From Thiorhodovibrio frisius (GTDB lineage: Bacteria; Pseudomonadota; Gammaproteobacteria; Chromatiales; Chromatiaceae), in NCBI RefSeq assembly GCF_033954835.1, contig NZ_CP121471.1, forward strand, positions 2,412,501 to 2,476,500: DNA of 64,000 nt, given 5' to 3'. Shown piece after piece: positions 1 through 64,000 of the stretch; position 1 is the stretch's first letter, and each line of letters opens with the position of its first letter. Made by a program: the position numbers and the translations under genes. The notes below the pieces were generated by a model. It was not told the origin of the DNA. It worked only from the letters and a program-made list of their open reading frames with translations, and searched no databases.

Positions 1-141
1 GACTTCGGGTAATCTGTTATTGGTTTGATCAGTGGCCTGATCGGCTTCGGGTGGGTTGGCCATGGCCGCCTCCGCGAGCAACAATGTCAGAGCAGTGGTG
101 AATAGCGGCCAGAAGGCCCGTGGTTTGGCGCTTGCTTGCAT
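1..141 (-). CDS. N-terminus of an exported protein (partial, runs off left edge)
   Basis: Reading leftwards from the ATG at 141, 47 codons are open to the window edge. The first 27 residues look like a Sec signal peptide: a short basic n-region (Lys6, Arg8), a hydrophobic core (FTTALTLLLAEAA) and a likely signal peptidase I site after AMA, before NPPEAD. A GGAG ribosome-binding motif lies about 10 bases upstream of the ATG. The mature part seen is short, polar and Gln/Asp/Asn-rich, so the function cannot be named. It is divergent from the genes to its right. Confidence 0.55.
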   Translation of the reverse strand, partial: MQASAKPRAFWPLFTTALTLLLAEAAMANPPEADQATDQTNNRLPEV

Positions 142-248
142 GATTTGAAGGCTCCGGTTGGGATGATTGTCCGTCTGCGCAGGGCCCAATGCCAGAGCGA
201 ATGGGCGCGTTTGCGCACCGCATCAGGGCTGTCGGCGATGATTGAGTC

Positions 249-408
249 TATACCAATTGCAAACTGATTTTCGGTTCTGGGCCGGGTGACGGTCACGGGG
301 GTCTCGGCGGCAGGACGCCGCCGGGAAGCCTACAGGGAGGTATTCACGGCGTCTCCCGTGGCCGTCACCCGGCCCAGAACGAGCCGAAATCTCGAGGGTT
401 TCGGTATA
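249..408. repeat. 160-bp palindromic MITE/REP-like element
   Basis: Two arms of about 28 bases (272-299 and 355-386) are near-perfect inverted repeats built on TTCTGGGCCGGGTGACGG and its complement, with one mismatch and one 3-base insertion (GAG). The outer ends are a short inverted repeat, TATACC (249-254) and GGTATA (403-408). The internal part has a second small hairpin (GGCGGCAGGACGCCGCC, 306-322). The open frames crossing it have no coding character. The layout fits a non-autonomous transposable element or large REP unit; that is inference. Confidence 0.6.
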
Positions 409-601
409 ACCGATTTAGCTGGCGAGTTTTTCTCCTGCCTTGGCGGTCTGGATTTTAAGCGCAATGGCGACCTGCCGCCGATTGAGTTCGCGCGCTAAGA
501 TAGTAGTCAAGGGTGACCTATGTCCCTTGTGATTCTGTCGAGAGTTCTTGATGTCGCGGACACCGAAGGGTGCCTACATTCGTTGTTTATTGGGTGCACT
601 A

Positions 602-1165
602 ATGTCTTTTAATGCACAGCAAAAACCGTCTCTGAGTGTCGAGGATTATCTGGCTGGTGAGCCTTGCAGCGAGATTCGGCACGAGTACATTGATGGTCAG
701 GTGTATGCCATGGCCGGTGCAAGTCGCGCGCATGGACTTATTTTGAACGCTTTTGCATTCGCGCTAACCCCCGCTGCGCGGTTGAAGAACTGTCAGCTGT
801 TCACCTCGGACATGAAGGTAAGACTCGAGATCGACGGCAAGACGCTGTTTTACTATCCGGATTTGCTCCTGTCCTGTGATCCGGAAGATCGCGAGTCCGA
901 TTTCTGCCAGTTGCCCTGCCTGATCGCAGAGGTGTTGTCTGAATCTACGGAACGCATTGACCGGCGCGAAAAGCTGCTGGCGTATCAAACCTTGCCGAGC
1001 TTGCTTGAATATCTGCTGGTGGCTCAAGACGGGGAGCGGGTAGAAGTCTACCGGCGCAAGAATGATTGGCGCGCGGAATGCTACGACAACGGCGATATCT
1101 GGCTGGATTGCCTGGCAACTGCGGTGCCTGTGGCGGAGATTTACCTGGACCTGAACCGAGCCTAG
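602..1165 (+). CDS. Uma2 family (DUF820) PD-(D/E)XK-like protein
   Basis: A 187-residue protein of the Uma2/DUF820 family, predicted restriction-endonuclease-like fold, function not established. Family hallmarks are visible: N-terminal 'SVEDYLAGE', 'RHEYIDGQVYAMAGAS', the central 'YYPDLLLSCDP' acidic strand and 'LIAEVLSESTERIDRREKLLAYQ'. The ATG at 602 is chosen because homology begins right after it; an in-frame start at 548 would add 18 residues with no family resemblance. A paralogue lies at 21655-22245. These genes occur in many copies in cyanobacteria and some purple bacteria. Confidence 0.85.
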   Translation: MSFNAQQKPSLSVEDYLAGEPCSEIRHEYIDGQVYAMAGASRAHGLILNAFAFALTPAARLKNCQLFTSDMKVRLEIDGKTLFYYPDLLLSCDPEDRESDFCQLPCLIAEVLSESTERIDRREKLLAYQTLPSLLEYLLVAQDGERVEVYRRKNDWRAECYDNGDIWLDCLATAVPVAEIYLDLNRA

Positions 1166-1179
1166 GAGGCTGATCGACT

Positions 1180-2952
1180 GTGTGCGGAATCTGCGGTGAA
1201 TTGCGCTTTGATGGTGCCCCGGTGGAGCTTGGGCGCATCGCGCGCATGATGGAGCGGTTGGCGCCGCGCGGGCCGGATCATGGCGGCAGTTACAGCGATG
1301 GTGCGCTGGCCTTTGGCCATCGGCGGCTGTCGATTATTGATCTCTCGGTGCGCGCCAATCAGCCCATGGTAGACCAGCGCCTGGGACTCGCGCTGGTGTT
1401 CAATGGCACCATTTACAACTACCCGGAGTTGCGCACGCAATTGCGCGGGCTGGGCTACGACTTTTTCTCCGATGGCGACACCGAGGTTATCCTGAAAGCC
1501 TGGCACGCCTGGGGCGAGGATTGTGTCGCGCGCTTCGACGGCATGTTTGCTTTCGCGCTCTGGGATGCCAACCGCCGAGTGCTCTTTCTAGCGCGTGATC
1601 GCTTTGGTATCAAGCCGCTTTACTGGACGCGCAATGACCAAGCCTTTCGCTTTGCCTCCAACAGCCAGGCTTTGGTGGCGGGCGGTGCGGTGGATACCGC
1701 TATCGATCCGGTCGCGCTGCATCATCTGTTTACGCTGCATGCAGTGGTGCCGGCACCGCGCACTGTGCTGAAAGGCCTGCGCAAGCTCGAACCGGCGCAT
1801 TGGCTGATGATCGAGGCCGATGGCCGCGAGCGCAGCGGCTGCTACTGGCGGCTGAATGCCACTCGCGAGCCGGTTGCCCGCTCGGAGTCCGAGTGGGTTG
1901 ATGCTGTGCATGAGCGGCTGATGCAGTCGGTGCGCAAGCGGCTCGAAATCGCCGACGTACCGGTCGGGGTGCTGCTCTCTGGGGGGCTGGATTCCAGCCT
2001 GCTGGTGGCGCTATTGGCCGAGGCCGGGGCGCGCGATCTGATGACCTTCTCGGTCGGCTTCGAAGACACACCGGAAGAAGCCGGCAGCGAGTTCGTCTTT
2101 TCCGATCAGGTGGTTGCGCGCTATGATACCCGCCATCATCGCTTTCTGGTGCCCAATGATGAAGTCCTGCGCCGCCTGCCAGAAGCGGTCGATGCCATGG
2201 CTGAGCCCATGTTCGGCCAGGATGCGGTCGCTTTTTATCTGCTTGCCGAGCAGGTCTCGCGCGAGATCAAGGTGGTGCAGTCGGGGCAGGGCGCCGATGA
2301 GGTCTTCGGCGGCTACTTCTGGTATCCGCGCATTGCCGCCGAGACCCAAGGAACGCCGGTCGAGCGGCTGCGTCAGCACTATTTCGACCGCGACCATGCC
2401 GAGTATCTGCGTTTGGTGACCCAAGCCTATGCCGGTGCCGATCATACCGAGGCGCTGCTGGCCGAGCGGCTGGCCGAGCCGGAGGCGGACGAGGTGATCG
2501 ACGCCGTGCTGCGCCTGGATGTGACCACCCTGATTGTGGATGATCCTGTCAAACGCGTGGATAACATGACCATGGCCTGGGGTCTGGAGGCGCGGGTGCC
2601 TTTCTTGGACCATCACCTGGTCGAACTGGCCGCGCGTTGCCCGCCGGAACTGAAACTGCGCGAGGGTGGCAAGTTTTTGCTTAAGCGCGTTGCGCGCGGG
2701 CGGCTGCCGGATGCGGTCATCGACCGGCCCAAGGGCTACTTTCCCATGCCGGCGCTCAAATATGTGCGCGGAGAGTTTCTGGGTTTCATGCGCGATATTC
2801 TTAATTCCCAGACCTGCCGTGAGCGTGGGCTCTATCAGCGAACCATGGTCGACCAATTGTTGGCCGCACCCGACCAGCACCACACACGCATCCAGGGCAG
2901 CAAGCTGTGGCAACTGGCGCTGCTGGAATACTGGCTGCAGCGGCATCTCTAA
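1180..2952 (+). CDS. asnB: N-acetylglutaminylglutamine (NAGGN-type) amidotransferase, asparagine synthetase B family
   Basis: A 590-residue class II glutamine amidotransferase with an asparagine-synthetase domain. The GTG start makes Cys2 the N-terminal nucleophile (MCGICGELRFDG), and an AGGAGG ribosome-binding site lies 10 bases upstream, which fixes the start. The N-terminal Ntn domain includes 'RGPDHGG' and 'FNGTIYNYPELR'; the C-terminal ATP-pyrophosphatase domain has the P-loop 'LLSGGLDSSLL' near residue 268 and 'SGQGADEVFGGY'. The opening motif and overall length resemble the amidotransferase that makes the osmolyte N-acetylglutaminylglutamine amide. Its usual partners (NAGGN synthetase, peptidase) are not in this window, so a general AsnB role is possible. 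Confidence 0.8.
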   Translation: MCGICGELRFDGAPVELGRIARMMERLAPRGPDHGGSYSDGALAFGHRRLSIIDLSVRANQPMVDQRLGLALVFNGTIYNYPELRTQLRGLGYDFFSDGDTEVILKAWHAWGEDCVARFDGMFAFALWDANRRVLFLARDRFGIKPLYWTRNDQAFRFASNSQALVAGGAVDTAIDPVALHHLFTLHAVVPAPRTVLKGLRKLEPAHWLMIEADGRERSGCYWRLNATREPVARSESEWVDAVHERLMQSVRKRLEIADVPVGVLLSGGLDSSLLVALLAEAGARDLMTFSVGFEDTPEEAGSEFVFSDQVVARYDTRHHRFLVPNDEVLRRLPEAVDAMAEPMFGQDAVAFYLLAEQVSREIKVVQSGQGADEVFGGYFWYPRIAAETQGTPVERLRQHYFDRDHAEYLRLVTQAYAGADHTEALLAERLAEPEADEVIDAVLRLDVTTLIVDDPVKRVDNMTMAWGLEARVPFLDHHLVELAARCPPELKLREGGKFLLKRVARGRLPDAVIDRPKGYFPMPALKYVRGEFLGFMRDILNSQTCRERGLYQRTMVDQLLAAPDQHHTRIQGSKLWQLALLEYWLQRHL

Positions 2953-3092
2953 ATCCCCGCGCCCTGCGTGCCATGTGCCAGTGGCGCGCATCCGTGTGCG
3001 CCGTTCAGACGGCAACGGACCGATTCTCTCGTGCTTAACCGCGCATAGGCATTTGACCTCACCCCCGCTCCTGGCTTAGGCTAAAACCCTAT

Positions 3093-3400
3093 AGACGCCA
3101 GGTGATTCGCACCTTTTTACTCGGGCTTTGCCCTTGATGAAAAGAACAAGCGGATTGAAACGGGAAGCCGGTTCAGTGGTGGTTGTTTCAAGCAACAATA
3201 ACACCGCGAGTCCGGCGCTGCCCCCGCAACGGTAGGCGAGTTGTGATCGCGACAGATGCCACTGTGGTTGGCCAGGCCCATTGTTTGGGTTCTGGTAGCC
3301 CCATGGGAAGGCGTCGCAATCCGGATACCACAGGCCAGTGATGTTCTCGCATCATTGCCCCTGGCCTCCAGCTCGTGAGCCCGGAGACCGGCCTGCGTCT
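3093..3400 (+). ncRNA. Cobalamin (AdoCbl) riboswitch
   Basis: The leader of btuB carries the conserved cobalamin riboswitch core: 'ACGGGAAGCCGGT' at about 3160, the B12-box stretch 'GCTGCCCCCGCAACGG' at about 3218-3233, 'TGGGAAGGCG' at about 3304 and 'GAGCCCGGAGACCGGCCTG' near the 3' end. The ends pair as a P1 helix (AGACGCCAGG at 3093-3102 with CCTGCGTCT at 3392-3400, one bulge). It should repress btuB-cobU-cobC when cobalamin is plentiful. The gap to the btuB start (about 145 bases) holds the expression platform, not resolved here. Confidence 0.93.
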
Positions 3401-3545
3401 GCTGTGCGGCGTTGCGGAGGGCGGCGGCCGGGTCAGGCCTCGCCCGCGTTGGTCTCCCGTCTTGTGTCCTGTCCCCGTAATGGCCGAATGTTTCCATTCG
3501 ACATAACAGCATCCGCGGGTGAGCGGGTGCGGGACGACGATCATC

Positions 3546-5426
3546 ATGACCCATCCTCTCGCGGGCTTCTTACGGCCTGCCGCCCTGGTCATCGGGCTGC
3601 CCTCTACTGCCATGCTTTCTGCGGCCGCGCTGGCTGCCGTGGAAGATGTGACCAACCTCGACCCCATTGTGGTGACCGCGACACGGATGCCGGAAACCAC
3701 GGGGGAGACCCTGGCGTCCGTCACCGTCATTGACCGCGCCGATATCGACCGCCGCCAGTCGCGCACGATGACTGACATATTGCGCGGCCTGCCGGGCGTC
3801 GGGATCAGCAGCAATGGCGGACCCGGGCAGCCGACCTCGGTCTTTCTGCGCGGCACAGAATCAGACCACACCCTGGTGTTAATCGACGGTGTTAAGGTCG
3901 GCTCCGCGACCTTGGGCACTGTGCCCTGGCAGGACATCCCGGTGGAGCAGATTGAGCGCATCGAGGTTGTGCGCGGGCCGCGCTCGAGCCTTTACGGCTC
4001 AGAGGCCATCGGCGGGGTGATTCAAATCTTCACCCGCAAAGGTGGTGGGGAGGCAACCGCCGGCCCGCTTAAGGCGCGGGTGAGCGCCGGGGCTGGCACC
4101 TACGGGACGGTCGAGGGACATCTGGGGCTTTCCGGCAGCAGTGGGAGCGCCTGGTTTGATGCCGGACTCGGCTTTGAGCGCAGCGAAGGCTTCAATGCCT
4201 GCGATGGGGAGCCGCTGGTTGGTGGTTGCTTTGTCAATCAGCCGGATCGCGACGGCTACCGCAACGACAACGGCTCGCTCAGGGCGGGGTACAGGTTCTC
4301 GGACGTCCTGGAAGCCGACGTGAATTTTCTGCGCGCGGCCAGCGAAAACGACTATGACGGCAGTGCCTTTGCCGGCGATGCCAGCAAGGGTCTGTTGCAG
4401 GTTGCCGGTATCAATCTGACCCTGCAACCCTTGGCAAACTGGTCGAGCAAGCTCTCCCTGGCGCGGTCCTGGGATGATTCCACCATCTATTTCGATGACG
4501 ACGAGATCAATCACTACGATACCCGTCGTGACATCTTGAGCTGGCTGAACAGGCTTAGCCTGGGTGCTGGGCAGCAGCTTGGTCTTGGGCTGGATTATCA
4601 GCTAGATGTGGTCGACACTGATCCCAGCTATGCGACCGACAGCCGCCGCAACCTCGGGGTGTTTGGCGAATATCTGGGCGCATTCGGGCCGCAGGACTGG
4701 CAGCTTAGCTTGCGCCATGACGACAATGAGCAGTTCGGTGGCCACACGACCGGCAGCATCGCCTGGGGCTATCGGCTGCCAAACCGCTTGCGGGTGACGG
4801 CCTCCCTGGGCACGGCTTTCAAGGCGCCCACCTTCAACGAGCTGTACTATCCGGGCTTCGGCAATCCTGACCTGGAACCGGAAACTGCCCAAAGTGCTGA
4901 ATTGGGTCTGAGCGGCCCGCACCCTTGGGGTGACTGGGGCTTGAGCCTCTATCAGACCGAGATCGAGGATCTGATCGCCTATGATGGCAGCACTTTCGCC
5001 CCGGCCAATCTGGATTCGGCCCGGATTCGGGGCATTGAGCTGTGGTCGGTAGCGCGCATCGCCGACTGGGATCTGGATGCTAATCTGACGTTGCTCGATC
5101 CGCGCAACACATCCCCTGGGGCGGATCATGGCAAATTGCTCGCTCGCCGTCCCGAGCAAAGCCTGCGTCTGGATGCCGACCGCCGCTTTGGGCGCGTCGG
5201 TCTCGGCGGCACCCTGACACTTGAGGGGCGCCGCTATGATGACTTTGCCAATCAGACCCAGCTCGATGGCTTTGCGTTGCTGGACCTGCGGGCGGAATAC
5301 GCCTTCAGTCGCTCGCTCCTGATACAAGGACGGGTCGAGAATGTCTTCAATGAGGATTATGAAACCGCTGCTTTCTACAACCAGCCCGGGCGGAGCTTTT
5401 TCGTCACCCTGCGCTATGCACCCTGA
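3546..5426 (+). CDS. btuB: TonB-dependent vitamin B12 outer-membrane receptor BtuB
   Basis: A 626-residue outer-membrane receptor importing cobalamin/cobinamide. The ATG at 3546 begins a signal peptide ending near residue 31 (AALAA). A TonB box-like 'DPIVVTATR' follows at about 39-47, then a plug domain ('IDRRQSRTMTDILRGLPGV', 'VFLRGTESDHTLVLIDGVKV', 'IERIEVVRGPRSSLYGSEAIGGVI') and a 22-strand barrel with the receptor signature 'AFKAPTFNELYYPGFGNPDL'. The last residues 'FFVTLRYAP' are a typical barrel end. A GTG at 3519 is in frame but would spoil the signal peptide. It lies downstream of the riboswitch and 9 bases before cobU. Confidence 0.93.
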   Translation: MTHPLAGFLRPAALVIGLPSTAMLSAAALAAVEDVTNLDPIVVTATRMPETTGETLASVTVIDRADIDRRQSRTMTDILRGLPGVGISSNGGPGQPTSVFLRGTESDHTLVLIDGVKVGSATLGTVPWQDIPVEQIERIEVVRGPRSSLYGSEAIGGVIQIFTRKGGGEATAGPLKARVSAGAGTYGTVEGHLGLSGSSGSAWFDAGLGFERSEGFNACDGEPLVGGCFVNQPDRDGYRNDNGSLRAGYRFSDVLEADVNFLRAASENDYDGSAFAGDASKGLLQVAGINLTLQPLANWSSKLSLARSWDDSTIYFDDDEINHYDTRRDILSWLNRLSLGAGQQLGLGLDYQLDVVDTDPSYATDSRRNLGVFGEYLGAFGPQDWQLSLRHDDNEQFGGHTTGSIAWGYRLPNRLRVTASLGTAFKAPTFNELYYPGFGNPDLEPETAQSAELGLSGPHPWGDWGLSLYQTEIEDLIAYDGSTFAPANLDSARIRGIELWSVARIADWDLDANLTLLDPRNTSPGADHGKLLARRPEQSLRLDADRRFGRVGLGGTLTLEGRRYDDFANQTQLDGFALLDLRAEYAFSRSLLIQGRVENVFNEDYETAAFYNQPGRSFFVTLRYAP

Positions 5427-5435
5427 CCACCCTCA

Positions 5436-5987
5436 ATGACGGCTGAGCGTCTTTTAATCCTCGGCGGCGTCCGCTCTGGCAAGAGCCGGCTGGCCGAGCG
5501 GCTGGCCCGCGCCTCCGGCTGGCCGGTGACCTATCTCGCCACGGCAACTCCGGGCGAGGATGCAGAAATGCGCGCGCGGGTTAAGGCGCACCGTGACCGG
5601 CGCCCGGCCGACTGGGCGCTGATCGAAGAACCGCTGCATCTCGCCGCTGCCTTGCGCGCGGCCAGCGCCCCCGAACGCAGCGTGCTGGTCGAATGCCTGA
5701 CCCTGTGGCTCGCCAATCTGCTGTGGGCGGAGGACGAGCCCCTGTTGCAGCGCGAACTAGCCGACTTGCGCGCACTGCTGCCGAGTTTGCCCGGTCAGGT
5801 CATCTTCGTCGGCAACGAGACCAATCAGGGCATTATCCCGGTCGATGCCCTGGCCCGGCGTTATTGCGATCTGGCCGGAGAGCTGCATCAGGACATTGCC
5901 CGTCAGTGCCAGCGCGCGCTGCTTTGCGTGGCCGGATTGCCGCTGGTACTCAAGGGGCCGCCGTTGGCCGGGATGCTGGCCGAATGA
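5436..5987 (+). CDS. cobU: Adenosylcobinamide kinase / adenosylcobinamide-phosphate guanylyltransferase
   Basis: A 183-residue bifunctional enzyme that phosphorylates adenosylcobinamide and transfers GMP to form AdoCbi-GDP, the activated intermediate of nucleotide-loop assembly. The P-loop 'GGVRSGKSRLAE' is at residues 10-21, followed by 'YLATATPGEDAEMRARVKAHRDRRP' family residues including the His used as GMP acceptor, and 'NETNQGIIP'. Length is normal for CobU/CobP. It shares the btuB operon and overlaps the next gene by four bases (ATGA). Confidence 0.92.
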   Translation: MTAERLLILGGVRSGKSRLAERLARASGWPVTYLATATPGEDAEMRARVKAHRDRRPADWALIEEPLHLAAALRAASAPERSVLVECLTLWLANLLWAEDEPLLQRELADLRALLPSLPGQVIFVGNETNQGIIPVDALARRYCDLAGELHQDIARQCQRALLCVAGLPLVLKGPPLAGMLAE

Positions 5988-6622
5988 CCGGGCGCCTGGT
6001 TGATCTTCTGCGCCACGGTGAGGTCCAGGGTGGTCCTTGCTTTCGCGGTCGGCGCGATGATCCGCTCACCGAGCTTGGCTGGCGGCAGATGCGCAAGGCG
6101 CTGACGGCACTGGCCGCCAGTCAAGGCGCCGCTTGGGATGAGGTCATCTGTTCTCCCGCGACTCGCTGCCAGGCCTTTGCACAAGAGTTTGCCAGCGTGC
6201 GCGAGCTGCCGCTGGCCATCCATTCAGCACTGGCAGAGCGGGATTTCGGCACCTGGGAAGGGCTGCACGCCAGCGAGATTCCGCTCGCCGATTTGTCGGC
6301 GTTCTGGGCTGATCCGCAGGCGTTTGATCCCCCGGAGGCCGAGCTATTTTCCGCCTTTCGTCGCCGTGTGGCCGATGCCTGGTGGGAATTGGTCGAGGCC
6401 GACCCGGTCCAGAACGACTCGGCACAAAACACTGGCCACCACAGGCTTATCATTACCCACGGCGGTGTGATTCGTATCTTGCTGGGAGAAATCCTCGGCT
6501 TGGCCGATACCTCCCTGCTGCTGCTGGAAGTGCCGCCGGCAAGCATCACCCGCATCCGGCTGCACGAGGGTGGCGGCCGACCCAGTCTGGTCGCCCATCT
6601 GCCGCCAGCACCATGCCGGTGA
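5984..6622 (+). CDS. cobC: Histidine phosphatase family protein, alpha-ribazole phosphatase-like
   Basis: A 212-residue phosphoglycerate-mutase-fold phosphatase. Motifs: 'LLRHGEV' (catalytic His), 'ICSPATRC', 'ERDFGTWEG' and 'ITHGGVIRILLGEIL' (second catalytic His). In this context it most likely dephosphorylates alpha-ribazole-5'-phosphate or cobalamin-5'-phosphate in the last steps of nucleotide-loop assembly. The ATG at 5984 overlaps the cobU stop as ATGA, so the two are translationally coupled. A longer upstream frame exists but would run through cobU. Confidence 0.82.
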   Translation: MTGRLVDLLRHGEVQGGPCFRGRRDDPLTELGWRQMRKALTALAASQGAAWDEVICSPATRCQAFAQEFASVRELPLAIHSALAERDFGTWEGLHASEIPLADLSAFWADPQAFDPPEAELFSAFRRRVADAWWELVEADPVQNDSAQNTGHHRLIITHGGVIRILLGEILGLADTSLLLLEVPPASITRIRLHEGGGRPSLVAHLPPAPCR

Positions 6623-6767
6623 GGATTTGGAAGAGTTTCAGCTCAGTCCCCACCGGAGCGCAGGCGAATCGCGGCGCGCGGAAAGCCGATGGCAGATCGC
6701 ATCGGTCTCCAGTTCCAGGATCTCGCGCATCATGAACACCCGGGATGTGCGTTCTGTCCGCTACCGT

Positions 6768-7527
6768 GTTTCAATCCGCGCCCGGCCAATTGGCCGGGCG
6801 ATGCAAAGAAGCAAATTATACTCAAGTATATTTTCTTACCCGTTTCAATCCGCGCCCGGCCAATTGGCCGGGCGATGCTTGATAAAGAGAAAAATATTAC
6901 TGATTTAATTGATGTTTCAATCCGCGCCCGGCCAATTGGCCGGGCGATGCCTCTCCTAGTGCGTGATTGCGGCGATCATGGCCGCGTTTCAATCCGCGCC
7001 CGGCCAATTGGCCGGGCGATGCTTCAGGCACTGACAAAACTGCGAGACAGTTATCGTGTTTCAATCCGCGCCCGGCCAATTGGCCGGGCGATGCGGCCAT
7101 CTATGCTTCCCCGATGGCGCCATTACCGCGTTTCAATCCGCGCCCGGCCAATTGGCCGGGCGATGCAAGCAGAGCAAGAAGTTTACTTCCGCGCTGGAAG
7201 GTTTCAATCCGCGCCCGGCCAATTGGCCGGGCGATGCTTTGCCGCTTTTGGTGCGCGCGCAGGGATCGCTCAGTTTCAATCCGCGCCCGGCCAATTGGCC
7301 GGGCGATGCGCAACTGATGATAGCGTCCGCAGCTTTGCAATAAATGTTTCAATCCGCGCCCGGCCAATTGGCCGGGCGATGCCACCGGCCATCACCAGGT
7401 GGCTGCAATAAGTGTGGCGTTTCAATCCGCGCCCGGCCAATTGGCCGGGCGATGCCTGATGGCTTGGGCTTCGTCGGTGAAGGTCAGGGCGTTTCAATCC
7501 GCGCCCGGCCAATTGGCCGGGCGATGC
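6768..7527 (-). CRISPR. Type I-C CRISPR array, 11 repeats and 10 spacers
   Basis: Eleven apparently identical 37-bp repeats start at 6768, 6842, 6914, 6986, 7058, 7130, 7201, 7273, 7346, 7419 and 7491; spacers are 34-37 bp and all different. On the minus strand each repeat ends in GGATTGAAAC, the usual type I-C 3' end, so the array is read leftwards away from the cas2 side. The repeat centre GCCCGGCCAATTGGCCGGGC is a perfect 20-base palindrome, giving a strong crRNA stem followed by a 12-base tail from which Cas5c would leave the 5' handle. No repeat decay is seen at the distal (6768) end. I saw no match of a spacer to the rest of the window by eye. Confidence 0.98.
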
Positions 7528-7705
7528 TCCGCTGATGCAACCGCTTGTTTTAAGAAGTTGCGGCGGATAGTTTGCGCGAACTTGGTTTGGAAGGGGAGCG
7601 TTCTCTTTCGTTCTTTCGGAAGAAAAGTTGAAAAAATTAAGGAAATCAACGTATAGCGGTGCGCGCGAAGGTGCCAGAAAAAAGAAATTGCTTGGGGTTC
7701 GCGCA
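7528..7705 (-). promoter_or_regulatory. CRISPR leader
   Basis: The 178 bases between the last repeat and the cas2 stop have no credible gene and are richer in A/T than the flanks (for example the A/T-rich run around 7624-7650). Its position on the side the repeats are transcribed from, and next to the adaptation genes, makes it the leader where new spacers enter and the pre-crRNA promoter lies. A TATACG at 7651-7656 (minus strand) is a weak -10 candidate. Confidence 0.75.
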
Positions 7706-7996
7706 TCAGACGACCAGAGGACCTTCGAAGTCAGTGGAACGAAAGCGGCCATATTGCTTGATACGCAGATCGTGGGGTTCGGTCAGCCGATAGAAACGCA
7801 GATTATCCTCGGTCTGGTCGATTTCGGCGAGGAGCTTGCGCTCGATTTCTTCATAAAGCATTTGGTCGACCTGGCATTCGAACACCGATTTTTGGACGCG
7901 TTGACCATAGCGCTCGCAGACTTTCGCGACTCGGCGCAGTCGCCGGCGACCGGCGGATGTTTCGGTGGATACGTCGTAGGTCACAATGATGAGCAT
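7706..7996 (-). CDS. cas2: CRISPR-associated endoribonuclease-fold protein Cas2
   Basis: A 96-residue Cas2 with the ferredoxin-like opening strand '[11 protein letters not shown]' holding the conserved Asp8, then '[24 protein letters not shown]' typical of type I-C Cas2. It forms the Cas1-Cas2 integrase with the gene 39 bases upstream and is the last gene of the cas operon, next to the leader. Confidence 0.97.
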
Positions 7997-8035
7997 GGTT
8001 TTGCGACTCCAAGCGGCAGCAAAAATATATACCCA

Positions 8036-9091
8036 TCAAGACTTTGCTAAGAATGGCAGGTAGCCGTCAAGGTCGCCACGCAGAAAGCGGGCGAGCACGC
8101 GAGCTTGGACGAATGGCAGAATGCCAATGGGAACTTTAGTGTCGAGGATGGGATGCTTGATTTCCTCTTGCTTGCGTTCCTGCCATGCGGCCACGACTGC
8201 GCGACGGCCCTGATCGTTGAGCATGACGGCGCCGCCTTCGCGCAAATCGAAGTCTTTGGTGGTCAGTTGGGCGCGGTTGACGAGTGTCAGGGCGAATCGG
8301 TCGGCGAGGATGCTTCGAAACTCTTCCTGCAGATCAAGGGCTAGCGCGGCGCGACCGGGACGCACTGCATGCAGAAAGCCAAGCTGGGGGTCGAGTCCAA
8401 CTGATTCGATGGCGGAGCGGCAGTCGTTCATCAGCATGGAGTAGAGAAAGGACAACAGCGCATTGAATCGGTCGCGCGGTGGACGACGCGAACGCCCCGA
8501 TAGTTTGAAGTGCGCGCGCATTTTCGGTTTGACGATAAGCTCAAGGACAGAGAAATAGCGACGGGCGGCTTCTCCTTCGGTACCACGCAGGCTGTCGATG
8601 TCCGCAGCGACGGGTACGGCACGCAGGGACGCGGCCAAGGACTCGGCGGCAGCGATCAGTTCAGCGGACTCGGCGGGATTCTCGGTTTCGCGAGCGCCGC
8701 GCAGCAAGACGGAACGGCTGTTACGCAATTTGCCGGCAATCAGGGCACGGGCGATGGCGAGGCATGTATCCGTTGCTTCGCTGGCCCGGTACTGCGCCTG
8801 GCGGAGCAGGATGTTGCCAGACACGGGGCCTTCCAGCCGGGCTTTGAAGCGGCCAGAACTCTCGAGAAGAACCAGCGACTTGCCTTCATCGGCAAGGCGG
8901 TGCATCAAGGCTGGCGAGACCATGATGTTGCCGAAACAGACCAGGCTGCCGACATGATGCAATGGGACGCGGAGGCGGGTCTCTCGTTCGACGTCGATGC
9001 GCACGGTGGTATTGTCGAGATGCACATAAGCCCCTGGCGTCATGACGTAGAGGCTATTCTGAATCTGGTAACTGGTTTGACTGGCGGGCAT
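8036..9091 (-). CDS. cas1: Type I-C CRISPR-associated endonuclease Cas1
   Basis: A 351-residue Cas1 integrase, counted from the ATG at 9091, which lies one base after the cas4 stop; an upstream in-frame start at 9127 would overlap cas4. Visible signatures: 'LYVMTPGAYVHLDNTTVRI' and 'VSPALMHRLADEGKSLVLL' of the N-terminal beta domain, and the catalytic region with Glu in 'GTEGEAARRYF', His in 'LGFLHAVRPGR' and Asp in 'LALDLQEEFR'. The C-terminus 'ARVLARFLRGDLDGYLPF' is standard for I-C Cas1. Confidence 0.97.
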   Translation of the reverse strand: MPASQTSYQIQNSLYVMTPGAYVHLDNTTVRIDVERETRLRVPLHHVGSLVCFGNIMVSPALMHRLADEGKSLVLLESSGRFKARLEGPVSGNILLRQAQYRASEATDTCLAIARALIAGKLRNSRSVLLRGARETENPAESAELIAAAESLAASLRAVPVAADIDSLRGTEGEAARRYFSVLELIVKPKMRAHFKLSGRSRRPPRDRFNALLSFLYSMLMNDCRSAIESVGLDPQLGFLHAVRPGRAALALDLQEEFRSILADRFALTLVNRAQLTTKDFDLREGGAVMLNDQGRRAVVAAWQERKQEEIKHPILDTKVPIGILPFVQARVLARFLRGDLDGYLPFLAKS

Positions 9092-9092
9092 C

Positions 9093-9767
9093 TTAGTCAG
9101 CTTCGAATTCTGGATCGAACAGGCCACTCAGTGCGTGATTGAACCGCTGCTGCTCACCAATGAGCTCCGGCTGGCATAAGAGGGACAGGGAACATTCGCG
9201 GCAGCGCCGGTCGTTGACGGGCGGTGGCAAGCGGTTGGATGCCAGCATGGTGCGGATGGCGGTCAGAGTATCGGCGACGGCGGCGCGGAGGTTGTTGTCG
9301 ATGGCGACTTCGCGCCGGCGATGGCTGGTGGCGTGGTAGATGGCGCCGCGCGGCACGGGGCGGTCGAACATTTCTTCCAGGCACAGCGCCTGGGCGGCCA
9401 GTTGGATGTCGTCATGATGCGCTTGGCGTTTGCGACCATGCTTGTATTCGACCGGAAAGATGGCGCCATCGGGATGGATTTCAACCAGATCGGCCTTGCC
9501 GATCAGGCCCAAGCGCTCCGACCACAGCGGCAGGGAGCGCTCGATTTTCACCCCTGCCTTGATGGCTTCACCGGGTTGATCGACCAGATGATGTACGGCC
9601 TGTCCACGCGCGGTATGCAGGTTGTCGGTGAAGGACTGCTCCTGATGAATCAATGCGCATTGGCGTGGGCAGTAAGCCCAGTGCTGGAGCGCGGAGATGG
9701 CGATGGGGTCGACCAGCCCCGTAAGGCTTGAACGGCCCGCCGCGTCAATTGGTATGGCCTCGGTCAT
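9093..9767 (-). CDS. cas4: CRISPR-associated exonuclease Cas4
   Basis: A 224-residue Dna2/Cas4-type 5'-3' exonuclease that trims prespacers and selects the PAM. An iron-sulfur cluster can be formed by Cys in 'YCPRQCAL' (about 33 and 37) and 'CRECSLSLLC' (about 189, 192, 198). The RecB-like nuclease core is 'GKADLVEIHPDG...FPVEYKHGRKR' with 'DDIQLAAQALCLEEMF'. Its ATG overlaps the stop of the upstream DUF5615 gene by four bases (ATGA), so its translation is coupled to the embedded toxin-antitoxin pair. Confidence 0.95.
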   Translation of the reverse strand: MTEAIPIDAAGRSSLTGLVDPIAISALQHWAYCPRQCALIHQEQSFTDNLHTARGQAVHHLVDQPGEAIKAGVKIERSLPLWSERLGLIGKADLVEIHPDGAIFPVEYKHGRKRQAHHDDIQLAAQALCLEEMFDRPVPRGAIYHATSHRRREVAIDNNLRAAVADTLTAIRTMLASNRLPPPVNDRRCRECSLSLLCQPELIGEQQRFNHALSGLFDPEFEAD

Positions 9768-10147
9768 CCTAGCACCCGGACTTGCGGTCGACGTCTCACG
9801 GTGCGACCGTCAAAAATATGAAAACATCCGAGATGCAGCTGCCCCTGGTCGAACAGTTGCTCGATCCACTGCGCTGGCTCCTCGGGGCCATAGGAAGTGA
9901 CACGCAACAAAAGCGTTAGGGGCGGCGGTGGCAGCTTTTGGTGAAAAATCAGGTCACCAAAATCGCGATCAAAGGTGGCCAGCCAACGATGCTCGTCAAG
10001 GGCGAGGGATAGCACATCCGCGTCATCCAGGGCGGCATGGGTATCGCTGATCGCCAAGACATCCCAACCTGAAGCACGCAGATGCGCAACTGCCGGTTCG
10101 GGAAAGTTTTCATCGAGTAGCCAGGCGGGACGGGACGACTCTGTCAC
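9764..10147 (-). CDS. DUF5615 PIN-like protein, putative toxin, embedded in cas operon
   Basis: A 127-residue DUF5615-like protein with the PIN-type acidic pattern: 'LLDENFP' (Asp12, Glu13), 'LDDADVLSLA' (Asp41-44) and 'LATFDRDFGDL' (Asp60-65). Family members usually pair with DUF433 proteins and are regarded as toxin-antitoxin systems with a predicted RNase toxin. The GTG start overlaps the DUF433 stop by four bases and its stop overlaps the cas4 ATG by four. It is not a standard component of type I-C loci. All acidic positions look intact, so it may be active. Confidence 0.85.
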   Translation of the reverse strand: MTESSRPAWLLDENFPEPAVAHLRASGWDVLAISDTHAALDDADVLSLALDEHRWLATFDRDFGDLIFHQKLPPPPLTLLLRVTSYGPEEPAQWIEQLFDQGQLHLGCFHIFDGRTVRRRPQVRVLG

Positions 10148-10386
10148 GCTCGCACCTTATCAATGGCGACGTAGTCTTCTTCGCGAAAGACTTCGGTGAC
10201 GAAGCGAATGGCGGCTAGCACATCCTCGCGTGTCAGGCGTGGATAGGCGCTGAGAATTTGCTCCGTTGTCCAGCCATCGGCGAGGCGATCCATGATCTGA
10301 TCAACAGCGATGCGAGTGCCGCGAATGGCGGGTTTGCCGACCAGGATCTTCTCGTCAACGCTGATACGCTCGTGCCAGTTGGTCAT
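10144..10386 (-). CDS. DUF433 domain protein, putative antitoxin, embedded in cas operon
   Basis: An 80-residue DUF433 protein. The family core is clear: 'ISVDEKILVGKPAIRGTRIAVDQI' followed by 'LADGWTTEQILSAYPRLTREDVLAAI', a small winged-helix-like DNA-binding fold. It is the usual upstream partner of a DUF5615 PIN-like protein, as here. It begins only 10 bases after the cas7 stop and is co-directional with the cas genes, so it probably lies on the same transcript. Confidence 0.88.
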   Translation of the reverse strand: MTNWHERISVDEKILVGKPAIRGTRIAVDQIMDRLADGWTTEQILSAYPRLTREDVLAAIRFVTEVFREEDYVAIDKVRA

Positions 10387-10396
10387 GGGTGAATCC

Positions 10397-11515
10397 TCAT
10401 TGGTTCAGGACGAGAAACTCCACACCGGGAAAGTCAGCGAGCGGACCGGGCGGTGGAGATTCGATGCGATAATCGCCAATCTGACGCGCCGGGCGCTGGG
10501 TGTCATTGCGCTCGATCCGAATCAAATCAAACAGCTTGTGCGCCGGTGCGTTGCCCAGCTCGGAGTCGTGCTTGAAGACATAAAGCCCCCGGGTTGCCAT
10601 CTGCCCACGCGCGGCGGAGCGGTCGTGCTCGAACATTTGGCCAAGCGCTTGCCAGAAGAGTTGCAGATCATCATCGCTAAAGCCGGTTTGCTTGGCCAGA
10701 AAGGCGGAGACAAAACCATGCCCTCGGTAGAGTCCATAAGGAACCGTGTGCTTGCGGCCCATGGTGCGATTGTCGCCGGATTGCTTTTCGGCCTCCGCTT
10801 CGGTCGCGACCGCCATGCGGGTGATGGAATGCTCGGCGGCGACAATGGGGTCGACCGAACGCGCGAAGGTGAGTTGCACCGGACCGCGCACCTGGCCGCA
10901 ATTGGGCGCGCTTTTCAGTGATAGCACGGCGCCGAAAGTGCGGATGTCAAAGAAATCCTTGCACATCTGGACGCGGCCGCGTTCGGTCTCCTCGGGTTTC
11001 GGTCTCCGTGGTTTTGCATCCTTGAGTGCTTGATTGATCAATTTGACCAGATTTTTGTCCAGATCAGGCGTTTCCTTGAGCCAGTCCTTGACTTCGGCCT
11101 TGTCGAGCACGGCGGAGAATTCGAGCTGCGACTGGCCTTCGTCGTCGGTGATGCGCTCGATGCCCGCGGGCAGGGTAATCTCTGTTAGCGCGTCTTCCAG
11201 TTCGGCGGGAACAGGAACGACTTTTTTCTCGCCCAGGTTGATGCCGAGTTTTTCGAAGGTCTGCACATGGGCATGGCCGAGCACGGCTTTTTCTTTGACG
11301 TAGATGTCGTAGCCAGGCGCGAATTGTCCATCGCCCTGTTGTTTGGTCAGGCCGACAAAGTTGCGCACCTTGCGCTTCAGCGAGACATCGGTGACCAGTC
11401 CTTGGCCGGTTTCGGCATCGAGCCGTGGCAGATTGCCGGCGTCGGGGTCGCCGTTGGGATTGCCGTCCTGCACGTCGAACAGCAGCACGAAATCATAACG
11501 ATGGCCAATGCTCAT
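10397..11515 (-). CDS. cas7: Type I-C Cascade backbone protein Cas7 (Csd2)
   Basis: A 372-residue Cas7/Csd2 that polymerises along the crRNA. The N-terminus '[25 protein letters not shown]' is a family signature, followed by '[14 protein letters not shown]' and, later, '[17 protein letters not shown]' with 'HSITRMAV'. Length is slightly above the usual ~290-310, partly through an inserted '[18 protein letters not shown]' region. Its start overlaps the cas8c stop by four bases. Confidence 0.96.
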
Positions 11516-13353
11516 GAGTCAGTCTCCTTGTGATCAATGTGGGGGTCATCAATATTGGGGTCCGTTGTGCCGGTCTTTGGCGTGCGTTTGGTGAAGAACG
11601 CCTGGCGCTGGTGGTAGTAGCCGATGGCGAAGCGGCCTTGATCGGGCATGGCCATCTGGCTGGGGAAATCCGCCAAGCCTTCGAGAATTTCGGCGATCAG
11701 CCGTTCCATGTTCACCGCGCGGCCTTTGGTGAGCTTGCCAATGTGGTGGTTCTTGAGTCGCATCAGGGTCGGGAAGACCGACACCGGCGTGCCGGAGGCG
11801 GCGCCATAGAAGCGGTCGCGAATGGTGGCATTGATGCCCGGGCTGGCTTCCTCCTGAATGCGCTCCAGGGTGGCGAAGAGTCGGCCCAGCCGATAGGCCG
11901 GGCTGGGATTGGCGACATCGAGCATGGGCGTTGGCTCCGTGGCGGGGTTGAATGAGTCGGCTCCAGCGCGTCGCTGGTCGCGACACAGCCAGGCTTTGAT
12001 GGCGGCGGCGCGCGGATAAGTCACGCGCTGCTCGGCGCGGCAGCGTTGCACCGCAGCATGCAGCAGGGTGGTCGGGTAGGGACGCGCGGTGAGGATGGCG
12101 CGCATCACATCGCCGCCGAGATGGGGTGGGATGTTGTCGGCCTTGCCCTGCTGGGCGCAGCTCACCAACAGGCGAAACAGCGACAAGTATTCGGGATCAT
12201 TCGGACCGCGGGCGATGCGCAGATCCTCGAAATGCTGGCGAATGCGTTGGGCCAACTCGATTGCCGGGGCGGTCTCCCAGAAGCGAATACTAATGCGCGC
12301 GGCATTGGGGGCAAGGCCAAGCACATGAAAGCGATCTTCGCCCGTGCCGAGGGCAAAGTGACCGGATGAGACGGCGCGATAGAGCTCAGCAATGGCGCGG
12401 GTGCCTTGGTCGGGGTCATCCTTGGGCGGTTCGCCGAAAATGTCGGGCAGCGCGGTTTCCAGGGCATTGGGCTGTTCGGCCCAGAACACAGTTGATGTGT
12501 CGCCGACCTGGACGCGCTGTGACGACTCCTTGCGTAGCAGATGATTGAGTGCCGAAGTATAAGCGCTGGCGGCAGCCTTGCTGATCGGGGCGTTGGCGCC
12601 CTGCAGTTTGCCGTATGAGCGGAAAGCGCCAAGGTTGAAGGAGACGATATTGGCTCCCGATGTTTGAGCACCCCAAACGCCTTTGATCGGGGGATGCAGC
12701 CGCTCAATGAGACCCGGCTTGCCACTGAGTAGACAGACGGCCCCGGCTTCCTCCGGCTGCGCCGGACTTTGTCGCAAGGCCGCCACCACGTCCGGGCGCT
12801 GGCAGACCAGATCGAGATCGCCGTGCAGTCGAAAGCCCATGAAGGGATTAGTTTTTGCGATGTCTTCCCAAGCGGGAAGCGCCTGAATGGCCCCAAGCCT
12901 GTCGTCGCGCCTGTCGCCGCGAAAGAACGTTCGCACGGCTTGAACCCCCGCGTCCTCCTGGGTGGATTCGGGGAGCTCATCCAAGCGCGCAATGAAGGCG
13001 CGGTGCATGTCCTTCACCCGGCTCAGGTAGTCGTCCGCCTTGCCTTTTTTCTGGCGTTCATCGAGCTTTTTTTGATCCGGAATACCCAGGACATATTCGG
13101 CCGTGTCCCACAGCAGGTTGGCCTTGACCTGGACGGTGCGCTTTTCCGCCTGCGGGACCAAGAATCGCTGTGCAGTCTTGATGTTGCCGTCGCGGCCACG
13201 CGTATCCGCCAGCGAGACGAAGTCACCGGCATGATCGAGCTCGATGACAAAGGGAATCTCTTTGTATTCAAATCCGGCTGGCGCGACTCGATCACCGCCA
13301 CTGCTAGCGGTCTGTTGGCGCTCATAGTAGGCCGCAAGCGCTTGCAAAATCAT
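11512..13353 (-). CDS. cas8c: Type I-C Cascade large subunit Cas8c (Csd1)
   Basis: A 613-residue Cas8c/Csd1, the PAM-recognising large subunit of type I-C Cascade. The N-terminal '[13 protein letters not shown]' and '[19 protein letters not shown]' are typical, as are '[20 protein letters not shown]', '[20 protein letters not shown]' and '[17 protein letters not shown]'. In type I-C an internal start near the 3' end commonly yields a separate Cas11c small subunit; the C-terminal helical part here could do the same but I cannot place the start. It is coupled to cas5c by a four-base overlap. Confidence 0.96.
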
Positions 13354-14018
13354 GCCAACACCTCCGGATCGGACCAGCCCGGCAGATCGATCACGCCGCT
13401 GTTCATTAGGCTGCGGAAGAAACGCGGTTGTGGGTCGTGAGGGTCCGAAAAATCCAGATCGTACAACATGAAGCCAAGGTCACGGCTCTCCGCGATTGGC
13501 GCTGTGGTGACGGAACCGGGCGCGATCAGCGCGAAGGCCGCGGCGAACTCGCGACAGCCGAGGTAGGGCTGATTGACGCATTGCCCTCGACGCGCGCGCC
13601 GCTCGAACATTTGGCGATATTTCTCGCCCTTCGCATCCGGATCGCGCCGCGCATCGAAATGCAACTCGGCATGGAGGCGATAGGCGACATCGCGCAAGAA
13701 CAGCCCGGCGCGCTGCTGGCGGTCGTCCTCAATGAACAATCCGCGATAGCCATCCCCGCCACTGCGATCCGTCGCCAAGCCGCCGACTTCGTTTCGCTTA
13801 AGCGTCATCCAGCGAATGGGCTTGAGTACCTCAATGCGGCGCACTTGCCAGCGAATGGCCGGTTTCCAGAGGATGGCCTCGAAGATGGCGCGCGCGGCCG
13901 AGGGGGTGATGACGTCATAGCTGACGCGCTCGACTTTCATTTCCGGGCGGGTGAAACAGGCGAAATCGCCCCAGACTTCCAGGCAGTAGGTGTTCATGTT
14001 GCCCTCAAAGGTTGTCAT
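13350..14018 (-). CDS. cas5c: Type I-C crRNA endoribonuclease Cas5c (Cas5d)
   Basis: A Cas5c of about 222 residues, which in type I-C replaces Cas6 and cuts the repeat 3' of its hairpin. The signature 'YCLEVWGDFACFTRPEMK' opens the protein, then 'VSYDVITPSAARAIFEAI' and 'RHYLREVAYRL'-like 'FLRDVAYRLHAELHF'. The ATG at 14018 has a GAGG eight bases upstream; another ATG at 13997 with its own GAGG is equally close to the homologous start. The farthest in-frame start (14030) would be a TTG overlapping cas3. Confidence 0.95.
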   Translation of the reverse strand: MTTFEGNMNTYCLEVWGDFACFTRPEMKVERVSYDVITPSAARAIFEAILWKPAIRWQVRRIEVLKPIRWMTLKRNEVGGLATDRSGGDGYRGLFIEDDRQQRAGLFLRDVAYRLHAELHFDARRDPDAKGEKYRQMFERRARRGQCVNQPYLGCREFAAAFALIAPGSVTTAPIAESRDLGFMLYDLDFSDPHDPQPRFFRSLMNSGVIDLPGWSDPEVLA

Positions 14019-14026
14019 GCCGGCCC

Positions 14027-16303
14027 TCAAACAATGGTTTGCGCGGGCCGTGGTGCGGCGCCCTCGGTGATCAAGCCCAGATCGGCATCGTAGAGCCAGT
14101 CGCTGATCTGCACGAACAACCCCGGCACCTGCTCCTCGACATCGCCCTGGTCGAGCAGGCGCAGCGCATCGCGTCGCCCGATAGTCACCATGTAGCGTTG
14201 CAAGCGCCGCATCAGCCAGCGATCCGGGCCGTTTTTACGCAGTGAGCCGAGCAGCATGTCGATGTCATTGTTCTCCGTATCCCGGTCGAGCACGACCACG
14301 GAAACGCTATCATCGTCCTCGATCATCTGAAAGTGTTCGGCGGCACCGCGGAACTGCACATTCAGTGCCTTGGGATCGTCGATACTGAGCAGGCGGCGAA
14401 TGCCATGGGCATCGAGGTCGCGGCTGTAGTAAAGCCGTTCGAAGTAATCCGCGAAGCGGGAGCGGGCGAGCGGGTCTCCGTCCTCAATGCCGTGCAGGGT
14501 GGTGCGGCAGGCGTCCTCGGCCGCGCGCAGCAGGCCGGCTGGAGGTGGCTCGGGCGGGATGAATACCACCACCTCGCCCTGCTTCATGCGCCCCTCGCGA
14601 TTACAGCGCCCGGCCGCCTGGCCGATGGAATCAAGGCCGGACAGCGCGCGATAGACGACCGGAAAGTCGAGATCCACACCCGCCTCGACTAGCTGAGTGG
14701 AAACCACTCGCGTCGGCACACCATCGGCCAAGCGCTGGCGGATGCGGCGGATGACCCGCGAGCGATGCGCGCCGCACATCAGCGCCGACAGATGCAGGGC
14801 GCCGGGCGGCATGGCGCGGAAAAGCTCGCGGGCGTGGCGGCGGGAGTTGACGATGACCAGGGCCGAGTCATGGTGGGACAATTCCTCGGCCAGCGTCTCC
14901 CAACTGACGGGTTGCCGCCAGTCGAGCGGCAAGCGCACCCGCACGCGGCGCAATTGATCATAGAGCGCGTCGGGATTGGGGATGATCTCGCGGACATTGT
15001 CGAGCCCGTCGAAATGGCGCGCGGAGTCGAAATAGCGCCGGCTCCCCAGCACTGGCTGAGTCGCGGTGGCCAGGACGAAGGTGACGCCATAGTGCTTGGC
15101 GAGCAGATTCATTACATCGACAATGGGTTGCAAGAGCGCCGGCGGCAGCAGTTGCACCTCATCGAGAACGACCACGCTGTTGACGATATTGTGCAGCTTG
15201 CGGCAGCGCGAGGTGCGCGCGGCGAACAGGGACTCGAAAAACTGCACGCTGGTGGTGACGATAATGGGCGCATCCCAGTTCTCGCAGGCCAGCCGGCTGC
15301 GAAGGTTTTCGGTGTCTGGCGTTGCCTCCGCCGCGCTGTGGTGCTCCAGCACCGCGTCACCGAAGATGCCTCGAAACACCGCTGCGGTTTGCTCAATGAT
15401 GCTGGTGTAGGGGATGACGTGAATCACCCGGCGCCGTCCATGCCGCTGCGCATGGCGGAGCGCGAACGCCATGCTGGCCAGGGTCTTGCCGCCACCGGTC
15501 GGCACCGTTAGCGAAAACACCCCTGGCTCCATCTCCGCCGCTTGACGGCAGTGCGCCAGCACCTCGGCGCGCAACTGATTGACCGGGGTTGGCGACGCTT
15601 GCTCGGCCAAGGCTTTCATCGCCTTATCGAATGCGGGGCCGAGGCTCGCCAGCTCAGGCCAGTGGGCGCGGCGTTCGGACTGCGGCGGGTCCATGAAGGC
15701 CTCGGTGTCGAGGAAGTCGGCATCGACCAGGCAGGAAAACAGCATCCGCACCCAGAGCGAGAAGCCCTCTTTGCCACCCGGCACCTGGCGCAAATCACGC
15801 GGCGGGAGTGCGGGGTGCAGGATATCCGGCGGTGGCTCGGCGGCGAGGCTTTCGGCCAGTTCGTCGCGGGCGTCATCGCCGGCCATGCGCTCTTTCAACC
15901 CGCCGTCCCAGTCGTACAGTCCGGCGTGGTGACCCGCGATCACATAAGCCAGAACGCGGCCAGCGATCGCCATGTCCCGTTCCGCCAGCAAGGCACCAGC
16001 CGTGGAGTGCGGCGCGCGCCCAGGGCGGGTTTCGAGATGGGCGGTCTCGGGGTCGAGCCCCACAGCCTCGCGGATATAACGCTGGAAGCGTGGTCTAAAT
16101 TTTCCGAGATCGTGCCAAAGCCCGGCTGCCGCGGCCCAATCCGATGAACCGAACAAGAGCGCGAAATCAGAGGCTAACCGGGCGACAGCTTTGAGGTGAT
16201 CATCGAGTAAATGGAAATGCCAGCGACCTTGGTTGTCCAGCCGCGCATGCGCCAAAAAACCCTTCTTCGACGACATAAATCCCTCTATGTTGATGACCGA
16301 CAC
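14027..16303 (-). CDS. cas3: CRISPR-associated nuclease-helicase Cas3 (HD-domain containing)
   Basis: A 758-residue Cas3, recruited by Cascade to unwind and degrade target DNA. The N-terminal HD nuclease has 'HLLDDH' (about 31-36) and 'LWHDLGKF' (about 62-69) plus 'AGHHAGLYDWDG'. The SF2 helicase has Walker A 'TVPTGGGKT' (about 267-275), the DExH-like box 'VVLDEVQLLPP' (about 377-387), 'VLATATQP' and motif VI 'QAAGRCNREG'. A second in-frame ATG at 16276 is possible as the start. First gene of the operon. Confidence 0.96.
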   Translation of the reverse strand: MSVINIEGFMSSKKGFLAHARLDNQGRWHFHLLDDHLKAVARLASDFALLFGSSDWAAAAGLWHDLGKFRPRFQRYIREAVGLDPETAHLETRPGRAPHSTAGALLAERDMAIAGRVLAYVIAGHHAGLYDWDGGLKERMAGDDARDELAESLAAEPPPDILHPALPPRDLRQVPGGKEGFSLWVRMLFSCLVDADFLDTEAFMDPPQSERRAHWPELASLGPAFDKAMKALAEQASPTPVNQLRAEVLAHCRQAAEMEPGVFSLTVPTGGGKTLASMAFALRHAQRHGRRRVIHVIPYTSIIEQTAAVFRGIFGDAVLEHHSAAEATPDTENLRSRLACENWDAPIIVTTSVQFFESLFAARTSRCRKLHNIVNSVVVLDEVQLLPPALLQPIVDVMNLLAKHYGVTFVLATATQPVLGSRRYFDSARHFDGLDNVREIIPNPDALYDQLRRVRVRLPLDWRQPVSWETLAEELSHHDSALVIVNSRRHARELFRAMPPGALHLSALMCGAHRSRVIRRIRQRLADGVPTRVVSTQLVEAGVDLDFPVVYRALSGLDSIGQAAGRCNREGRMKQGEVVVFIPPEPPPAGLLRAAEDACRTTLHGIEDGDPLARSRFADYFERLYYSRDLDAHGIRRLLSIDDPKALNVQFRGAAEHFQMIEDDDSVSVVVLDRDTENNDIDMLLGSLRKNGPDRWLMRRLQRYMVTIGRRDALRLLDQGDVEEQVPGLFVQISDWLYDADLGLITEGAAPRPAQTIV

Positions 16304-16453
16304 TCTGCTGTCCGCTGCCTCCGGACCGAATCATGTTTGTGGGGGAAGCGGTCAGCTGGGGCGACTAGAAAGCCACAATCGTTGGCGGCCGAGCCGCGCA
16401 GCTGTTCGCGGAATTCCTTCCTCGTCAAGAATGCAAGTACCTTTCGCGGCTTG

Positions 16454-16482
16454 AGGATACCTAACACGGAAAACACGGTCAA
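16454..16482 (-). promoter_or_regulatory. Candidate sigma-70 promoter for the cas operon
   Basis: On the minus strand TTGACC (16482-16477) and TATCCT (16459-16454) are separated by exactly 17 bases, about 150 bases before cas3. The -35 matches five of six consensus bases, the -10 four of six. The rest of the 16304-16622 stretch shows no other credible gene or signal. Not verified; a chance match is possible. Confidence 0.35.
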
Positions 16483-16622
16483 TGCCGCAGGCTCGTTCGA
16501 GCTGTAGACTATACGCACAGAATGGGCAATGCAATGGCCGGTGATTGGTTATCGTGTCTGGTTGGGGCTGAGCGGGGATTTTCGGTGCCAGCTGCCCCTT
16601 TCCTGCGCGGGTAGCTGTCCAG

Positions 16623-17042
16623 TCCCGCGAAAAAGCGTTTCGATTTTCCCTTGCGGGCGTGCAGTTGAAGTTCTCCGGCGCCGCGGACGCGGCCGGCGGA
16701 TTAACCATTCCGGCAAGCGGCGTGGGCGGCGACTGGATCGTCAAACTGCCCGCTCGGGACTATGGCGGCGTCCCCGAGAACGAATTCTCTATGATGACAC
16801 TCGCGCGGCAGATCGGCCTCTCTGTCCCCGCCATCGATCTTGTCGATCTGGCGTCCATTCAGAATCTGCCAAACGGCCTTGACCATCTCGGAGACAAGGC
16901 CTTTGTCATCAAACGCTTTGATCGCGCCGCACAAGGCGCTGTTCACATTGAGGACTTCGCCCAGGTTTTTGACCTTTACGCCAGGGTCGCCGAGGCCATC
17001 GACGGGCATCTGGCGCGCCTACCCATTGCGCGTGGTATTTGA
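16623..17042 (+). pseudogene. hipA: HipA-type kinase toxin fragment
   Basis: An open stretch encodes the middle of a HipA serine/threonine kinase: 'FSLAGVQLKFSG' (N-terminal subdomain boundary), 'GLTIPASGVGGDWIVKLP', 'YGGVPENEFSMMTLARQIG', 'VPAIDLVDL' and 'FVIKRFDRA..GAVHIEDFAQVF'. These are highly conserved HipA blocks. The first ~80 residues and the entire catalytic C-lobe are absent; the frame ends after 'HLARLPIARGI'. No HipB antitoxin is nearby. It is a relic. Confidence 0.85.
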
Positions 17043-17163
17043 ATGCTGGAATGCCTGTAGCAACGCCGATGCAATCCCGGCTTCGGCCACTGCCACCAAC
17101 TCGAACGCCAGATGGAATCGCGCTTTCGGCATCCGTACCCTGGCCTGGCAACCGACAACTCAG

Positions 17164-17220
17164 TTCAGGATCCCGCGAACGTTGTATTATCCGGGCTGCG
17201 GCAATCCCGATCTCGATTGA
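17164..17220 (+). pseudogene. Remnant of a TonB-dependent receptor gene
   Basis: A short frame ending at 17220 encodes 'FRIPRTLYYPGCGNPDLD', which closely matches the barrel signature 'FNELYYPGFGNPDL' of the btuB product encoded near 4840-4875. The DNA also matches (TATCCGGGCT...CGGCAATCC). Nothing else of the receptor is present; the stop follows at once. It sits between the HipA fragment and the intact permease gene, in what looks like a recombination scar. Confidence 0.5.
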
Positions 17221-17236
17221 TAATGAGGGGAAGCAC

Positions 17237-18598
17237 ATGACTGAGGTTGGTTATCTACTTCTCGTGCTAGTGATGGCAGTCGCGTTCATCGTGCTTGCCA
17301 CCTCACAGTTGAAGTGGCACCCCTTCATTGTCCTGTTGATGGCCTCCTATGGCATCGGCTTTGGCGCTGGCATGGACCCACTGGCCATCGGCGCCACCAT
17401 CCGCTCCGGGTTCGGCAGCATCCTCGGCTATATTGGCATCATCATTATTCTTGGCTCCCTGATCGGTACCATCCTGGAGCGCACCGGGGCGGCGATTACC
17501 ATGGCCAATGCGGTGCTCAGGCTGCTTGGCGGTCGCTTTCCGGGGCTAGCAATGAGCCTCATGGGCTACGTGGTCTCTATCCCGGTGTTCTGTGATTCCG
17601 GATTCGTTATTCTGTCATCGCTGAAACGGGCATTGGCGGAGCGGGCCAGGGTGTCGGCGGTGATGATGAGCGTCGCCCTGGCCACTGGCCTGTTTGCCTC
17701 TCACACCCTGATTCCGCCCACCCCAGGCCCGATTGCGGCTGCCGGAAACCTGGGGCTGAGTGACAAGCTCGGCTTGGTCATCGTCACCGGGATTCTGGTC
17801 TCCTTCGCGGCGGTATTGACCGGCTATGCTTGGGCGGTCTTTGTCGGTCAGCGCCTGAGCAGTGGCGAAGATGGCGCCAATTTTGATGAGGCGGCCTACG
17901 AAAAGGCTCTGAAGGAATACGGCAAGCTGCCCTCGGCGACCATGGCTTTTGCCCCGATCATGGTGCCCATCCTGCTGATCGCACTTGGTTCGGTCGCAGC
18001 CTTCCCCAGTCATCCGTTGGGCGAAGGCACCGCCTTTGCGATCATCAGCTTTCTGGGCAAGCCCATCAATGCGCTGTTCATCGGCTTCTTTATCTCGCTG
18101 GGCCTGCTGCCGTCGTTGACCAAGGTGACCACCTACGACTGGATTGAGGACGGTCTCAAGAGCGCGGCCACCATCATCATGATCACTGGCGCCGGCGGTG
18201 GCCTCGGGACCATCCTGAAAGAGGCCGGCATCGGCGAGGTGCTGGGCAACGCATTGGCGAGTTACAACCTCGGCATCTTCCTGCCGTTCGTAATCGCCGC
18301 GGCGTTCAAGACCGCCCAAGGGTCCAGCACCGTGGCCCTGGTGGCGACCTCAGCCCTGATCGCGCCGATGCTCAATTCGCTGGGACTGGATTCGACCGCT
18401 GGTCAGGTGTTGACGGTCATGGCCATCGGCGCCGGGGCGATGACCGTATCGCACGCCAATGACAGCTTCTTTTGGGTCGTGGCGCAGTTCAGCAAGATGG
18501 ACGTCAGCACCGCCTATCGGGCGATGACGGTGGCGACCCTGATCCAGGGACTGACTGCGGTTGCGGTGGTGTACCTGATGTCGCTCGTATTGCTATGA
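17237..18598 (+). CDS. GntP family permease (gluconate/glycerate-type H+ symporter)
   Basis: A 453-residue inner-membrane symporter of the GntP family with about 12-14 hydrophobic segments from 'TEVGYLLLVLVMAVAFIVLA' on. Family blocks include 'PVFCDSGFVIL', 'HTLIPPTPGPIAAAG', 'TAQGSSTVALVAT' and 'VSHANDSFFWVV'. The ATG at 17237 follows a GAGGGG at about 17225-17230. It overlaps the glycerate kinase start by four bases, so glycerate or a related hydroxy acid is the likely substrate. Confidence 0.9.
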   Translation: MTEVGYLLLVLVMAVAFIVLATSQLKWHPFIVLLMASYGIGFGAGMDPLAIGATIRSGFGSILGYIGIIIILGSLIGTILERTGAAITMANAVLRLLGGRFPGLAMSLMGYVVSIPVFCDSGFVILSSLKRALAERARVSAVMMSVALATGLFASHTLIPPTPGPIAAAGNLGLSDKLGLVIVTGILVSFAAVLTGYAWAVFVGQRLSSGEDGANFDEAAYEKALKEYGKLPSATMAFAPIMVPILLIALGSVAAFPSHPLGEGTAFAIISFLGKPINALFIGFFISLGLLPSLTKVTTYDWIEDGLKSAATIIMITGAGGGLGTILKEAGIGEVLGNALASYNLGIFLPFVIAAAFKTAQGSSTVALVATSALIAPMLNSLGLDSTAGQVLTVMAIGAGAMTVSHANDSFFWVVAQFSKMDVSTAYRAMTVATLIQGLTAVAVVYLMSLVLL

Positions 18599-19866
18599 AC
18601 TCCCGCACTGCGATCAGGACCGAGCCGATGCGGGTCTTGGTGGCGCCTGATTCCTTCAAGGGAAGCATGGACGCGGCGACCTTTTGTGACATTGCTGAGG
18701 AAGTGTTCAGTGCCTGTCTGCCCGATTGCGAGGTGCCCAGTTGCGAGGTGCCCAGTTGCGAGGTGCCCAGTTGCGAGGTGCCCAGTTGCGAGGTGCCCAG
18801 TTGCGAGGTGATTAGCCTGCCGATGGCGGATGGTGGCGAGGGAACCGCCGAGGCGATGGTGAGAGGCACCGGCGGCGAAGTGCGGATGCTCAGCGTGACT
18901 GGCCCCATGGGCACGCCGGTCGAGGCCAGTTACGGCCTGCTCGGCGACGGCGTGACTGCGGTGGTGGAGATGGCGCAGGCGTCGGGGCTGCCGCTGGTGC
19001 CACCGGGGGCGCATGATCCGCTGCGGGCGACCTCCTATGGCACCGGCGAACTGATCGCCGAGGCACTGGGGCAGGGTGCCGAGCACGTCATCCTGGCACT
19101 GGGCGGGTCGGCGACCAACGACGGCGGCATGGGCGCACTGCAGGCGCTGGGCTTCCGTTTTCTCGATCATGCCGGCGCCCCGGTTGCCCCAACTGCCGAG
19201 GCGCTGAGGCAGATCAAGTCCGTGGTTTTCGACGACCTCCATGCCAAGCTGGACTCTGCCCGTTTCACCATCGCCTCGGACGTCACCAACCCCCTGCTTG
19301 GTGAGCGCGGCGCGACCGCAGTCTATGGTCCGCAGAAGGGGGCCGACGAAAAGGCGCTGCGGCACTTGGAGCAGGGTTTAGCCCATTTTGCCGATCTCAC
19401 CGACCAGGCGACCGGGACCGATCACCGCGAACACCCCGGCGCGGGAGCGGCCGGCGGCATGGGGTTCGGGTTCTTGAGTTATCTCGGCGCCACGCTACGC
19501 AGTGGTTTCGAGGTCGTCGCCGAGACCTACGGCCTGGAGCAACGGCTCCAACAGGGCCATTGGGATCTGCTGATCACCGGCGAGGGACAGGTCGATGTTC
19601 AGAGCATGCAGGGCAAGCTGGTCGGACGACTGGCCGAGCTGGGGCAGGCGCACCAGATTCCGGTTCTGGTGGTGGCTGGTTCGATCAGCGGTGATTTGGA
19701 GAACCTGTACCGCGCCGGCGTGACCAGCGTTTCAAGTATCGTTGAGGGGCCGATGACGCTGGAGCAAGCGATGGAACAGGCGCCAATGCTCTTGCGGCGG
19801 CGACTGACCGACCTGTGCCGATTGTGGCGGGTCGGGAGCTTGGTCGACCATGCAACGTCTTGCTAG
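18595..19866 (+). CDS. glxK: Glycerate kinase (GlxK/GarK family) with an internal CEVPS repeat
   Basis: A 423-residue type I glycerate kinase making 2- or 3-phosphoglycerate from glycerate. Motifs: 'VLVAPDSFKGSMDAATF', 'LPMADGGEGTAEAM', 'ALGGSATNDGGMGALQALG', 'SDVTNPLLGERGA' and 'GAGAAGGMGFG'. The ATG at 18595 overlaps the permease stop (ATGA); another ATG at 18628 starts directly at 'MRVLVAPDSFKG'. Residues after 'CLPD' are expanded by five in-frame copies of the pentapeptide CEVPS before the normal 'CEVISLPMADGGEG' resumes. The frame is intact and the insertion lies in a surface-type junction, so the enzyme may still work. Confidence 0.92.
   Translation: MNSRTAIRTEPMRVLVAPDSFKGSMDAATFCDIAEEVFSACLPDCEVPSCEVPSCEVPSCEVPSCEVPSCEVISLPMADGGEGTAEAMVRGTGGEVRMLSVTGPMGTPVEASYGLLGDGVTAVVEMAQASGLPLVPPGAHDPLRATSYGTGELIAEALGQGAEHVILALGGSATNDGGMGALQALGFRFLDHAGAPVAPTAEALRQIKSVVFDDLHAKLDSARFTIASDVTNPLLGERGATAVYGPQKGADEKALRHLEQGLAHFADLTDQATGTDHREHPGAGAAGGMGFGFLSYLGATLRSGFEVVAETYGLEQRLQQGHWDLLITGEGQVDVQSMQGKLVGRLAELGQAHQIPVLVVAGSISGDLENLYRAGVTSVSSIVEGPMTLEQAMEQAPMLLRRRLTDLCRLWRVGSLVDHATSC
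18727..18810 (+). repeat. 15-bp tandem repeat (5.6 copies) inside glycerate kinase gene
   Basis: The unit TGCGAGGTGCCCAGT is repeated five times without a mismatch from 18727 to 18801, followed by nine bases of a sixth unit. Being 15 bp, gain or loss of a unit keeps the frame and changes the protein by five residues (CEVPS). Perfect identity suggests recent slippage. Confidence 0.97.
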
Positions 19867-19930
19867 GATGGGGTGCTGCTTGGGTGTCGAGAATGCAATG
19901 GCCAGCTTTAACGCCGTGCGGCAACCGCTG

Positions 19931-19955
19931 CTGCATCAACTGCCCTGTGATGCAG
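19931..19955. terminator. Hairpin after glycerate kinase, possible terminator
   Basis: CTGCATCA (19931-19938) and TGATGCAG (19948-19955) form an 8-bp perfect stem about 65 bases after the glycerate kinase stop. No clear T-run follows, so termination is unproved. Just beyond, GATTGTTCTAAAAG is repeated twice (about 19971-20001). Confidence 0.35.
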
Positions 19956-19977
19956 CTGGAATTTCAGTGTGATTGTT

Positions 19978-20439
19978 CTAAAAGACGGATTGTTCTAAAA
20001 GGCTGATAGTCTTCCCATCGCGTTCCCCTTGATAGTACTGATCAAGAAGTTGTTCAAACACTGAGCCGGGAGGGGATACATAAGCAAACAATGTTGCACA
20101 TGATTTCAACTTCATGTCATCGGGAGAGCCAAAAATCTCCTGCGCAGAGCGATTCTCAAGACCAAGGAGCGCTTGAACACATTCATTCAATCGAATGCCC
20201 AGGATTGGATGGTTGAGGTATGCTTTGGCTTCCGTGATGCTTTTTATCGAATATTGTCTTGACGTAGCGCTAAAGCCTAAGCCGTCAAACTGCGGGAAAA
20301 TATACCACATCCAATGTGATTGCTTTTTGCCGTTATTAACTTCAGATAAAGCCCGCACGTAATTCCCTTCTTGTGCCTGTATGAAACGCGTTAAATGATA
20401 GGGATCAGTTGCTCCCTTCGCTTTCTCTACAGTAGACAT
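19978..20439 (-). CDS. DUF1810 family protein
   Basis: A 153-residue DUF1810 protein, function unknown. Family blocks are evident: 'LTRFIQAQEGNYVRALSEVNNGKKQSHWMWYIFPQ', 'GLGFSATSRQYSI', 'EAKAYLNHPILGIRL' and 'DDMKLKSCATLFAYV'. The ATG at 20439 is preferred because a GGGGGTG ribosome-binding motif lies about seven bases upstream; a GTG three codons earlier is also in frame. Base composition is lower in GC than neighbouring genes, consistent with a horizontally gained accessory gene. Confidence 0.85.
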   Translation of the reverse strand: MSTVEKAKGATDPYHLTRFIQAQEGNYVRALSEVNNGKKQSHWMWYIFPQFDGLGFSATSRQYSIKSITEAKAYLNHPILGIRLNECVQALLGLENRSAQEIFGSPDDMKLKSCATLFAYVSPPGSVFEQLLDQYYQGERDGKTISLLEQSVF

Positions 20440-20638
20440 AATTTTCACCCCCGCTGCCTGGCCTCATGCTCTGCCGAACCAGTTGAGCGAAAGCGAAACA
20501 GGCCTTGGCTGGAGCATATCCTTAGGTGTCCAGTCCCGGATGATAACGCAGCAAGGACCAGACATTGCGATACACTGTCGCGCTCAAGCGCCCGATGACA
20601 ACTCCGTTCAAACTGATCGCTCGGCCTATCCTCTGACC

Positions 20639-21274
20639 ATGTCCCACCATCACGATCTCTCCGTGCAAGCCGGTTTGCTCAAAGCCTATGCGGCTTTGGC
20701 GCAGACCTATGACGCCAATCGCGGTCTGTTCGACATGAGCGAGGTGCTGGAGGATAGCTTCAGTCGTCTGCCGCTGACGCCGGGTACCCTGATCGACCTT
20801 GGCTGCGGAGCCGGAGAACCGGTTCCGGCGGCCTTTCTAGAGCGCGGTTGGCAGGTGATCGGCGTCGACTTCTGCCCTGAAATGCTCGCCCTGGCTGCGC
20901 GCCATGTGCCGCAAATGCAGCGGGTGGAAGCCGACATGCAGGAGGTCGACTTCCCGGCTGAAAGTGCCGATGCCGTCACCGCCATCTATAGTCTGTTCCA
21001 TCTGCCAGCGAGCGAGCATCCGGACTTGTTCGCGCGCGTGCGCGGCTGGTTGCGGCCCGGCGGGCGGTTTCTCTTTACCTACGCCAGTCGCGACTACACT
21101 GGGCAGGATGAGTTCGACGGCTACAAGACCTTCATGGGGCAGCAGCTGTATTACAGCCATCGCGAGCCAGCAGGCTTGGCGCAGCAGGTAGCCGACGCCG
21201 GTCTGGAACTGGAGGCGGTTACCCCGCGCGACATCGGTGGCGAGCGGTTTCTATGGGTGTCTGCCAAGCGCTAA
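20639..21274 (+). CDS. Class I SAM-dependent methyltransferase
   Basis: A 211-residue methyltransferase with a Methyltransf_25-like core: motif I 'LIDLGCGAGEPVPAAFLERG', post-I acidic 'VIGVDFCPEMLALA', 'VEADMQEVDFP' (motif II region), 'AVTAIYSLFHLP' and 'VRGWLRPGGRFLFTY'. The substrate cannot be told. The ATG at 20639 gives a normal N-terminus; a much longer upstream frame lacks homology. Confidence 0.85.
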   Translation: MSHHHDLSVQAGLLKAYAALAQTYDANRGLFDMSEVLEDSFSRLPLTPGTLIDLGCGAGEPVPAAFLERGWQVIGVDFCPEMLALAARHVPQMQRVEADMQEVDFPAESADAVTAIYSLFHLPASEHPDLFARVRGWLRPGGRFLFTYASRDYTGQDEFDGYKTFMGQQLYYSHREPAGLAQQVADAGLELEAVTPRDIGGERFLWVSAKR

Positions 21275-21654
21275 GCGCTCGGCCCAGAGACGACGCTTAT
21301 CAATGGGTTTAGCCTGTTGAGCTGAGCCACTCCAGCGCGGCCAAAATATGCATCGCCGAGTTGATTCGAGTGTTCTCGGCTACATCAGCACATCTGCAAA
21401 CCGGTTTCGTCATAGATCAATTGTAACGAGCCGATTGTGATTGATTGCTCCTTGACTACCGCAGTTTCATTGTCCGCAACACCTTGTAGCCAGCGCGCTG
21501 GCGCCGGCATTGCCTCGACTGCCGAGCCATCCAGCGGAGAGCGCAGGCCAGGGGGTTCGACGGTCGTCCATCGGCCCTGGGGGGTGCTGCTGTGACGCGC
21601 TTGAGCGGGTTGTAGTAAATTCGTGCATAAAGACTGATTGATGGAGTGACCGCC
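21275..21654. other. 380-bp stretch without a convincing gene
   Basis: Between the methyltransferase and the second Uma2 gene neither strand carries a reading frame with family resemblance or a good ribosome-binding site. Short frames on the minus strand are Arg/Ser-rich in the way of out-of-frame GC-rich DNA. I see no repeat or strong hairpin. Confidence 0.5.
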
Positions 21655-22245
21655 ATGTCGAATCTCGCTGGATTACCCTATCTGACGCTGGAAGACTATC
21701 TTGCGGGCGAAGAGACATCGGATGTGAAGCACGAATATATCGCCGGCGAGGTCTTCGCCATCGCGGGCGCGAGCGAGGAGCATGTCACCATCTCGGGCAA
21801 TATATTCGCGATGCTGCGCGCCCATGTACGCGGCAGCGATTGCCGGGTCTATATCACCGACATGAAGCTGCTGGTCGCCATCGAAGCCGCCGAGAACGTT
21901 TTTTATCCAGATGTCTTCGTCACCTGTTCACCGGCGGATGCGGCGGAGCGAAAGCTCAAGCGCGATCCGACCCTGATTGTTGAGGTGCTCTCGGAGTCGA
22001 CCGAGGCCTATGATCGCGGCGCCAAGTTCGCCCACTACCGGCAGTTGGAGTCGCTGCGAGAATATGTGCTGATCGATTCACGGTCCCGATCGATCGAGGT
22101 TTTCCGACGTCGCGACCAAGGTTGGCTGCTGTGTCCGCTCGTCCCTGAAGCGCCCCTGATGCTCGAGTCTTTGGAGTTCTCCTGCGAGCAAGACGCCGTC
22201 TATGAGGATGTGATCTTCAATTCGCGCGAAACGGACGACGGCTGA
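21655..22245 (+). CDS. Uma2 family (DUF820) PD-(D/E)XK-like protein
   Basis: A 196-residue Uma2-family protein, paralogous to the one at 602-1165. Shared blocks: 'LTLEDYLAGEETSDVKHEYIAGEVFAIAGASEEH', 'YITDMKLLV', 'VFYPDVFVTC' and 'PTLIVEVLSESTEAYDRGAKFAHYRQL'. The ATG at 21655 follows GGAG at about 21643-21646; a GTG at 21646 is also in frame. Predicted nuclease-like fold, role unknown. Confidence 0.88.
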   Translation: MSNLAGLPYLTLEDYLAGEETSDVKHEYIAGEVFAIAGASEEHVTISGNIFAMLRAHVRGSDCRVYITDMKLLVAIEAAENVFYPDVFVTCSPADAAERKLKRDPTLIVEVLSESTEAYDRGAKFAHYRQLESLREYVLIDSRSRSIEVFRRRDQGWLLCPLVPEAPLMLESLEFSCEQDAVYEDVIFNSRETDDG

Positions 22246-22330
22246 CATGCTTTTGGCACTGCACGCGAAGGGCGTGTGACTCCCGGCTTTTTTGCTGGCC
22301 TGACTATTCTTACTTGGAGCGAACCGAACA

Positions 22331-24424
22331 ATGATTGCAAACTTAAAATTCAGAACCCAGCTTCTTTCGGGAAATGCCCTGATTCTGGCTCTGATGATTG
22401 CCATCGCAGTCGTGGTCTATCTGAGCATCAACTCGCTGCTACAGAATTTTCAGTGGGTTAACCATACGCATGAAGTCCTTGCTGAGGCGTCCAGCATTGA
22501 AGCTGCGGCTGTTGATATGGAAACAGGCATGCGCGGCTATCTGCTTGCGGGAAAGGAGCAGTTTCTCGACCCGTACAAGAGCGGAAAGCAGGCCTTTGAT
22601 GCACTGATTGGCCAGCTGTCAAAGACCGTCGATGACAATCCTGCTCAGGTGCAATTGCTTGCGGAGACCCAGGAAACGATCGATCAGTGGCAAGCCAAGG
22701 TGACCGAGCCAGCCATTGAATTGCGGCGGGAGATTGGCGATGCCAAGACCATGAACGACATGGCAAGCTTGGTTCAAGAGGCTCGCGGTAAGCAATACTT
22801 TGACACATTTCGCGAGCAGATTGCCACCTTTATTGGGCGCGAAGAAAAGTTGATGCAAGAGCGCCAGGCCAAGGCCAGATCAGCTACCGATATCGATGAG
22901 CTCAGGCAATTGGTTGCCTGGGTTGATCACACCTATGAGGTGATTGCAAGTGCACAGGCCATTCTCGCATCTGCGGTTGATATGGAAACCGGTATGCGCG
23001 GCTACCTTCTTGCTGGCAGAGATGAATTTCTCGAACCCTATAACTCCGGCAAGGCCAACTTTTATCAGTTAGTCGCTTCCTTATCGAAAACTGTCGACGA
23101 CAACCCCGCCCAGGTTGACCTGCTGAAAGAGATCAATGCCACCATTACTGAGTGGATCAATCAGGTGGTCGAAGTTCAGATCGCCCTGCGTCGCGAAATT
23201 GGCGATGCCAAGAGTATGGATGACATGGCGAGATTGGTTGGAGAGGAAAAAGGCAAGGTCTATTTCGATAAATTCCGCGAGCAGATCAAGACTTTTAAGG
23301 AGAGAGAAGAAGGGCTCATGGGTGCCCGGATGGCAAGTCTTGAGTCAACTTCGTCCAGGGCCGTCAATGTCGCCATTTTTGGGACCTTATTGGCAGTCAT
23401 TATCGGCATCGGCATTGCGGTTCTGTTGACCCGCATAATCATGAGGCAGTTGGGTGGTGAGCCGGCCGTGATTGCCGATGTCACGCGCAGGGTTGCTGAC
23501 GGCGACCTGGCAATCAAGTTTGATCAAACCAATCTGCAGGGCGTCTACAAGGATATGTTTGCCATGGTCGAGCGCCTGCGCCAAATCGTCGGTGAGGTGC
23601 GTGTGGGTGCCGACAGTCTTTCCTCCGCGTCGAGCCAGGTGAGTTCGACGGCCCAGGCGCTGAGCCAAGGTGCGACCGAACAGGCGGCGAGCGTCGAGGA
23701 GACCACCTCGAGCATTGAGCAGCTGAATGGATCGGTCCAGCAGAACACCGAGAATGCCCGGGTCACCAGCGGTATTGCCAAGAGTTCGGCGGACGAGGCC
23801 GGACGCGGCGGTGATGCCGTGAAGCGCACGGTGAATGCCATGAAGGAGATTGCCGGCAAGATCGGTCTGATTGAAGACATCGCCTACAAGACCAATCTTC
23901 TCGCGCTTAACGCCGCCATTGAGGCGGCGCGCGCAGGTGAACATGGTAAGGGGTTCACCGTGGTGGCCGCCGAGGTGCGCAAGCTTGCCGAGAATAGTGG
24001 CGTGACTGCGCAGGAGATCAACCAGCTTGCCACCGGCAGCGTCGCCATTGCTGAGGAGGCCGGCAAGCTGTTGGCGCAGATGGTGCCGGACATCGTCAAG
24101 ACCGCCGACCTCATTGAAGAGATCACGGCCGCTTCGAGTGAGCAAGCCGCCGGCATCGGTCAGATCAGCCAGGCGATGAGCCAGCTCGACAAGGCCACCC
24201 AGCAAAACGCCTCCGCCTCCGAAGAGCTGGCTGCTACCGCAGAAGAACTCAGTGGTCAGGCCGGTCAGCTACAGCAGACGATGGCCTTCTTTCGCACCGG
24301 CAGTGGGGGGAGCCAGCGAGCCGCCGTCCGCAGCGCATTGCACAAAATCAATGCTGACATTGACAAGACCGGCGACGACGCAGGGGACTTCTCGGCCGAC
24401 AGCGACGACTTCGAGCGTTTTTGA
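22331..24424 (+). CDS. Methyl-accepting chemotaxis protein with two CHASE3-like sensor regions
   Basis: A 697-residue membrane chemoreceptor. TM1 is at about 12-36; the periplasmic part contains two homologous copies of a CHASE3-type module, about 40-190 and 195-335, each with '[15 protein letters not shown]', '[11 protein letters not shown]', '[13 protein letters not shown]' and a 'FREQI' end. TM2 is at about 348-370, then HAMP, and the cytoplasmic signalling hairpin with the invariant '[25 protein letters not shown]'. No CheB/CheR-binding NWETF-type pentapeptide is at the C-terminus, which ends 'DDFERF'. An unknown ligand would adjust flagellar or pilus motility through CheA. Confidence 0.93.
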
Positions 24425-24543
24425 GTGGACAAAGGAGATGAGCGATTCTATGGGACTCGTCAGGTTCTGTTGTGCTCTGATGAGCGCTTTCCTGAAGCCT
24501 CTAGTCGGGCACCTTCGTTAATTCTTGAAGACCTAGAGTGAGG

Positions 24544-25359
24544 ATGATGCCGCAGCTTTCCACACAGATTCGCCTGGCTCCGTGGTGGCGGGCCTTTGTC
24601 GTCGCCACGCGATTTTTGACGCGCATTCCTCTGCCGGAAGTGCCGGGAGGTGGCGAATGGCAAGCGGCGGATTCCGCGCGCGCGGCGCTGCTTTACCCGC
24701 TGGTGGGTCTGCTGGTTGGCGCTATCTTGTGGCTGGTGGTATGGCTATTGGGGGCGGCTCCGGCGCCAGTGGTTGCGACCCTGGTGCTCATCGCCTGGGT
24801 ATGGGGCACGGGTGCGCTGCATCTTGATGGCCTTGCAGACTGTGCCGATGCCTGGGTCGGCGGTCTGGGAGACCGTGCGCGAACCCTGTTGATTCTGAAA
24901 GACCCGCATCTGGGTGCGATGGGCGCGGTCGCGCTTTTGCTGGCATTGCTGGCGAAATGGAGCGCGCTCTTCGTCCTTGCCAGCCGGTTGGACTCCGCGA
25001 CCATTGGCTTGCTGCCGATTTCGGCTGCGCTGCTGCTGATTCCAGCCCTGGCGCGCGCGCAGATTCTACTGCTGGCGCTGGTAACGCCCCCGGCGACGGA
25101 AACGGGCATGGGAGCGGCGCTGCGTGCCTGCCTTCCGCTTGCGGCGGCCCGGGCGGTAGTGGCGGCCTGGTGGTTGCTGGCCGGACTCCTGCTGGGCTGG
25201 AGCGTGCTTGGCTGGTTGGCGCTGGCTGGGCTGCTGTTGTGGCTCTGGCGTGCCTCTATGCGCCAGCGCTTGGGCGGCTTTACTGGCGATACCGCAGGCG
25301 CCCTGGTGGAGATGACCGAGGTGGGGCTAGTCCTTCTGGTCGCCGCGCGGCTTGGCTGA
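24544..25359 (+). CDS. cobS: Adenosylcobinamide-GDP ribazoletransferase (cobalamin synthase)
   Basis: A 271-residue integral membrane enzyme joining AdoCbi-GDP and alpha-ribazole to make adenosylcobalamin. 'FVVATRFLTRIPLP' at the N-terminus, 'GALHLDGLADCADAWVGG' with its Asp-rich metal site, 'LKDPHLGAMGAVAL' and the late 'RLGGFTGDTAGALVEMTEV' are diagnostic. Several hydrophobic segments separate them. ATG at 24544 or 24547 is likely; a GTG at 24538 is also in frame. It is separated from cobU/cobC by about 18 kb. Its last 33 bases overlap the convergent DUF349 gene. Confidence 0.94.
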   Translation: MMPQLSTQIRLAPWWRAFVVATRFLTRIPLPEVPGGGEWQAADSARAALLYPLVGLLVGAILWLVVWLLGAAPAPVVATLVLIAWVWGTGALHLDGLADCADAWVGGLGDRARTLLILKDPHLGAMGAVALLLALLAKWSALFVLASRLDSATIGLLPISAALLLIPALARAQILLLALVTPPATETGMGAALRACLPLAAARAVVAAWWLLAGLLLGWSVLGWLALAGLLLWLWRASMRQRLGGFTGDTAGALVEMTEVGLVLLVAARLG

Positions 25360-28300
25360 TGGCTCGGATTTGTCAGCTTGCGGCTTGGGCCGCAGTGCTG
25401 ATTCAATGCGGGCGAATCTGGCTTGCAGGTCGGCGTCCGCTGCCGCAGGGGCGGCCAGATACCAGCGCTTGAGCAGGGGTTTGGACTGGGTCAGCGGGTT
25501 AGCATCGCCATCGCGCAGCTTTTCTTGCAAGCGCTCGACTTGCAGTTCCATGCGCCGTGCCACCCATTCTGGCGGCGAGTCGAGGTGGGTGAGAATCTCA
25601 AGTCGCAGACAGATCTCCTCGCGCTCGCGGTGGTTGGTCTCGCACAACTTGGCGAGTTGGGTGTTGGCGTCGGCTTGATTGCGGGCGTCGAGCAGGGCCG
25701 CGAAGGCTTTGGTCAGTTTGCTGGCTTTATTACCTGGCTGTTCAGTGCCGCCCAAGGCAGACCAGCGGGCGGTCAGTTCCGTTGGTGAGGGCAGCGAGCC
25801 GGCAAGCATTTGTTGCGCGCTTTGGCTGAGAAAATCCGATTGTTGCCGGAGTTGATCGAGTTCCTGCCAGTCCGCTTGGTCCCGCAGCGCCTGTAATCGA
25901 TCATGCAAGGCCTGTTCGGCACGATTCCAGCGCTGTTGCAGGCGTTTCTTGGCCTGGTGGTGCAGCGGCAGACTCAGGCTGTCGCGCCAGCTTTGCGCCA
26001 GACTATCCCAGTCGGCGGCAAGTTGACTGGCCTGTGCGCCGGAGGCTAGTAACACCGCCTCGGCCTGTTCGCACAGTGCTTCACAATGGCTCAGGTTGTT
26101 TTGCACTTCCTGGTCGTGGGAGGCGCGCTCCTGCTGGCGGCGGGCAAAGATAGCATCGCTGGCGGTGCGGAATTTCTGCCATAGCGCGTTTTCTTCCTGC
26201 TGGCGGCCGGAAACCGTGGTGTGCCACTGCTTTTGCAGGGGTTTTGCCTGGTTAATGGCCGCGTCCAGGTCGTCGAGTTCGGTCAGTGCCTGCATGCGCG
26301 CGATAAGATCGCGTTTGTGCGCCTGATTACGCGCCCGTTCTTCTTTCAGCGCCTTGTCGACGCGTGCCAGTCCGCGACGAAAGCGGCCTTCGAGCCCGCC
26401 GCGCGCACCATCTTCCATCGGCCCGAGCGCGCTCCATGCCTGACGCATTTCGCGCTCGGCGCGCACCATGGCTTTCCAGTCGACGCTGTCCCAATCGACC
26501 GCAGCCAGAAAATGCTCGAGCTTTTCACACAGGGTGCGGCGCGCCTCGCGGCTGGCACGCTGGCGCTCGGCGCGCGCCTGAAAGAATGGCTCACAGCGTG
26601 CTGCGACCCGATCGGTCGCCTGCTTGAAGCGCTGCCAGTAGTTGTCGCTGGCCGGGGTGCCGGATTGACAGATCCGCCGCCAGTCGCGGCGCAAGTGATT
26701 GAGCCCTGCCGCCAGGCTGTCGAGTTCGGCATCGGCTTGCTCGGCGTCGGCGCGCAGGGCGAGACTTTCGGCCTCGTGGCACAGGCTTTCGCGACCCTGA
26801 TCGGCGCTCCAGCGGCGCCAGCGTTGGAGTTCGCGCAGCCGCGCCTGGTGTGCTTTGAGTTGTTTGTCGACGCGGTTGATGTCGGAACGGGAGAGACCGG
26901 CCGCGCGTGCATGATCAAGCGCGGTATTGATTTTCTGATACAGCGACTCGGCCTTGCGTAATTCGCCGGCTTCGAGATGTTCACCCAAGCGTTGCAGTTG
27001 CTCGGGCGCCTCGGCCAGTTTGCGTTCAGCCAGACGCTGCTGTTTCGCAAGGCGGCGCCCCAGGTGCTCAAGTGCTACCTGGGCCCGCTCGGGCTGGGTA
27101 TCGGGCTGGGCATCGGTCTGGACGTCTTCGTTTCGCGACTGCGTTGCCAATAAGGCCGCAAGCTGCTGTTGGCGTTTGCGTGCCGAGGGAGCATCCATGG
27201 GGCCTGGGGTCTCGAGCAGGGCATGCACCTCGGCCAGCAATTGCTCCTGGCGCTCGCGCTGCCTTGTCTGGTCTGCCAGTGTATTCCTCGGCTCGCCTGC
27301 TTCGTTTGCGTTCTGTTCGCGCGGGCCTGTCCCAGCTTGCCGTTGCACGTTTAATTGACGCTGTCGCGCCAGCGCCTGTTCAAGGGCTTGTTGACCGGCT
27401 GAGCGCAAGGCATCAAGCTCGTCATCTTCCTGGGCGGGTATGGCATCTATCGGGGCGGTGGCGCCAGGTTCAGTTAGGGAATGCTCGCCATCGATAGCGC
27501 TCCAGGCGTCGCCAATGGCGGCCAGTTCCGAAGTCAAGTGTTCGGCATCGGTGGCAGTTGCCAGCGCTCGCAAGCGCGCGATCAGCCGACGCTTTTGTGC
27601 AATGCTGTCGGCACGATTCTGGCGGTCCGCATCCAGCTGGGCGTTGGCGCGGGCGTGTTGGTCAAATGCGGCGATGAAGGCCGCGCGGAGATCTTGGTAG
27701 TGATCGCGATCCTTGGATTCGACATCGACCTCAATCTCGGCCCATTGTTGATCGAGCAGTTTGAGGCGGGCGCGGTCTTGAATCCAGTTATTGTGCCGGC
27801 CGAGGCGTTCAACCTGAGCACAAAGCTCGGTACAACGCTGACGGGCCAGGCGCGGGCGGTCCTCCTGCTGCGCCAGTGTGCGCATTTTCTCGCGCGCGAG
27901 CCGGTAAACCTTGGTGTCTTTCTTGCCGATCTGCTTGATGACTTGTTCAAGAAGATGACGCTCGGAGAGGCGCTCAACCGCATGCTGGCGATGGCTGGGC
28001 AGGGCGTCCTCAATCGCGCAGCGGGCGAGGGCGGGCGCATCCGCAGGTAGTTGATTCATGGCCGCCAGACGCAACTCCGCAGCCTGGGCTTCGCGTGCGA
28101 TCTCACCAAGGTGTTCGGGGTCGTGGATGGATGCGATTTCCGCCAGGGCTTGATCAAGCTGCGGGGCGCCGGATTCAAGCCGGCAGATCAGGTGGCGATA
28201 GCGCGCTGCGGCGAGATCCTGGGTGCCGATGTCTGGCGACTCCTCGGCCGCCTGACGTAGCACGCGCAGGTCGTCGATCATGCGGCAGGCTTGGCGTTGC

Positions 28301-28398
28301 GCGGCTGGGTCGGCACTGTTCAGCGCCGCCTCGGCGAGCAGGTGCGGGTCCGGCTGCGCGGGTGCCGGCGCCTTGCGGAATAGGCGCTTGAAGATCAT
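25327..28398 (-). CDS. DUF349 domain-containing protein
   Basis: A 1023-residue, strongly helical protein with many DUF349-like units of about 75 residues, each with a 'W' and basic/acidic heptads (for example 'LLDQQWAEIEVD', 'HLRRDWRRICQSG', 'AKPLQKQWHTTVSGRQQEENALWQKFRTASDAIFARR'). Gammaproteobacteria carry one such long protein; its biochemical role is not established. The N-terminus 'MIFKRLFRKAPAPA' is conserved in the group. It overlaps the cobS 3' end tail-to-tail. Confidence 0.88.
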   Translation of the reverse strand: MIFKRLFRKAPAPAQPDPHLLAEAALNSADPAAQRQACRMIDDLRVLRQAAEESPDIGTQDLAAARYRHLICRLESGAPQLDQALAEIASIHDPEHLGEIAREAQAAELRLAAMNQLPADAPALARCAIEDALPSHRQHAVERLSERHLLEQVIKQIGKKDTKVYRLAREKMRTLAQQEDRPRLARQRCTELCAQVERLGRHNNWIQDRARLKLLDQQWAEIEVDVESKDRDHYQDLRAAFIAAFDQHARANAQLDADRQNRADSIAQKRRLIARLRALATATDAEHLTSELAAIGDAWSAIDGEHSLTEPGATAPIDAIPAQEDDELDALRSAGQQALEQALARQRQLNVQRQAGTGPREQNANEAGEPRNTLADQTRQRERQEQLLAEVHALLETPGPMDAPSARKRQQQLAALLATQSRNEDVQTDAQPDTQPERAQVALEHLGRRLAKQQRLAERKLAEAPEQLQRLGEHLEAGELRKAESLYQKINTALDHARAAGLSRSDINRVDKQLKAHQARLRELQRWRRWSADQGRESLCHEAESLALRADAEQADAELDSLAAGLNHLRRDWRRICQSGTPASDNYWQRFKQATDRVAARCEPFFQARAERQRASREARRTLCEKLEHFLAAVDWDSVDWKAMVRAEREMRQAWSALGPMEDGARGGLEGRFRRGLARVDKALKEERARNQAHKRDLIARMQALTELDDLDAAINQAKPLQKQWHTTVSGRQQEENALWQKFRTASDAIFARRQQERASHDQEVQNNLSHCEALCEQAEAVLLASGAQASQLAADWDSLAQSWRDSLSLPLHHQAKKRLQQRWNRAEQALHDRLQALRDQADWQELDQLRQQSDFLSQSAQQMLAGSLPSPTELTARWSALGGTEQPGNKASKLTKAFAALLDARNQADANTQLAKLCETNHREREEICLRLEILTHLDSPPEWVARRMELQVERLQEKLRDGDANPLTQSKPLLKRWYLAAPAAADADLQARFARIESALRPKPQADKSEPSAKPRGDQKD

Positions 28399-28469
28399 GG
28401 TGAAGTATCGTTGGTGGCTGTCACAGTGGCGTCATTGTACCATTGAGGACGATTGGAAGAGCGGCATGG

Positions 28470-29291
28470 TCAGGGCTGGATCGGCTCCCGCCACCAGCGA
28501 CCTGCTTCTTCAACCAGCATCTCGGCTTGGACCTCTCCGTTGTTGAGGCGCCAGTCCGCGAGTACTTGGCGCAGGCACTGGCGCTGGTCAAGCGTGACAG
28601 GATCATCGCCCGGCCTGTGGGTGTGTCCATGGATGAGCCGGTCGGCCCGGTAGCGTCGCACATACTGAATCACCGTCTGCGGGCTGACATCCATGATGGC
28701 TGTTTGCTTGGCGGCTGTGGCCGCGCGGCTGCGGCGGCGATAATCCGCCGCGATGCGCTGGCGCTGGTGCCTGGGGCGTAGCAAAAAAAGTTGCCTCACC
28801 AGTGGGTTGCGCACGCGGCGGCGAAAGCGCTGGTAGGGAATGTCATCCGTGCACAAAAGGTCGCCGTGCATCAGCAGTATGGACTGATCGGCCATAGGCA
28901 CCAGGCTGGGGTCGCGCAGCAGACGGCATCCACTGGCGCGAGCGAAACGACGCCCAAGCAGAAAATCCCGATTGCCCTGCATTAGCCAGCAGCGAGTGCC
29001 GCGCTCACTGAGTTCGCGCAAGCTGGCCGCGACTTGCAGGAAGTCTGGCGCGACCTCAGGGTCGCCAAGCGCATCGTCGCCAATCCAGGCATCGAAGAGA
29101 TCACCGAGGATGTAAAGTTCGGCGGCTGCGCGCGCGCGCCCGCGCAGGAAGGCGAGGAAATGCGCCAGGATCTCCGGCTGATCGGGGGCAAGGTGCAGGT
29201 CGGAGATAAACAGGCGCTGTGCGCTCGGATTGCGCGCTTGGTCGCTGCCCTGGCCCATGGCAGTCGCCGACTGAGCTGCGTCCAAAGCCAT
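28470..29291 (-). CDS. lpxH: UDP-2,3-diacylglucosamine pyrophosphatase LpxH
   Basis: A 273-residue calcineurin-like metallophosphoesterase cleaving UDP-2,3-diacylglucosamine to lipid X in lipid A synthesis, acting at the inner membrane surface. Metal-binding motifs are complete: 'LFISDLHL', 'LYILGDLFDAWIGDD', 'LMQGNRDFLLG', 'LLMHGDLLCTDD' and 'DRLIHGHTHRPGDD'. The ATG at 29291 has GGAGAGGG eight bases upstream; the ATG at 29258 is an alternative. The C-terminus is longer than in E. coli by about 15 residues. Confidence 0.93.
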   Translation of the reverse strand: MALDAAQSATAMGQGSDQARNPSAQRLFISDLHLAPDQPEILAHFLAFLRGRARAAAELYILGDLFDAWIGDDALGDPEVAPDFLQVAASLRELSERGTRCWLMQGNRDFLLGRRFARASGCRLLRDPSLVPMADQSILLMHGDLLCTDDIPYQRFRRRVRNPLVRQLFLLRPRHQRQRIAADYRRRSRAATAAKQTAIMDVSPQTVIQYVRRYRADRLIHGHTHRPGDDPVTLDQRQCLRQVLADWRLNNGEVQAEMLVEEAGRWWREPIQP

Positions 29292-29348
29292 GTCCGCAGC
29301 CCTCTCCACAGCCTAAACCGAATCCGCCTGGCTCTTAGTTGACCAGGT

Positions 29349-29837
29349 CTAGTCGACCAATTCGGCCTTGATGAGGATCACATCTTCGACCGGGACATCC
29401 TGATGGCCGTTGCGATTGCCGGTGCGCACCGCTCTGATGGCATTGACCACGTCCATGCCATCAGTGACCTGCCCAAAGACAGCGTAGCCCCAGCCGTCTT
29501 GCCCAGGGTGGTCGAGAAAGCCGTTGTCCGAGACATTAATGAAGAACTGCGCCGAGGCCGAGTGCGGATCAGCGGTGCGGGCCATGGCGACGGATCCGGT
29601 GGTGTTTTTCAGGCCGTTGCTGGCTTCGTTCTTAATGGGCGGGCGCGTACTCTTCTGGTTGAAATCCGCTGTCATGCCGCCGCCCTGGATCATGAAGCCG
29701 TCGATCACCCGATGGAAAATGGTCCCGTCGTAATGACCGTCGCGGACGTATTGCTCGAAATTTTCACAAGTAGCGGGCGCCTTATCGTGGTCAAGTTCGA
29801 TCAGAATGTCGCCGTGGTTGGTGCTGAGTTTGATCAT
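29349..29837 (-). CDS. ppiB: Cyclophilin-type peptidyl-prolyl cis-trans isomerase B
   Basis: A 162-residue cytoplasmic cyclophilin. The ATG at 29837 starts the canonical '[21 protein letters not shown]'. Active-site blocks: '[14 protein letters not shown]' (catalytic Arg), '[21 protein letters not shown]' and '[14 protein letters not shown]'. No signal peptide. It is followed by lpxH with a short gap, a common pairing, and is divergent from cysS. Confidence 0.94.
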
Positions 29838-30070
29838 CTGTGTCGCAGGCTCTATTGATTCTGTTGCGTTGAAAACCAAAAATGAAGGGGCATCCTAAGT
29901 GGTTCCGCCGGCAGAATAAAGCGTCCGGCCGGATTCTGTCGAACGCGACCGAGGAGGGCGCGGCGGTATCGCCAGGCGAGAACCCCGGGGATTGCGCAAG
30001 GCTCGCAGGCGGAATTGGTGTCGGACGGAGTGCTTTGCTAGCATGACGAGCTAATTTTTTGCGCTCGGTC

Positions 30071-31483
<1,413 letters not shown>

Positions 31484-31669
31484 CCCGCTGGTAGCCCAGG
31501 TGGTTGCCCTGTTGTTAGTCCGCTGGGCAAACTGGCTCCGCGTGGCGCTGCCAATCAAACGAGCCGCTTGGTAGCATGGGCTTTTCAACTCCGAGGCGAC
31601 AAACCAAGAATTCAGCCGGGCTGGGGCAGGTGCCACCGGTCCTCGCAATGGCCCGACGGTATCTTTAAG

Positions 31670-34501
31670 ATGAGCAAGAAGCAGAAAAAGCGCGGCCCCC
31701 GAAGTGGCGAGAACCTCCACAAGCGCAACACCTCCGTGCTCGAGCAAGAAGCGCGCGCGGCGCTTGAGAGCGGCCGCTGGCGCGATGCGATCGCCGATTT
31801 CAAGGAATTGCTCAAGCGCGAGCCGCGCCCCGAGTGGCGCACTGCGCTGGCGGATGCCTACGCCGGACGGGCGGGGGAGCTGACCGCCAAGGGCATGCTG
31901 AAGGAGGCGCTGGCGATCTGGGAGAACCGCGCCGCTCTCCATGACAAGGCGCCCATGCACCTAGAGCATGCGGGGCTGCTGGTCAGGCTCGGCCGCATGG
32001 AGGCGGTGGTGGGCGCGCTCACCGATAATCCGGACAGCGCGGGGAGTGATGCCCTGGCAGCCGGGCAACGTGAGAGTCTGCGCGCCCAAATCGCCGCCCA
32101 GGTCGTCGGCGGACATTCGGCCCTGCTCGCGCAGCTCCCAGCGGATGATCCGGTGCGTCTGCATGCCGAGCCGGCCTTGGCTGCGTTGCACGCCTATTGC
32201 GAGGGCCGGGATGACGACTTGCGCGCGGCGCTCTCGGCCATTCCGTTTCGCTCGCCTTACCGCGACTGGGTGCAGTTGCTCAAGGTGCTTCAGCGGCAGA
32301 CCGCGACGGAGCCGGGGGCTTCGCAAGGCGATGCAAAGCCCGTGGTGGCTCAGCTTGAGCGGGTGTCGGATTCATCGCCATTCGCGCCTTTGAAGCGAGC
32401 CCTTGCGCTTGCGGTCTTGCCCGATCGGGCCTTTGCCGATGCCGCTGGTGGTGCGACCGGGGCGGAGTTTCAGGTGGCTTGCGCGCTGCGGGGTTGGCCG
32501 CCGGAGCGGCTTGCGCTTTGGCAGGAGCTGAATCGCCTTGGTCCGAAACCTGGATCGAAACCGGCGCCGCGCGCACTGGCGAAGACGTTGTACCGCCACA
32601 TCAAGGATCTTGGGCGCAACTGGGTGCGGCGCAAGGCGCTGACACTGGCCTTTAGTGACGCGGTAACGCCCACCTCGGTCTTCGATTTCGATATCCGTGC
32701 GAATGTTTCGACTTGGCTGCGCGAATGTGGGGCGCCCGCATTGACGACATGGGAGCGCGAGCTGGTGTCGGCCTGGGATGCCGAAGTGGACACCCATGGC
32801 GATCCATTCGACCTGATCGAATGCTGGCGCGAATGTGCGCAATTGCAAATGTTTCAGTCCGAGGAGGCGCGGGATGCGCAGTCGCCTTTGCGTATCGCGC
32901 TCATCCTGCGCCGGACCGACAGGGTGTTGAAAGTGCTCGAGCGCTGTTCAGCGAGCCAAGAGCCAGACGCTTTTAAGCTGGCGGTGGCGGAACAACTTGA
33001 GGAAAGTCTGCGCTGGGACCCGGACGACCGCGCCACCTATCTGAAGCTGATCGAGTTCTTCCGTAAAGCACGCCGGCTCAAGGATGCCCGCCGGGTGCTG
33101 GAGTTGGGGCAGAAGCGTTGGCCGCAGGATCTGCCGCTCCTGATCGAGGCCATGCAGACGGCCCTCGATGGCAGTGCCTTCAAGAAGGCAGCGACCCTGG
33201 CCAAAAAAGTGTTGGAGATCGATCCGATCAACACCGATGTGCGCCGGCGGCTGGTCGGCGCGCATTTCCTGCATGCCCACAAGCAGGTCGGCAATTGCCG
33301 CTTGGACCTTGCGCGCAAAGAGCTGGTTGACGCCCAGGAGTGGGCATCGAGTGACGAGGACAAGGATCAGCTGTCCCTGGGGCTGGTGCTGGTGGACGCG
33401 ATGGACCGTCGGAGCACGGACGTGGCGGTCGCGGAGCTGAAAGCCCGCTATGGCGGGCGCGGCGACAGTCTGGACGCGCGGGTCGAGCTGGCCCTGGCCT
33501 GCGCTCGGGTAAGGGTCCAGGCATCGGACGTGTTCCGGCTGCTGTCATTGAACAAGTCCAAGGGCCGGGGGCGGGAGGATTTGCTCGCCGCCCTCGGGCG
33601 TTTGCGCCGCCATCTCGAGGACAAGAGTCCCATCAGCGACGACCTGGCCGCGACTTTGCAAAAAAAGGTTTTCAACGCCGCGCCATGGCGGGATCTTTCG
33701 CGCACGGAGCTGGAGACCGCCTGCGATACCCTGCACCGTTTCGGTCTGCATCTGGCCTGCCAGAAAGCGGCCGAGGCGGCGCTGAAGCAATGGCCGCGTG
33801 AGCCGATTCTTGTCATGTACCATTTCCAGGGGAAATACCCGCGCGGCTTCGATTACCGCCGCCGCGCCGACCTGAGTGAGCTCGAGGATGCCTGGCAGAG
33901 GGCGCGCGACGACGGCGACACCCGCACCGCCATCCGCATCGAGAAAGTCCTTCCGCACGGCCCGCCGCTGCGCGGCAACTTCCCGATGCCGCCGATGTTC
34001 TTCGATGACGAGGATGAAGAAGACGAATTCTGGCCGGATGATCTTTTCGATGCGCCCGATGTGCCAACCCCGTTTTTGGACAATCTGGACGCTGACGAGA
34101 TGCTCTCCAATGACGCCGTGCGTCACATGATCGAGTCCATCGGGCCCGTCAAGGTGATGGAAATGCTCGGCGCGCCGAAAAGCGTGATTCGCGAAGCCAA
34201 GGAAATGGAGAAGGCGTTAGGCCGGCAAGCCGTGATCGATATGGTGTTGAATGCCATTCAGGGCGGCGTCGACGCAAGTGCCCTTTTGGGTGACTCGCCC
34301 TTTCCCGGCCCGGGAGATTCCGAGCCTCCGTCAACAGGCTCGTCCAAAGCAAGGTCTCAGTCCAAGCCCAAAACCGGATCAGGTGCGAAACCCAAGCCGC
34401 CGTCAAAACAGGCTACCAAACCCGGCTCGAGCGCCGATGGCAGTGGTCCGTCGAGTGATGGGCCGAATGATCCCCCGCCCAAACAACTGGATCTTTTCTG
34501 A
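31670..34501 (+). CDS. Large helical-repeat (TPR-like) protein of an Hsp70 operon
   Basis: A 943-residue protein of no named family. The N-terminus is very basic ('MSKKQKKRGPRSGENLHKRN'), then helical pairs resembling tetratricopeptide repeats ('ALESGRWRDAIADFKELLKREP', 'GMLKEALAIWENRAALH', 'RRLKDARRVLELGQKRWPQDLPLL', 'KKAATLAKKVLEIDPINTDVRRRL'). Near residue 780 comes an acidic stretch ('FDDEDEEDEFWPDDLFD'), then a Ser/Pro/Lys-rich tail ending exactly in QLDLF. The stop overlaps the next ATG by one base (TGATG). The context with J-like, GrpE-like and Hsp70 genes suggests a scaffold or substrate adaptor for a dedicated chaperone; this is inference. Confidence 0.8.
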   Translation: MSKKQKKRGPRSGENLHKRNTSVLEQEARAALESGRWRDAIADFKELLKREPRPEWRTALADAYAGRAGELTAKGMLKEALAIWENRAALHDKAPMHLEHAGLLVRLGRMEAVVGALTDNPDSAGSDALAAGQRESLRAQIAAQVVGGHSALLAQLPADDPVRLHAEPALAALHAYCEGRDDDLRAALSAIPFRSPYRDWVQLLKVLQRQTATEPGASQGDAKPVVAQLERVSDSSPFAPLKRALALAVLPDRAFADAAGGATGAEFQVACALRGWPPERLALWQELNRLGPKPGSKPAPRALAKTLYRHIKDLGRNWVRRKALTLAFSDAVTPTSVFDFDIRANVSTWLRECGAPALTTWERELVSAWDAEVDTHGDPFDLIECWRECAQLQMFQSEEARDAQSPLRIALILRRTDRVLKVLERCSASQEPDAFKLAVAEQLEESLRWDPDDRATYLKLIEFFRKARRLKDARRVLELGQKRWPQDLPLLIEAMQTALDGSAFKKAATLAKKVLEIDPINTDVRRRLVGAHFLHAHKQVGNCRLDLARKELVDAQEWASSDEDKDQLSLGLVLVDAMDRRSTDVAVAELKARYGGRGDSLDARVELALACARVRVQASDVFRLLSLNKSKGRGREDLLAALGRLRRHLEDKSPISDDLAATLQKKVFNAAPWRDLSRTELETACDTLHRFGLHLACQKAAEAALKQWPREPILVMYHFQGKYPRGFDYRRRADLSELEDAWQRARDDGDTRTAIRIEKVLPHGPPLRGNFPMPPMFFDDEDEEDEFWPDDLFDAPDVPTPFLDNLDADEMLSNDAVRHMIESIGPVKVMEMLGAPKSVIREAKEMEKALGRQAVIDMVLNAIQGGVDASALLGDSPFPGPGDSEPPSTGSSKARSQSKPKTGSGAKPKPPSKQATKPGSSADGSGPSSDGPNDPPPKQLDLF

Positions 34502-34794
34502 TGCGCGACCCTTACTTGATTCTCGGCCTCGGCGCCGACGCCGACGATGCCGCCGTCGAGCGCGCCTATCACGACGCCATCCGCCGCTGTCCGCCCGAGC
34601 GCGATGGCGAGCACTTCAGCGCCATTCGCGCGGCCTTTGAGATGCTGCGCACCGAGCGCGATCGCATCGCCTATGAGCTGTTCGACCGCACGCCCGTGGA
34701 ACCGGCGGATATCCTCGAGCGCGCCGCGCCGGTCGGCGAGCCCCGACGTCCGGACGCGGCCATGCTGCAAGCTCTGTTGCGGGGAGATGCCTGA
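34501..34794 (+). CDS. Small J-domain-like protein lacking the HPD motif
   Basis: A 97-residue protein that follows the J-domain pattern: 'DPYLILGLGADADDAAVERAYHDAIRR' matches helices I-II and 'HFSAIRAAFEMLRTERDRIAYELFD' helices III-IV. Where DnaJ has His-Pro-Asp, this protein has 'CPPERD', so the residues that trigger Hsp70 ATPase are absent. It is coupled by TGATG junctions both to the scaffold gene and to the GrpE-like gene. It may be a J-like regulator or a docking protein rather than a true co-chaperone. Confidence 0.75.
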   Translation: MRDPYLILGLGADADDAAVERAYHDAIRRCPPERDGEHFSAIRAAFEMLRTERDRIAYELFDRTPVEPADILERAAPVGEPRRPDAAMLQALLRGDA

Positions 34795-35588
34795 TGGACC
34801 TGGCCACTCGCGAGGCGCTGACAGCCCAGTTTCGCGCCTATCTCGATACCATTGCGGCAGAACAAGCGGCAGAAGAACAAGCACCGGATCAACTGGCCGG
34901 TGACCTTGGGGCCGGCGCAGACGACTGGGACGACGGCCAAGACAAGAGTCGGCGCGACTCGGGAGCTGACGGGCGGGCCGTCAGCGCAGCCGAGGGCGGA
35001 GCCGAGGAGGCACCCGCGCCCGATCTTTTCTCGTTCTTCGCCGAACTGGCCGCGCTCAAAAACGAGGTCAAGCTCGAGTCCCGGCAGGTCAGAACCGCGC
35101 TGGAGGAGTTCCGTGGTCTGTTCGACAACCTGCGCGAGAGCCAGACGCGGCTCGCCGACGAGCAGGAACGCCGCTGCGAGCAGACCCGCGCGGCCGACCG
35201 CGCCGGCTGGCGCGACATGCTGCTCGAGTTGGTCGAGCTGCGCGATCGGCTGCAGGCCGGTCAGGAACAGGCCGCACGCTTTCAGCCCCACTGGTATGCG
35301 CGCAATCGCCGCGAGGCACGGCTGATCGGCTCTCTGGCCGAAGGCATGGCCATGAATCTGCGTCGGCTCGAGGAGAGCCTGGCGCGGCGCGGGGTGCGGC
35401 CCATTGCGACAGTTGGGCGCTTGTTCGACCCGCACCGCATGCGCGCGGCGGAGCTGACCCGCGAGCCCGAGTACCGCAATGGCGAGGTGATGGCCGAGTC
35501 GCGGCCCGGCTGGCTGCTGCACGACGATCTGCTGCGGCTGGCCGAGGTGGTCGTCAACCGCATCGACACCCCAGAAAGCATGGATTAG
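34794..35588 (+). CDS. GrpE-like nucleotide exchange factor
   Basis: A 264-residue GrpE-type protein. The N-terminal half is acidic and low-complexity, then a long coiled coil (about 75-135, 'LAALKNEVKLESRQVRTAL'), and a C-terminal GrpE beta-domain: 'GVRPIATVGRLFDPHRMRAAEL' and 'NGEVMAESRPGWLLHDDLLRLAEVVVN', aligning with GrpE's 'G..FDP..H.AV' and 'GY.L..R.LRPA.V.V'. It should exchange ADP on the Hsp70 encoded next. Its stop codon lies in a 15-bp tandem repeat. Confidence 0.8.
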   Translation: MDLATREALTAQFRAYLDTIAAEQAAEEQAPDQLAGDLGAGADDWDDGQDKSRRDSGADGRAVSAAEGGAEEAPAPDLFSFFAELAALKNEVKLESRQVRTALEEFRGLFDNLRESQTRLADEQERRCEQTRAADRAGWRDMLLELVELRDRLQAGQEQAARFQPHWYARNRREARLIGSLAEGMAMNLRRLEESLARRGVRPIATVGRLFDPHRMRAAELTREPEYRNGEVMAESRPGWLLHDDLLRLAEVVVNRIDTPESMD

Positions 35589-35630
35589 CAAAGCATGGAT
35601 TAGCAAAGCATGGATTAGCAAAGCATGCAT
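35575..35630 (+). repeat. 15-bp tandem repeat at the GrpE-like stop codon
   Basis: AAAGCATGGATTAGC occurs three times in a row (35575, 35590, 35605) followed by a partial fourth copy. The first copy supplies the last residues and TAG stop of the GrpE-like gene; the next copies each hold the same in-frame TAG. The repeat fills most of the 80-bp gap before the Hsp70 start. Confidence 0.95.
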
Positions 35631-35668
35631 CAGAAGAACATTCATCAAAACGCACGGAATCCTAAGCT

Positions 35669-37432
35669 GTGACTGACATCATCATCGGTATCGATCTGGG
35701 TACCACCAACTCGGAAGTGGCCGTGGTGCGCGATGGGCGCCCGGAGATTCTCGCCATCGACGGTGCCAAGCTGCTGCCCTCGGTGGTCGGTTTGGGCGAC
35801 GACGGCAACCTGCTGGTTGGCCAGGCCGCGCGCAATCAGTACAGTTTGTATCCGGAGCGCACCATCCGCTCGGTCAAGCGGCGCATGGGCGAGGACGTGC
35901 ATCTGAGCCTGGGCGAGCAGTCCTATCGCCCGCAGGAAATCTCCGCGCTCATCTTAAAGCGCCTCAAGCAAGCCGCCGAGCAGCATCTCGGCGAGTCCGT
36001 CGGCAAGGCGGTGATCACGGTTCCGGCCTATTTCTCCGACGCCCAGCGCCAGGCCACCCGCGATGCCGGCGAACTGGCCGGGCTCGAGGTGGTGCGCATC
36101 ATCAATGAGCCTACCGCCGCAGCGCTCGCCTACGAAGCCGACCATCAGGGCAGCCGCACCATCCTGGTCTACGACCTTGGCGGCGGCACCTTCGACGTGT
36201 CGGTGGTGCGCATGACCGCCGACATCACCGAGGTGCTTGCCAGCCATGGCAACAACCAGCTTGGCGGCGACGATTTCGACGCCCGCCTGGTCGAGCATGT
36301 GCTGACGCATCTCAAAACCGAGCACAGCATCGCGTCGCTGGAAGACCGCAGCGCGCTAGCCCGCATTCAGCGCGCCTGCGAAGCGGCCAAGATCACCCTC
36401 AGTGACTCCCCCTTCGCGCGCATCGAGGAGGAATACCTGCTCGAGCACCAGGGCCAGCCACTTAACCTGTCGCTCGAGATCTCGCGTAGCGACTACGAGG
36501 ACCTGATCAAGAGCTACATCGACGAAACCCTCGAGGCCGTGCACACCGCGCTCAAGGGCGCTGGCCTGGCGGTGGCCGATCTCGACGAGGTGCTGCTGGT
36601 TGGCGGCAGCACGCGCACGCCGCTGATTCAGGAACGCCTGGAACAGATTCTCGGCATGCAGCCGCGCGCCGAGGTCGATCCGGACCTGTGCGTCGCCGCC
36701 GGTGCCGCCATCCAGGCCGCTGTGATCAGCGGGCAGACGGTCGCCTCGGTGTTGGTCGATGTCACGCCCTACACCTTCGGCACCAGCGCCTTCGGGGACT
36801 TCAATGGCGAGCCCTATCCCTTCGTCTATGTGCCGGTGATCCGCAAGAACACGCCGCTGCCCGTGACCAAGAGTGAAGCCTTCCAGACCATGTACGACAG
36901 TCAGACCAAGATCGAGGTGCATGTCTACCAGGGCGAGGACCCGGACGCGCTCAATAACACCGAGATCGGCTCCTTCCACGTCGAGGGGTTGGGCGACGTG
37001 CCGGCGGGCAATGTCATCGTCATGACCTTCACGCTCGACTTAAACGGCATTTTGCAGGTGACCGCGAGCGAGAAGCGCACCGGGCTGGAAAAGCAGATCA
37101 CCATCGACAATGCCACCGCGCGTTTCGAGGAGCAGGAGCTGGAGGCCGCCCGCAACCGCCTCTCGGCCCTGATCGACGGCGAGGCCGAGCGAGTCGACGA
37201 TGATGCCGCCACTGGCGCGGCCAGCGATACCGCCGCGCGGCGCGAGAATGTCCAAGCCCAGGCGTTGATCGAAAAGGCCGAGCGCTTGATGGAAAGCGCC
37301 AATGCCGACGACAAGGAAGATCTGGTCGATATGACCGAAGCCGTGCGCGACGCGCTCGAGGCCAATGACCCGGCGGCCATCGAGCGGACCATGGCGGAGC
37401 TCTCCGACCTGGTGTTTTACCTGGAGTCCTGA
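35669..37432 (+). CDS. Hsp70 family chaperone (second DnaK-like protein)
   Basis: A 587-residue Hsp70. The ATPase domain is complete: 'IIIGIDLGTTNSEVAVV', 'AVITVPAYFSDAQRQATRDAGELAGLEVVRIINEPTAAALAY', 'VYDLGGGTFDVSVV' and 'LLVGGSTRTPLIQERL'. The substrate domain follows the linker ('SVLVDVTPYTFG'). The lid is short and the DnaK C-terminal acidic tail is missing: it ends 'LSDLVFYLES'. It is about 50 residues shorter than DnaK, and not beside dnaJ, so it is a specialised paralogue. The start is GTG at 35669 with weak ribosome-binding sequence. Confidence 0.93.
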   Translation: MTDIIIGIDLGTTNSEVAVVRDGRPEILAIDGAKLLPSVVGLGDDGNLLVGQAARNQYSLYPERTIRSVKRRMGEDVHLSLGEQSYRPQEISALILKRLKQAAEQHLGESVGKAVITVPAYFSDAQRQATRDAGELAGLEVVRIINEPTAAALAYEADHQGSRTILVYDLGGGTFDVSVVRMTADITEVLASHGNNQLGGDDFDARLVEHVLTHLKTEHSIASLEDRSALARIQRACEAAKITLSDSPFARIEEEYLLEHQGQPLNLSLEISRSDYEDLIKSYIDETLEAVHTALKGAGLAVADLDEVLLVGGSTRTPLIQERLEQILGMQPRAEVDPDLCVAAGAAIQAAVISGQTVASVLVDVTPYTFGTSAFGDFNGEPYPFVYVPVIRKNTPLPVTKSEAFQTMYDSQTKIEVHVYQGEDPDALNNTEIGSFHVEGLGDVPAGNVIVMTFTLDLNGILQVTASEKRTGLEKQITIDNATARFEEQELEAARNRLSALIDGEAERVDDDAATGAASDTAARRENVQAQALIEKAERLMESANADDKEDLVDMTEAVRDALEANDPAAIERTMAELSDLVFYLES

Positions 37433-37449
37433 GCCAGGGGGTAGTATCT

Positions 37450-37785
37450 ATGGATCGTTGCCCCAACTGCCGTGCCCGCTATGATTGCAACCCGAATTGC
37501 CGCCGCTGCGGCATGGCGCTTGAGCGACTCGCCGAGGTCGAGGTTGCTGCGGAGCGCAAGCTGCGCGAGGCCGTGGCGGCCCTGGCGGACGGAAACCGGT
37601 CGCTCGCGGCCAGGCTGCTGCGCGAGGCGCAGCGGTTGAAATCCCAGCCCTTGGCCGGCGAACTGCTGGGTTTTATCAGGGCGCTGGATGATGGCGCCAC
37701 AATCGGTCGCGCTGCGCCCGCGCCAGCTCCGGCGGCCCCAGCGGCGGCCGAGCCGGCAGCAGAAAGGAGATGGCGCCAGTGGTAG
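37450..37785 (+). CDS. Small zinc-ribbon protein at the end of the Hsp70 operon
   Basis: A 111-residue protein starting 'MDRCPNCRARYDCNPNCRRCGMAL': Cys4, Cys7, Cys16 and Cys19 (with Cys13... alternatives) can hold a zinc. A single helical segment (about 28-70, 'ERKLREAVAALADGNRSLAARLLREAQRL') resembles a TPR pair, and the rest is an Ala/Pro-rich tail. It starts 17 bases after the Hsp70 stop. No known family recognised. Its 3' end overlaps the convergent comEC gene by 110 bases. Confidence 0.7.
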   Translation: MDRCPNCRARYDCNPNCRRCGMALERLAEVEVAAERKLREAVAALADGNRSLAARLLREAQRLKSQPLAGELLGFIRALDDGATIGRAAPAPAPAAPAAAEPAAERRWRQW

Positions 37786-40018
37786 CCGTGTTCAGCGACG
37801 GAATACCAAGATGATCGACCCGCTCCGACACCACCTTGGCCGGAAATCCATAGCGATTGGCGAAACCCGCCGAGTAGATCACCCAGCGCGGATCGACCTG
37901 TTGGAGAAAAGCGCGCGCTGAGGAAGTCGTGCTGCCGTGGTGCCCGGCCACCAGCACCTCGGCGCGCAGGGCTTGGCCATAGTCGCGGACCAACTCGGCC
38001 TCGATGCGCCTGCCAGCATCACCGCTCAGCAGCAGGCTGGCGCCGCCGGTGGTGATTTTCAGCACGCAGGAGCTGTCGTTGCCTTCCAGTTGCGTCGCAG
38101 CACTCGGGTGCAAGATGGCCAGGTCAACGCCGTCCCAGTGCCACTGCTGGCCGGCCTGACAGGGCTCGGCAGTGACGCCGGATGACAGTGCCGACTCCAG
38201 CTCGGCCGGCTCTCCGCTCAGCAGCCGTGCGACCGGAATCTCCTCAAGCAGCCCGGACAGCCCGCCGGCATGGTCTTGATCGGCATGGCTGACCACCAGC
38301 AGATCGACCTCCCCGATGCCAAGGGCGCGCAGATAGGGCGCAACCACCGCCGAGCCGGTATTGAAGCCGCTGGGGAAGCGCGGCCCCAGATCATAGACCA
38401 GGGTGTGTCGCGCGGTGCGCACAGCCACCGCCAGCCCCTGACCGACATCAAGCACCGTGACGGCCGCCGTTCCAGGTGCTGGCGGCAGCGGCCGCACCAG
38501 CAGCAACGGCAGAAGATAGATCAATCCCAGCCAACGCCCTGGCAGGCCGCGCGGTGCCAGCAGCAGGGCCACGCCAGCAAAGGCCGCGCCCCAGACCCAC
38601 AGCGGGCGCTCGCCAAGACCCAAAGTTGCCCAGGGCAGCTCGGCGAGAATGTTGAGGAGTTGGAAACCTTGCTCCAGGAGCGCGCCAACCATCAGCAGCG
38701 GCCAGCCCCAGCCGCTGGCCAGGCTGATCAGAGTGGCGAGCAGAATCGCGGGCAGCAGTACCGAGAACAAGGGCACCGCGAGCAGATTGACTGGTGGCGC
38801 GATCAAGGACGCGCGCCCGAACAACAGCAGCAGCAAGGGCAATAGCCCCAGCGCCACCGCCCATTGCGCGCGTGTCCAGCCGGCGATGAGCCCCGGCTGC
38901 CCCAGCCGACTGCCCAGTGCATAGAGTAGGGCGCCTACAGCGCCGAAAGACAGCCAGAATCCATAGGAGAGAACGGACAGCGGATCGATCAGTAGCACCG
39001 CCACTAGGGCGAGACTGATGCCGCTCAGCGGTCGTAGCTGGCGCCGGGCGAGCAAGGCCACCAGCACCACAGCCAGCATGACCAGCGCACGCTGGGTCGA
39101 GATGGAAAACCCGGCCAGCGCGCTGTAGCCGAACGCCGCCAGCAGGGCTGCCACGGCGCCGGCGCGCGGCGCCGCCAACCGCAGGGCGAGCGAGCCCAGG
39201 CGCGCCCACAGCCAGCGTCCGAGAAAAAACACCGCCGCCGCGATCAGGCCGATGTGCAGCCCCGAGATGGCCAGCAGATGATTGGTGCCGGTGCGCGTGA
39301 GCACCTGCCATTCCGGCGGGCCAAGTCCTTCGCGATCACCCAGCACCAGCGCGCGCACCAGGGCTGCGGCGCGAGTCTCGCCCAGCACGGTAATGATGTG
39401 CGTGCGCCACTGCTGGCGCAGACGGTTCAGCCAATCGCCGCCAGGGCCGGCATCAAGACGCTGGTTTTGGTCGCTGTCGCGCACATAGCCGGTGGCGCCA
39501 ATGCCTTGTTGAAACAGCCAACGCTCGTAGTCGAAACCGGCGGGATTCATAAACCCGTGCGGCGGCTTCAGCCGCACCAGCAGGCGCCAGCGCTCGCCCG
39601 CTGCCAGTGCCGGAGCACCCTTGTACCAGCTCAGTCGAACCCGTTCGGGCAGGCGAACTGACTGGCCCTGATGGCTGGCCTGTTCGATGTCGAACAGCCA
39701 GCGCGCGCGTTCCGGCGTTTGGTCCGGCAGGCCGGCAATCCGACCTTCGATGAGCAGATCTTGGCGCAACAGGGACTCGGAGAAGGGCTGAGTCAGCAGT
39801 GGGCTGCTGGCCCAATAGGCGTAACCGAACCCGATGACCACCAGGGCGGCCAGCCGCAGCCAGCGCCAGCCTATAGCCGCCAGCGTCAGCAGCGCACCCA
39901 TGCCGAGGACCAGCAGACCTGATGGCAGCCGTTGTTGCAGGAAGAAGATCCCAATGCCTGCCGACAAAGCCAAGGCGATGGCTGGCAGACCGCCAGGCAC
40001 AAGGTCGCCAGCGCTCAA
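37676..40018 (-). CDS. comEC: DNA internalisation/competence protein ComEC/Rec2
   Basis: About 780 residues. ComEC forms the inner-membrane channel for single-stranded DNA in natural transformation. The order is N-terminal membrane/OB-like DUF4131 region ('LLIEGRIAGLPDQ', 'GFDYERWLFQQGIGATGYV'), the Competence domain ('GTNHLLAISGLHIGLIA', 'RALVMLAVVLVALLARRQLRPLSGISLALVAVLL') and a metallo-beta-lactamase-like domain ('VLDVGQGLAVAVRT', 'SHADQDHAGG', 'LVAGHHGSTTSS'). The start is uncertain: TTG at 40018 or GTG at 40000; a longer frame to 40207 would overlap the divergent DUF2062 gene. Confidence 0.9.
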   Translation of the reverse strand: MSAGDLVPGGLPAIALALSAGIGIFFLQQRLPSGLLVLGMGALLTLAAIGWRWLRLAALVVIGFGYAYWASSPLLTQPFSESLLRQDLLIEGRIAGLPDQTPERARWLFDIEQASHQGQSVRLPERVRLSWYKGAPALAAGERWRLLVRLKPPHGFMNPAGFDYERWLFQQGIGATGYVRDSDQNQRLDAGPGGDWLNRLRQQWRTHIITVLGETRAAALVRALVLGDREGLGPPEWQVLTRTGTNHLLAISGLHIGLIAAAVFFLGRWLWARLGSLALRLAAPRAGAVAALLAAFGYSALAGFSISTQRALVMLAVVLVALLARRQLRPLSGISLALVAVLLIDPLSVLSYGFWLSFGAVGALLYALGSRLGQPGLIAGWTRAQWAVALGLLPLLLLLFGRASLIAPPVNLLAVPLFSVLLPAILLATLISLASGWGWPLLMVGALLEQGFQLLNILAELPWATLGLGERPLWVWGAAFAGVALLLAPRGLPGRWLGLIYLLPLLLVRPLPPAPGTAAVTVLDVGQGLAVAVRTARHTLVYDLGPRFPSGFNTGSAVVAPYLRALGIGEVDLLVVSHADQDHAGGLSGLLEEIPVARLLSGEPAELESALSSGVTAEPCQAGQQWHWDGVDLAILHPSAATQLEGNDSSCVLKITTGGASLLLSGDAGRRIEAELVRDYGQALRAEVLVAGHHGSTTSSARAFLQQVDPRWVIYSAGFANRYGFPAKVVSERVDHLGIPSLNTATTGAISFLLPARPPLGPPELARAQRDRLWRHHPAP

Positions 40019-40129
40019 ATACCGCGAACCATTGCGGGACTTTGCCGTTATACTCAAATCAGAGGCGAGGCGATGGATGAAGCTGGGGGGAAAACTGGTG
40101 CGGTATTTGGGCGGAGTAGGTGCTGACGC

Positions 40130-40684
40130 ATGAAACGCTGGCTGCAACGGCGTCTGCCTGATCCCCGGGTTCTGCTTGAAAACCGGGCCCTTCGAGGTAT
40201 TGCCCATTTGCTGGGCGAGCCGAGCCTATGGGCGCTGAACCGGCGCTCAGTCGCCGGCGCCTTTGCGCTGGGTTTTTTCATTCTCTACCTGCCGCCTGTG
40301 GGTCAAACATTTTGTGCGGCCATAGGCGCGGTCAAGCTGCGCGTTAACCTGCCGATTTCCGTGTTGTTGGTGTGGATCAGCAATCCGCTGACCATTCCAC
40401 CCATGTTCTACTTTGCCTATATCGTTGGTTGCCTGCTGTTGCTGCGCCCGATCCTGCCTTTTCAATTCAGTTTTTGGATCGACTGGCACAACTGGTTTGG
40501 CATTCTCGGCCCCGTGCTACTCGGTAGCCTGGTCTGCGCCACAATCGGCGCCGTAATTGCCTACTGGGTGGTGCAGGGGCTGTGGCGCTGGAACCTCATA
40601 CAACGGCTCAAGGCACGCCGTCTTGCCCGCTACGGCCGCCCGTCCCCGGCGACCAGCGCACCATCCTCCAGCCGCCAGATCTGA
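40130..40684 (+). CDS. DUF2062 domain-containing membrane protein
   Basis: A 184-residue inner-membrane protein with a DUF2062 domain: '[28 protein letters not shown]', '[31 protein letters not shown]' and a last hydrophobic segment '[18 protein letters not shown]'. Function unknown. The basic N-terminus '[12 protein letters not shown]' is conserved in proteobacterial members, usually near comEC and lolCD as here. Its 3' end overlaps the convergent lolD by 55 bases. Confidence 0.88.
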
Positions 40685-41328
40685 TCGGCACGCGCGGCCA
40701 GGTCCAGATCATGGGTCACCAGCACCACGCTGGTGCCGATGTCGCGGTTTAACTCCAGAATCAATTCATAAATGTCTGTCGCGGTGCGGCGGTCGAGATT
40801 GCCTGTCGGCTCATCCGCCAGTACGCAGTCCGGTCGGGTGACCAGCGCCCGGGCAATGGCGACGCGCTGGCGCTCGCCGCCGGAGAGTTCCGAGGGTTTG
40901 TGCTCGAGTCGCGCGGCCAGGCCGACGCGCGTGAGCAGATCGGCCGCCTGGGTGCGCGCATCGGCCGCCTTGGTGCCTCCAATCAGCAAGGGCAGGGCGG
41001 CGTTCTCAAGCGCACTCAATTCGCCGAGCAGGTGATGGAACTGATAGATGAACCCAAGCCGTTTGTTGCGCAGCAGGCCGCGCTGGCGCTCAGAGAGCCC
41101 AGCGATAGGTTCGCCGGCCCAGCGCACTTCGCCGCCGCTGGGGCGATCAAGACCGCCCAGGCAATGCAGTAGGGTACTTTTGCCCGAGCCCGAAGCGCCT
41201 ACCACGGCAATGCGCGCGCCGGGGTCGACGCGCAGGTTGAGCCCGCGCAGTACGCTGACCTCCTGCGGGCCTTCGCGGAAGGTTTTGGTCAGGCCGCTGG
41301 CTTCGAGAGCAGGGATGGGATTAGTCAT
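40630..41328 (-). CDS. lolD: Lipoprotein-releasing ABC transporter ATPase LolD
   Basis: A 232-residue ATPase powering release of outer-membrane lipoproteins from the inner membrane to LolA. Walker A '[19 protein letters not shown]', Q-loop, signature '[15 protein letters not shown]', Walker B '[12 protein letters not shown]' and H-loop 'VLVTHD' are all present, with the LolD-typical '[20 protein letters not shown]'. It starts six bases after the lolC/E stop, same operon. Confidence 0.95.
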
Positions 41329-41333
41329 GGTGA

Positions 41334-42587
41334 TTATTCGTAGCGCAGGGCTTCGGCCGGGTCGGTGCGCGCGGCGCGCCAGGCGGGGTAGAGGGTGGCG
41401 ATAATCGACATCGCAAAGGCGCCACCGGCAATGCTCAGCACGTCGCTCAGGCGCACATCCGAGGGCAGGGCGCTGATGTAGTAAATGCTGGGGTCGAGAA
41501 AATGCACCCCAAAGGCCTGTTCAATGCTGGCGACAATGGTTTCGACGTTCCACCCGAGCAGCACGCCGCCAATCATGCCGAGCACAGTGCCCACCAGGCC
41601 GATGCTGGTGCCTTGCACCATGAAAATGGCCATCACAGTGCCAGGCGAGGCGCCCAGTGTGCGCAGCACGGCGATATCGCCGCGTTTGTCGGTGACCACC
41701 ATCACCAGCGTGGAGACGATGTTAAAGGCCGCTACCGCCACGATCAGGAACAGAATAATGGTCATCATGCGCTTTTCGGTGCGCAATGCGGCAAAGAAAT
41801 TGCGATGCATCTGGGTCCAATCGGACACGCGATAGTAGCCGCCGAGCGTGGAGGCGATCTCGCGTGCGATGCGCGGGGCCTGAAACATGTCGGTGATTTT
41901 CAGCCGCACGCCCTCGGCGTTATCCTCACCTAAGCGCATTAGCCGGGCGGCATCGCTCATGTGCATGAAGGCCGCGCCGCTGTCATATTCGGCCATGCCC
42001 ACCTCGAACAGGCCAACGACATTAAAAGCCTTGAGCCGCGGCATCACGCCGACCGGTGTGGCATTCACCTGAGGTGTGACCACTGTAACCTTGTCACCAA
42101 GGCCGACGCGGAGCGCATTGGCCAACTCCACGCCAAGAATGATGTTGAACTCACCGGGGATCAGATTCTCAACCCGCCCGGCAATCATATCGGTGCGCAG
42201 GTCCGAGACCTGGTCTTCTTCCGCTGGCAGAATGCCGCGCAGGATGGCGGCATTGGTCTGGCCGTTGCTCATCAGCATGGCTTCAATTTCGACAAAGGGC
42301 GCCGCGCCTACCACATCGGGCGCGTTGCGCACTTGCGCGAGTAGGTCGCGCCAGTCGGCAAGCCCGCCAGGATCGGCGCTGCTAATGGTGGCGTGCGAGG
42401 CCATGCCCAGAATGCGTTCCTGGATTTCCTTGTGGAAGCCGTTCATCACCGACAGCACCACGATGAGCGCCACCATGCCCAGGGTAATGCCCAGCATGGA
42501 AATCAGGGAGATGAACGAAATAAAATGGTTACGACGCTTGGCGCGGGTGTAGCGCAGGCCAATAAAAAGCGGCAGTGGGTGAAACAT
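41334..42587 (-). CDS. lolC: Lipoprotein-releasing ABC transporter permease LolC/LolE
   Basis: A 417-residue MacB-fold permease. The ATG at 42587 begins '[51 protein letters not shown]', standard for LolC/E. A periplasmic domain (about 60-265) is followed by three more membrane segments including '[22 protein letters not shown]' and a closing '[19 protein letters not shown]'. Only one permease gene is present, as in species with a LolF-like homodimer; a second could be elsewhere. Confidence 0.93.
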
Positions 42588-42737
42588 GGGCTGGCGTTGG
42601 GAAAATTTAGCAGCGAAGCGGGGCACGAATGCGTTGCTCCCTGGGAGCAGTGCACGTTATCATTGTCGGTTGTTTCCTTCCAAACAGTTTTGCTGCCTAA
42701 CAGGGTCAGCGCCACCGCCACTGAACGAGATTGTTGC

Positions 42738-42953
42738 ATGCCAAACGTTCGAGTCAAAGAAAACGAGCCTTTCGAGGTCGCTCTGCGCCGCTTCAAGCGC
42801 TCCTGCGAGAAAGCCGGCATCCTTGCCGAAGTCCGTCGTCGGGAATTCTACGAAAAGCCCACCTCTGAGCGGAAACGCAAAAAAGCCGCTGCCGTCAAAC
42901 GTCATCACAAAAAACTCTCGCGCGAGTCGCGCCGCTGGGAGCGTCCTTTCTAG
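42738..42953 (+). CDS. rpsU: 30S ribosomal protein S21
   Basis: A 71-residue S21: '[27 protein letters not shown]' with the basic C-terminal '[21 protein letters not shown]'. It begins the conserved rpsU-yqeY-dnaG-rpoD block that links ribosome, replication priming and transcription. Divergent from the lol genes; the promoter should lie in the 150 bases before it. Confidence 0.97.
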
Positions 42954-43028
42954 CCAGCGCTCTACATACTCCGCGCCTTCTCAAATTTGCCCGATTAACA
43001 AGCCCGACTCACAAATACGCTGGCCACC

Positions 43029-43472
43029 ATGCTGAAGCAACGCTTGCAAGACGACATGAAGGCCGCGCTTAAGGCCGGCCATAAGGAAAGACTTGGGACT
43101 ATCCGGCTGATCAACGCTGCCATCAAGCAGCGCGAGGTCGACGAGCGGGTTGAGCTTGACGATACCCAGGTGCTCCTGGTGCTTGAGAAAATGCTCAAGC
43201 AGCGGCGCGACTCTGTCACCCAGTATCGCGACGCCGGGCGCGAGGATCTGGCCGTCAAGGAAGAGGCCGAAATCCTCATCTGCCAGGAATACCTGCCAGA
43301 ACCCCTGAGTGATGCCGAGATCGACGCCTGCATCGAGGCCGCCCTGGCTGAGACGGGCGCGACCTCCATGCGCGACATGGGCAAGGTAATGGGACTGGTG
43401 AAACCTCAGGTGCAGGGTCGGGCCGACATCGGCCAGGTCAGCGCCAGGGTCAAGCAGCGCCTCAATACTTGA
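43029..43472 (+). CDS. yqeY: GatB/YqeY domain-containing protein
   Basis: A 147-residue YqeY protein: 'MLKQRLQDDMKAALKAGHKERLGTIRLINAAIKQREVDER', 'EKMLKQRRDSVTQYRDAGREDLA' and 'EYLPEPLSDAEIDACI'. It resembles the tail domain of GatB and may bind tRNA; exact role unknown. It sits between rpsU and dnaG, its usual place. Confidence 0.93.
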   Translation: MLKQRLQDDMKAALKAGHKERLGTIRLINAAIKQREVDERVELDDTQVLLVLEKMLKQRRDSVTQYRDAGREDLAVKEEAEILICQEYLPEPLSDAEIDACIEAALAETGATSMRDMGKVMGLVKPQVQGRADIGQVSARVKQRLNT

Positions 43473-43613
43473 CCTGCTTGCCTGAGCAGGCAGCCTAACG
43501 TTCATGGTCCCGACCACCCAGGGTAATGAATCCGTGTGATTCACAGTAAGGGACGGGAGCTCTGAGCGCGGCGCTTAAGGGTCGCAGACTTTTCCAAATT
43601 ATCTGCTAGCTTT

Positions 43614-45485
43614 ATGTCCATGGCCGGCAGAATCTCGCCCGAACTCAAGGAGCAAATTCTCGCGCGCACCGACATCCTTGAGATTGTCGGCGCGCGGGTG
43701 CCCCTGCGTCTGGCCGGTCAGCTCTACAAGGCGTGCTGTCCTTTCCATCAGGAAAAGACGCCGTCTTTTATCGTCACCCCGGCGCGTCAGACCTATCATT
43801 GTTTCGGCTGCGGTGTGCACGGTGATGCCATTGGCTTCCTGATGGAATATGATCGCCTGAGCTTCCCTGAGGCGATCAAAGAGCTGGCCACCCGCGCGGG
43901 CATTGTGCTGCCCGATACCGGGGCAGTTGGCGACTCCCAGGCACCAGAGCTGGATATCAGCCCTCTCTATCAGGTGCTCGAAGAGGCTGCCGACTTATAC
44001 CGACACCAACTGCGCGACGATGCCCGTGCCGTCGCCTATCTGAAAGGGCGTGGCCTCACCGGCGAGGTGGCGGCTGAATTCGGCCTCGGATTCGCGCCAG
44101 CAGGTTGGGACTTTCTGCTGAGCCGTCTCGGTACCGATGCCTCTCGGGAGCAGGCGCTGATCGATGCCGGTCTGGTTATCGAGCGAGAAAAAGACTCAAA
44201 GACAAGACGTTATGACCGATTTCGCAACCGGATTATGTTTCCGATTCGCGATCATCGCGGTCGTATTATCGCCTTTGGCGGGCGAGTGCTCGATCAATCC
44301 GAGCCGAAATACCTGAACTCGCCCGAAACCCCCGTGTTCCACAAAGGCCGGGGGCTCTATGGTCTGTTCGAGGCCCGCCAGCGCCAACGCCAACTTAGGC
44401 GAGTGCTGATCGTCGAAGGCTACATGGACGTGATTGCGTTGACCCAATTCGGCCTGCCCTATGCGGTGGCCACCCTGGGCACCGCCACGACGCCGGAACA
44501 ACTCCAGCGGCTCAAGCGCCAAAGCGAAGAGCTGGTGTTCTGTTTCGACGGGGACAAAGCCGGTCGGGCCGCAGCCGGCAAAGCGCTGCGCGTGAGTTTG
44601 CCTTATGCGGCCGAGCGACTGACAGTGCGCTTTCTGCTGCTGCCGGCTGGTCATGATCCCGACTCGCTGCTGCGCGCGGAAGGACTGGCAGCGTTCGAGC
44701 GGCGCCTGGAGCGGGCACGGCTGCTGTCGGATTTTCTGTTCGACGAGCTGCGCGAGCGCTTCGATCTGCGCTCGGCCGAGGGGCTTGCGCAGTGCGATGC
44801 CCAGGCCCGCGAGCTGATCGGCTTGGCGCCCGAGGGCACCTATCGACAACTGCTGCTGCGGCAGCTCGGGGAGCTCATCGGCGTTCAGCAGCCAGAAATT
44901 CTTTCCGAGCCGGCAAGAGCGCCGGCGTCGTGGCAAGCGCAACCGTTATCGACCGGACCAATGGCCGCGGGCTCGCGCAACGGGCCGTTCCAAATACCCT
45001 ATGCTGGCCAGCCACGCGCGCGCGCGCCTTATCGCGTCCCCATGCGCACCCGCCTGACGGCTGGGCGCCTGGCCACCGCGCTCCTGCTGCAACAACCGCG
45101 CTTGGCCTTGGCGGCGCGTGCTATTGCCGATCATTGGACCGAACTTGCCGAGGAAGATACCAGCTTGCTTGGCGAACTGCTTGCACATGCCGATGCCGAC
45201 CCTGATATCTCTCCGGAGATGCTAAGGGACTATGTCAGTAGTAGCCCGCATGCCCCAGTGGTAGCGGAACTTGCCGACCCCAGCCTGACTCAACATATCC
45301 CTGATGAGGGCATTGAGCCCGAGTTTGTTGGCGCCTTGACGGCGCTCTGCCGCCAGGCCGAGCGCGAGCAGCGGTATCGGTTACTTAGCAGCGGCGAGCT
45401 TGCCCCCCTCGCGGTCGAAGGCAGGAACTTGCTGGCGGCGAAGCCGGGAGCTGAGATTGGCGAAGTCTCGAAGCAAGGCAGCTGA
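43614..45485 (+). CDS. dnaG: DNA primase
   Basis: A 623-residue primase. The N-terminal CHC2 zinc finger is 'CCPFHQEKTPSFIVTPARQTYHCFGCG' in two parts, the catalytic core has 'IMFPIRDHRGRIIAFGGRVL', and the TOPRIM motif is 'RVLIVEGYMDVIAL' with 'CFDGDKAGRAAAGKAL'. The C-terminal DnaB-interacting helical domain follows. ATG at 43614 or 43620. Confidence 0.96.
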   Translation: MSMAGRISPELKEQILARTDILEIVGARVPLRLAGQLYKACCPFHQEKTPSFIVTPARQTYHCFGCGVHGDAIGFLMEYDRLSFPEAIKELATRAGIVLPDTGAVGDSQAPELDISPLYQVLEEAADLYRHQLRDDARAVAYLKGRGLTGEVAAEFGLGFAPAGWDFLLSRLGTDASREQALIDAGLVIEREKDSKTRRYDRFRNRIMFPIRDHRGRIIAFGGRVLDQSEPKYLNSPETPVFHKGRGLYGLFEARQRQRQLRRVLIVEGYMDVIALTQFGLPYAVATLGTATTPEQLQRLKRQSEELVFCFDGDKAGRAAAGKALRVSLPYAAERLTVRFLLLPAGHDPDSLLRAEGLAAFERRLERARLLSDFLFDELRERFDLRSAEGLAQCDAQARELIGLAPEGTYRQLLLRQLGELIGVQQPEILSEPARAPASWQAQPLSTGPMAAGSRNGPFQIPYAGQPRARAPYRVPMRTRLTAGRLATALLLQQPRLALAARAIADHWTELAEEDTSLLGELLAHADADPDISPEMLRDYVSSSPHAPVVAELADPSLTQHIPDEGIEPEFVGALTALCRQAEREQRYRLLSSGELAPLAVEGRNLLAAKPGAEIGEVSKQGS

Positions 45486-45511
45486 TTTGCCGCCCAGAAA
45501 ACAGGGTTCTA

Positions 45512-45520
45512 TGCTATAAT
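45512..45520 (+). promoter_or_regulatory. Extended -10 promoter upstream of rpoD
   Basis: TGCTATAAT carries a perfect TATAAT -10 preceded by the TGn extension, about 25 bases after the dnaG stop. No well-spaced -35 is seen, as expected for an extended -10 site. It would give rpoD a transcript separate from the rpsU-dnaG operon. A weak A/T-rich stem (CTATAAA...TTTATAG, around 45571-45593) follows. Confidence 0.5.
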
Positions 45521-45684
45521 TGTGAGTTTGCCATTGTCCGCGTCAAATTGAGCATTCACCGTTACTTGAGCCTATAAACAATTGTTTTTATAGCTTTATA
45601 AGCGGAATCCTTGCATTCGCGTGGGTGAGCTATGAGAGCCTTGCCGCCAGACGGCCGCTTCCATCCTCCGGGGTCGGTGGGAGC

Positions 45685-45784
45685 ATGAGCCTGACCGTGA
45701 AACAAGGGTTTCATCCTCCAGGGTGGCCAGGACTATGAGCCTGACCGTGAAACAAGGGTTTCATCCTCCAGGGTGGCCAGGACT
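45685..45784 (+). repeat. Two perfect 50-bp tandem copies in the rpoD leader
   Basis: The 50-base unit beginning ATGAGCCTGACCGTGAAACA is present twice without a mismatch (45685-45734, 45735-45784); a partial, diverged copy (CATCCTCCGGGGTCGGTGGGAGC) precedes it and ATGAGCG follows. The repeats end 31 bases before the rpoD ATG, so they are in the 5' leader of the sigma-70 mRNA. Each unit can pair internally (CCTCCAGG...CCTGG-type), role unknown. Confidence 0.9.
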
Positions 45785-45815
45785 ATGAGCGTTAGCCAGA
45801 TTCAATAGGTACTTT

Positions 45816-47636
45816 ATGGACCAGGAACAGCACCAGGCGTCGCAGTTGAAACAGTTGATCGCAAAGGGCAAGGATCAGGGCTTCCTGACCTACACCGAGG
45901 TCAACGACCATCTGCCGGACGGCATCGTCGAGCCCGAGCAGATCGAAGACATCGTGCGCATGATTAACGACATGGGCATTACAGTCCATGAGACGGCGCC
46001 CTCTGAGGTCGACCAACTCAGCGATTCCGCTGTCGCCGATGACGAGGCCGCTGAGGCTGCTGCGGCCGCACTCGCCTCAGTCGACAGCGAATTTGGCCGC
46101 ACCACTGATCCAGTACGCATGTACATGCGTGAAATGGGCACGGTCGAACTGCTCACGCGCGAGGGCGAGTTGCGCATCGCCAAGCGCATTGAGGAAGGTC
46201 TCAACCAGGTTCTGCAAGCGCTATCACTGTACCCGAAAACCGTCGGAATGTTGCTCGAACTCATCGAACAGGCCGAGCGCGAAGAAATCCGCATCACCGA
46301 CGTGATTTCCGGCTTCGACGACGGCAGCGACGAAATCGCCCAACCGATCAATAAGGGAGCGGCCAAGGAAGTCAACGGCGACGCTGAAAGCAGCGAAGAA
46401 GAGGCCGAAGTGATCGATACCGGCCCTGATCCGGAAGAATTTGCCCAGCGCGCTAAAGCTCTACGCGATAGCTATGAGCGCCTGATCCTCTGCCTGCACG
46501 ACTACGGTCGCGACGATGATCGCACCCGTTACGCTGGCGAGCGGGTCTCAGAGGAATTCCTTGGCTTCAAACTGGTTGCCGGTGTTTTCAACGACCTGAT
46601 CCGCGTTCTGCGCCAGACCATCGAGCGCATCCGCGCCCAGGAGCGTCACATCATGGGGCTGTGCATCGATGGGGCCAGGATGCCGCGCAAGGTCTTTATC
46701 GATTCCTTCCCCGATAACGAGACCAATGCCGGCTGGCTCGATCAACACCTCGCCTCCAGCGCCAAATACGCCGGACGGCTTGGCGAGTACGCCGAGGAAG
46801 TCCGTCGCGCTCAGCGTCGCCTGATGGAGCTCGAAGAAGAAAACGTCCTCAGCATCAGCGAAATCAAGGAAATCAACCGCAAGATGTCCATTGGTGAGGC
46901 CAAGGCCCGTCGCGCCAAAAAGGAAATGGTCGAGGCCAACCTGCGTCTGGTGATTTCCATTGCCAAGAAATACACCAATCGCGGCTTGCAGTTTCTGGAC
47001 CTGATTCAGGAAGGCAATATCGGCTTGATGAAAGCGGTGGATAAGTTTGAATACCGCCGTGGCTACAAATTCTCCACCTATGCCACTTGGTGGATTCGCC
47101 AGGCCATTACTCGTTCCATTGCCGACCAGGCGCGCACCATCCGCATTCCGGTGCACATGATCGAGACAATCAACAAGCTCAATCGCATCTCCCGGCAGAT
47201 GGTGCAGGAAATGGGGCGCGAAGCTACCCCAGAGGAGCTGGCCGAGCGGATGGAAATGCCCGAGGACAAAGTGCGTAAGGTGCTCAAGATCGCCAAGGAA
47301 CCCATCTCCATGGAAACCCCAATCGGCGACGATGAAGACTCCCATCTCGGCGACTTCATTGAGGACTCCACCGTCATCTCCCCGGTCGACTCCGCCACGG
47401 CCGAGGGTCTGCGCGAGGCCACCCAGAACATGCTCGCTAGCCTTACCTCGCGCGAGGCCAAGGTCCTGCGCATGCGTTTCGGCATCGACATGAACACCGA
47501 CCACACCCTTGAGGAAGTTGGCAAGCAATTCGACGTCACGCGCGAACGCATTCGCCAGATCGAAGCCAAAGCCCTGCGCAAGCTACGCCACCCAACCCGC
47601 TCGGACAAACTGCGCAGCTTCATTGACTCCGAGTAA
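45816..47636 (+). CDS. rpoD: RNA polymerase primary sigma factor (sigma-70)
   Basis: A 606-residue primary sigma factor. Region 1.1 (about 1-80), region 1.2 '[31 protein letters not shown]', the long acidic non-conserved insert, region 2 '[57 protein letters not shown]' (in parts), region 3 and region 4 with the helix-turn-helix '[30 protein letters not shown]'. Last gene of the macromolecular-synthesis block. Confidence 0.97.
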
Positions 47637-47709
47637 TATCCATGCCCGTGCTATCAGTCGATCTCGCCAACTGATGGCACGGAAATCCACCTAACGCTAA
47701 TTAAAAAAC

Positions 47710-47785
<76 letters not shown>

Positions 47786-47899
47786 ATCAAATCAAGTAGT
47801 TAGTCTGTTTTTTGGGAACTTTTTCGGGGCTTTCCCAAAACGTTTCCCAAAAAAACCGGCTCACCGAGTTGGGTTGATCGTGGTTGGCAGGCGATCATA

Positions 47900-48262
47900 G
47901 ATGGCGAGCAAAATCTGGCGCATCTTTTCGCCGGTGTCGATTCCAAGCGCACGGTGCTACTCCTCGACGAGGTCGACAGCTTTCTGGCGGATCGGCGCCA
48001 GGCCCAGCGTCAATGGGAGCGCACCCTGGTCAACGAACTGCTGCAACAGATGGAGCGCTACCCCGGCATCCTGATCGCAGCCACCAACCTGATGAGCGGC
48101 GTGGATGGCGCTGCGCTGCGCCGGTTCGACTTCAAGCTCCAGTTCAAAGCGCTCAAGCCTGAGCAACGGGTGAAGCTGTTTGCACGCGAGGCACTGGGTG
48201 ATGCCAATGCCCCAGTGCCTGAGTGTCATCGCCAATCTGGAAATCACGCCCGCCACCCTGTC
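47900..48262 (+). pseudogene. AAA+ ATPase fragment (Walker B part)
   Basis: An open frame encodes 'FAGVDSKRTVLLLDEVDSFLADRRQAQRQWERTLVNELLQQMERYPGILIAATN' (in parts) and 'GALRRFDFKLQFKAL', the second half of an AAA+ module: Walker B (LLLDEVDS), sensor 1 (AATN) and the arginine-finger region. Walker A and everything before it are missing, and the frame shifts near 48210. There is no start codon with family homology. Confidence 0.75.
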
Positions 48263-48440
48263 GCTGGTTGCGAAAGATCGCGACCGCTACGGCAGAATTG
48301 TGGGCGAAGTCTTCGACGGCCCGACCAGCATCAACCTCGCCATGGTCGAAGCAGGGAAAGCCGCCGTCTATCCTGACTACTGCAAAAACCCCCGCTACTA
48401 CGCCACCGAACGCAGCGCCCGCGCCGGCCACCAGTCCCAC
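48263..48440 (+). pseudogene. Staphylococcal-nuclease-like (SNase) fragment
   Basis: In another frame follows 'KDRDRYGRIVGEVFDGPTSINLAMVEAGKAAVYPDYCKNP', the C-terminal half of a thermonuclease/SNase domain with its catalytic Arg ('DRYGRIVGEV'). The N-terminal half is missing. It directly abuts the AAA fragment, so two unrelated broken genes have been joined. Confidence 0.7.
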
Positions 48441-48730
48441 CAGCCATGGTCTGACCGCACACTAATCTCGCCGCCCTGGAAGCAAAGAAGGATCCCTGCG
48501 CAAGTCTAGCCAAAACTCGCAAACTACAGCGAAATCGGCTAACTCACGCCGTTCGGGCAACGAAAAAAACACTCGCAGTAATAAACCGCAGTGTATTAAG
48601 CTTGCACGGGAAGCGAACGCAGCTCGCTGCTCGACGTTTTCCCAGCCGGGAGTCACGAATCCCAAGCCATTCGCTTGCGCCTTAATACGACGACCACAAG
48701 CCGCCAGGCGCCCATCTTAGAGACCCACGG

Positions 48731-51700
48731 ATGTCCCTCACCGAACAACAGCTCGAACAAAAGCTCATCGACACGCTCGTCGAGCTCAAATACAGCTATC
48801 GCCCGGACATCCGCGACAAAGCCGCGCTGGAGGCCAACTTCCGCGCCAAGTTCGAGGCCCTCAACCACGTAAGCCTCACCGACGCCGAATTCGCCCGCCT
48901 GCGCGACAGCCTCATCAGCGCCGATGTCTTCCAGGCCGCCAAGACCCTGCGCGAGATCGGCTACTTCCAGCGCGAAGACGGCACCCCGCTGCACTTCATG
49001 CTGGTCAACCTCAAGGACTGGTGTAAGAACGACTTCGAGGTCATCCACCAACTGCGCATCAACACCGACAGCAGCCACCACCGCTACGATGTCATCCTGC
49101 TGATCAACGGCCTGCCGCTGGTGCAGATCGAGCTGAAAACCCTCACCATCAGCCCGCGCCGCGCCATGGAGCAGATCGTCGACTACAAGCACGACCCCGG
49201 CAACGGCTACACCAACACCTTGCTCTGCTTCATGCAGTTGTTCATCGTCAGCAACCGCAGCAACACCTACTACTTCGCCAACAACCACCCACAGCACTTC
49301 GCCTTCAACGCCGAGGAGCGCTTCCTGCCCATCTATCAGTGGGCGGATCGCGACAACCGCAAGATCACCCACCTCGACGACTTCGCCGCCGCCTTCCTCG
49401 CCAAATGCACCCTCGGGCAAATGCTCAGCCGCTACATGGTCCTGGTCGCCAGCGAGCAAAAGCTGATGATCATGCGCCCCTATCAAATCTACGCCGTGCA
49501 GGCCATCGTCGATTGCATCCACCAGAATCGTGGCAACGGCTTTGTCTGGCACACCACCGGCAGCGGCAAGACGCTGACCTCCTTCAAAGCCTCCACGCTG
49601 CTGAAGGACAACCCCGACATCGAGAAATGCCTGTTCGTGGTGGATCGAAAAGACCTCGACCGCCAGACCCGCATCGAGTTCAACAAGTTTCAGGAAGGCT
49701 GCGTCGAGGAGAACACCAACACCGAGACCCTGGTGCGCCGCCTGCTCTCCGAGGACTACGCCAACAAAGTCATTGTCACCACCATCCAGAAGCTCGGCCT
49801 CGCGCTCGACGAAACCAGCAAGCGCGCCCAGCAGCACCGGGACCAAGGCAAGCGCACCTACAAAGAACGCCTCGCCCCGCTGCGCGACAAGCGCCTCGCC
49901 ATCATCTTCGACGAATGCCACCGCTCCCAGTTTGGCGACAACCACCAAGCCATCAAAGCCTTCTTCCCCAAGGCGCAACTGTTCGGCTTCACCGGCACGC
50001 CCATCTTTGAGGAGAACGCCAGCCACACCCAGATCGACGGCACCGTCGGCCGCTTCAAGACCACCCAAGACATTTTCCACAGCCCACTGCACGCCTACAC
50101 CATCACCCACGCCATTGATGACGGCAACGTGCTGCGCTTTCACATCGAGTATTACAAGCCCGAGGCCAAGGCCGCGACCGCCGACGCCAGCGCCGACAGC
50201 GACATCGCCGAGCCGTCCACCAATGCCCCGGCCAAGACCGCCAAACCCAAACCCGAGCGCATCCACAGCCAGCGCGCCATCGCCGAGGCCATCCTGGCCA
50301 AGCACGACGCCGCCACCAACCAGCGCCGCTTCAACGCCCTGCTCGCCACCGCCTCCATCAACGACGCCATCGCCTACTACGAACTGTTCAAGCAGCTCCA
50401 AGCCGAGCGCCAGGCCCCAGGCGGGAACGAGTCCCCCGACGTCCGCCCGCTCAACATCGCCTGCGTCTTCTCCCCGCCCGCCGAGGGCAACCGCGATGTC
50501 AAGCAACTGCAGGAAGACCTGCCGCAAGAGAAAGCCGACAACCAGCAGGAACCCGAAGCCAAGAAAGCCGCCCTGCGCCAGATCCTCGCCGACTACAACG
50601 CCCACTACGGCACCAACCACAGCATCGGCGATTTCGACGGCTACTATCAGGACGTGCAGCAACGCATCAAAGACCAGCAGTACCCCAACAGCGACCTACC
50701 GCACCGCCACAAGATCGACCTCACCATCGTGGTGGACATGCTCCTGACCGGCTTCGACTCCAAATACCTCAACACCCTCTATGTCGACAAGAACCTCAAG
50801 CACCACGGCCTGATTCAAGCCTTCTCGCGCACCAACCGGGTGCTCAACGACACCAAGCCCTACGGCAACATCCTTGACTTCCGCGCCCAGGAGCGCGCCG
50901 TCGATGCCGCCATCGCGCTGTTCTCCGGCGAAGACACCAGCCGCTCGCGCGAAATCTGGCTGGTCGATCCCGCGCCCAAGGTCATCGAACAGCTCGACAC
51001 CGCCGTCGCCCAGCTTGAGCAGTTCATGGCAGCCCAGGGCCAGCCCTGCACCCCCGAGGCGGTCAACAACCTCAAGGGCGACACCGCCCGCGCCGGTTTT
51101 ATCGAGCGCTTCAAGGACGTGCAGAAGCTCAAAAACCAGCTCGACCAATACACCGACCTCAGCGACGAGCAGCGCGCCCAAGTCGAGCAGCGCCTGCCCG
51201 AAGACACCCATCGCAGCTTCAAGGGCATGTATCTGGAAACCGCCCAGCGGCTGCGCGACCAGCAGCGCCAGAGCGGAACCGGCCCCGACGGCGGCACACC
51301 CGCGCCCGAGGTCGAGCAACTGGAATTCGAGTTCGTGCTGTTTTCCTCCGCGCTGATCGACTACGACTACATCATGGCGCTGATCGCGCGCTATCGTCAG
51401 GAAAAACCCGGCAAGGAGACCCTGAGCCGCGACCAAATCGTCAGTCTGCTCTGTGGTCAGAGCAATCTGATGGACGAACGCGACGAGATCATCGCCTATA
51501 TTGATACCCTGCAAGCCGGCAAGGGCCACGGCGGCATCGAAGAGATCAAAGGCGAGTATCAGGTGTTCAAGGCCAACAAGAGCCGGGACGAACTCACCGC
51601 CATCGCCGCGCGCCACGCCCTCGCGCCCGAGGCGCTGCATGGCTTTGTCGAGGGGATTCTTGACCGGATGATTTTCGATGGCGAGGCGCTGACCGAGTTG

Positions 51701-51829
51701 TTCGCCCCGCTGGAACTGGGCTGGAAAGCGCGCAGCCAGGCCGAGACCGCGCTGATGGCGGAACTGACGCCGGTGCTCAAGAAGCAGGCCGACGGGCGGG
51801 AGATTTCAGGGCTGGCGGCGTATGAATAA
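48731..51829 (+). CDS. hsdR: Type I restriction enzyme R subunit (HsdR)
   Basis: A 1032-residue translocase-nuclease. The N-terminal endonuclease has Asp120 and the ExK pair Glu134/Lys136 ('RYDVILLINGLPLVQIELKT'). The SF2 motor has Walker A 'TTGSGKT' (275-281), 'DECH' (394-397), 'TGTP' (421-424) and 'LIQAFSRTNRVL'. The closest resemblance is to EcoR124-like type IC enzymes. Ends 'GLAAYE' at 51829. The ATG at 48731 starts the typical 'LTEQQLEQKLIDTLVELKY'. It leads a nearly gap-free operon down to hsdM. Confidence 0.95.
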   Translation: MSLTEQQLEQKLIDTLVELKYSYRPDIRDKAALEANFRAKFEALNHVSLTDAEFARLRDSLISADVFQAAKTLREIGYFQREDGTPLHFMLVNLKDWCKNDFEVIHQLRINTDSSHHRYDVILLINGLPLVQIELKTLTISPRRAMEQIVDYKHDPGNGYTNTLLCFMQLFIVSNRSNTYYFANNHPQHFAFNAEERFLPIYQWADRDNRKITHLDDFAAAFLAKCTLGQMLSRYMVLVASEQKLMIMRPYQIYAVQAIVDCIHQNRGNGFVWHTTGSGKTLTSFKASTLLKDNPDIEKCLFVVDRKDLDRQTRIEFNKFQEGCVEENTNTETLVRRLLSEDYANKVIVTTIQKLGLALDETSKRAQQHRDQGKRTYKERLAPLRDKRLAIIFDECHRSQFGDNHQAIKAFFPKAQLFGFTGTPIFEENASHTQIDGTVGRFKTTQDIFHSPLHAYTITHAIDDGNVLRFHIEYYKPEAKAATADASADSDIAEPSTNAPAKTAKPKPERIHSQRAIAEAILAKHDAATNQRRFNALLATASINDAIAYYELFKQLQAERQAPGGNESPDVRPLNIACVFSPPAEGNRDVKQLQEDLPQEKADNQQEPEAKKAALRQILADYNAHYGTNHSIGDFDGYYQDVQQRIKDQQYPNSDLPHRHKIDLTIVVDMLLTGFDSKYLNTLYVDKNLKHHGLIQAFSRTNRVLNDTKPYGNILDFRAQERAVDAAIALFSGEDTSRSREIWLVDPAPKVIEQLDTAVAQLEQFMAAQGQPCTPEAVNNLKGDTARAGFIERFKDVQKLKNQLDQYTDLSDEQRAQVEQRLPEDTHRSFKGMYLETAQRLRDQQRQSGTGPDGGTPAPEVEQLEFEFVLFSSALIDYDYIMALIARYRQEKPGKETLSRDQIVSLLCGQSNLMDERDEIIAYIDTLQAGKGHGGIEEIKGEYQVFKANKSRDELTAIAARHALAPEALHGFVEGILDRMIFDGEALTELFAPLELGWKARSQAETALMAELTPVLKKQADGREISGLAAYE
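51753..51825 (+). repeat. hsdR 3'-end segment, original copy of a 73-bp duplication
   Basis: This segment, encoding 'MAELTPVLKKQADGREIS' and the terminal 'GLAAYE', recurs at 52460-52532 with seven differences over 73 bp. The two copies flank the toxin-antitoxin genes. Confidence 0.93.
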
Positions 51830-51838
51830 ATCAGATCG

Positions 51839-52171
51839 ATGTCGATAGAAATCCGCGAATATGTCACGCTCAGAGGGAAATCACCTTTTGGTGACTGGCT
51901 GGAAAAATTGCGTGATCAACAAGCGAAAGCGAACATTTTGACCCGGCTCGACCGCTTGCAAATGGGTCATTTTGGCGATACGAAACATCTACGCGCTGGC
52001 GTCCATGAATTGCGCATCCATCAGGGTAAAGGATATCGCGTTTACTATGGTCGCGTTGACGATGTCATTGTGTTGCTGCTGTGTGGGGGTGAGAAAGCCA
52101 GTCAAACGCAAGACATCGATCAGGCCGTGCGTTATTGGCAAGCCTATCGGCAAGAAATCGGAGAGAAATGA
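51839..52171 (+). CDS. RelE/ParE-superfamily (phage Gp49-like) toxin
   Basis: A 110-residue Gp49/HigB-like toxin: 'SPFGDWLEKLRDQQAKANILTRLDRLQMGHFGDTKHL' in parts, then 'GVHELRIHQGKGYRVYYGRVDDVIVLLLCGG' and 'DIDQAVRYWQAY'. The family comprises ribosome-dependent mRNA interferases. ATG at 51839, nine bases after the hsdR stop. The antitoxin starts three bases after its stop. GC content is clearly lower than hsdR on either side, indicating separate origin. Confidence 0.9.
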   Translation: MSIEIREYVTLRGKSPFGDWLEKLRDQQAKANILTRLDRLQMGHFGDTKHLRAGVHELRIHQGKGYRVYYGRVDDVIVLLLCGGEKASQTQDIDQAVRYWQAYRQEIGEK

Positions 52172-52174
52172 ATC

Positions 52175-52462
52175 ATGCCAAGTCGTCACTATCGAGCCAG
52201 CGATTACTTAAAGACACCACAAGAGCGCGCAGCGTATCTCAATGCGGTACTGAATGAAAATGATGCACGGCTTTTTTCCCTGGCATTAAAAAACATTGCG
52301 TTATCCGAAGGGCAGTCGGAAGCAATTGATGATTCAACGGCTGACCAGAGTGTATTCCAACGTTCGGAACAGGAAATTGATCATCTAAATGGCCTGTTGC
52401 ATGCCTTTGGATTGCGTCTCGCCGTCGTTGCGGAAAACCCGACGGTTGTTCACGATGCTTGA
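52175..52462 (+). CDS. Putative antitoxin of the Gp49-like pair
   Basis: A 95-residue protein whose N-terminus 'YLKTPQERAAYLNAVLNENDARLFSLALKNIAL' matches HigA-type 'addiction module antidote' proteins, and whose end 'HAFGLRLAVV' matches the family end. The helix-turn-helix between them is poorly conserved ('SEGQSEAIDDSTADQS'), so DNA binding may be weak. Toxin-first gene order is normal for this family. The stop TGA is the first three bases of the duplicated hsdR tail. Confidence 0.8.
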   Translation: MPSRHYRASDYLKTPQERAAYLNAVLNENDARLFSLALKNIALSEGQSEAIDDSTADQSVFQRSEQEIDHLNGLLHAFGLRLAVVAENPTVVHDA

Positions 52463-52532
52463 TGGCGGAACTGGTGCCGGTGCTCAAGAAGCAAGCCGGC
52501 GGACGGGAGATTTCAGGACTGGCCGCGTATGA
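52460..52532 (+). repeat. Duplicated hsdR 3' end after the toxin-antitoxin pair
   Basis: This 73-bp copy encodes 'MAELVPVLKKQAGGREIS' and 'GLAAYE', the end of HsdR, ending TATGA, where the relic frame's TGA stop (52532-52534) overlaps the hsdS ATG (52529-52531). It shows that hsdR once ran directly into hsdS and that the toxin-antitoxin pair came in together with a duplicated tail. Confidence 0.92.
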
Positions 52533-53707
52533 GTGACAGCAGCATGAACGAGCCGACGAGTGGACTGGTGCCGAGGTTGCGGTTTCCTGAGTTTCGGGAG
52601 GCGGGGGAGTGGGAGGAGAAACCGCTGGGAAAACTTTGCGAAATCTTGAATAACCGACGACAGCCAATTACCAGCAATAATCGTGTCAGCGGTCCTTACC
52701 CTTATTATGGAGCGAGCGGAATTGTCGATTATGTCGCTGATTTTATTTTTGATGAACGATTAGTTTTGATGGGGGAGGACGGCGCCAAATGGGGAGCATT
52801 TGAAAAAACAGCTTTTATCGCAGAAGGCAAATATTGGGTTAATAACCACGCTCATGTTCTCAAGCCACGCGGATTAAGCGATGTTCTGCTTGAGGCAATT
52901 CTTACAATGATTGATGTATCGCCTTACATCACCGGCGCAGCGCCGCCCAAATTGACATTAGGGAAATTAAAGAAAATACCGATTACCGTGCCGGCGTCGG
53001 TCTTGGAAAAACAAAAAATCGCCGCCTGCCTCTCCTCCCTCGACGCCCTGATCGCCGCCCAAGCGGACAAACTCGACGCCCTCAAGACCCACAAGAAAGG
53101 GCTGATGCAGCAACTCTTCCCCCGCGAGGGCGAAACCGTCCCCCGCCTGCGCTTCCCCGAGTTTCGGGAAGCGGGGGAGTGGAACACGAAACTCGTCAAA
53201 GGGCTTATTTCGACGGTTACGCCACCGAAGAAGCTGACATCTAATCTGTACGAAGATGAAGGACGTTTCCCTGTAATCGACCAGTCTCAGTCGTATATTT
53301 GCGGTTGGACGGATGATGAGGAAGCCCTCGTTTCATGTGACGTGCCGCTATTAGTTTTTGGTGACCACACTTGCGTCTTAAAAATTGTTGACCAGCCATT
53401 CGCTCAAGGCGCTGATGGTATCAAGATAATAAAAGCGAATAGAGAAGTCGAACCTGCTTTCCTATATCAGTATCTGCTGCACAATCCTGTTGGTATGGAA
53501 AGCTACAAACGGCATTTCTCGACACTCAAGGAGAAAATTGTTGTTTACCCTGACATAAACACAGGCGAACAACAAAAAATCGCCGCCTGCCTCTCCTCCC
53601 TCGACGCCCTGATCGCCGCCCAGGCGGACAAACTCGACGCCCTCAAGACCCACAAGAAAGGGCTGATGCAGCAACTCTTCCCCAGCCCCGAGGCGGTGGC
53701 GGCATGA
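52529..53707 (+). CDS. hsdS: Type I restriction specificity subunit S (HsdS)
   Basis: A 392-residue specificity subunit with two target recognition domains, each followed by the same conserved coiled-coil block ('IAACLSSLDALIAAQADKLD' onwards, then 'THKKGLMQQLFP'). Each half opens with 'PRLRFPEFREAGEW'. The first TRD is about 30-160, the second about 215-355. Fixed recognition sequence not predictable. Overlaps the following ATPase gene by ATGA. Confidence 0.94.
   Translation: MSDSSMNEPTSGLVPRLRFPEFREAGEWEEKPLGKLCEILNNRRQPITSNNRVSGPYPYYGASGIVDYVADFIFDERLVLMGEDGAKWGAFEKTAFIAEGKYWVNNHAHVLKPRGLSDVLLEAILTMIDVSPYITGAAPPKLTLGKLKKIPITVPASVLEKQKIAACLSSLDALIAAQADKLDALKTHKKGLMQQLFPREGETVPRLRFPEFREAGEWNTKLVKGLISTVTPPKKLTSNLYEDEGRFPVIDQSQSYICGWTDDEEALVSCDVPLLVFGDHTCVLKIVDQPFAQGADGIKIIKANREVEPAFLYQYLLHNPVGMESYKRHFSTLKEKIVVYPDINTGEQQKIAACLSSLDALIAAQADKLDALKTHKKGLMQQLFPSPEAVAA
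53011..53122 (+). repeat. 112-bp direct repeat within hsdS, copy 1
   Basis: The segment coding for the central conserved helix is nearly identical (about one difference) to 53572-53683. Such repeats allow swapping of target recognition domains by recombination. Confidence 0.9.
53572..53683 (+). repeat. 112-bp direct repeat within hsdS, copy 2
   Basis: Second copy of the conserved-region repeat, ending 24 bases before the hsdS stop. Recombination with copy 1 (561 bp apart) would delete the second recognition domain. Confidence 0.9.
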
Positions 53708-54569
53708 CCAAGCCCCCGCAGACTTTCGCCAGCCTGGACGCTCTCGCCCAGCACCTGCGCGAGGGGCTGTCCAACAAATATATCCTGCTGTTCGCCTTCA
53801 ACGGTGCGGGCAAGACGCGCCTGTCGATGGCATTCAAAGACCTCGGTAAGAAGGAGACGACGCGCGACACCCTTTACTACAGCGCCTTCACTGAAGACCT
53901 GTTCACCTGGAACAACGACCTTGAGGGCGACACCGAGCGCGTGCTGCGCCTCAATACCGCCTCGCGCTTCTTCGATGGACTGCACGCCCTGGAGATGGAG
54001 AGCCGCATTCGCCCGCTGCTGTGGCGCTACGCCGATTTCGACTTCCGGATCGACTACGAACAAGGCACGGTGAACTTCGTCCGTGACCGTGATCTCGACC
54101 CACCATCACCTGTTCTTCAATGTGCTCTGCCACGAGCTGAAAAATGCCGCTCATTTCTTCTTGAACATGGAGCCGGACCAATTTTGGCTGCGCTCCACCG
54201 GCCACCGGCCACACCCCGCGCTTTCACCACATCGCGCTGCTCAAGCGTCTGCACGAGGTGGCGGAGTCGGGCGAGATCTACACCTATCACTTCAATATCC
54301 TGCGCGGAATCCTGGAGAAGACGGCCACTTTCCACGGCTTCCAGCACTTTTCCGACTGCATCAAGCAATTCAGCAACGATCCAGACAGCATGCTTTACAA
54401 ACGCTTAATCGACCTGCTTAGCCACGGCAACTATTCCCTGTACGACCCGCTAGAGATGCTCCCGGAGAACAAGAACTACTTCCGCAAGATCCTGCGCGAC
54501 TTCATGAGCAACTATCGCTTAAATCCGGAGCTGTTTCCGGAATCGATCTGGGAGACTGAGGGCGCATGA
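53704..54569 (+). pseudogene. RM-associated AAA/ABC-type ATPase, broken by deletion and frameshifts
   Basis: The first 125 or so codons are intact: 'YILLFAFNGAGKTRLSMAFKDLG' (Walker A), 'YYSAFTEDLFTWNNDLEGD', 'RIRPLLWRYADFDFRIDY'. After about 54085 the frame changes to one reading 'VISTHHHLFFNVLCHELKNAAHFFL', then near 54200 to a third reading 'TPRFHHIALLKRLHEVAESGEIYTYHFNILRGILEKTATFHGF' (in parts) to the end. The stretch that should hold the ABC signature and Walker B is missing. Intact relatives accompany type I RM loci and are ~400 residues. ATGA overlaps with hsdS and rhuM are preserved, so the break is recent. Confidence 0.8.
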
Positions 54570-55582
54570 GCGATCTGATCCTCTACACCACAGAAGACGG
54601 CCAGAGCCGGGTTCAGTTAAGCGCCGATGGCCAAACCGTGTGGCTCACCCAGTTGGAGATGGCCGAACTGTTCAGTGCCACCAAGCAGAACATCTCGCTG
54701 CACCTGAAGAACCTCTTCGAGGAGGGGGAGCTGGACCCTCAGGCAACTGTCAAGGAATCCTTGACAGTTCAAACCGAGGGGCAGCGAGAAGTACACCGCA
54801 CGCTGACGCGCTACAACCTCGATGCCATCCTGGCCGTGGGCTACCGGGTGCGCTCGAAGCGGGGGGCGCAGTTCCGCCGCTGGGCCACCACCGTGCTCAG
54901 CGAGTACCTGCGCAAGGGCTTCGTCATGGACGACGAGCGGCTGAAGAACCCCGATGGCCGCCCGGATTATTTCGACGAGATGCTCGCGCGCATCCGCGAC
55001 ATCCGCGCCTCGGAGAAGCGCTTTTACCAGAAGGTGCGCGACCTCTTCGCGCTGAGCGACGACTACGACAAGAGCGACCGCGCCACCCAGCAGTTCTTCG
55101 CCACCGTGCAGAATCTGTTGCTTTACGCCGTCACCCAAATGACCGCTGCCGAGCTGGTCAGCAGACGGGCCGATCCCGCCGATCCCCATTTCGGCCTACT
55201 GAGCTGGAAGGGCGGGAAGGTGCGCAAGCAGGACATTCTCATCGCCAAAAATTATCTGACCGAGGACGAGGTCGACACCCTCAATCGCTTGGTGGTGATC
55301 TTCCTGGAGACCGCCGAGCTGCGCGCCAAACGCCAGACCCGCACGCCCATGGCCTTCTGGAAGGAAAACGTTGGTCAGATCATCACCGCGAACGGTTTTC
55401 CACTGTTGACGAACGCCGGTTCCATCAGCCAGGCGCGTATGGAGCAGCAAGTCGGCGCCCTGTTCCAGGATTACGACCAACAACGCAAAGTGCTGGAAGC
55501 CGACGCCGCCAACCGGGAAGACGAGGCCGAACTCAAGGCGCTGGAAGACAAAATTAAGCATCGGACAAGAAAGCCATCATGA
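54566..55582 (+). CDS. rhuM: RhuM family protein
   Basis: A 338-residue RhuM-family protein: 'VWLTQLEMAELFSATKQNISLHLKNLFEEGEL' (HTH-like), 'YNLDAILAVGYRVRSKRGAQFRRWATTVLSEYLRKGF', 'YFDEMLARIRDIRASEKRFYQKVRDLF' and 'LTEDEVDTLNRLVVIFLETAELRA'. RhuM was named from a Salmonella pathogenicity island; biochemical function unknown. It is often found inside type I RM operons between hsdS and hsdM, as here. Overlaps both neighbours by ATGA. Confidence 0.92.
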   Translation: MSDLILYTTEDGQSRVQLSADGQTVWLTQLEMAELFSATKQNISLHLKNLFEEGELDPQATVKESLTVQTEGQREVHRTLTRYNLDAILAVGYRVRSKRGAQFRRWATTVLSEYLRKGFVMDDERLKNPDGRPDYFDEMLARIRDIRASEKRFYQKVRDLFALSDDYDKSDRATQQFFATVQNLLLYAVTQMTAAELVSRRADPADPHFGLLSWKGGKVRKQDILIAKNYLTEDEVDTLNRLVVIFLETAELRAKRQTRTPMAFWKENVGQIITANGFPLLTNAGSISQARMEQQVGALFQDYDQQRKVLEADAANREDEAELKALEDKIKHRTRKPS

Positions 55583-57183
55583 CCCAAGACCAACTCAGCC
55601 AACTCGGCAAAACCCTGTGGGCCATCGCCGACGACCTGCGCGGCGCGATGAACGCCGACGACTTCCGCGACTACATGCTCTCCTTCCTGTTCCTGCGCTA
55701 CCTCTCCGACAACTACGAGGCCGCCGCCCAGAAGGAACTCGGCCCCGACTACCCGGCACTGGCCACCGACGACCGCCGCGCCCCGCTCGCGCTCTGGTAC
55801 CAGGCCAACGCCGCCGACGTGCCCGCGTTCGAGAAACAGATGCGCCGCAAAGTCCACTACGTCATCCACCCCGATTACCTCTGGACCAGCATCTTTGATC
55901 GCGCCCGCACCCAAAACGCCGAACTGCTGCAAACCCTCGAGCGCGGATTCCAGTACATCGAAAACGAATCCTTCTCCAGCACCTTCCAGGGCCTGTTCTC
56001 CGAGATCAACCTCAACTCCGAGAAGCTCGGCCGCACCCCGGCGGATCGCAACAACAAGCTCTGCACCATCCTCGGGCGCATCGCCGAAGGCATCGCCCAG
56101 TTCTCCACCACCAGCGACATCCTCGGCGACGCCTACGAATACCTCATCGGCCAATTCGCCTCCGGCTCCGGCAAGAAAGCCGGCGAGTTCTACACCCCGC
56201 AAGCCGTCTCCACCATTCTCTCGCGCATCGTCACCCTCGACAGCCAGGAACCCGCTACCGGCAAAAAGCAGCGCCTAAGCTGCGTGCTCGACTTCGCCTG
56301 CGGCTCCGGCTCCCTGCTGCTCAACGTCCGCCACCAGATGGGCGCCAACGGCATCGGCATGATCTACGGCCAGGAGAAGAACATCACCACCTACAATCTC
56401 GCGCGCATGAACATGCTGCTGCACGGGTTAAAGGACACCGAGTTCGATATCTACCACGGCGACACCCTCACCAACGACTGGCCGCTGCTCAACGACCGCA
56501 ACCCGGCTAAAAAGCTCAAGTGCGATGCCGTCGTCGCCAATCCCCCCTTCAGCTACCGCTGGGAACCCAACGACGCCCTGGGCGAAGACTTCCGCTACAA
56601 AAGCCACGGCCTCGCGCCCAAATCCGCCGCCGACTTCGCCTTCCTGCTGCACGGCTTCCACTACCTCGGCGACGAGGGGACCATGGCCATCATCCTGCCC
56701 CACGGCGTCCTGTTCCGCGGCGGCGTCGAGTCCCGCATCCGCACCAAACTCCTCAAAGACGGCCACATCGACACCGTCATCGGCCTGCCTGCCCACCTGT
56801 TCTTCTCCACCGGCATCCCCGTCTGCATCCTGGTGCTGAAGAAGTGCAAGAAGCCCGACGACGTCCTGTTCATCAACGCCGCCGAGCACTTCGAGAAAGG
56901 CAAACGCCAGAACTTCCTCCGCCCCGAGCACATCGACAAGATCGTCGACACCTACCAGCACCGCAAAGACGAAGACCGCTATTCCCGCCGGGTGAGCATG
57001 GAGGAGATCGAGAAGAACGACTACAACCTGAACATCTCCCGCTACGTCAGCACCGCCCAGCCCGAGGAGGAGATCGATCTGGCCGATGTCCATGCCCGAC
57101 TCCGCGAGATCGACCAGCGCGTGACCGAGGCGGCGGCGGAGCATAACGGGTATTTGAAGGAGTTGGGGTTGGCGGGGGTTTGA
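55579..57183 (+). CDS. hsdM: Type I restriction-modification DNA methyltransferase subunit M
   Basis: A 534-residue N6-adenine methyltransferase. N-terminal helical HsdM_N domain ('YMLSFLFLRYLSDNYE'), SAM motif I 'VLDFACGSGSLLLNV' (near residue 237), catalytic motif IV 'VVANPPFSYRW' (Asn-Pro-Pro-Phe near residue 321), 'TPQAVSTILSRIV' before it. Forms M2S with HsdS. Last gene of the operon. Confidence 0.96.
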   Translation: MTQDQLSQLGKTLWAIADDLRGAMNADDFRDYMLSFLFLRYLSDNYEAAAQKELGPDYPALATDDRRAPLALWYQANAADVPAFEKQMRRKVHYVIHPDYLWTSIFDRARTQNAELLQTLERGFQYIENESFSSTFQGLFSEINLNSEKLGRTPADRNNKLCTILGRIAEGIAQFSTTSDILGDAYEYLIGQFASGSGKKAGEFYTPQAVSTILSRIVTLDSQEPATGKKQRLSCVLDFACGSGSLLLNVRHQMGANGIGMIYGQEKNITTYNLARMNMLLHGLKDTEFDIYHGDTLTNDWPLLNDRNPAKKLKCDAVVANPPFSYRWEPNDALGEDFRYKSHGLAPKSAADFAFLLHGFHYLGDEGTMAIILPHGVLFRGGVESRIRTKLLKDGHIDTVIGLPAHLFFSTGIPVCILVLKKCKKPDDVLFINAAEHFEKGKRQNFLRPEHIDKIVDTYQHRKDEDRYSRRVSMEEIEKNDYNLNISRYVSTAQPEEEIDLADVHARLREIDQRVTEAAAEHNGYLKELGLAGV

Positions 57184-57185
57184 GA

Positions 57186-57204
57186 ACAAACCGATCCTGT
57201 CCCC
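57186..57204 (+). repeat. Half of an ACCGATCC palindrome unit between hsdM and next gene
   Basis: ACAAACCGATCCTGTCCCC matches the right half of the hairpins at 57919-57967 and 58906-58955. The left half is not seen here. Confidence 0.5.
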
Positions 57205-57216
57205 ATTTCTTCCAAT

Positions 57217-57852
57217 ATGGATATATCCGAAAAAGAACGAAGAGCTGCGATTGTCGCGTTTGATTATGACGGGATCGTTCCGACTATCGAGGCTTTTTAT
57301 ATCTTATCGATACTCTATTCAGCTAAAAGGTGTTTAGATGCATTTGATCGCTATGATGCATTGGATAAAAAAGAAGAAAACGCTGAAGAGCTCGTATGCA
57401 TCGTCCAAGAGGCCGTCGGTCATGCTGCTGCACTATCCAGGTATTTTTGGCCTAGCCCTAAAGATAAGAAAAATCAGCCCACACTCAAACACCTTACAAA
57501 TAAAAGGGGTGAAAAGCTCAGAAAGGCATTTCAAATAGATAAAGATTCCCCTTTGTTTAACCGAGCCCTGAGAAATGCCTGGGAACACTTTGATGAGCGA
57601 TTAGATGAATACTTCTTAGAAAATGACGCGGGATACTTCTTTCCATCTTGTTTGCTAAACACACATGCTTTGGCTGATGATCCTACTGGGCATGTATTCA
57701 AGCTCCTGGATATAAACGAGGAATGTCTTGTTCTTATGGGTAAAAAGTTTTTTTTCGCGCCGATTCGGACGGATGTGCTAAGAGTAAAGCATAAGGCAAA
57801 AGACTTTGATTCCAATGGGTCAAGGCTTAGCTTTAATGAAGGTCGCTTATAA
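57217..57852 (+). CDS. Hypothetical protein, low GC, after hsdM
   Basis: A 211-residue protein of no recognised family. Mostly helical: 'IEAFYILSILYSAKRCLDAFDRYDAL', 'ELVCIVQEAVGHAAALSRYFWPS', and 'NRALRNAWEHFDERLDEYF' (a RNAYEHxxxR-like stretch seen in HEPN-type proteins, only suggestive). C-terminal part richer in beta residues. Clearly lower GC than hsdM. ATG at 57217; no Shine-Dalgarno sequence seen. Confidence 0.65.
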   Translation: MDISEKERRAAIVAFDYDGIVPTIEAFYILSILYSAKRCLDAFDRYDALDKKEENAEELVCIVQEAVGHAAALSRYFWPSPKDKKNQPTLKHLTNKRGEKLRKAFQIDKDSPLFNRALRNAWEHFDERLDEYFLENDAGYFFPSCLLNTHALADDPTGHVFKLLDINEECLVLMGKKFFFAPIRTDVLRVKHKAKDFDSNGSRLSFNEGRL

Positions 57853-57918
57853 CTAATTAAGTTGTCTTTGCGGTCTTGCAAGACCGCGTGTTCTGGCTGG
57901 TTAGAAAGAATTGAGGAG

Positions 57919-57967
57919 GCCGGATCGAATTGTTTTGCCAATGCAGGGAGAATAAACCGATCCTGGC
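57919..57967. repeat. Palindromic intergenic unit (GGATCG...CGATCC), copy 2
   Basis: GCCGGATCG (57919-57927) and CGATCCTGGC (57958-57967) are inverted repeats around a 30-base loop. The right half matches the motif at 57186-57204 and 58942-58955. It lies between two accessory genes. Confidence 0.65.
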
Positions 57968-57991
57968 TTCATCCATTAATAGTTCTGTGTC

Positions 57992-58882
57992 ATGACCACA
58001 AATCGCTTTGGCCTTTCCCGCCACATTCCCTCCGACATCGCGCTAGAAGTAAGGCGTCGGTCCAAACTCGGTTGCGTCATTTGCCGTTGCGCTATTTATC
58101 AGTACGAGCACATTGATCCAGAATTTACTGAAGCAAGAGAACACAATCCGGATCATATCTGCCTCCTATGCGGCGGGTGCCATGATCGAGTTACCAGAGG
58201 TCGGCTTTCTAAGCAAACTGTCCGGGAGGCATATCTAAATATTCAAAATTCAACCTCCGTAAAGAGGCCATTTGAAGAATTTGACTTATCGACTCAATCC
58301 TTGTCAGTTTCGATTGGTGCATCAACGTTTATTCACACTAACACGCTATTTTGTATAAATGGCGAAGACATTTTGGCCATAACGCCGCCTCAGAATGAGG
58401 CTAAATTCCCAACATTGAACGGAATCTTCTACGACAGATTTGGCAAAGAATCCCTCCGAATAACAGATAACATATGGGAAGGTCAGTCGGAGGCCTGGGA
58501 TATCGAAATTGTCGGTACTCGCGTTACCATCAAGACTGATGGAGGTCAAATTGCTCTTCAAATTGACATTGCTCCTCCAGACAAGATTCATATACGCAAA
58601 CTGGATATGTATAAAGATAGCTGCCATCTTCTTGCCGACGATAGCGAGCTATGTATTGGTCAAATTCATAAAGAGACTCAAACTTATATTGGTCTTAGTA
58701 GTTTTCAATGCATGGGCTCCCGCACCGCAATCGCCGTCGACTCACGCACCATAGGAAAGCCAGTTCTAACTGGGCTTCAAATGATTGGCGGTCAGGGAAT
58801 AATTTTGGATGGAACAGGAATTAGAGTCGGGGTAGGTGCTGGCAGTATGACAATCGGAAGGCTTCGTCTATGGCTAATCTAG
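57992..58882 (+). CDS. HNH endonuclease family protein with unknown C-terminal domain
   Basis: A 296-residue protein. The first 75 residues are an HNH nuclease with zinc ribbon: Cys28-x2-Cys31, 'YEHIDPEFTEAREHNPDHI' (His40, Asn52, His55) and Cys60-x2-Cys63-His64. The remaining 220 residues are beta-rich with repeated 'SIGASTF', 'CINGEDILAI', 'VLTGLQMIGGQGIIL', perhaps a beta-helix or sensor domain. Such arrangement suggests a defence nuclease or effector. Low GC relative to the RM genes. Confidence 0.8.
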   Translation: MTTNRFGLSRHIPSDIALEVRRRSKLGCVICRCAIYQYEHIDPEFTEAREHNPDHICLLCGGCHDRVTRGRLSKQTVREAYLNIQNSTSVKRPFEEFDLSTQSLSVSIGASTFIHTNTLFCINGEDILAITPPQNEAKFPTLNGIFYDRFGKESLRITDNIWEGQSEAWDIEIVGTRVTIKTDGGQIALQIDIAPPDKIHIRKLDMYKDSCHLLADDSELCIGQIHKETQTYIGLSSFQCMGSRTAIAVDSRTIGKPVLTGLQMIGGQGIILDGTGIRVGVGAGSMTIGRLRLWLI

Positions 58883-58905
58883 CCGGATAAACGTGAGAGA
58901 AAAGG

Positions 58906-58955
58906 GCCTGGATCGAATTGTTCCCCCACAGCAAAAAATACAAACCGATCCAGTC
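58906..58955. repeat. Palindromic intergenic unit (GGATCG...CGATCC), copy 3
   Basis: CTGGATCG (58908-58915) and CGATCCAG (58946-58953) are perfect inverted repeats with a 30-base loop containing GAATTGTT, as in copy 2. It follows the HNH gene at the same relative place. Confidence 0.7.
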
Positions 58956-59023
58956 CCTTCTAATTCGGAATTGGGGCGGAACGTGTTTTTTCATGTAGCC
59001 AGTAACATCAACGCTAAATACCA

Positions 59024-59863
59024 ATGGCAACCCAGACACCATCCACGACAGGGAACATCTGCAAACTCACTCATCGCCCTGGCAAGTTCGTTAAGTCGCA
59101 CATCATTCCGGAATCGCTAACTCGACCGTCGATCAAAGGAAACGCACTGTATCAATATCCTGCCGGCTCGACTGGTGAACGTCCTATCAGACGATGGACT
59201 AGCTGGTATGACGCCCAGCTTGTAACAGATGCCGGGGAACAGCGTTTGTCAGAGATAGACGATTGGGCAGTCCGTGAACTTCGGAAGCATCGCCTAGTTT
59301 GGAGTGGATGGGGTGCAGAAACACGTTTACCAGCGCAGCACACGGTAACGGGACCGGGTTCAATCGGGATTCGGCGTATCGATCAACTTGACACAATCAA
59401 GCTACGACTATTTTTCTTAAGCCTATTGTGGCGGGCTGCCGCGACGTCATTAGAGGAATTCTCAGAAATCTGCCTCAGTGCTAATGCGCTTGAAAGACTT
59501 AGAAAGATGATCGTTTCAGGCGATATTGCTCCACTTTCGTTTTACCCGTGTCAACTGACACAGCTATCGACAAAGGGTGTCATGCATAACCAGACACCAA
59601 TTGCTGACATAAAGCGGCTGCCCAATCTCTGGGCGGTCGGCACCCAATCGCTTGCGCTGCCAACATATCGCTTCTATTTTGACGGTCTTATTGCGCACAT
59701 TCTCGTTTGCCTGCCGAAGGGTCACAGCGCCGCTCATTTAGGCAATTTGATCGTAGGGGGTGAGAAGTCCTTGGTTTTGTCGACGGTGCCTTTCGACAAT
59801 TCTTGGCAGTACATGAACATGCGTGCGGTGATTGAAAAACACGCTATTGTCATGGGTGGTTAG
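59024..59863 (+). CDS. Uncharacterised protein with C..H..KSHIIP zinc/HNH-like motif
   Basis: A 279-residue protein. The N-terminus 'NICKLTHRPGKFVKSHIIPESL' (Cys13, His17, His26) resembles a family of uncharacterised proteins that begin with a zinc-binding C-x-H/KSHIIP element related to HNH folds. The middle ('WYDAQLVTDAGEQRLSEIDDWAVRELRKHRLVW') and 'LRLFFLSLLWRAAATS' are conserved-looking; no other domain recognised. The gene follows an HNH gene and the palindrome; a two-protein unit is possible. ATG at 59024. Confidence 0.65.
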   Translation: MATQTPSTTGNICKLTHRPGKFVKSHIIPESLTRPSIKGNALYQYPAGSTGERPIRRWTSWYDAQLVTDAGEQRLSEIDDWAVRELRKHRLVWSGWGAETRLPAQHTVTGPGSIGIRRIDQLDTIKLRLFFLSLLWRAAATSLEEFSEICLSANALERLRKMIVSGDIAPLSFYPCQLTQLSTKGVMHNQTPIADIKRLPNLWAVGTQSLALPTYRFYFDGLIAHILVCLPKGHSAAHLGNLIVGGEKSLVLSTVPFDNSWQYMNMRAVIEKHAIVMGG

Positions 59864-60069
59864 AGTAATAAAAATTTAAGGGGCCGTGGTCGGATTCTTC
59901 TTCGCAGGTAAGGGTCCATGCCCGATGTATTTATGGCTCATCTCCCGGCCAACGCCGGGACCGAAGCCTCCGTGTTCAGTGACAATTAACTTGGCCGGTC
60001 GATGACAACTATCTTGGCCGCTTCCCAAAGCTAAGGTAGCCGACATTTTCGCAACCCAAAGGCGGGCGA

Positions 60070-61599
60070 ATGTCGGGCAAACGACTCACAGCAGAGCAGG
60101 TCAGGTTATACATGAGCAGCAGAACGCAAGGTCGCACACAGGTTCAGGCGAGTGCCAAAGTTGGCATTTCCGAGCGCAGCGGACGTCGCATTGATGGCGC
60201 CGGGACGCGCGTCACAGAGCCCAAGGAGCGGCACTGGCGAACCCGCAAGGACCCATTTGCCGAGGTATGGGACAGCGACATTGTGCCGCTGCTGGAGCAG
60301 CAGCCGCGTCTGGACGCCACCACCCTGTTTGAGGATCTCCAGGAGCGGTATCCACAGCGGTTTGGCAATGGCAAAAAGCGCACCTTTCAGCGCCGAGTCA
60401 AAGCTTGGAAAGCGCTGCACGGCCCGGACAAGGAAGTCATGTTCCGCCAAGTGCAGGAACCGGGTCGGCAGGGCTTCTCTGACTTCACCGAACTCAAGGA
60501 CATCACCGTCACCATTGCCGGGGAGGTGCTCGCGCACCGTCTCTACCACTTCCGCCTGCCTTTCAGTGGTTGGAGCCACGTCAGCGTCGTATTGGGCGGG
60601 GAATCGTTCAGCGCCCTGGCCGAAGGATTACAAGCGGCCCTCTGGCGTCTGGGCGGAGCGCCCTTGGAGCACCGCACCGACAGCTTATCGGCCGCGTTCA
60701 AGAACCTCTCGCAGGACGCACGCGCCGACCTCACTGAGCGCTACGACGCCTTGTGCCGGCACTACGGCATGACGGCCACGCGCAACAACCGCGGTGTCAG
60801 TCACGAGAACGGCGCTGTGGAATCGCCCCACGGGCACCTCAAGCGGCGCATGGCCCAAGCCTTGTTGCTGCGCGCATCGACCGACTTCCCCACCCTGGAG
60901 GACTATCGCCAGTGGCTCGACGCGCTGGTGGGTCGTTTCAACCGGCGGTGCGCCGACGCCCTGGCCATCGAGCGTGCGCAGCTTCAGGCCTTACCGGCGC
61001 GGCGCACCACCGACTACAGCGAGCAGGTGGTGTCGGTGACGACCTCCAGCACCATTGAGGTCAAGCGGGTGCTCTACAGCGTCCCGGCGCGCCTGATCGG
61101 CGAGCGATTGCGTCTGCACATTTTTGATGATCGCATTGAGGGCTATCTCGGTGCCACCCCAGCGGTGAGCCTCACGCGCGTCTACAGCGTCAAGCACGAG
61201 CGGGCGCGTTGTATCGACTACCGCCACCTCATCGCCACCCTGGTGCGCAAACCCCAGGCCTTCCGCTACTTGCAACTGCGCGATGACTTGCTGCCGAACG
61301 CCACCTACCGCGCGATCTGGCAGCATCTCGACGCCCACCTGGAGGCGCGCGCGGCGTGCAAAGCCATCGTCGGCATCCTCGCCTTGGCCGCTCGCGCCGA
61401 GTGCGAGCAGGCCCTCGGCGAGTATCTGCGCGGGTGCATTGAGGCCGAGCGCCTCCCTAGCCTGCACGAACTGGAGCAGCGCTTTGATCCTGCCCAGCGC
61501 GGCGAGGCCGAGGCCTTTCTCCCAAGCGGGGTTCAACACCCGCTCTCGGCCTATGACGCACTTCTGCCCTCCCAGCGCCCAGCGATGGAGGTGTGCTGA
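60070..61599 (+). CDS. istA: IS21 family transposase IstA
   Basis: A 509-residue DDE transposase. N-terminal HTH ('SAKVGISERSGRRI'), then rve integrase-core with 'DFTELKDITVTIAG', 'HRTDSLSAAF', 'TRNNRGVSHENGAVESPHGHLKRRM' containing the catalytic acidic residues. C-terminal Mu-type beta-barrel 'RVLYSVPARLIGERLRLHIFDDRIEGY'. Intact. Confidence 0.95.
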   Translation: MSGKRLTAEQVRLYMSSRTQGRTQVQASAKVGISERSGRRIDGAGTRVTEPKERHWRTRKDPFAEVWDSDIVPLLEQQPRLDATTLFEDLQERYPQRFGNGKKRTFQRRVKAWKALHGPDKEVMFRQVQEPGRQGFSDFTELKDITVTIAGEVLAHRLYHFRLPFSGWSHVSVVLGGESFSALAEGLQAALWRLGGAPLEHRTDSLSAAFKNLSQDARADLTERYDALCRHYGMTATRNNRGVSHENGAVESPHGHLKRRMAQALLLRASTDFPTLEDYRQWLDALVGRFNRRCADALAIERAQLQALPARRTTDYSEQVVSVTTSSTIEVKRVLYSVPARLIGERLRLHIFDDRIEGYLGATPAVSLTRVYSVKHERARCIDYRHLIATLVRKPQAFRYLQLRDDLLPNATYRAIWQHLDAHLEARAACKAIVGILALAARAECEQALGEYLRGCIEAERLPSLHELEQRFDPAQRGEAEAFLPSGVQHPLSAYDALLPSQRPAMEVC

Positions 61600-61600
61600 G

Positions 61601-62464
61601 ATGGTTCAAACCGCCACCTTACCCCTGATGCTCAAGCAACTGCGCCTCTCGAGCATCGCGCAGCATTGGCAGGGTTTCCTCGACCACGCCCAGCGCCACG
61701 GCTGGGACAGCGCCCAATACCTGAGCGCCTTATGCGAGCAGGAACTGGCTGATCGCGACAGCCGGCGCATCGCCCGCTACAGCAAAGACGCCCGCCTGCC
61801 GGTCGGCAAGAGCCTGGCCAGCTTCGACTTCGCCCAAGTCCCTGGCCTGGCCCGCGAACAGATCGAGGCGCTGGCCGGCAGCGCGGATTGGACGCGCCAG
61901 GCGCGCAACCTGCTGCTGTTTGGCCCCAGCGGTGTGGGCAAAACCCATTTGGCCGCCGCCATCGGTCACGGACTCACCGTGCAGGGGGTGCGCGTGCGCT
62001 ACCTCGCCACCACCGCCCTGGTGCAGCAGTTGCAGCTGGCCCGCACGCAGCTGCACCTGGAGGATGCCTTGCACAAGCTCGAGCGCTACGCCGTACTGAT
62101 CCTGGATGATTTCGGCTACGTGAAAAAATCCGAGACGGAAACCCAGGTGCTGTTTGAACTCATCGCCCATCGCTATGAGACCGCCAGCCTGATCATCACC
62201 TCCAACCAACCGTTCGCCGAATGGGATCGCATCTTCCCGGATCAGATGATGACCGTCGCCGCCGTCGATCGCTTGGTGCATCACGCGACAATTATCGAAC
62301 TCAGTAGCGACAGTTACCGGCGCAAGCAGGCCCTGGGGCAGATCGCCGCTGAGCCCGGGAGCCTGACACCAACGCCAGCGCCAACGATCACGTTACCCTC
62401 GCCATCGACGATAACCTCGGTGGGTTGTCGCGATGATGACTCTGAGTCCGCGCCCTCGGGATGA
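61601..62464 (+). CDS. istB: IS21 family helper ATPase IstB
   Basis: A 287-residue AAA+ DnaC-like helper. Walker A 'LLLFGPSGVGKTHLAAAIG', Walker B 'AVLILDDFGYVKKSETE' and 'ASLIITSNQPFAEWDRIF' are intact. It starts two bases after the istA stop. The C-terminus carries a Pro/Thr/Ser-rich tail of about 30 residues beyond the usual end. Confidence 0.95.
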   Translation: MVQTATLPLMLKQLRLSSIAQHWQGFLDHAQRHGWDSAQYLSALCEQELADRDSRRIARYSKDARLPVGKSLASFDFAQVPGLAREQIEALAGSADWTRQARNLLLFGPSGVGKTHLAAAIGHGLTVQGVRVRYLATTALVQQLQLARTQLHLEDALHKLERYAVLILDDFGYVKKSETETQVLFELIAHRYETASLIITSNQPFAEWDRIFPDQMMTVAAVDRLVHHATIIELSSDSYRRKQALGQIAAEPGSLTPTPAPTITLPSPSTITSVGCRDDDSESAPSG

Positions 62465-62707
62465 CAAACCGCCAGGGCAATTGTCGCTCTCTTGCAGGCG
62501 CGAATGCCCGCGACAACTATTCTGGCGCACGCGCCGCCGCGCCGCTGGCGGGGCCGAGCACTTCCAGTCGCCCTACGGGCTCCTTCCCGTACTCGGCCCC
62601 GCCAGCTCCACCCGCAACCACCCTGTAAATTAGGAGATACCGCATCTAAAGCACAACGACATTAACCGGCCAAGATAATTGACGCTGACCGGCCAAGATA
62701 GTTGACA

Positions 62708-63230
62708 TTGGATACCTCCGAGCTGAACCAAACGCCAACCCAATCCACCCATAATCATCCGGCCCCGACCACCCCGGCGCATGACTGGCCCCGCCGTGCA
62801 GAATCCCAATCAGCTGCCCCTTCGCATCAAACAGTCCTGAACCGCTGCTCCCATCTTCAGTAGACCCCTGACGCCAGAAAGCGGTCAGGAAGTGTGGGAG
62901 TTCCCCCAACGCTTGGTTCTCTGGACAAATCCCCAGCCAGTCGCATTGGATGTGCTCTGCAATCCGGCCGTCACAAAATGCCTGCGGCTTTCCGCCGGGA
63001 TAATGCAAAGCGGCGACCTCAGAACCAACTGGCGGAAGATCAATCCGTCTGTTCGCGAAGGCCGCATCCGAAGGGGCAGGGCGGTGCAATCGAAGCAGGG
63101 CGATGTCCGCGAGGCCGCTCACCTCGCGCAGATCGGCCCCGGCCATCACCGTTTGCACAGCGCGGCGCGGCTGTCCGCAGACCTGGCCGAGATGAAACCA
63201 GAGTGGCTCCCCGCTTTGGCACGCCGTTTC
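62708..63230 (-). pseudogene. Trypsin-like serine protease fragment, cut by IS21
   Basis: On the minus strand a frame encodes 'LADIALLRLHRP' (catalytic Asp region), 'EDGSSGSGLFDAKGQLIGILHGG' (catalytic Ser in SSGSG) and ends 'WIGLAFGSARRYP' exactly at the IS21 border. The N-terminal part with the catalytic His is missing, and the frame runs into the neighbouring permease gene. Both ends are therefore lost. Confidence 0.75.
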
Positions 63231-64000
63231 GGATCTGTTCGCCGATCGATATCGTCGAGCACCAGCCCAAGCACCCAAATGATCAGGAAGTAGACGGCTG
63301 CCACCATGATCAGAGGGAGAAAGGCCTCGAAGGTGCGGCTGCGGATGATGTCACCGGCCTTGGTGAGGTCTTGGACGCCGATGTAACCGACAATGGACGT
63401 CATCTTGACCATGGAAATGAACTCTCCGCGATAGACCGGCAAGATGCGCCGGACCGCCTGCGGCATCACGATGTACAGGAAGGTCTGGACGCGGGTGAAG
63501 CCCATGGCGATGCCGGCCTCGGTCTGGCCGTGTTCGACACCCTTGATACCGGTGCGGAACATCTCCGAGACATAGGCGGCGAAGTTCATGCCAAAGGCGA
63601 TGATGGCAACCAGAATCGGGTCGATGTTGATTGAGGCAAATGCGACGTAAAAGATCAACATCAAGAGCAGCAACACCGGCAGGCCGCGGATCAGGAAGAT
63701 GTAGCCGGAGCCGAGCAGGCGCAGCACTGTCTGCGGCGACATCCGCAGCCAGCAGATGAAGGCGCCGAGTAGCGTGCCGACGAGAGTTGAAGCGACTGAG
63801 ATGACCACAGTCACCCAAAGGCCGCTCAGGATCAGCTTCCAGCGCTGCTCAAGGACGAAGTTGGCATGCATGCTGGCCAGCAGATCATCCACACCAGATG
63901 GTGGCTGATTGGTCGCAGTGCTTGATGGACTTCTGGCGCCAGGGGTTGACGCGCTCTGTTGTGCGCTCGGCGGGCCCAATCTTTCTTTTAATACCAGCGC
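63146..64000 (-). CDS. Amino-acid ABC transporter permease (partial at right edge)
   Basis: The frame is open to the window edge. Core: 'WKLILSGLWVTVVISVASTLVGTLLGAFICWLRMSP', 'GYIFLIRGLPVLLLLMLIFYVAF', 'AFGMNFAAYVSEMFRTGIKGVEHGQTEAGIAMGFTRVQTFLYIVMPQA' (EAA loop; in parts), 'EFISMVKMTSIVGYIG'. This is the HisM/GlnP type polar amino-acid permease. About 60 residues precede the membrane domain, possibly a periplasmic-binding protein fusion. The C-terminal 'KAGSHSGFISARSADSRAALCKR' after 'DRRTDPKRRAK' is probably not native, as it lies in the junction with the protease relic. Confidence 0.85.
   Translation of the reverse strand, partial: ALVLKERLGPPSAQQSASTPGARSPSSTATNQPPSGVDDLLASMHANFVLEQRWKLILSGLWVTVVISVASTLVGTLLGAFICWLRMSPQTVLRLLGSGYIFLIRGLPVLLLLMLIFYVAFASINIDPILVAIIAFGMNFAAYVSEMFRTGIKGVEHGQTEAGIAMGFTRVQTFLYIVMPQAVRRILPVYRGEFISMVKMTSIVGYIGVQDLTKAGDIIRSRTFEAFLPLIMVAAVYFLIIWVLGLVLDDIDRRTDPKRRAKAGSHSGFISARSADSRAALCKR

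Follow-up and report, generated by a model that had tools for sequence, protein, structure and literature searches.

The window, as we call the 64,000-nucleotide stretch of the genome of the purple sulfur bacterium Thiorhodovibrio frisius analysed here, carries a glycerate kinase gene of the GlxK type directly downstream of a gene for a GntP-family permease, and the two overlap in the sequence ATGA, where the start codon of glxK shares bases with the stop codon of the permease gene (Table 1). The whole glxK product scored above the curated cut-offs of both families to which it was assigned, PF02595 (E 2.9e-134, 448.2 bits against a Pfam cut-off of 23.3) and TIGR00045 (420.6 bits against an NCBIfam cut-off of 168.45), and remained under the cut-offs of the NCBIfam equivalogs for glycerate 2-kinase and glycerate 3-kinase. 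Upstream of gntP lies a short open reading frame with a partial HipA_C match, and farther away the window holds a CRISPR array, cas genes of a system read as type I, a cobalamin riboswitch and a tandem repeat of longer period.

Table 1. Features of the window discussed in the text, with positions counted from its first nucleotide.
Feature	Position	Strand	Details and evidence
Cobalamin riboswitch	3106..3410		76.6 bits
CRISPR array	6768..7527		11 CRISPR-DR9 repeats listed
cas5/cas3 genes	13350..16303		System read as type I
ORF, probably a HipA gene remnant	16659..17042		127 aa; partial HipA_C match (PF07804, profile positions 17-90 of 213)
GntP-family permease gene	17237..18598	+	PF02447, E 8.5e-91; sequence
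Glycerate kinase gene (GlxK type, PF02595)	18595..19866	+	423 aa; Pfam, NCBIfam, solved relatives 3cwc and 1to6
Degenerate first unit CCCGATTGCGAGGTG (PDCEV)	18721..18735	+	PDCEV at the corresponding place in G002
Perfect 15-bp tandem array, 5.7 copies (CEVPS x5 + CEV)	18726..18810	+	TRF; unit counts, translation
Five exact CCCAGTTGCGAGGTG units (PSCEV x5)	18736..18810	+	One such unit here in G002
Second perfect 15-bp array, AAAGCATGGATTAGC x3.5	35575..35627	+	TRF; between GrpE-domain gene and Hsp70-family gene
50-bp tandem repeat	45662..45790		2.6 copies, 91% matches

The kinase gene contains a tandem array of period 15, for which TRF returned the consensus TTGCGAGGTGCCCAG in 5.7 copies with 100% matches and no indels, and the in-frame 15-bp repeat claimed by the original prediction was thus found where it had been placed. 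A near-unit, CCCGATTGCGAGGTG, which deviates from CCCAGTTGCGAGGTG at two bases, precedes five exact CCCAGTTGCGAGGTG units, so that the array is better counted as six units, one encoding PDCEV and five encoding PSCEV. The units stand head to tail in the reading frame of the glycerate kinase, as in an intragenic VNTR, and encode the peptide CEVPSCEVPSCEVPSCEVPSCEVPSCEV, in which six cysteines occur in 28 residues, with one more cysteine four residues upstream; the Cys-rich character and the kept frame, both pointed out beforehand, are therefore real features of the gene. Beyond the first unit 70 consecutive bases match, and two first-order Markov simulations of 464 kb produced no array of even 2.4 copies, which led us to reject a chance origin. 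We likewise rejected a mobile or dispersed repeat, given that a 21-base pattern spanning the unit junction gave five overlapping matches, all of them inside the array, and its reversed control none in the whole genome (one contig, 5,417,120 bases).

Comparison over 402 codons with the glxK gene of G002, a genome of the same genus, gave dN 0.032 against dS 0.187 once the array was excluded, and from these values the rest of the glycerate kinase is judged to be under purifying selection. All invariant residues of a 55-protein alignment are present in the glxK product, whose own residues are included in that alignment by construction, and the ADGGEG loop (residues 78-83) is among the family-invariant segments. 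The G002 enzyme (L007) reads PMADGGGG at this loop, with glycine at E82, where glutamate is invariant in 55/55 aligned proteins; the substitution reflects a change of GAG to GGG, of which there are three with respect to the window's glxK, and the activity of the G002 enzyme may differ. The surroundings of the gntP-glxK pair differ in G002, where its flanks match at other places or find no match, and the homologue in G001 shares just 42% identity. Other G002 segments are likewise 93-94% identical, and the identity of the pair consequently makes no case for its horizontal transfer.

The place of the array is best appreciated from the predicted structure. The AlphaFold2 model of the glycerate kinase, built with 55 sequences, reached a mean pLDDT of 89.9 and a pTM of 0.87, and Foldseek aligned it with 3cwc (E 6.3e-44, the top match) and 1to6 (E 3.3e-36), nothing else falling below 0.001. 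The array follows the first predicted helix (residues 27-41) and stands ahead of a strand (residues 70-74) and of the PMADGGEG motif, in agreement with the position originally proposed. Residues 42-69 were modelled without secondary structure, and the blocks covering residues 41-70 had pLDDT values of 50-60; on the strength of this model, the array most likely forms a flexible surface loop.

Such a long connection is exceptional in the family. A wider search returned a homologue in 38/210 genomes, and the linker between the KGS-type and the DGGEG-type motifs was examined for the loci returned. Its length was 26 aa in 110 of the 116 loci, a set that counts in the window's own locus, takes 80 from genome contigs and the others from whole-genome searches, and contains two same-gene pairs (L012/L015 and L014/L016). 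The linker measures 51 aa in the window, 31 aa in G002 and in G006 (a genus-level relative), 25 aa in L072 and 52 aa in L078; in L013, one of the 116 loci, the linker motif was not found. The array was accordingly rejected as a conserved feature of the family. The extra length of L078 is an unrelated, non-repetitive insertion of 26 aa at the same place as the array, and in the alignment of 55 proteins 25 extra columns are occupied by the window and L078 only, an indication that the site is tolerant of added length.

Whether related glxK genes carry copies of the unit, as the original prediction proposed to check, can be answered from the orthologous site, which holds six units in the window's genome (G000), two in G002 (CLPDCEV-PSCEV-IGLP) and G006 (CLSGCEV-PGCEM-LGLP), and one in nearly all others, including L097 (IPGCEV), L098 (FPGCEV) and L099 (LPDAEI). 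G000, G002, G006 and L097-L099 represent different species, and the number of units at the orthologous place thus varies between species; the variation in copy number that had been anticipated was recovered between lineages (1, 2 and 6 units), one genome being compared per species. The alignment with G002 shows the difference as a matter of whole units, 60 of its 2639 DNA columns being gap positions, exactly four units, and the protein alignment assigns these 60 gapped bases to four extra units. In the glxK tree, built without the middle of the linker, G000 and G002 are joined in turn by G006, L097, L098 and L099, with fork supports of 96/95 for G000, G002 and G006 together, 95/94 for L097, 94/94 for L098 and 95/89 for L099, while the fork of G000 with G002 is weak (83/40). 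The simplest history would place a single duplication ahead of the divergence from G006 and the gain of four further units on the branch leading to the window's species, and by this comparison the six-unit array is to be regarded as a lineage-specific expansion. That the five units are perfectly identical is weak evidence of recency, since at a dS of 0.187 about 1.4 synonymous changes would be expected by hand estimate, with a chance of roughly one in four of finding none.

Tandem arrays of this kind are also found at other places in the genome. In the window plus 60 sampled stretches (1.264 Mb in total) we counted 25 perfect arrays with at least 2.4 copies and a period of 7-60, the commonest periods being 12 (10 arrays) and 15 (5 arrays), and 17/25 being divisible by 3. 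The glxK array had the highest copy number among them, which could hint at selection or could be merely the tail of the distribution. The second 15-bp array of the window sits at the stop codon of the GrpE-domain gene, every unit repeating the in-frame stop; it is 30 bp longer in G000 than in G002, and its unit is absent from G001. Conversely, a 15-bp array of G002 (L148:1463-1513), lying in an open frame with PKQAA repeats, exceeds its counterpart in G000 by about 15 bp; it lies towards the end of a short ORF that looks like a membrane-protein gene, beside a frame that seems ATP-synthase-a-like. For a third array of G002 (L153), no clear equivalent could be identified in G000. Both the GrpE-associated and the L148 array are unrelated in sequence to that of glxK, and their differences between species indicate that changes in the length of short in-frame arrays are general in the genus and not peculiar to glxK. 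Three adjacent perfect 12-bp arrays were also observed within one long ORF at L208:7538-7721, where they encode PDPA/PDPT repeats.

Taken together, these data make it very probable that the array arose by slippage or unequal exchange in a length-tolerant loop and is nearly neutral. A single duplication of a 15-bp stretch, coding for the final part of the first linker between helix and strand (P-x-C-E-V), would have taken place in an ancestor shared by the Thiorhodovibrio-like and Rhabdochromatium-like genes; in the window's species the resulting two-unit seed would then have grown to six units as identical units slipped during replication or exchanged unequally. Since 15 is divisible by 3 and the array occupies the loop that connects helix 27-41 with strand 70-74, each added unit would extend this flexible loop by five residues without disturbing the kinase fold. 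Slippage or unequal exchange at a two-unit seed in a length-tolerant loop would account for all the observations; that slippage was the mechanism, that the extra length is nearly neutral and that the enzyme stays active is what we infer. Selection for length is possible, with one genome carrying six units.

Alternatively, copy number may vary within the population and tune the kinetics or regulation of the enzyme. The different unit numbers between species and the proximity of the array, which ends shortly before the invariant ADGGEG loop, fit such a role, and forms of leuA with two and fourteen copies have been found to differ in substrate affinity and feedback inhibition (PMC2704214); the predicted flexibility of the loop and the unrelated insertion of L078 at the same position nonetheless speak against it, and we consider it improbable. 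An even smaller probability is given to a function of the cysteines, which in a sulfide-using phototroph might bind metal or form disulfides and render the enzyme redox- or metal-sensitive. Six cysteines spaced five residues apart, and the presence of the cysteine in each of the two units of G002 and of G006, would suit this proposal, but the spacing is the automatic result of repeating a five-codon unit, the array has no predicted structure, and the cysteine, absent from L099, is already there in the single-unit relatives L097 and L098 (GCEV), so that the Cys-richness need not be a selected motif. It is very unlikely that the array is a copy-number-adjustable thiol loop through which slippage tunes the redox or metal sensitivity of glycerate kinase.

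Tandem arrays are a usual site of assembly error, so that an inflated number of units has to be considered as well. The 85-bp array is, however, far shorter than a long read. The genome of T. frisius 970 is described in PMC10609205 as a single contig of 5.42 Mb sequenced with PacBio Sequel IIe at 911x, and if the present genome is the same one, it comes from a closed PacBio assembly at that coverage; G002, obtained with the same methods if correctly matched to that source, shows a different unit number. An artefact is on these grounds highly improbable. The same article reports that the whole puf cluster is duplicated in T. frisius 970 (PMC10609205), and we observed two pairs of pufL/M-type reaction-centre genes in the window's genome and one pair in each of two same-genus genomes. 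A role at the level of DNA or RNA, either as a hairpin or through the ribosome-binding-like GAGGTG that occurs once in every unit, with the peptide incidental, has the lowest probability of all and seems barely credible: the strand folded worse than 200/200 shuffles (z +2.64, DNA parameters) and no Rfam family was found at the array, for which reasons a DNA or RNA structure was rejected.

Growth by slippage or unequal exchange, our preferred explanation, would make the glxK array a clean, dated example of in-frame minisatellite growth (from one to two to six units over the branches of the tree) in a conserved housekeeping-type enzyme, and the array might serve as a marker for typing the genus. 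Were length to affect activity, these genes would offer a simple natural series for testing loop length against kinase tuning. As it stands, the array mainly represents ordinary repeat evolution, probably a product of DNA slippage. No report of a tandem array in a glycerate kinase was found among the titles and beginnings of abstracts of the papers retrieved, and the passages of the genus paper (PMC10609205) that were examined mention neither glycerate kinase nor tandem repeats.

Among known systems, the solved enzymes 3cwc (Salmonella) and 1to6 (Neisseria) have their fold and family in common with the glxK product, but they possess a short helix-strand linker without an array, where the glxK product carries one. 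In mutL, alleles with 6-bp repeats are converted through slipped-strand mispairing (PMC2955026); as in glxK, a short in-frame repeat lies in an enzyme gene and slippage can alter its copy number, although in mutL the copy number turns function on or off, while the glxK loop appears length-tolerant. The leuA gene of Mycobacterium tuberculosis, encoding alpha-isopropylmalate synthase, contains a 57-bp VNTR whose variation among strains is documented and whose kinetic consequences have been compared (PMC2704214). Both leuA and glxK thus present an in-frame tandem repeat of variable number within a metabolic enzyme gene, with a 57-bp unit varying among strains in the former and a 15-bp unit varying between species, as known from sequence, in the latter; by analogy, and although none of the observations requires it, a function of the array length or of its cysteines is possible, as leuA shows for another enzyme.
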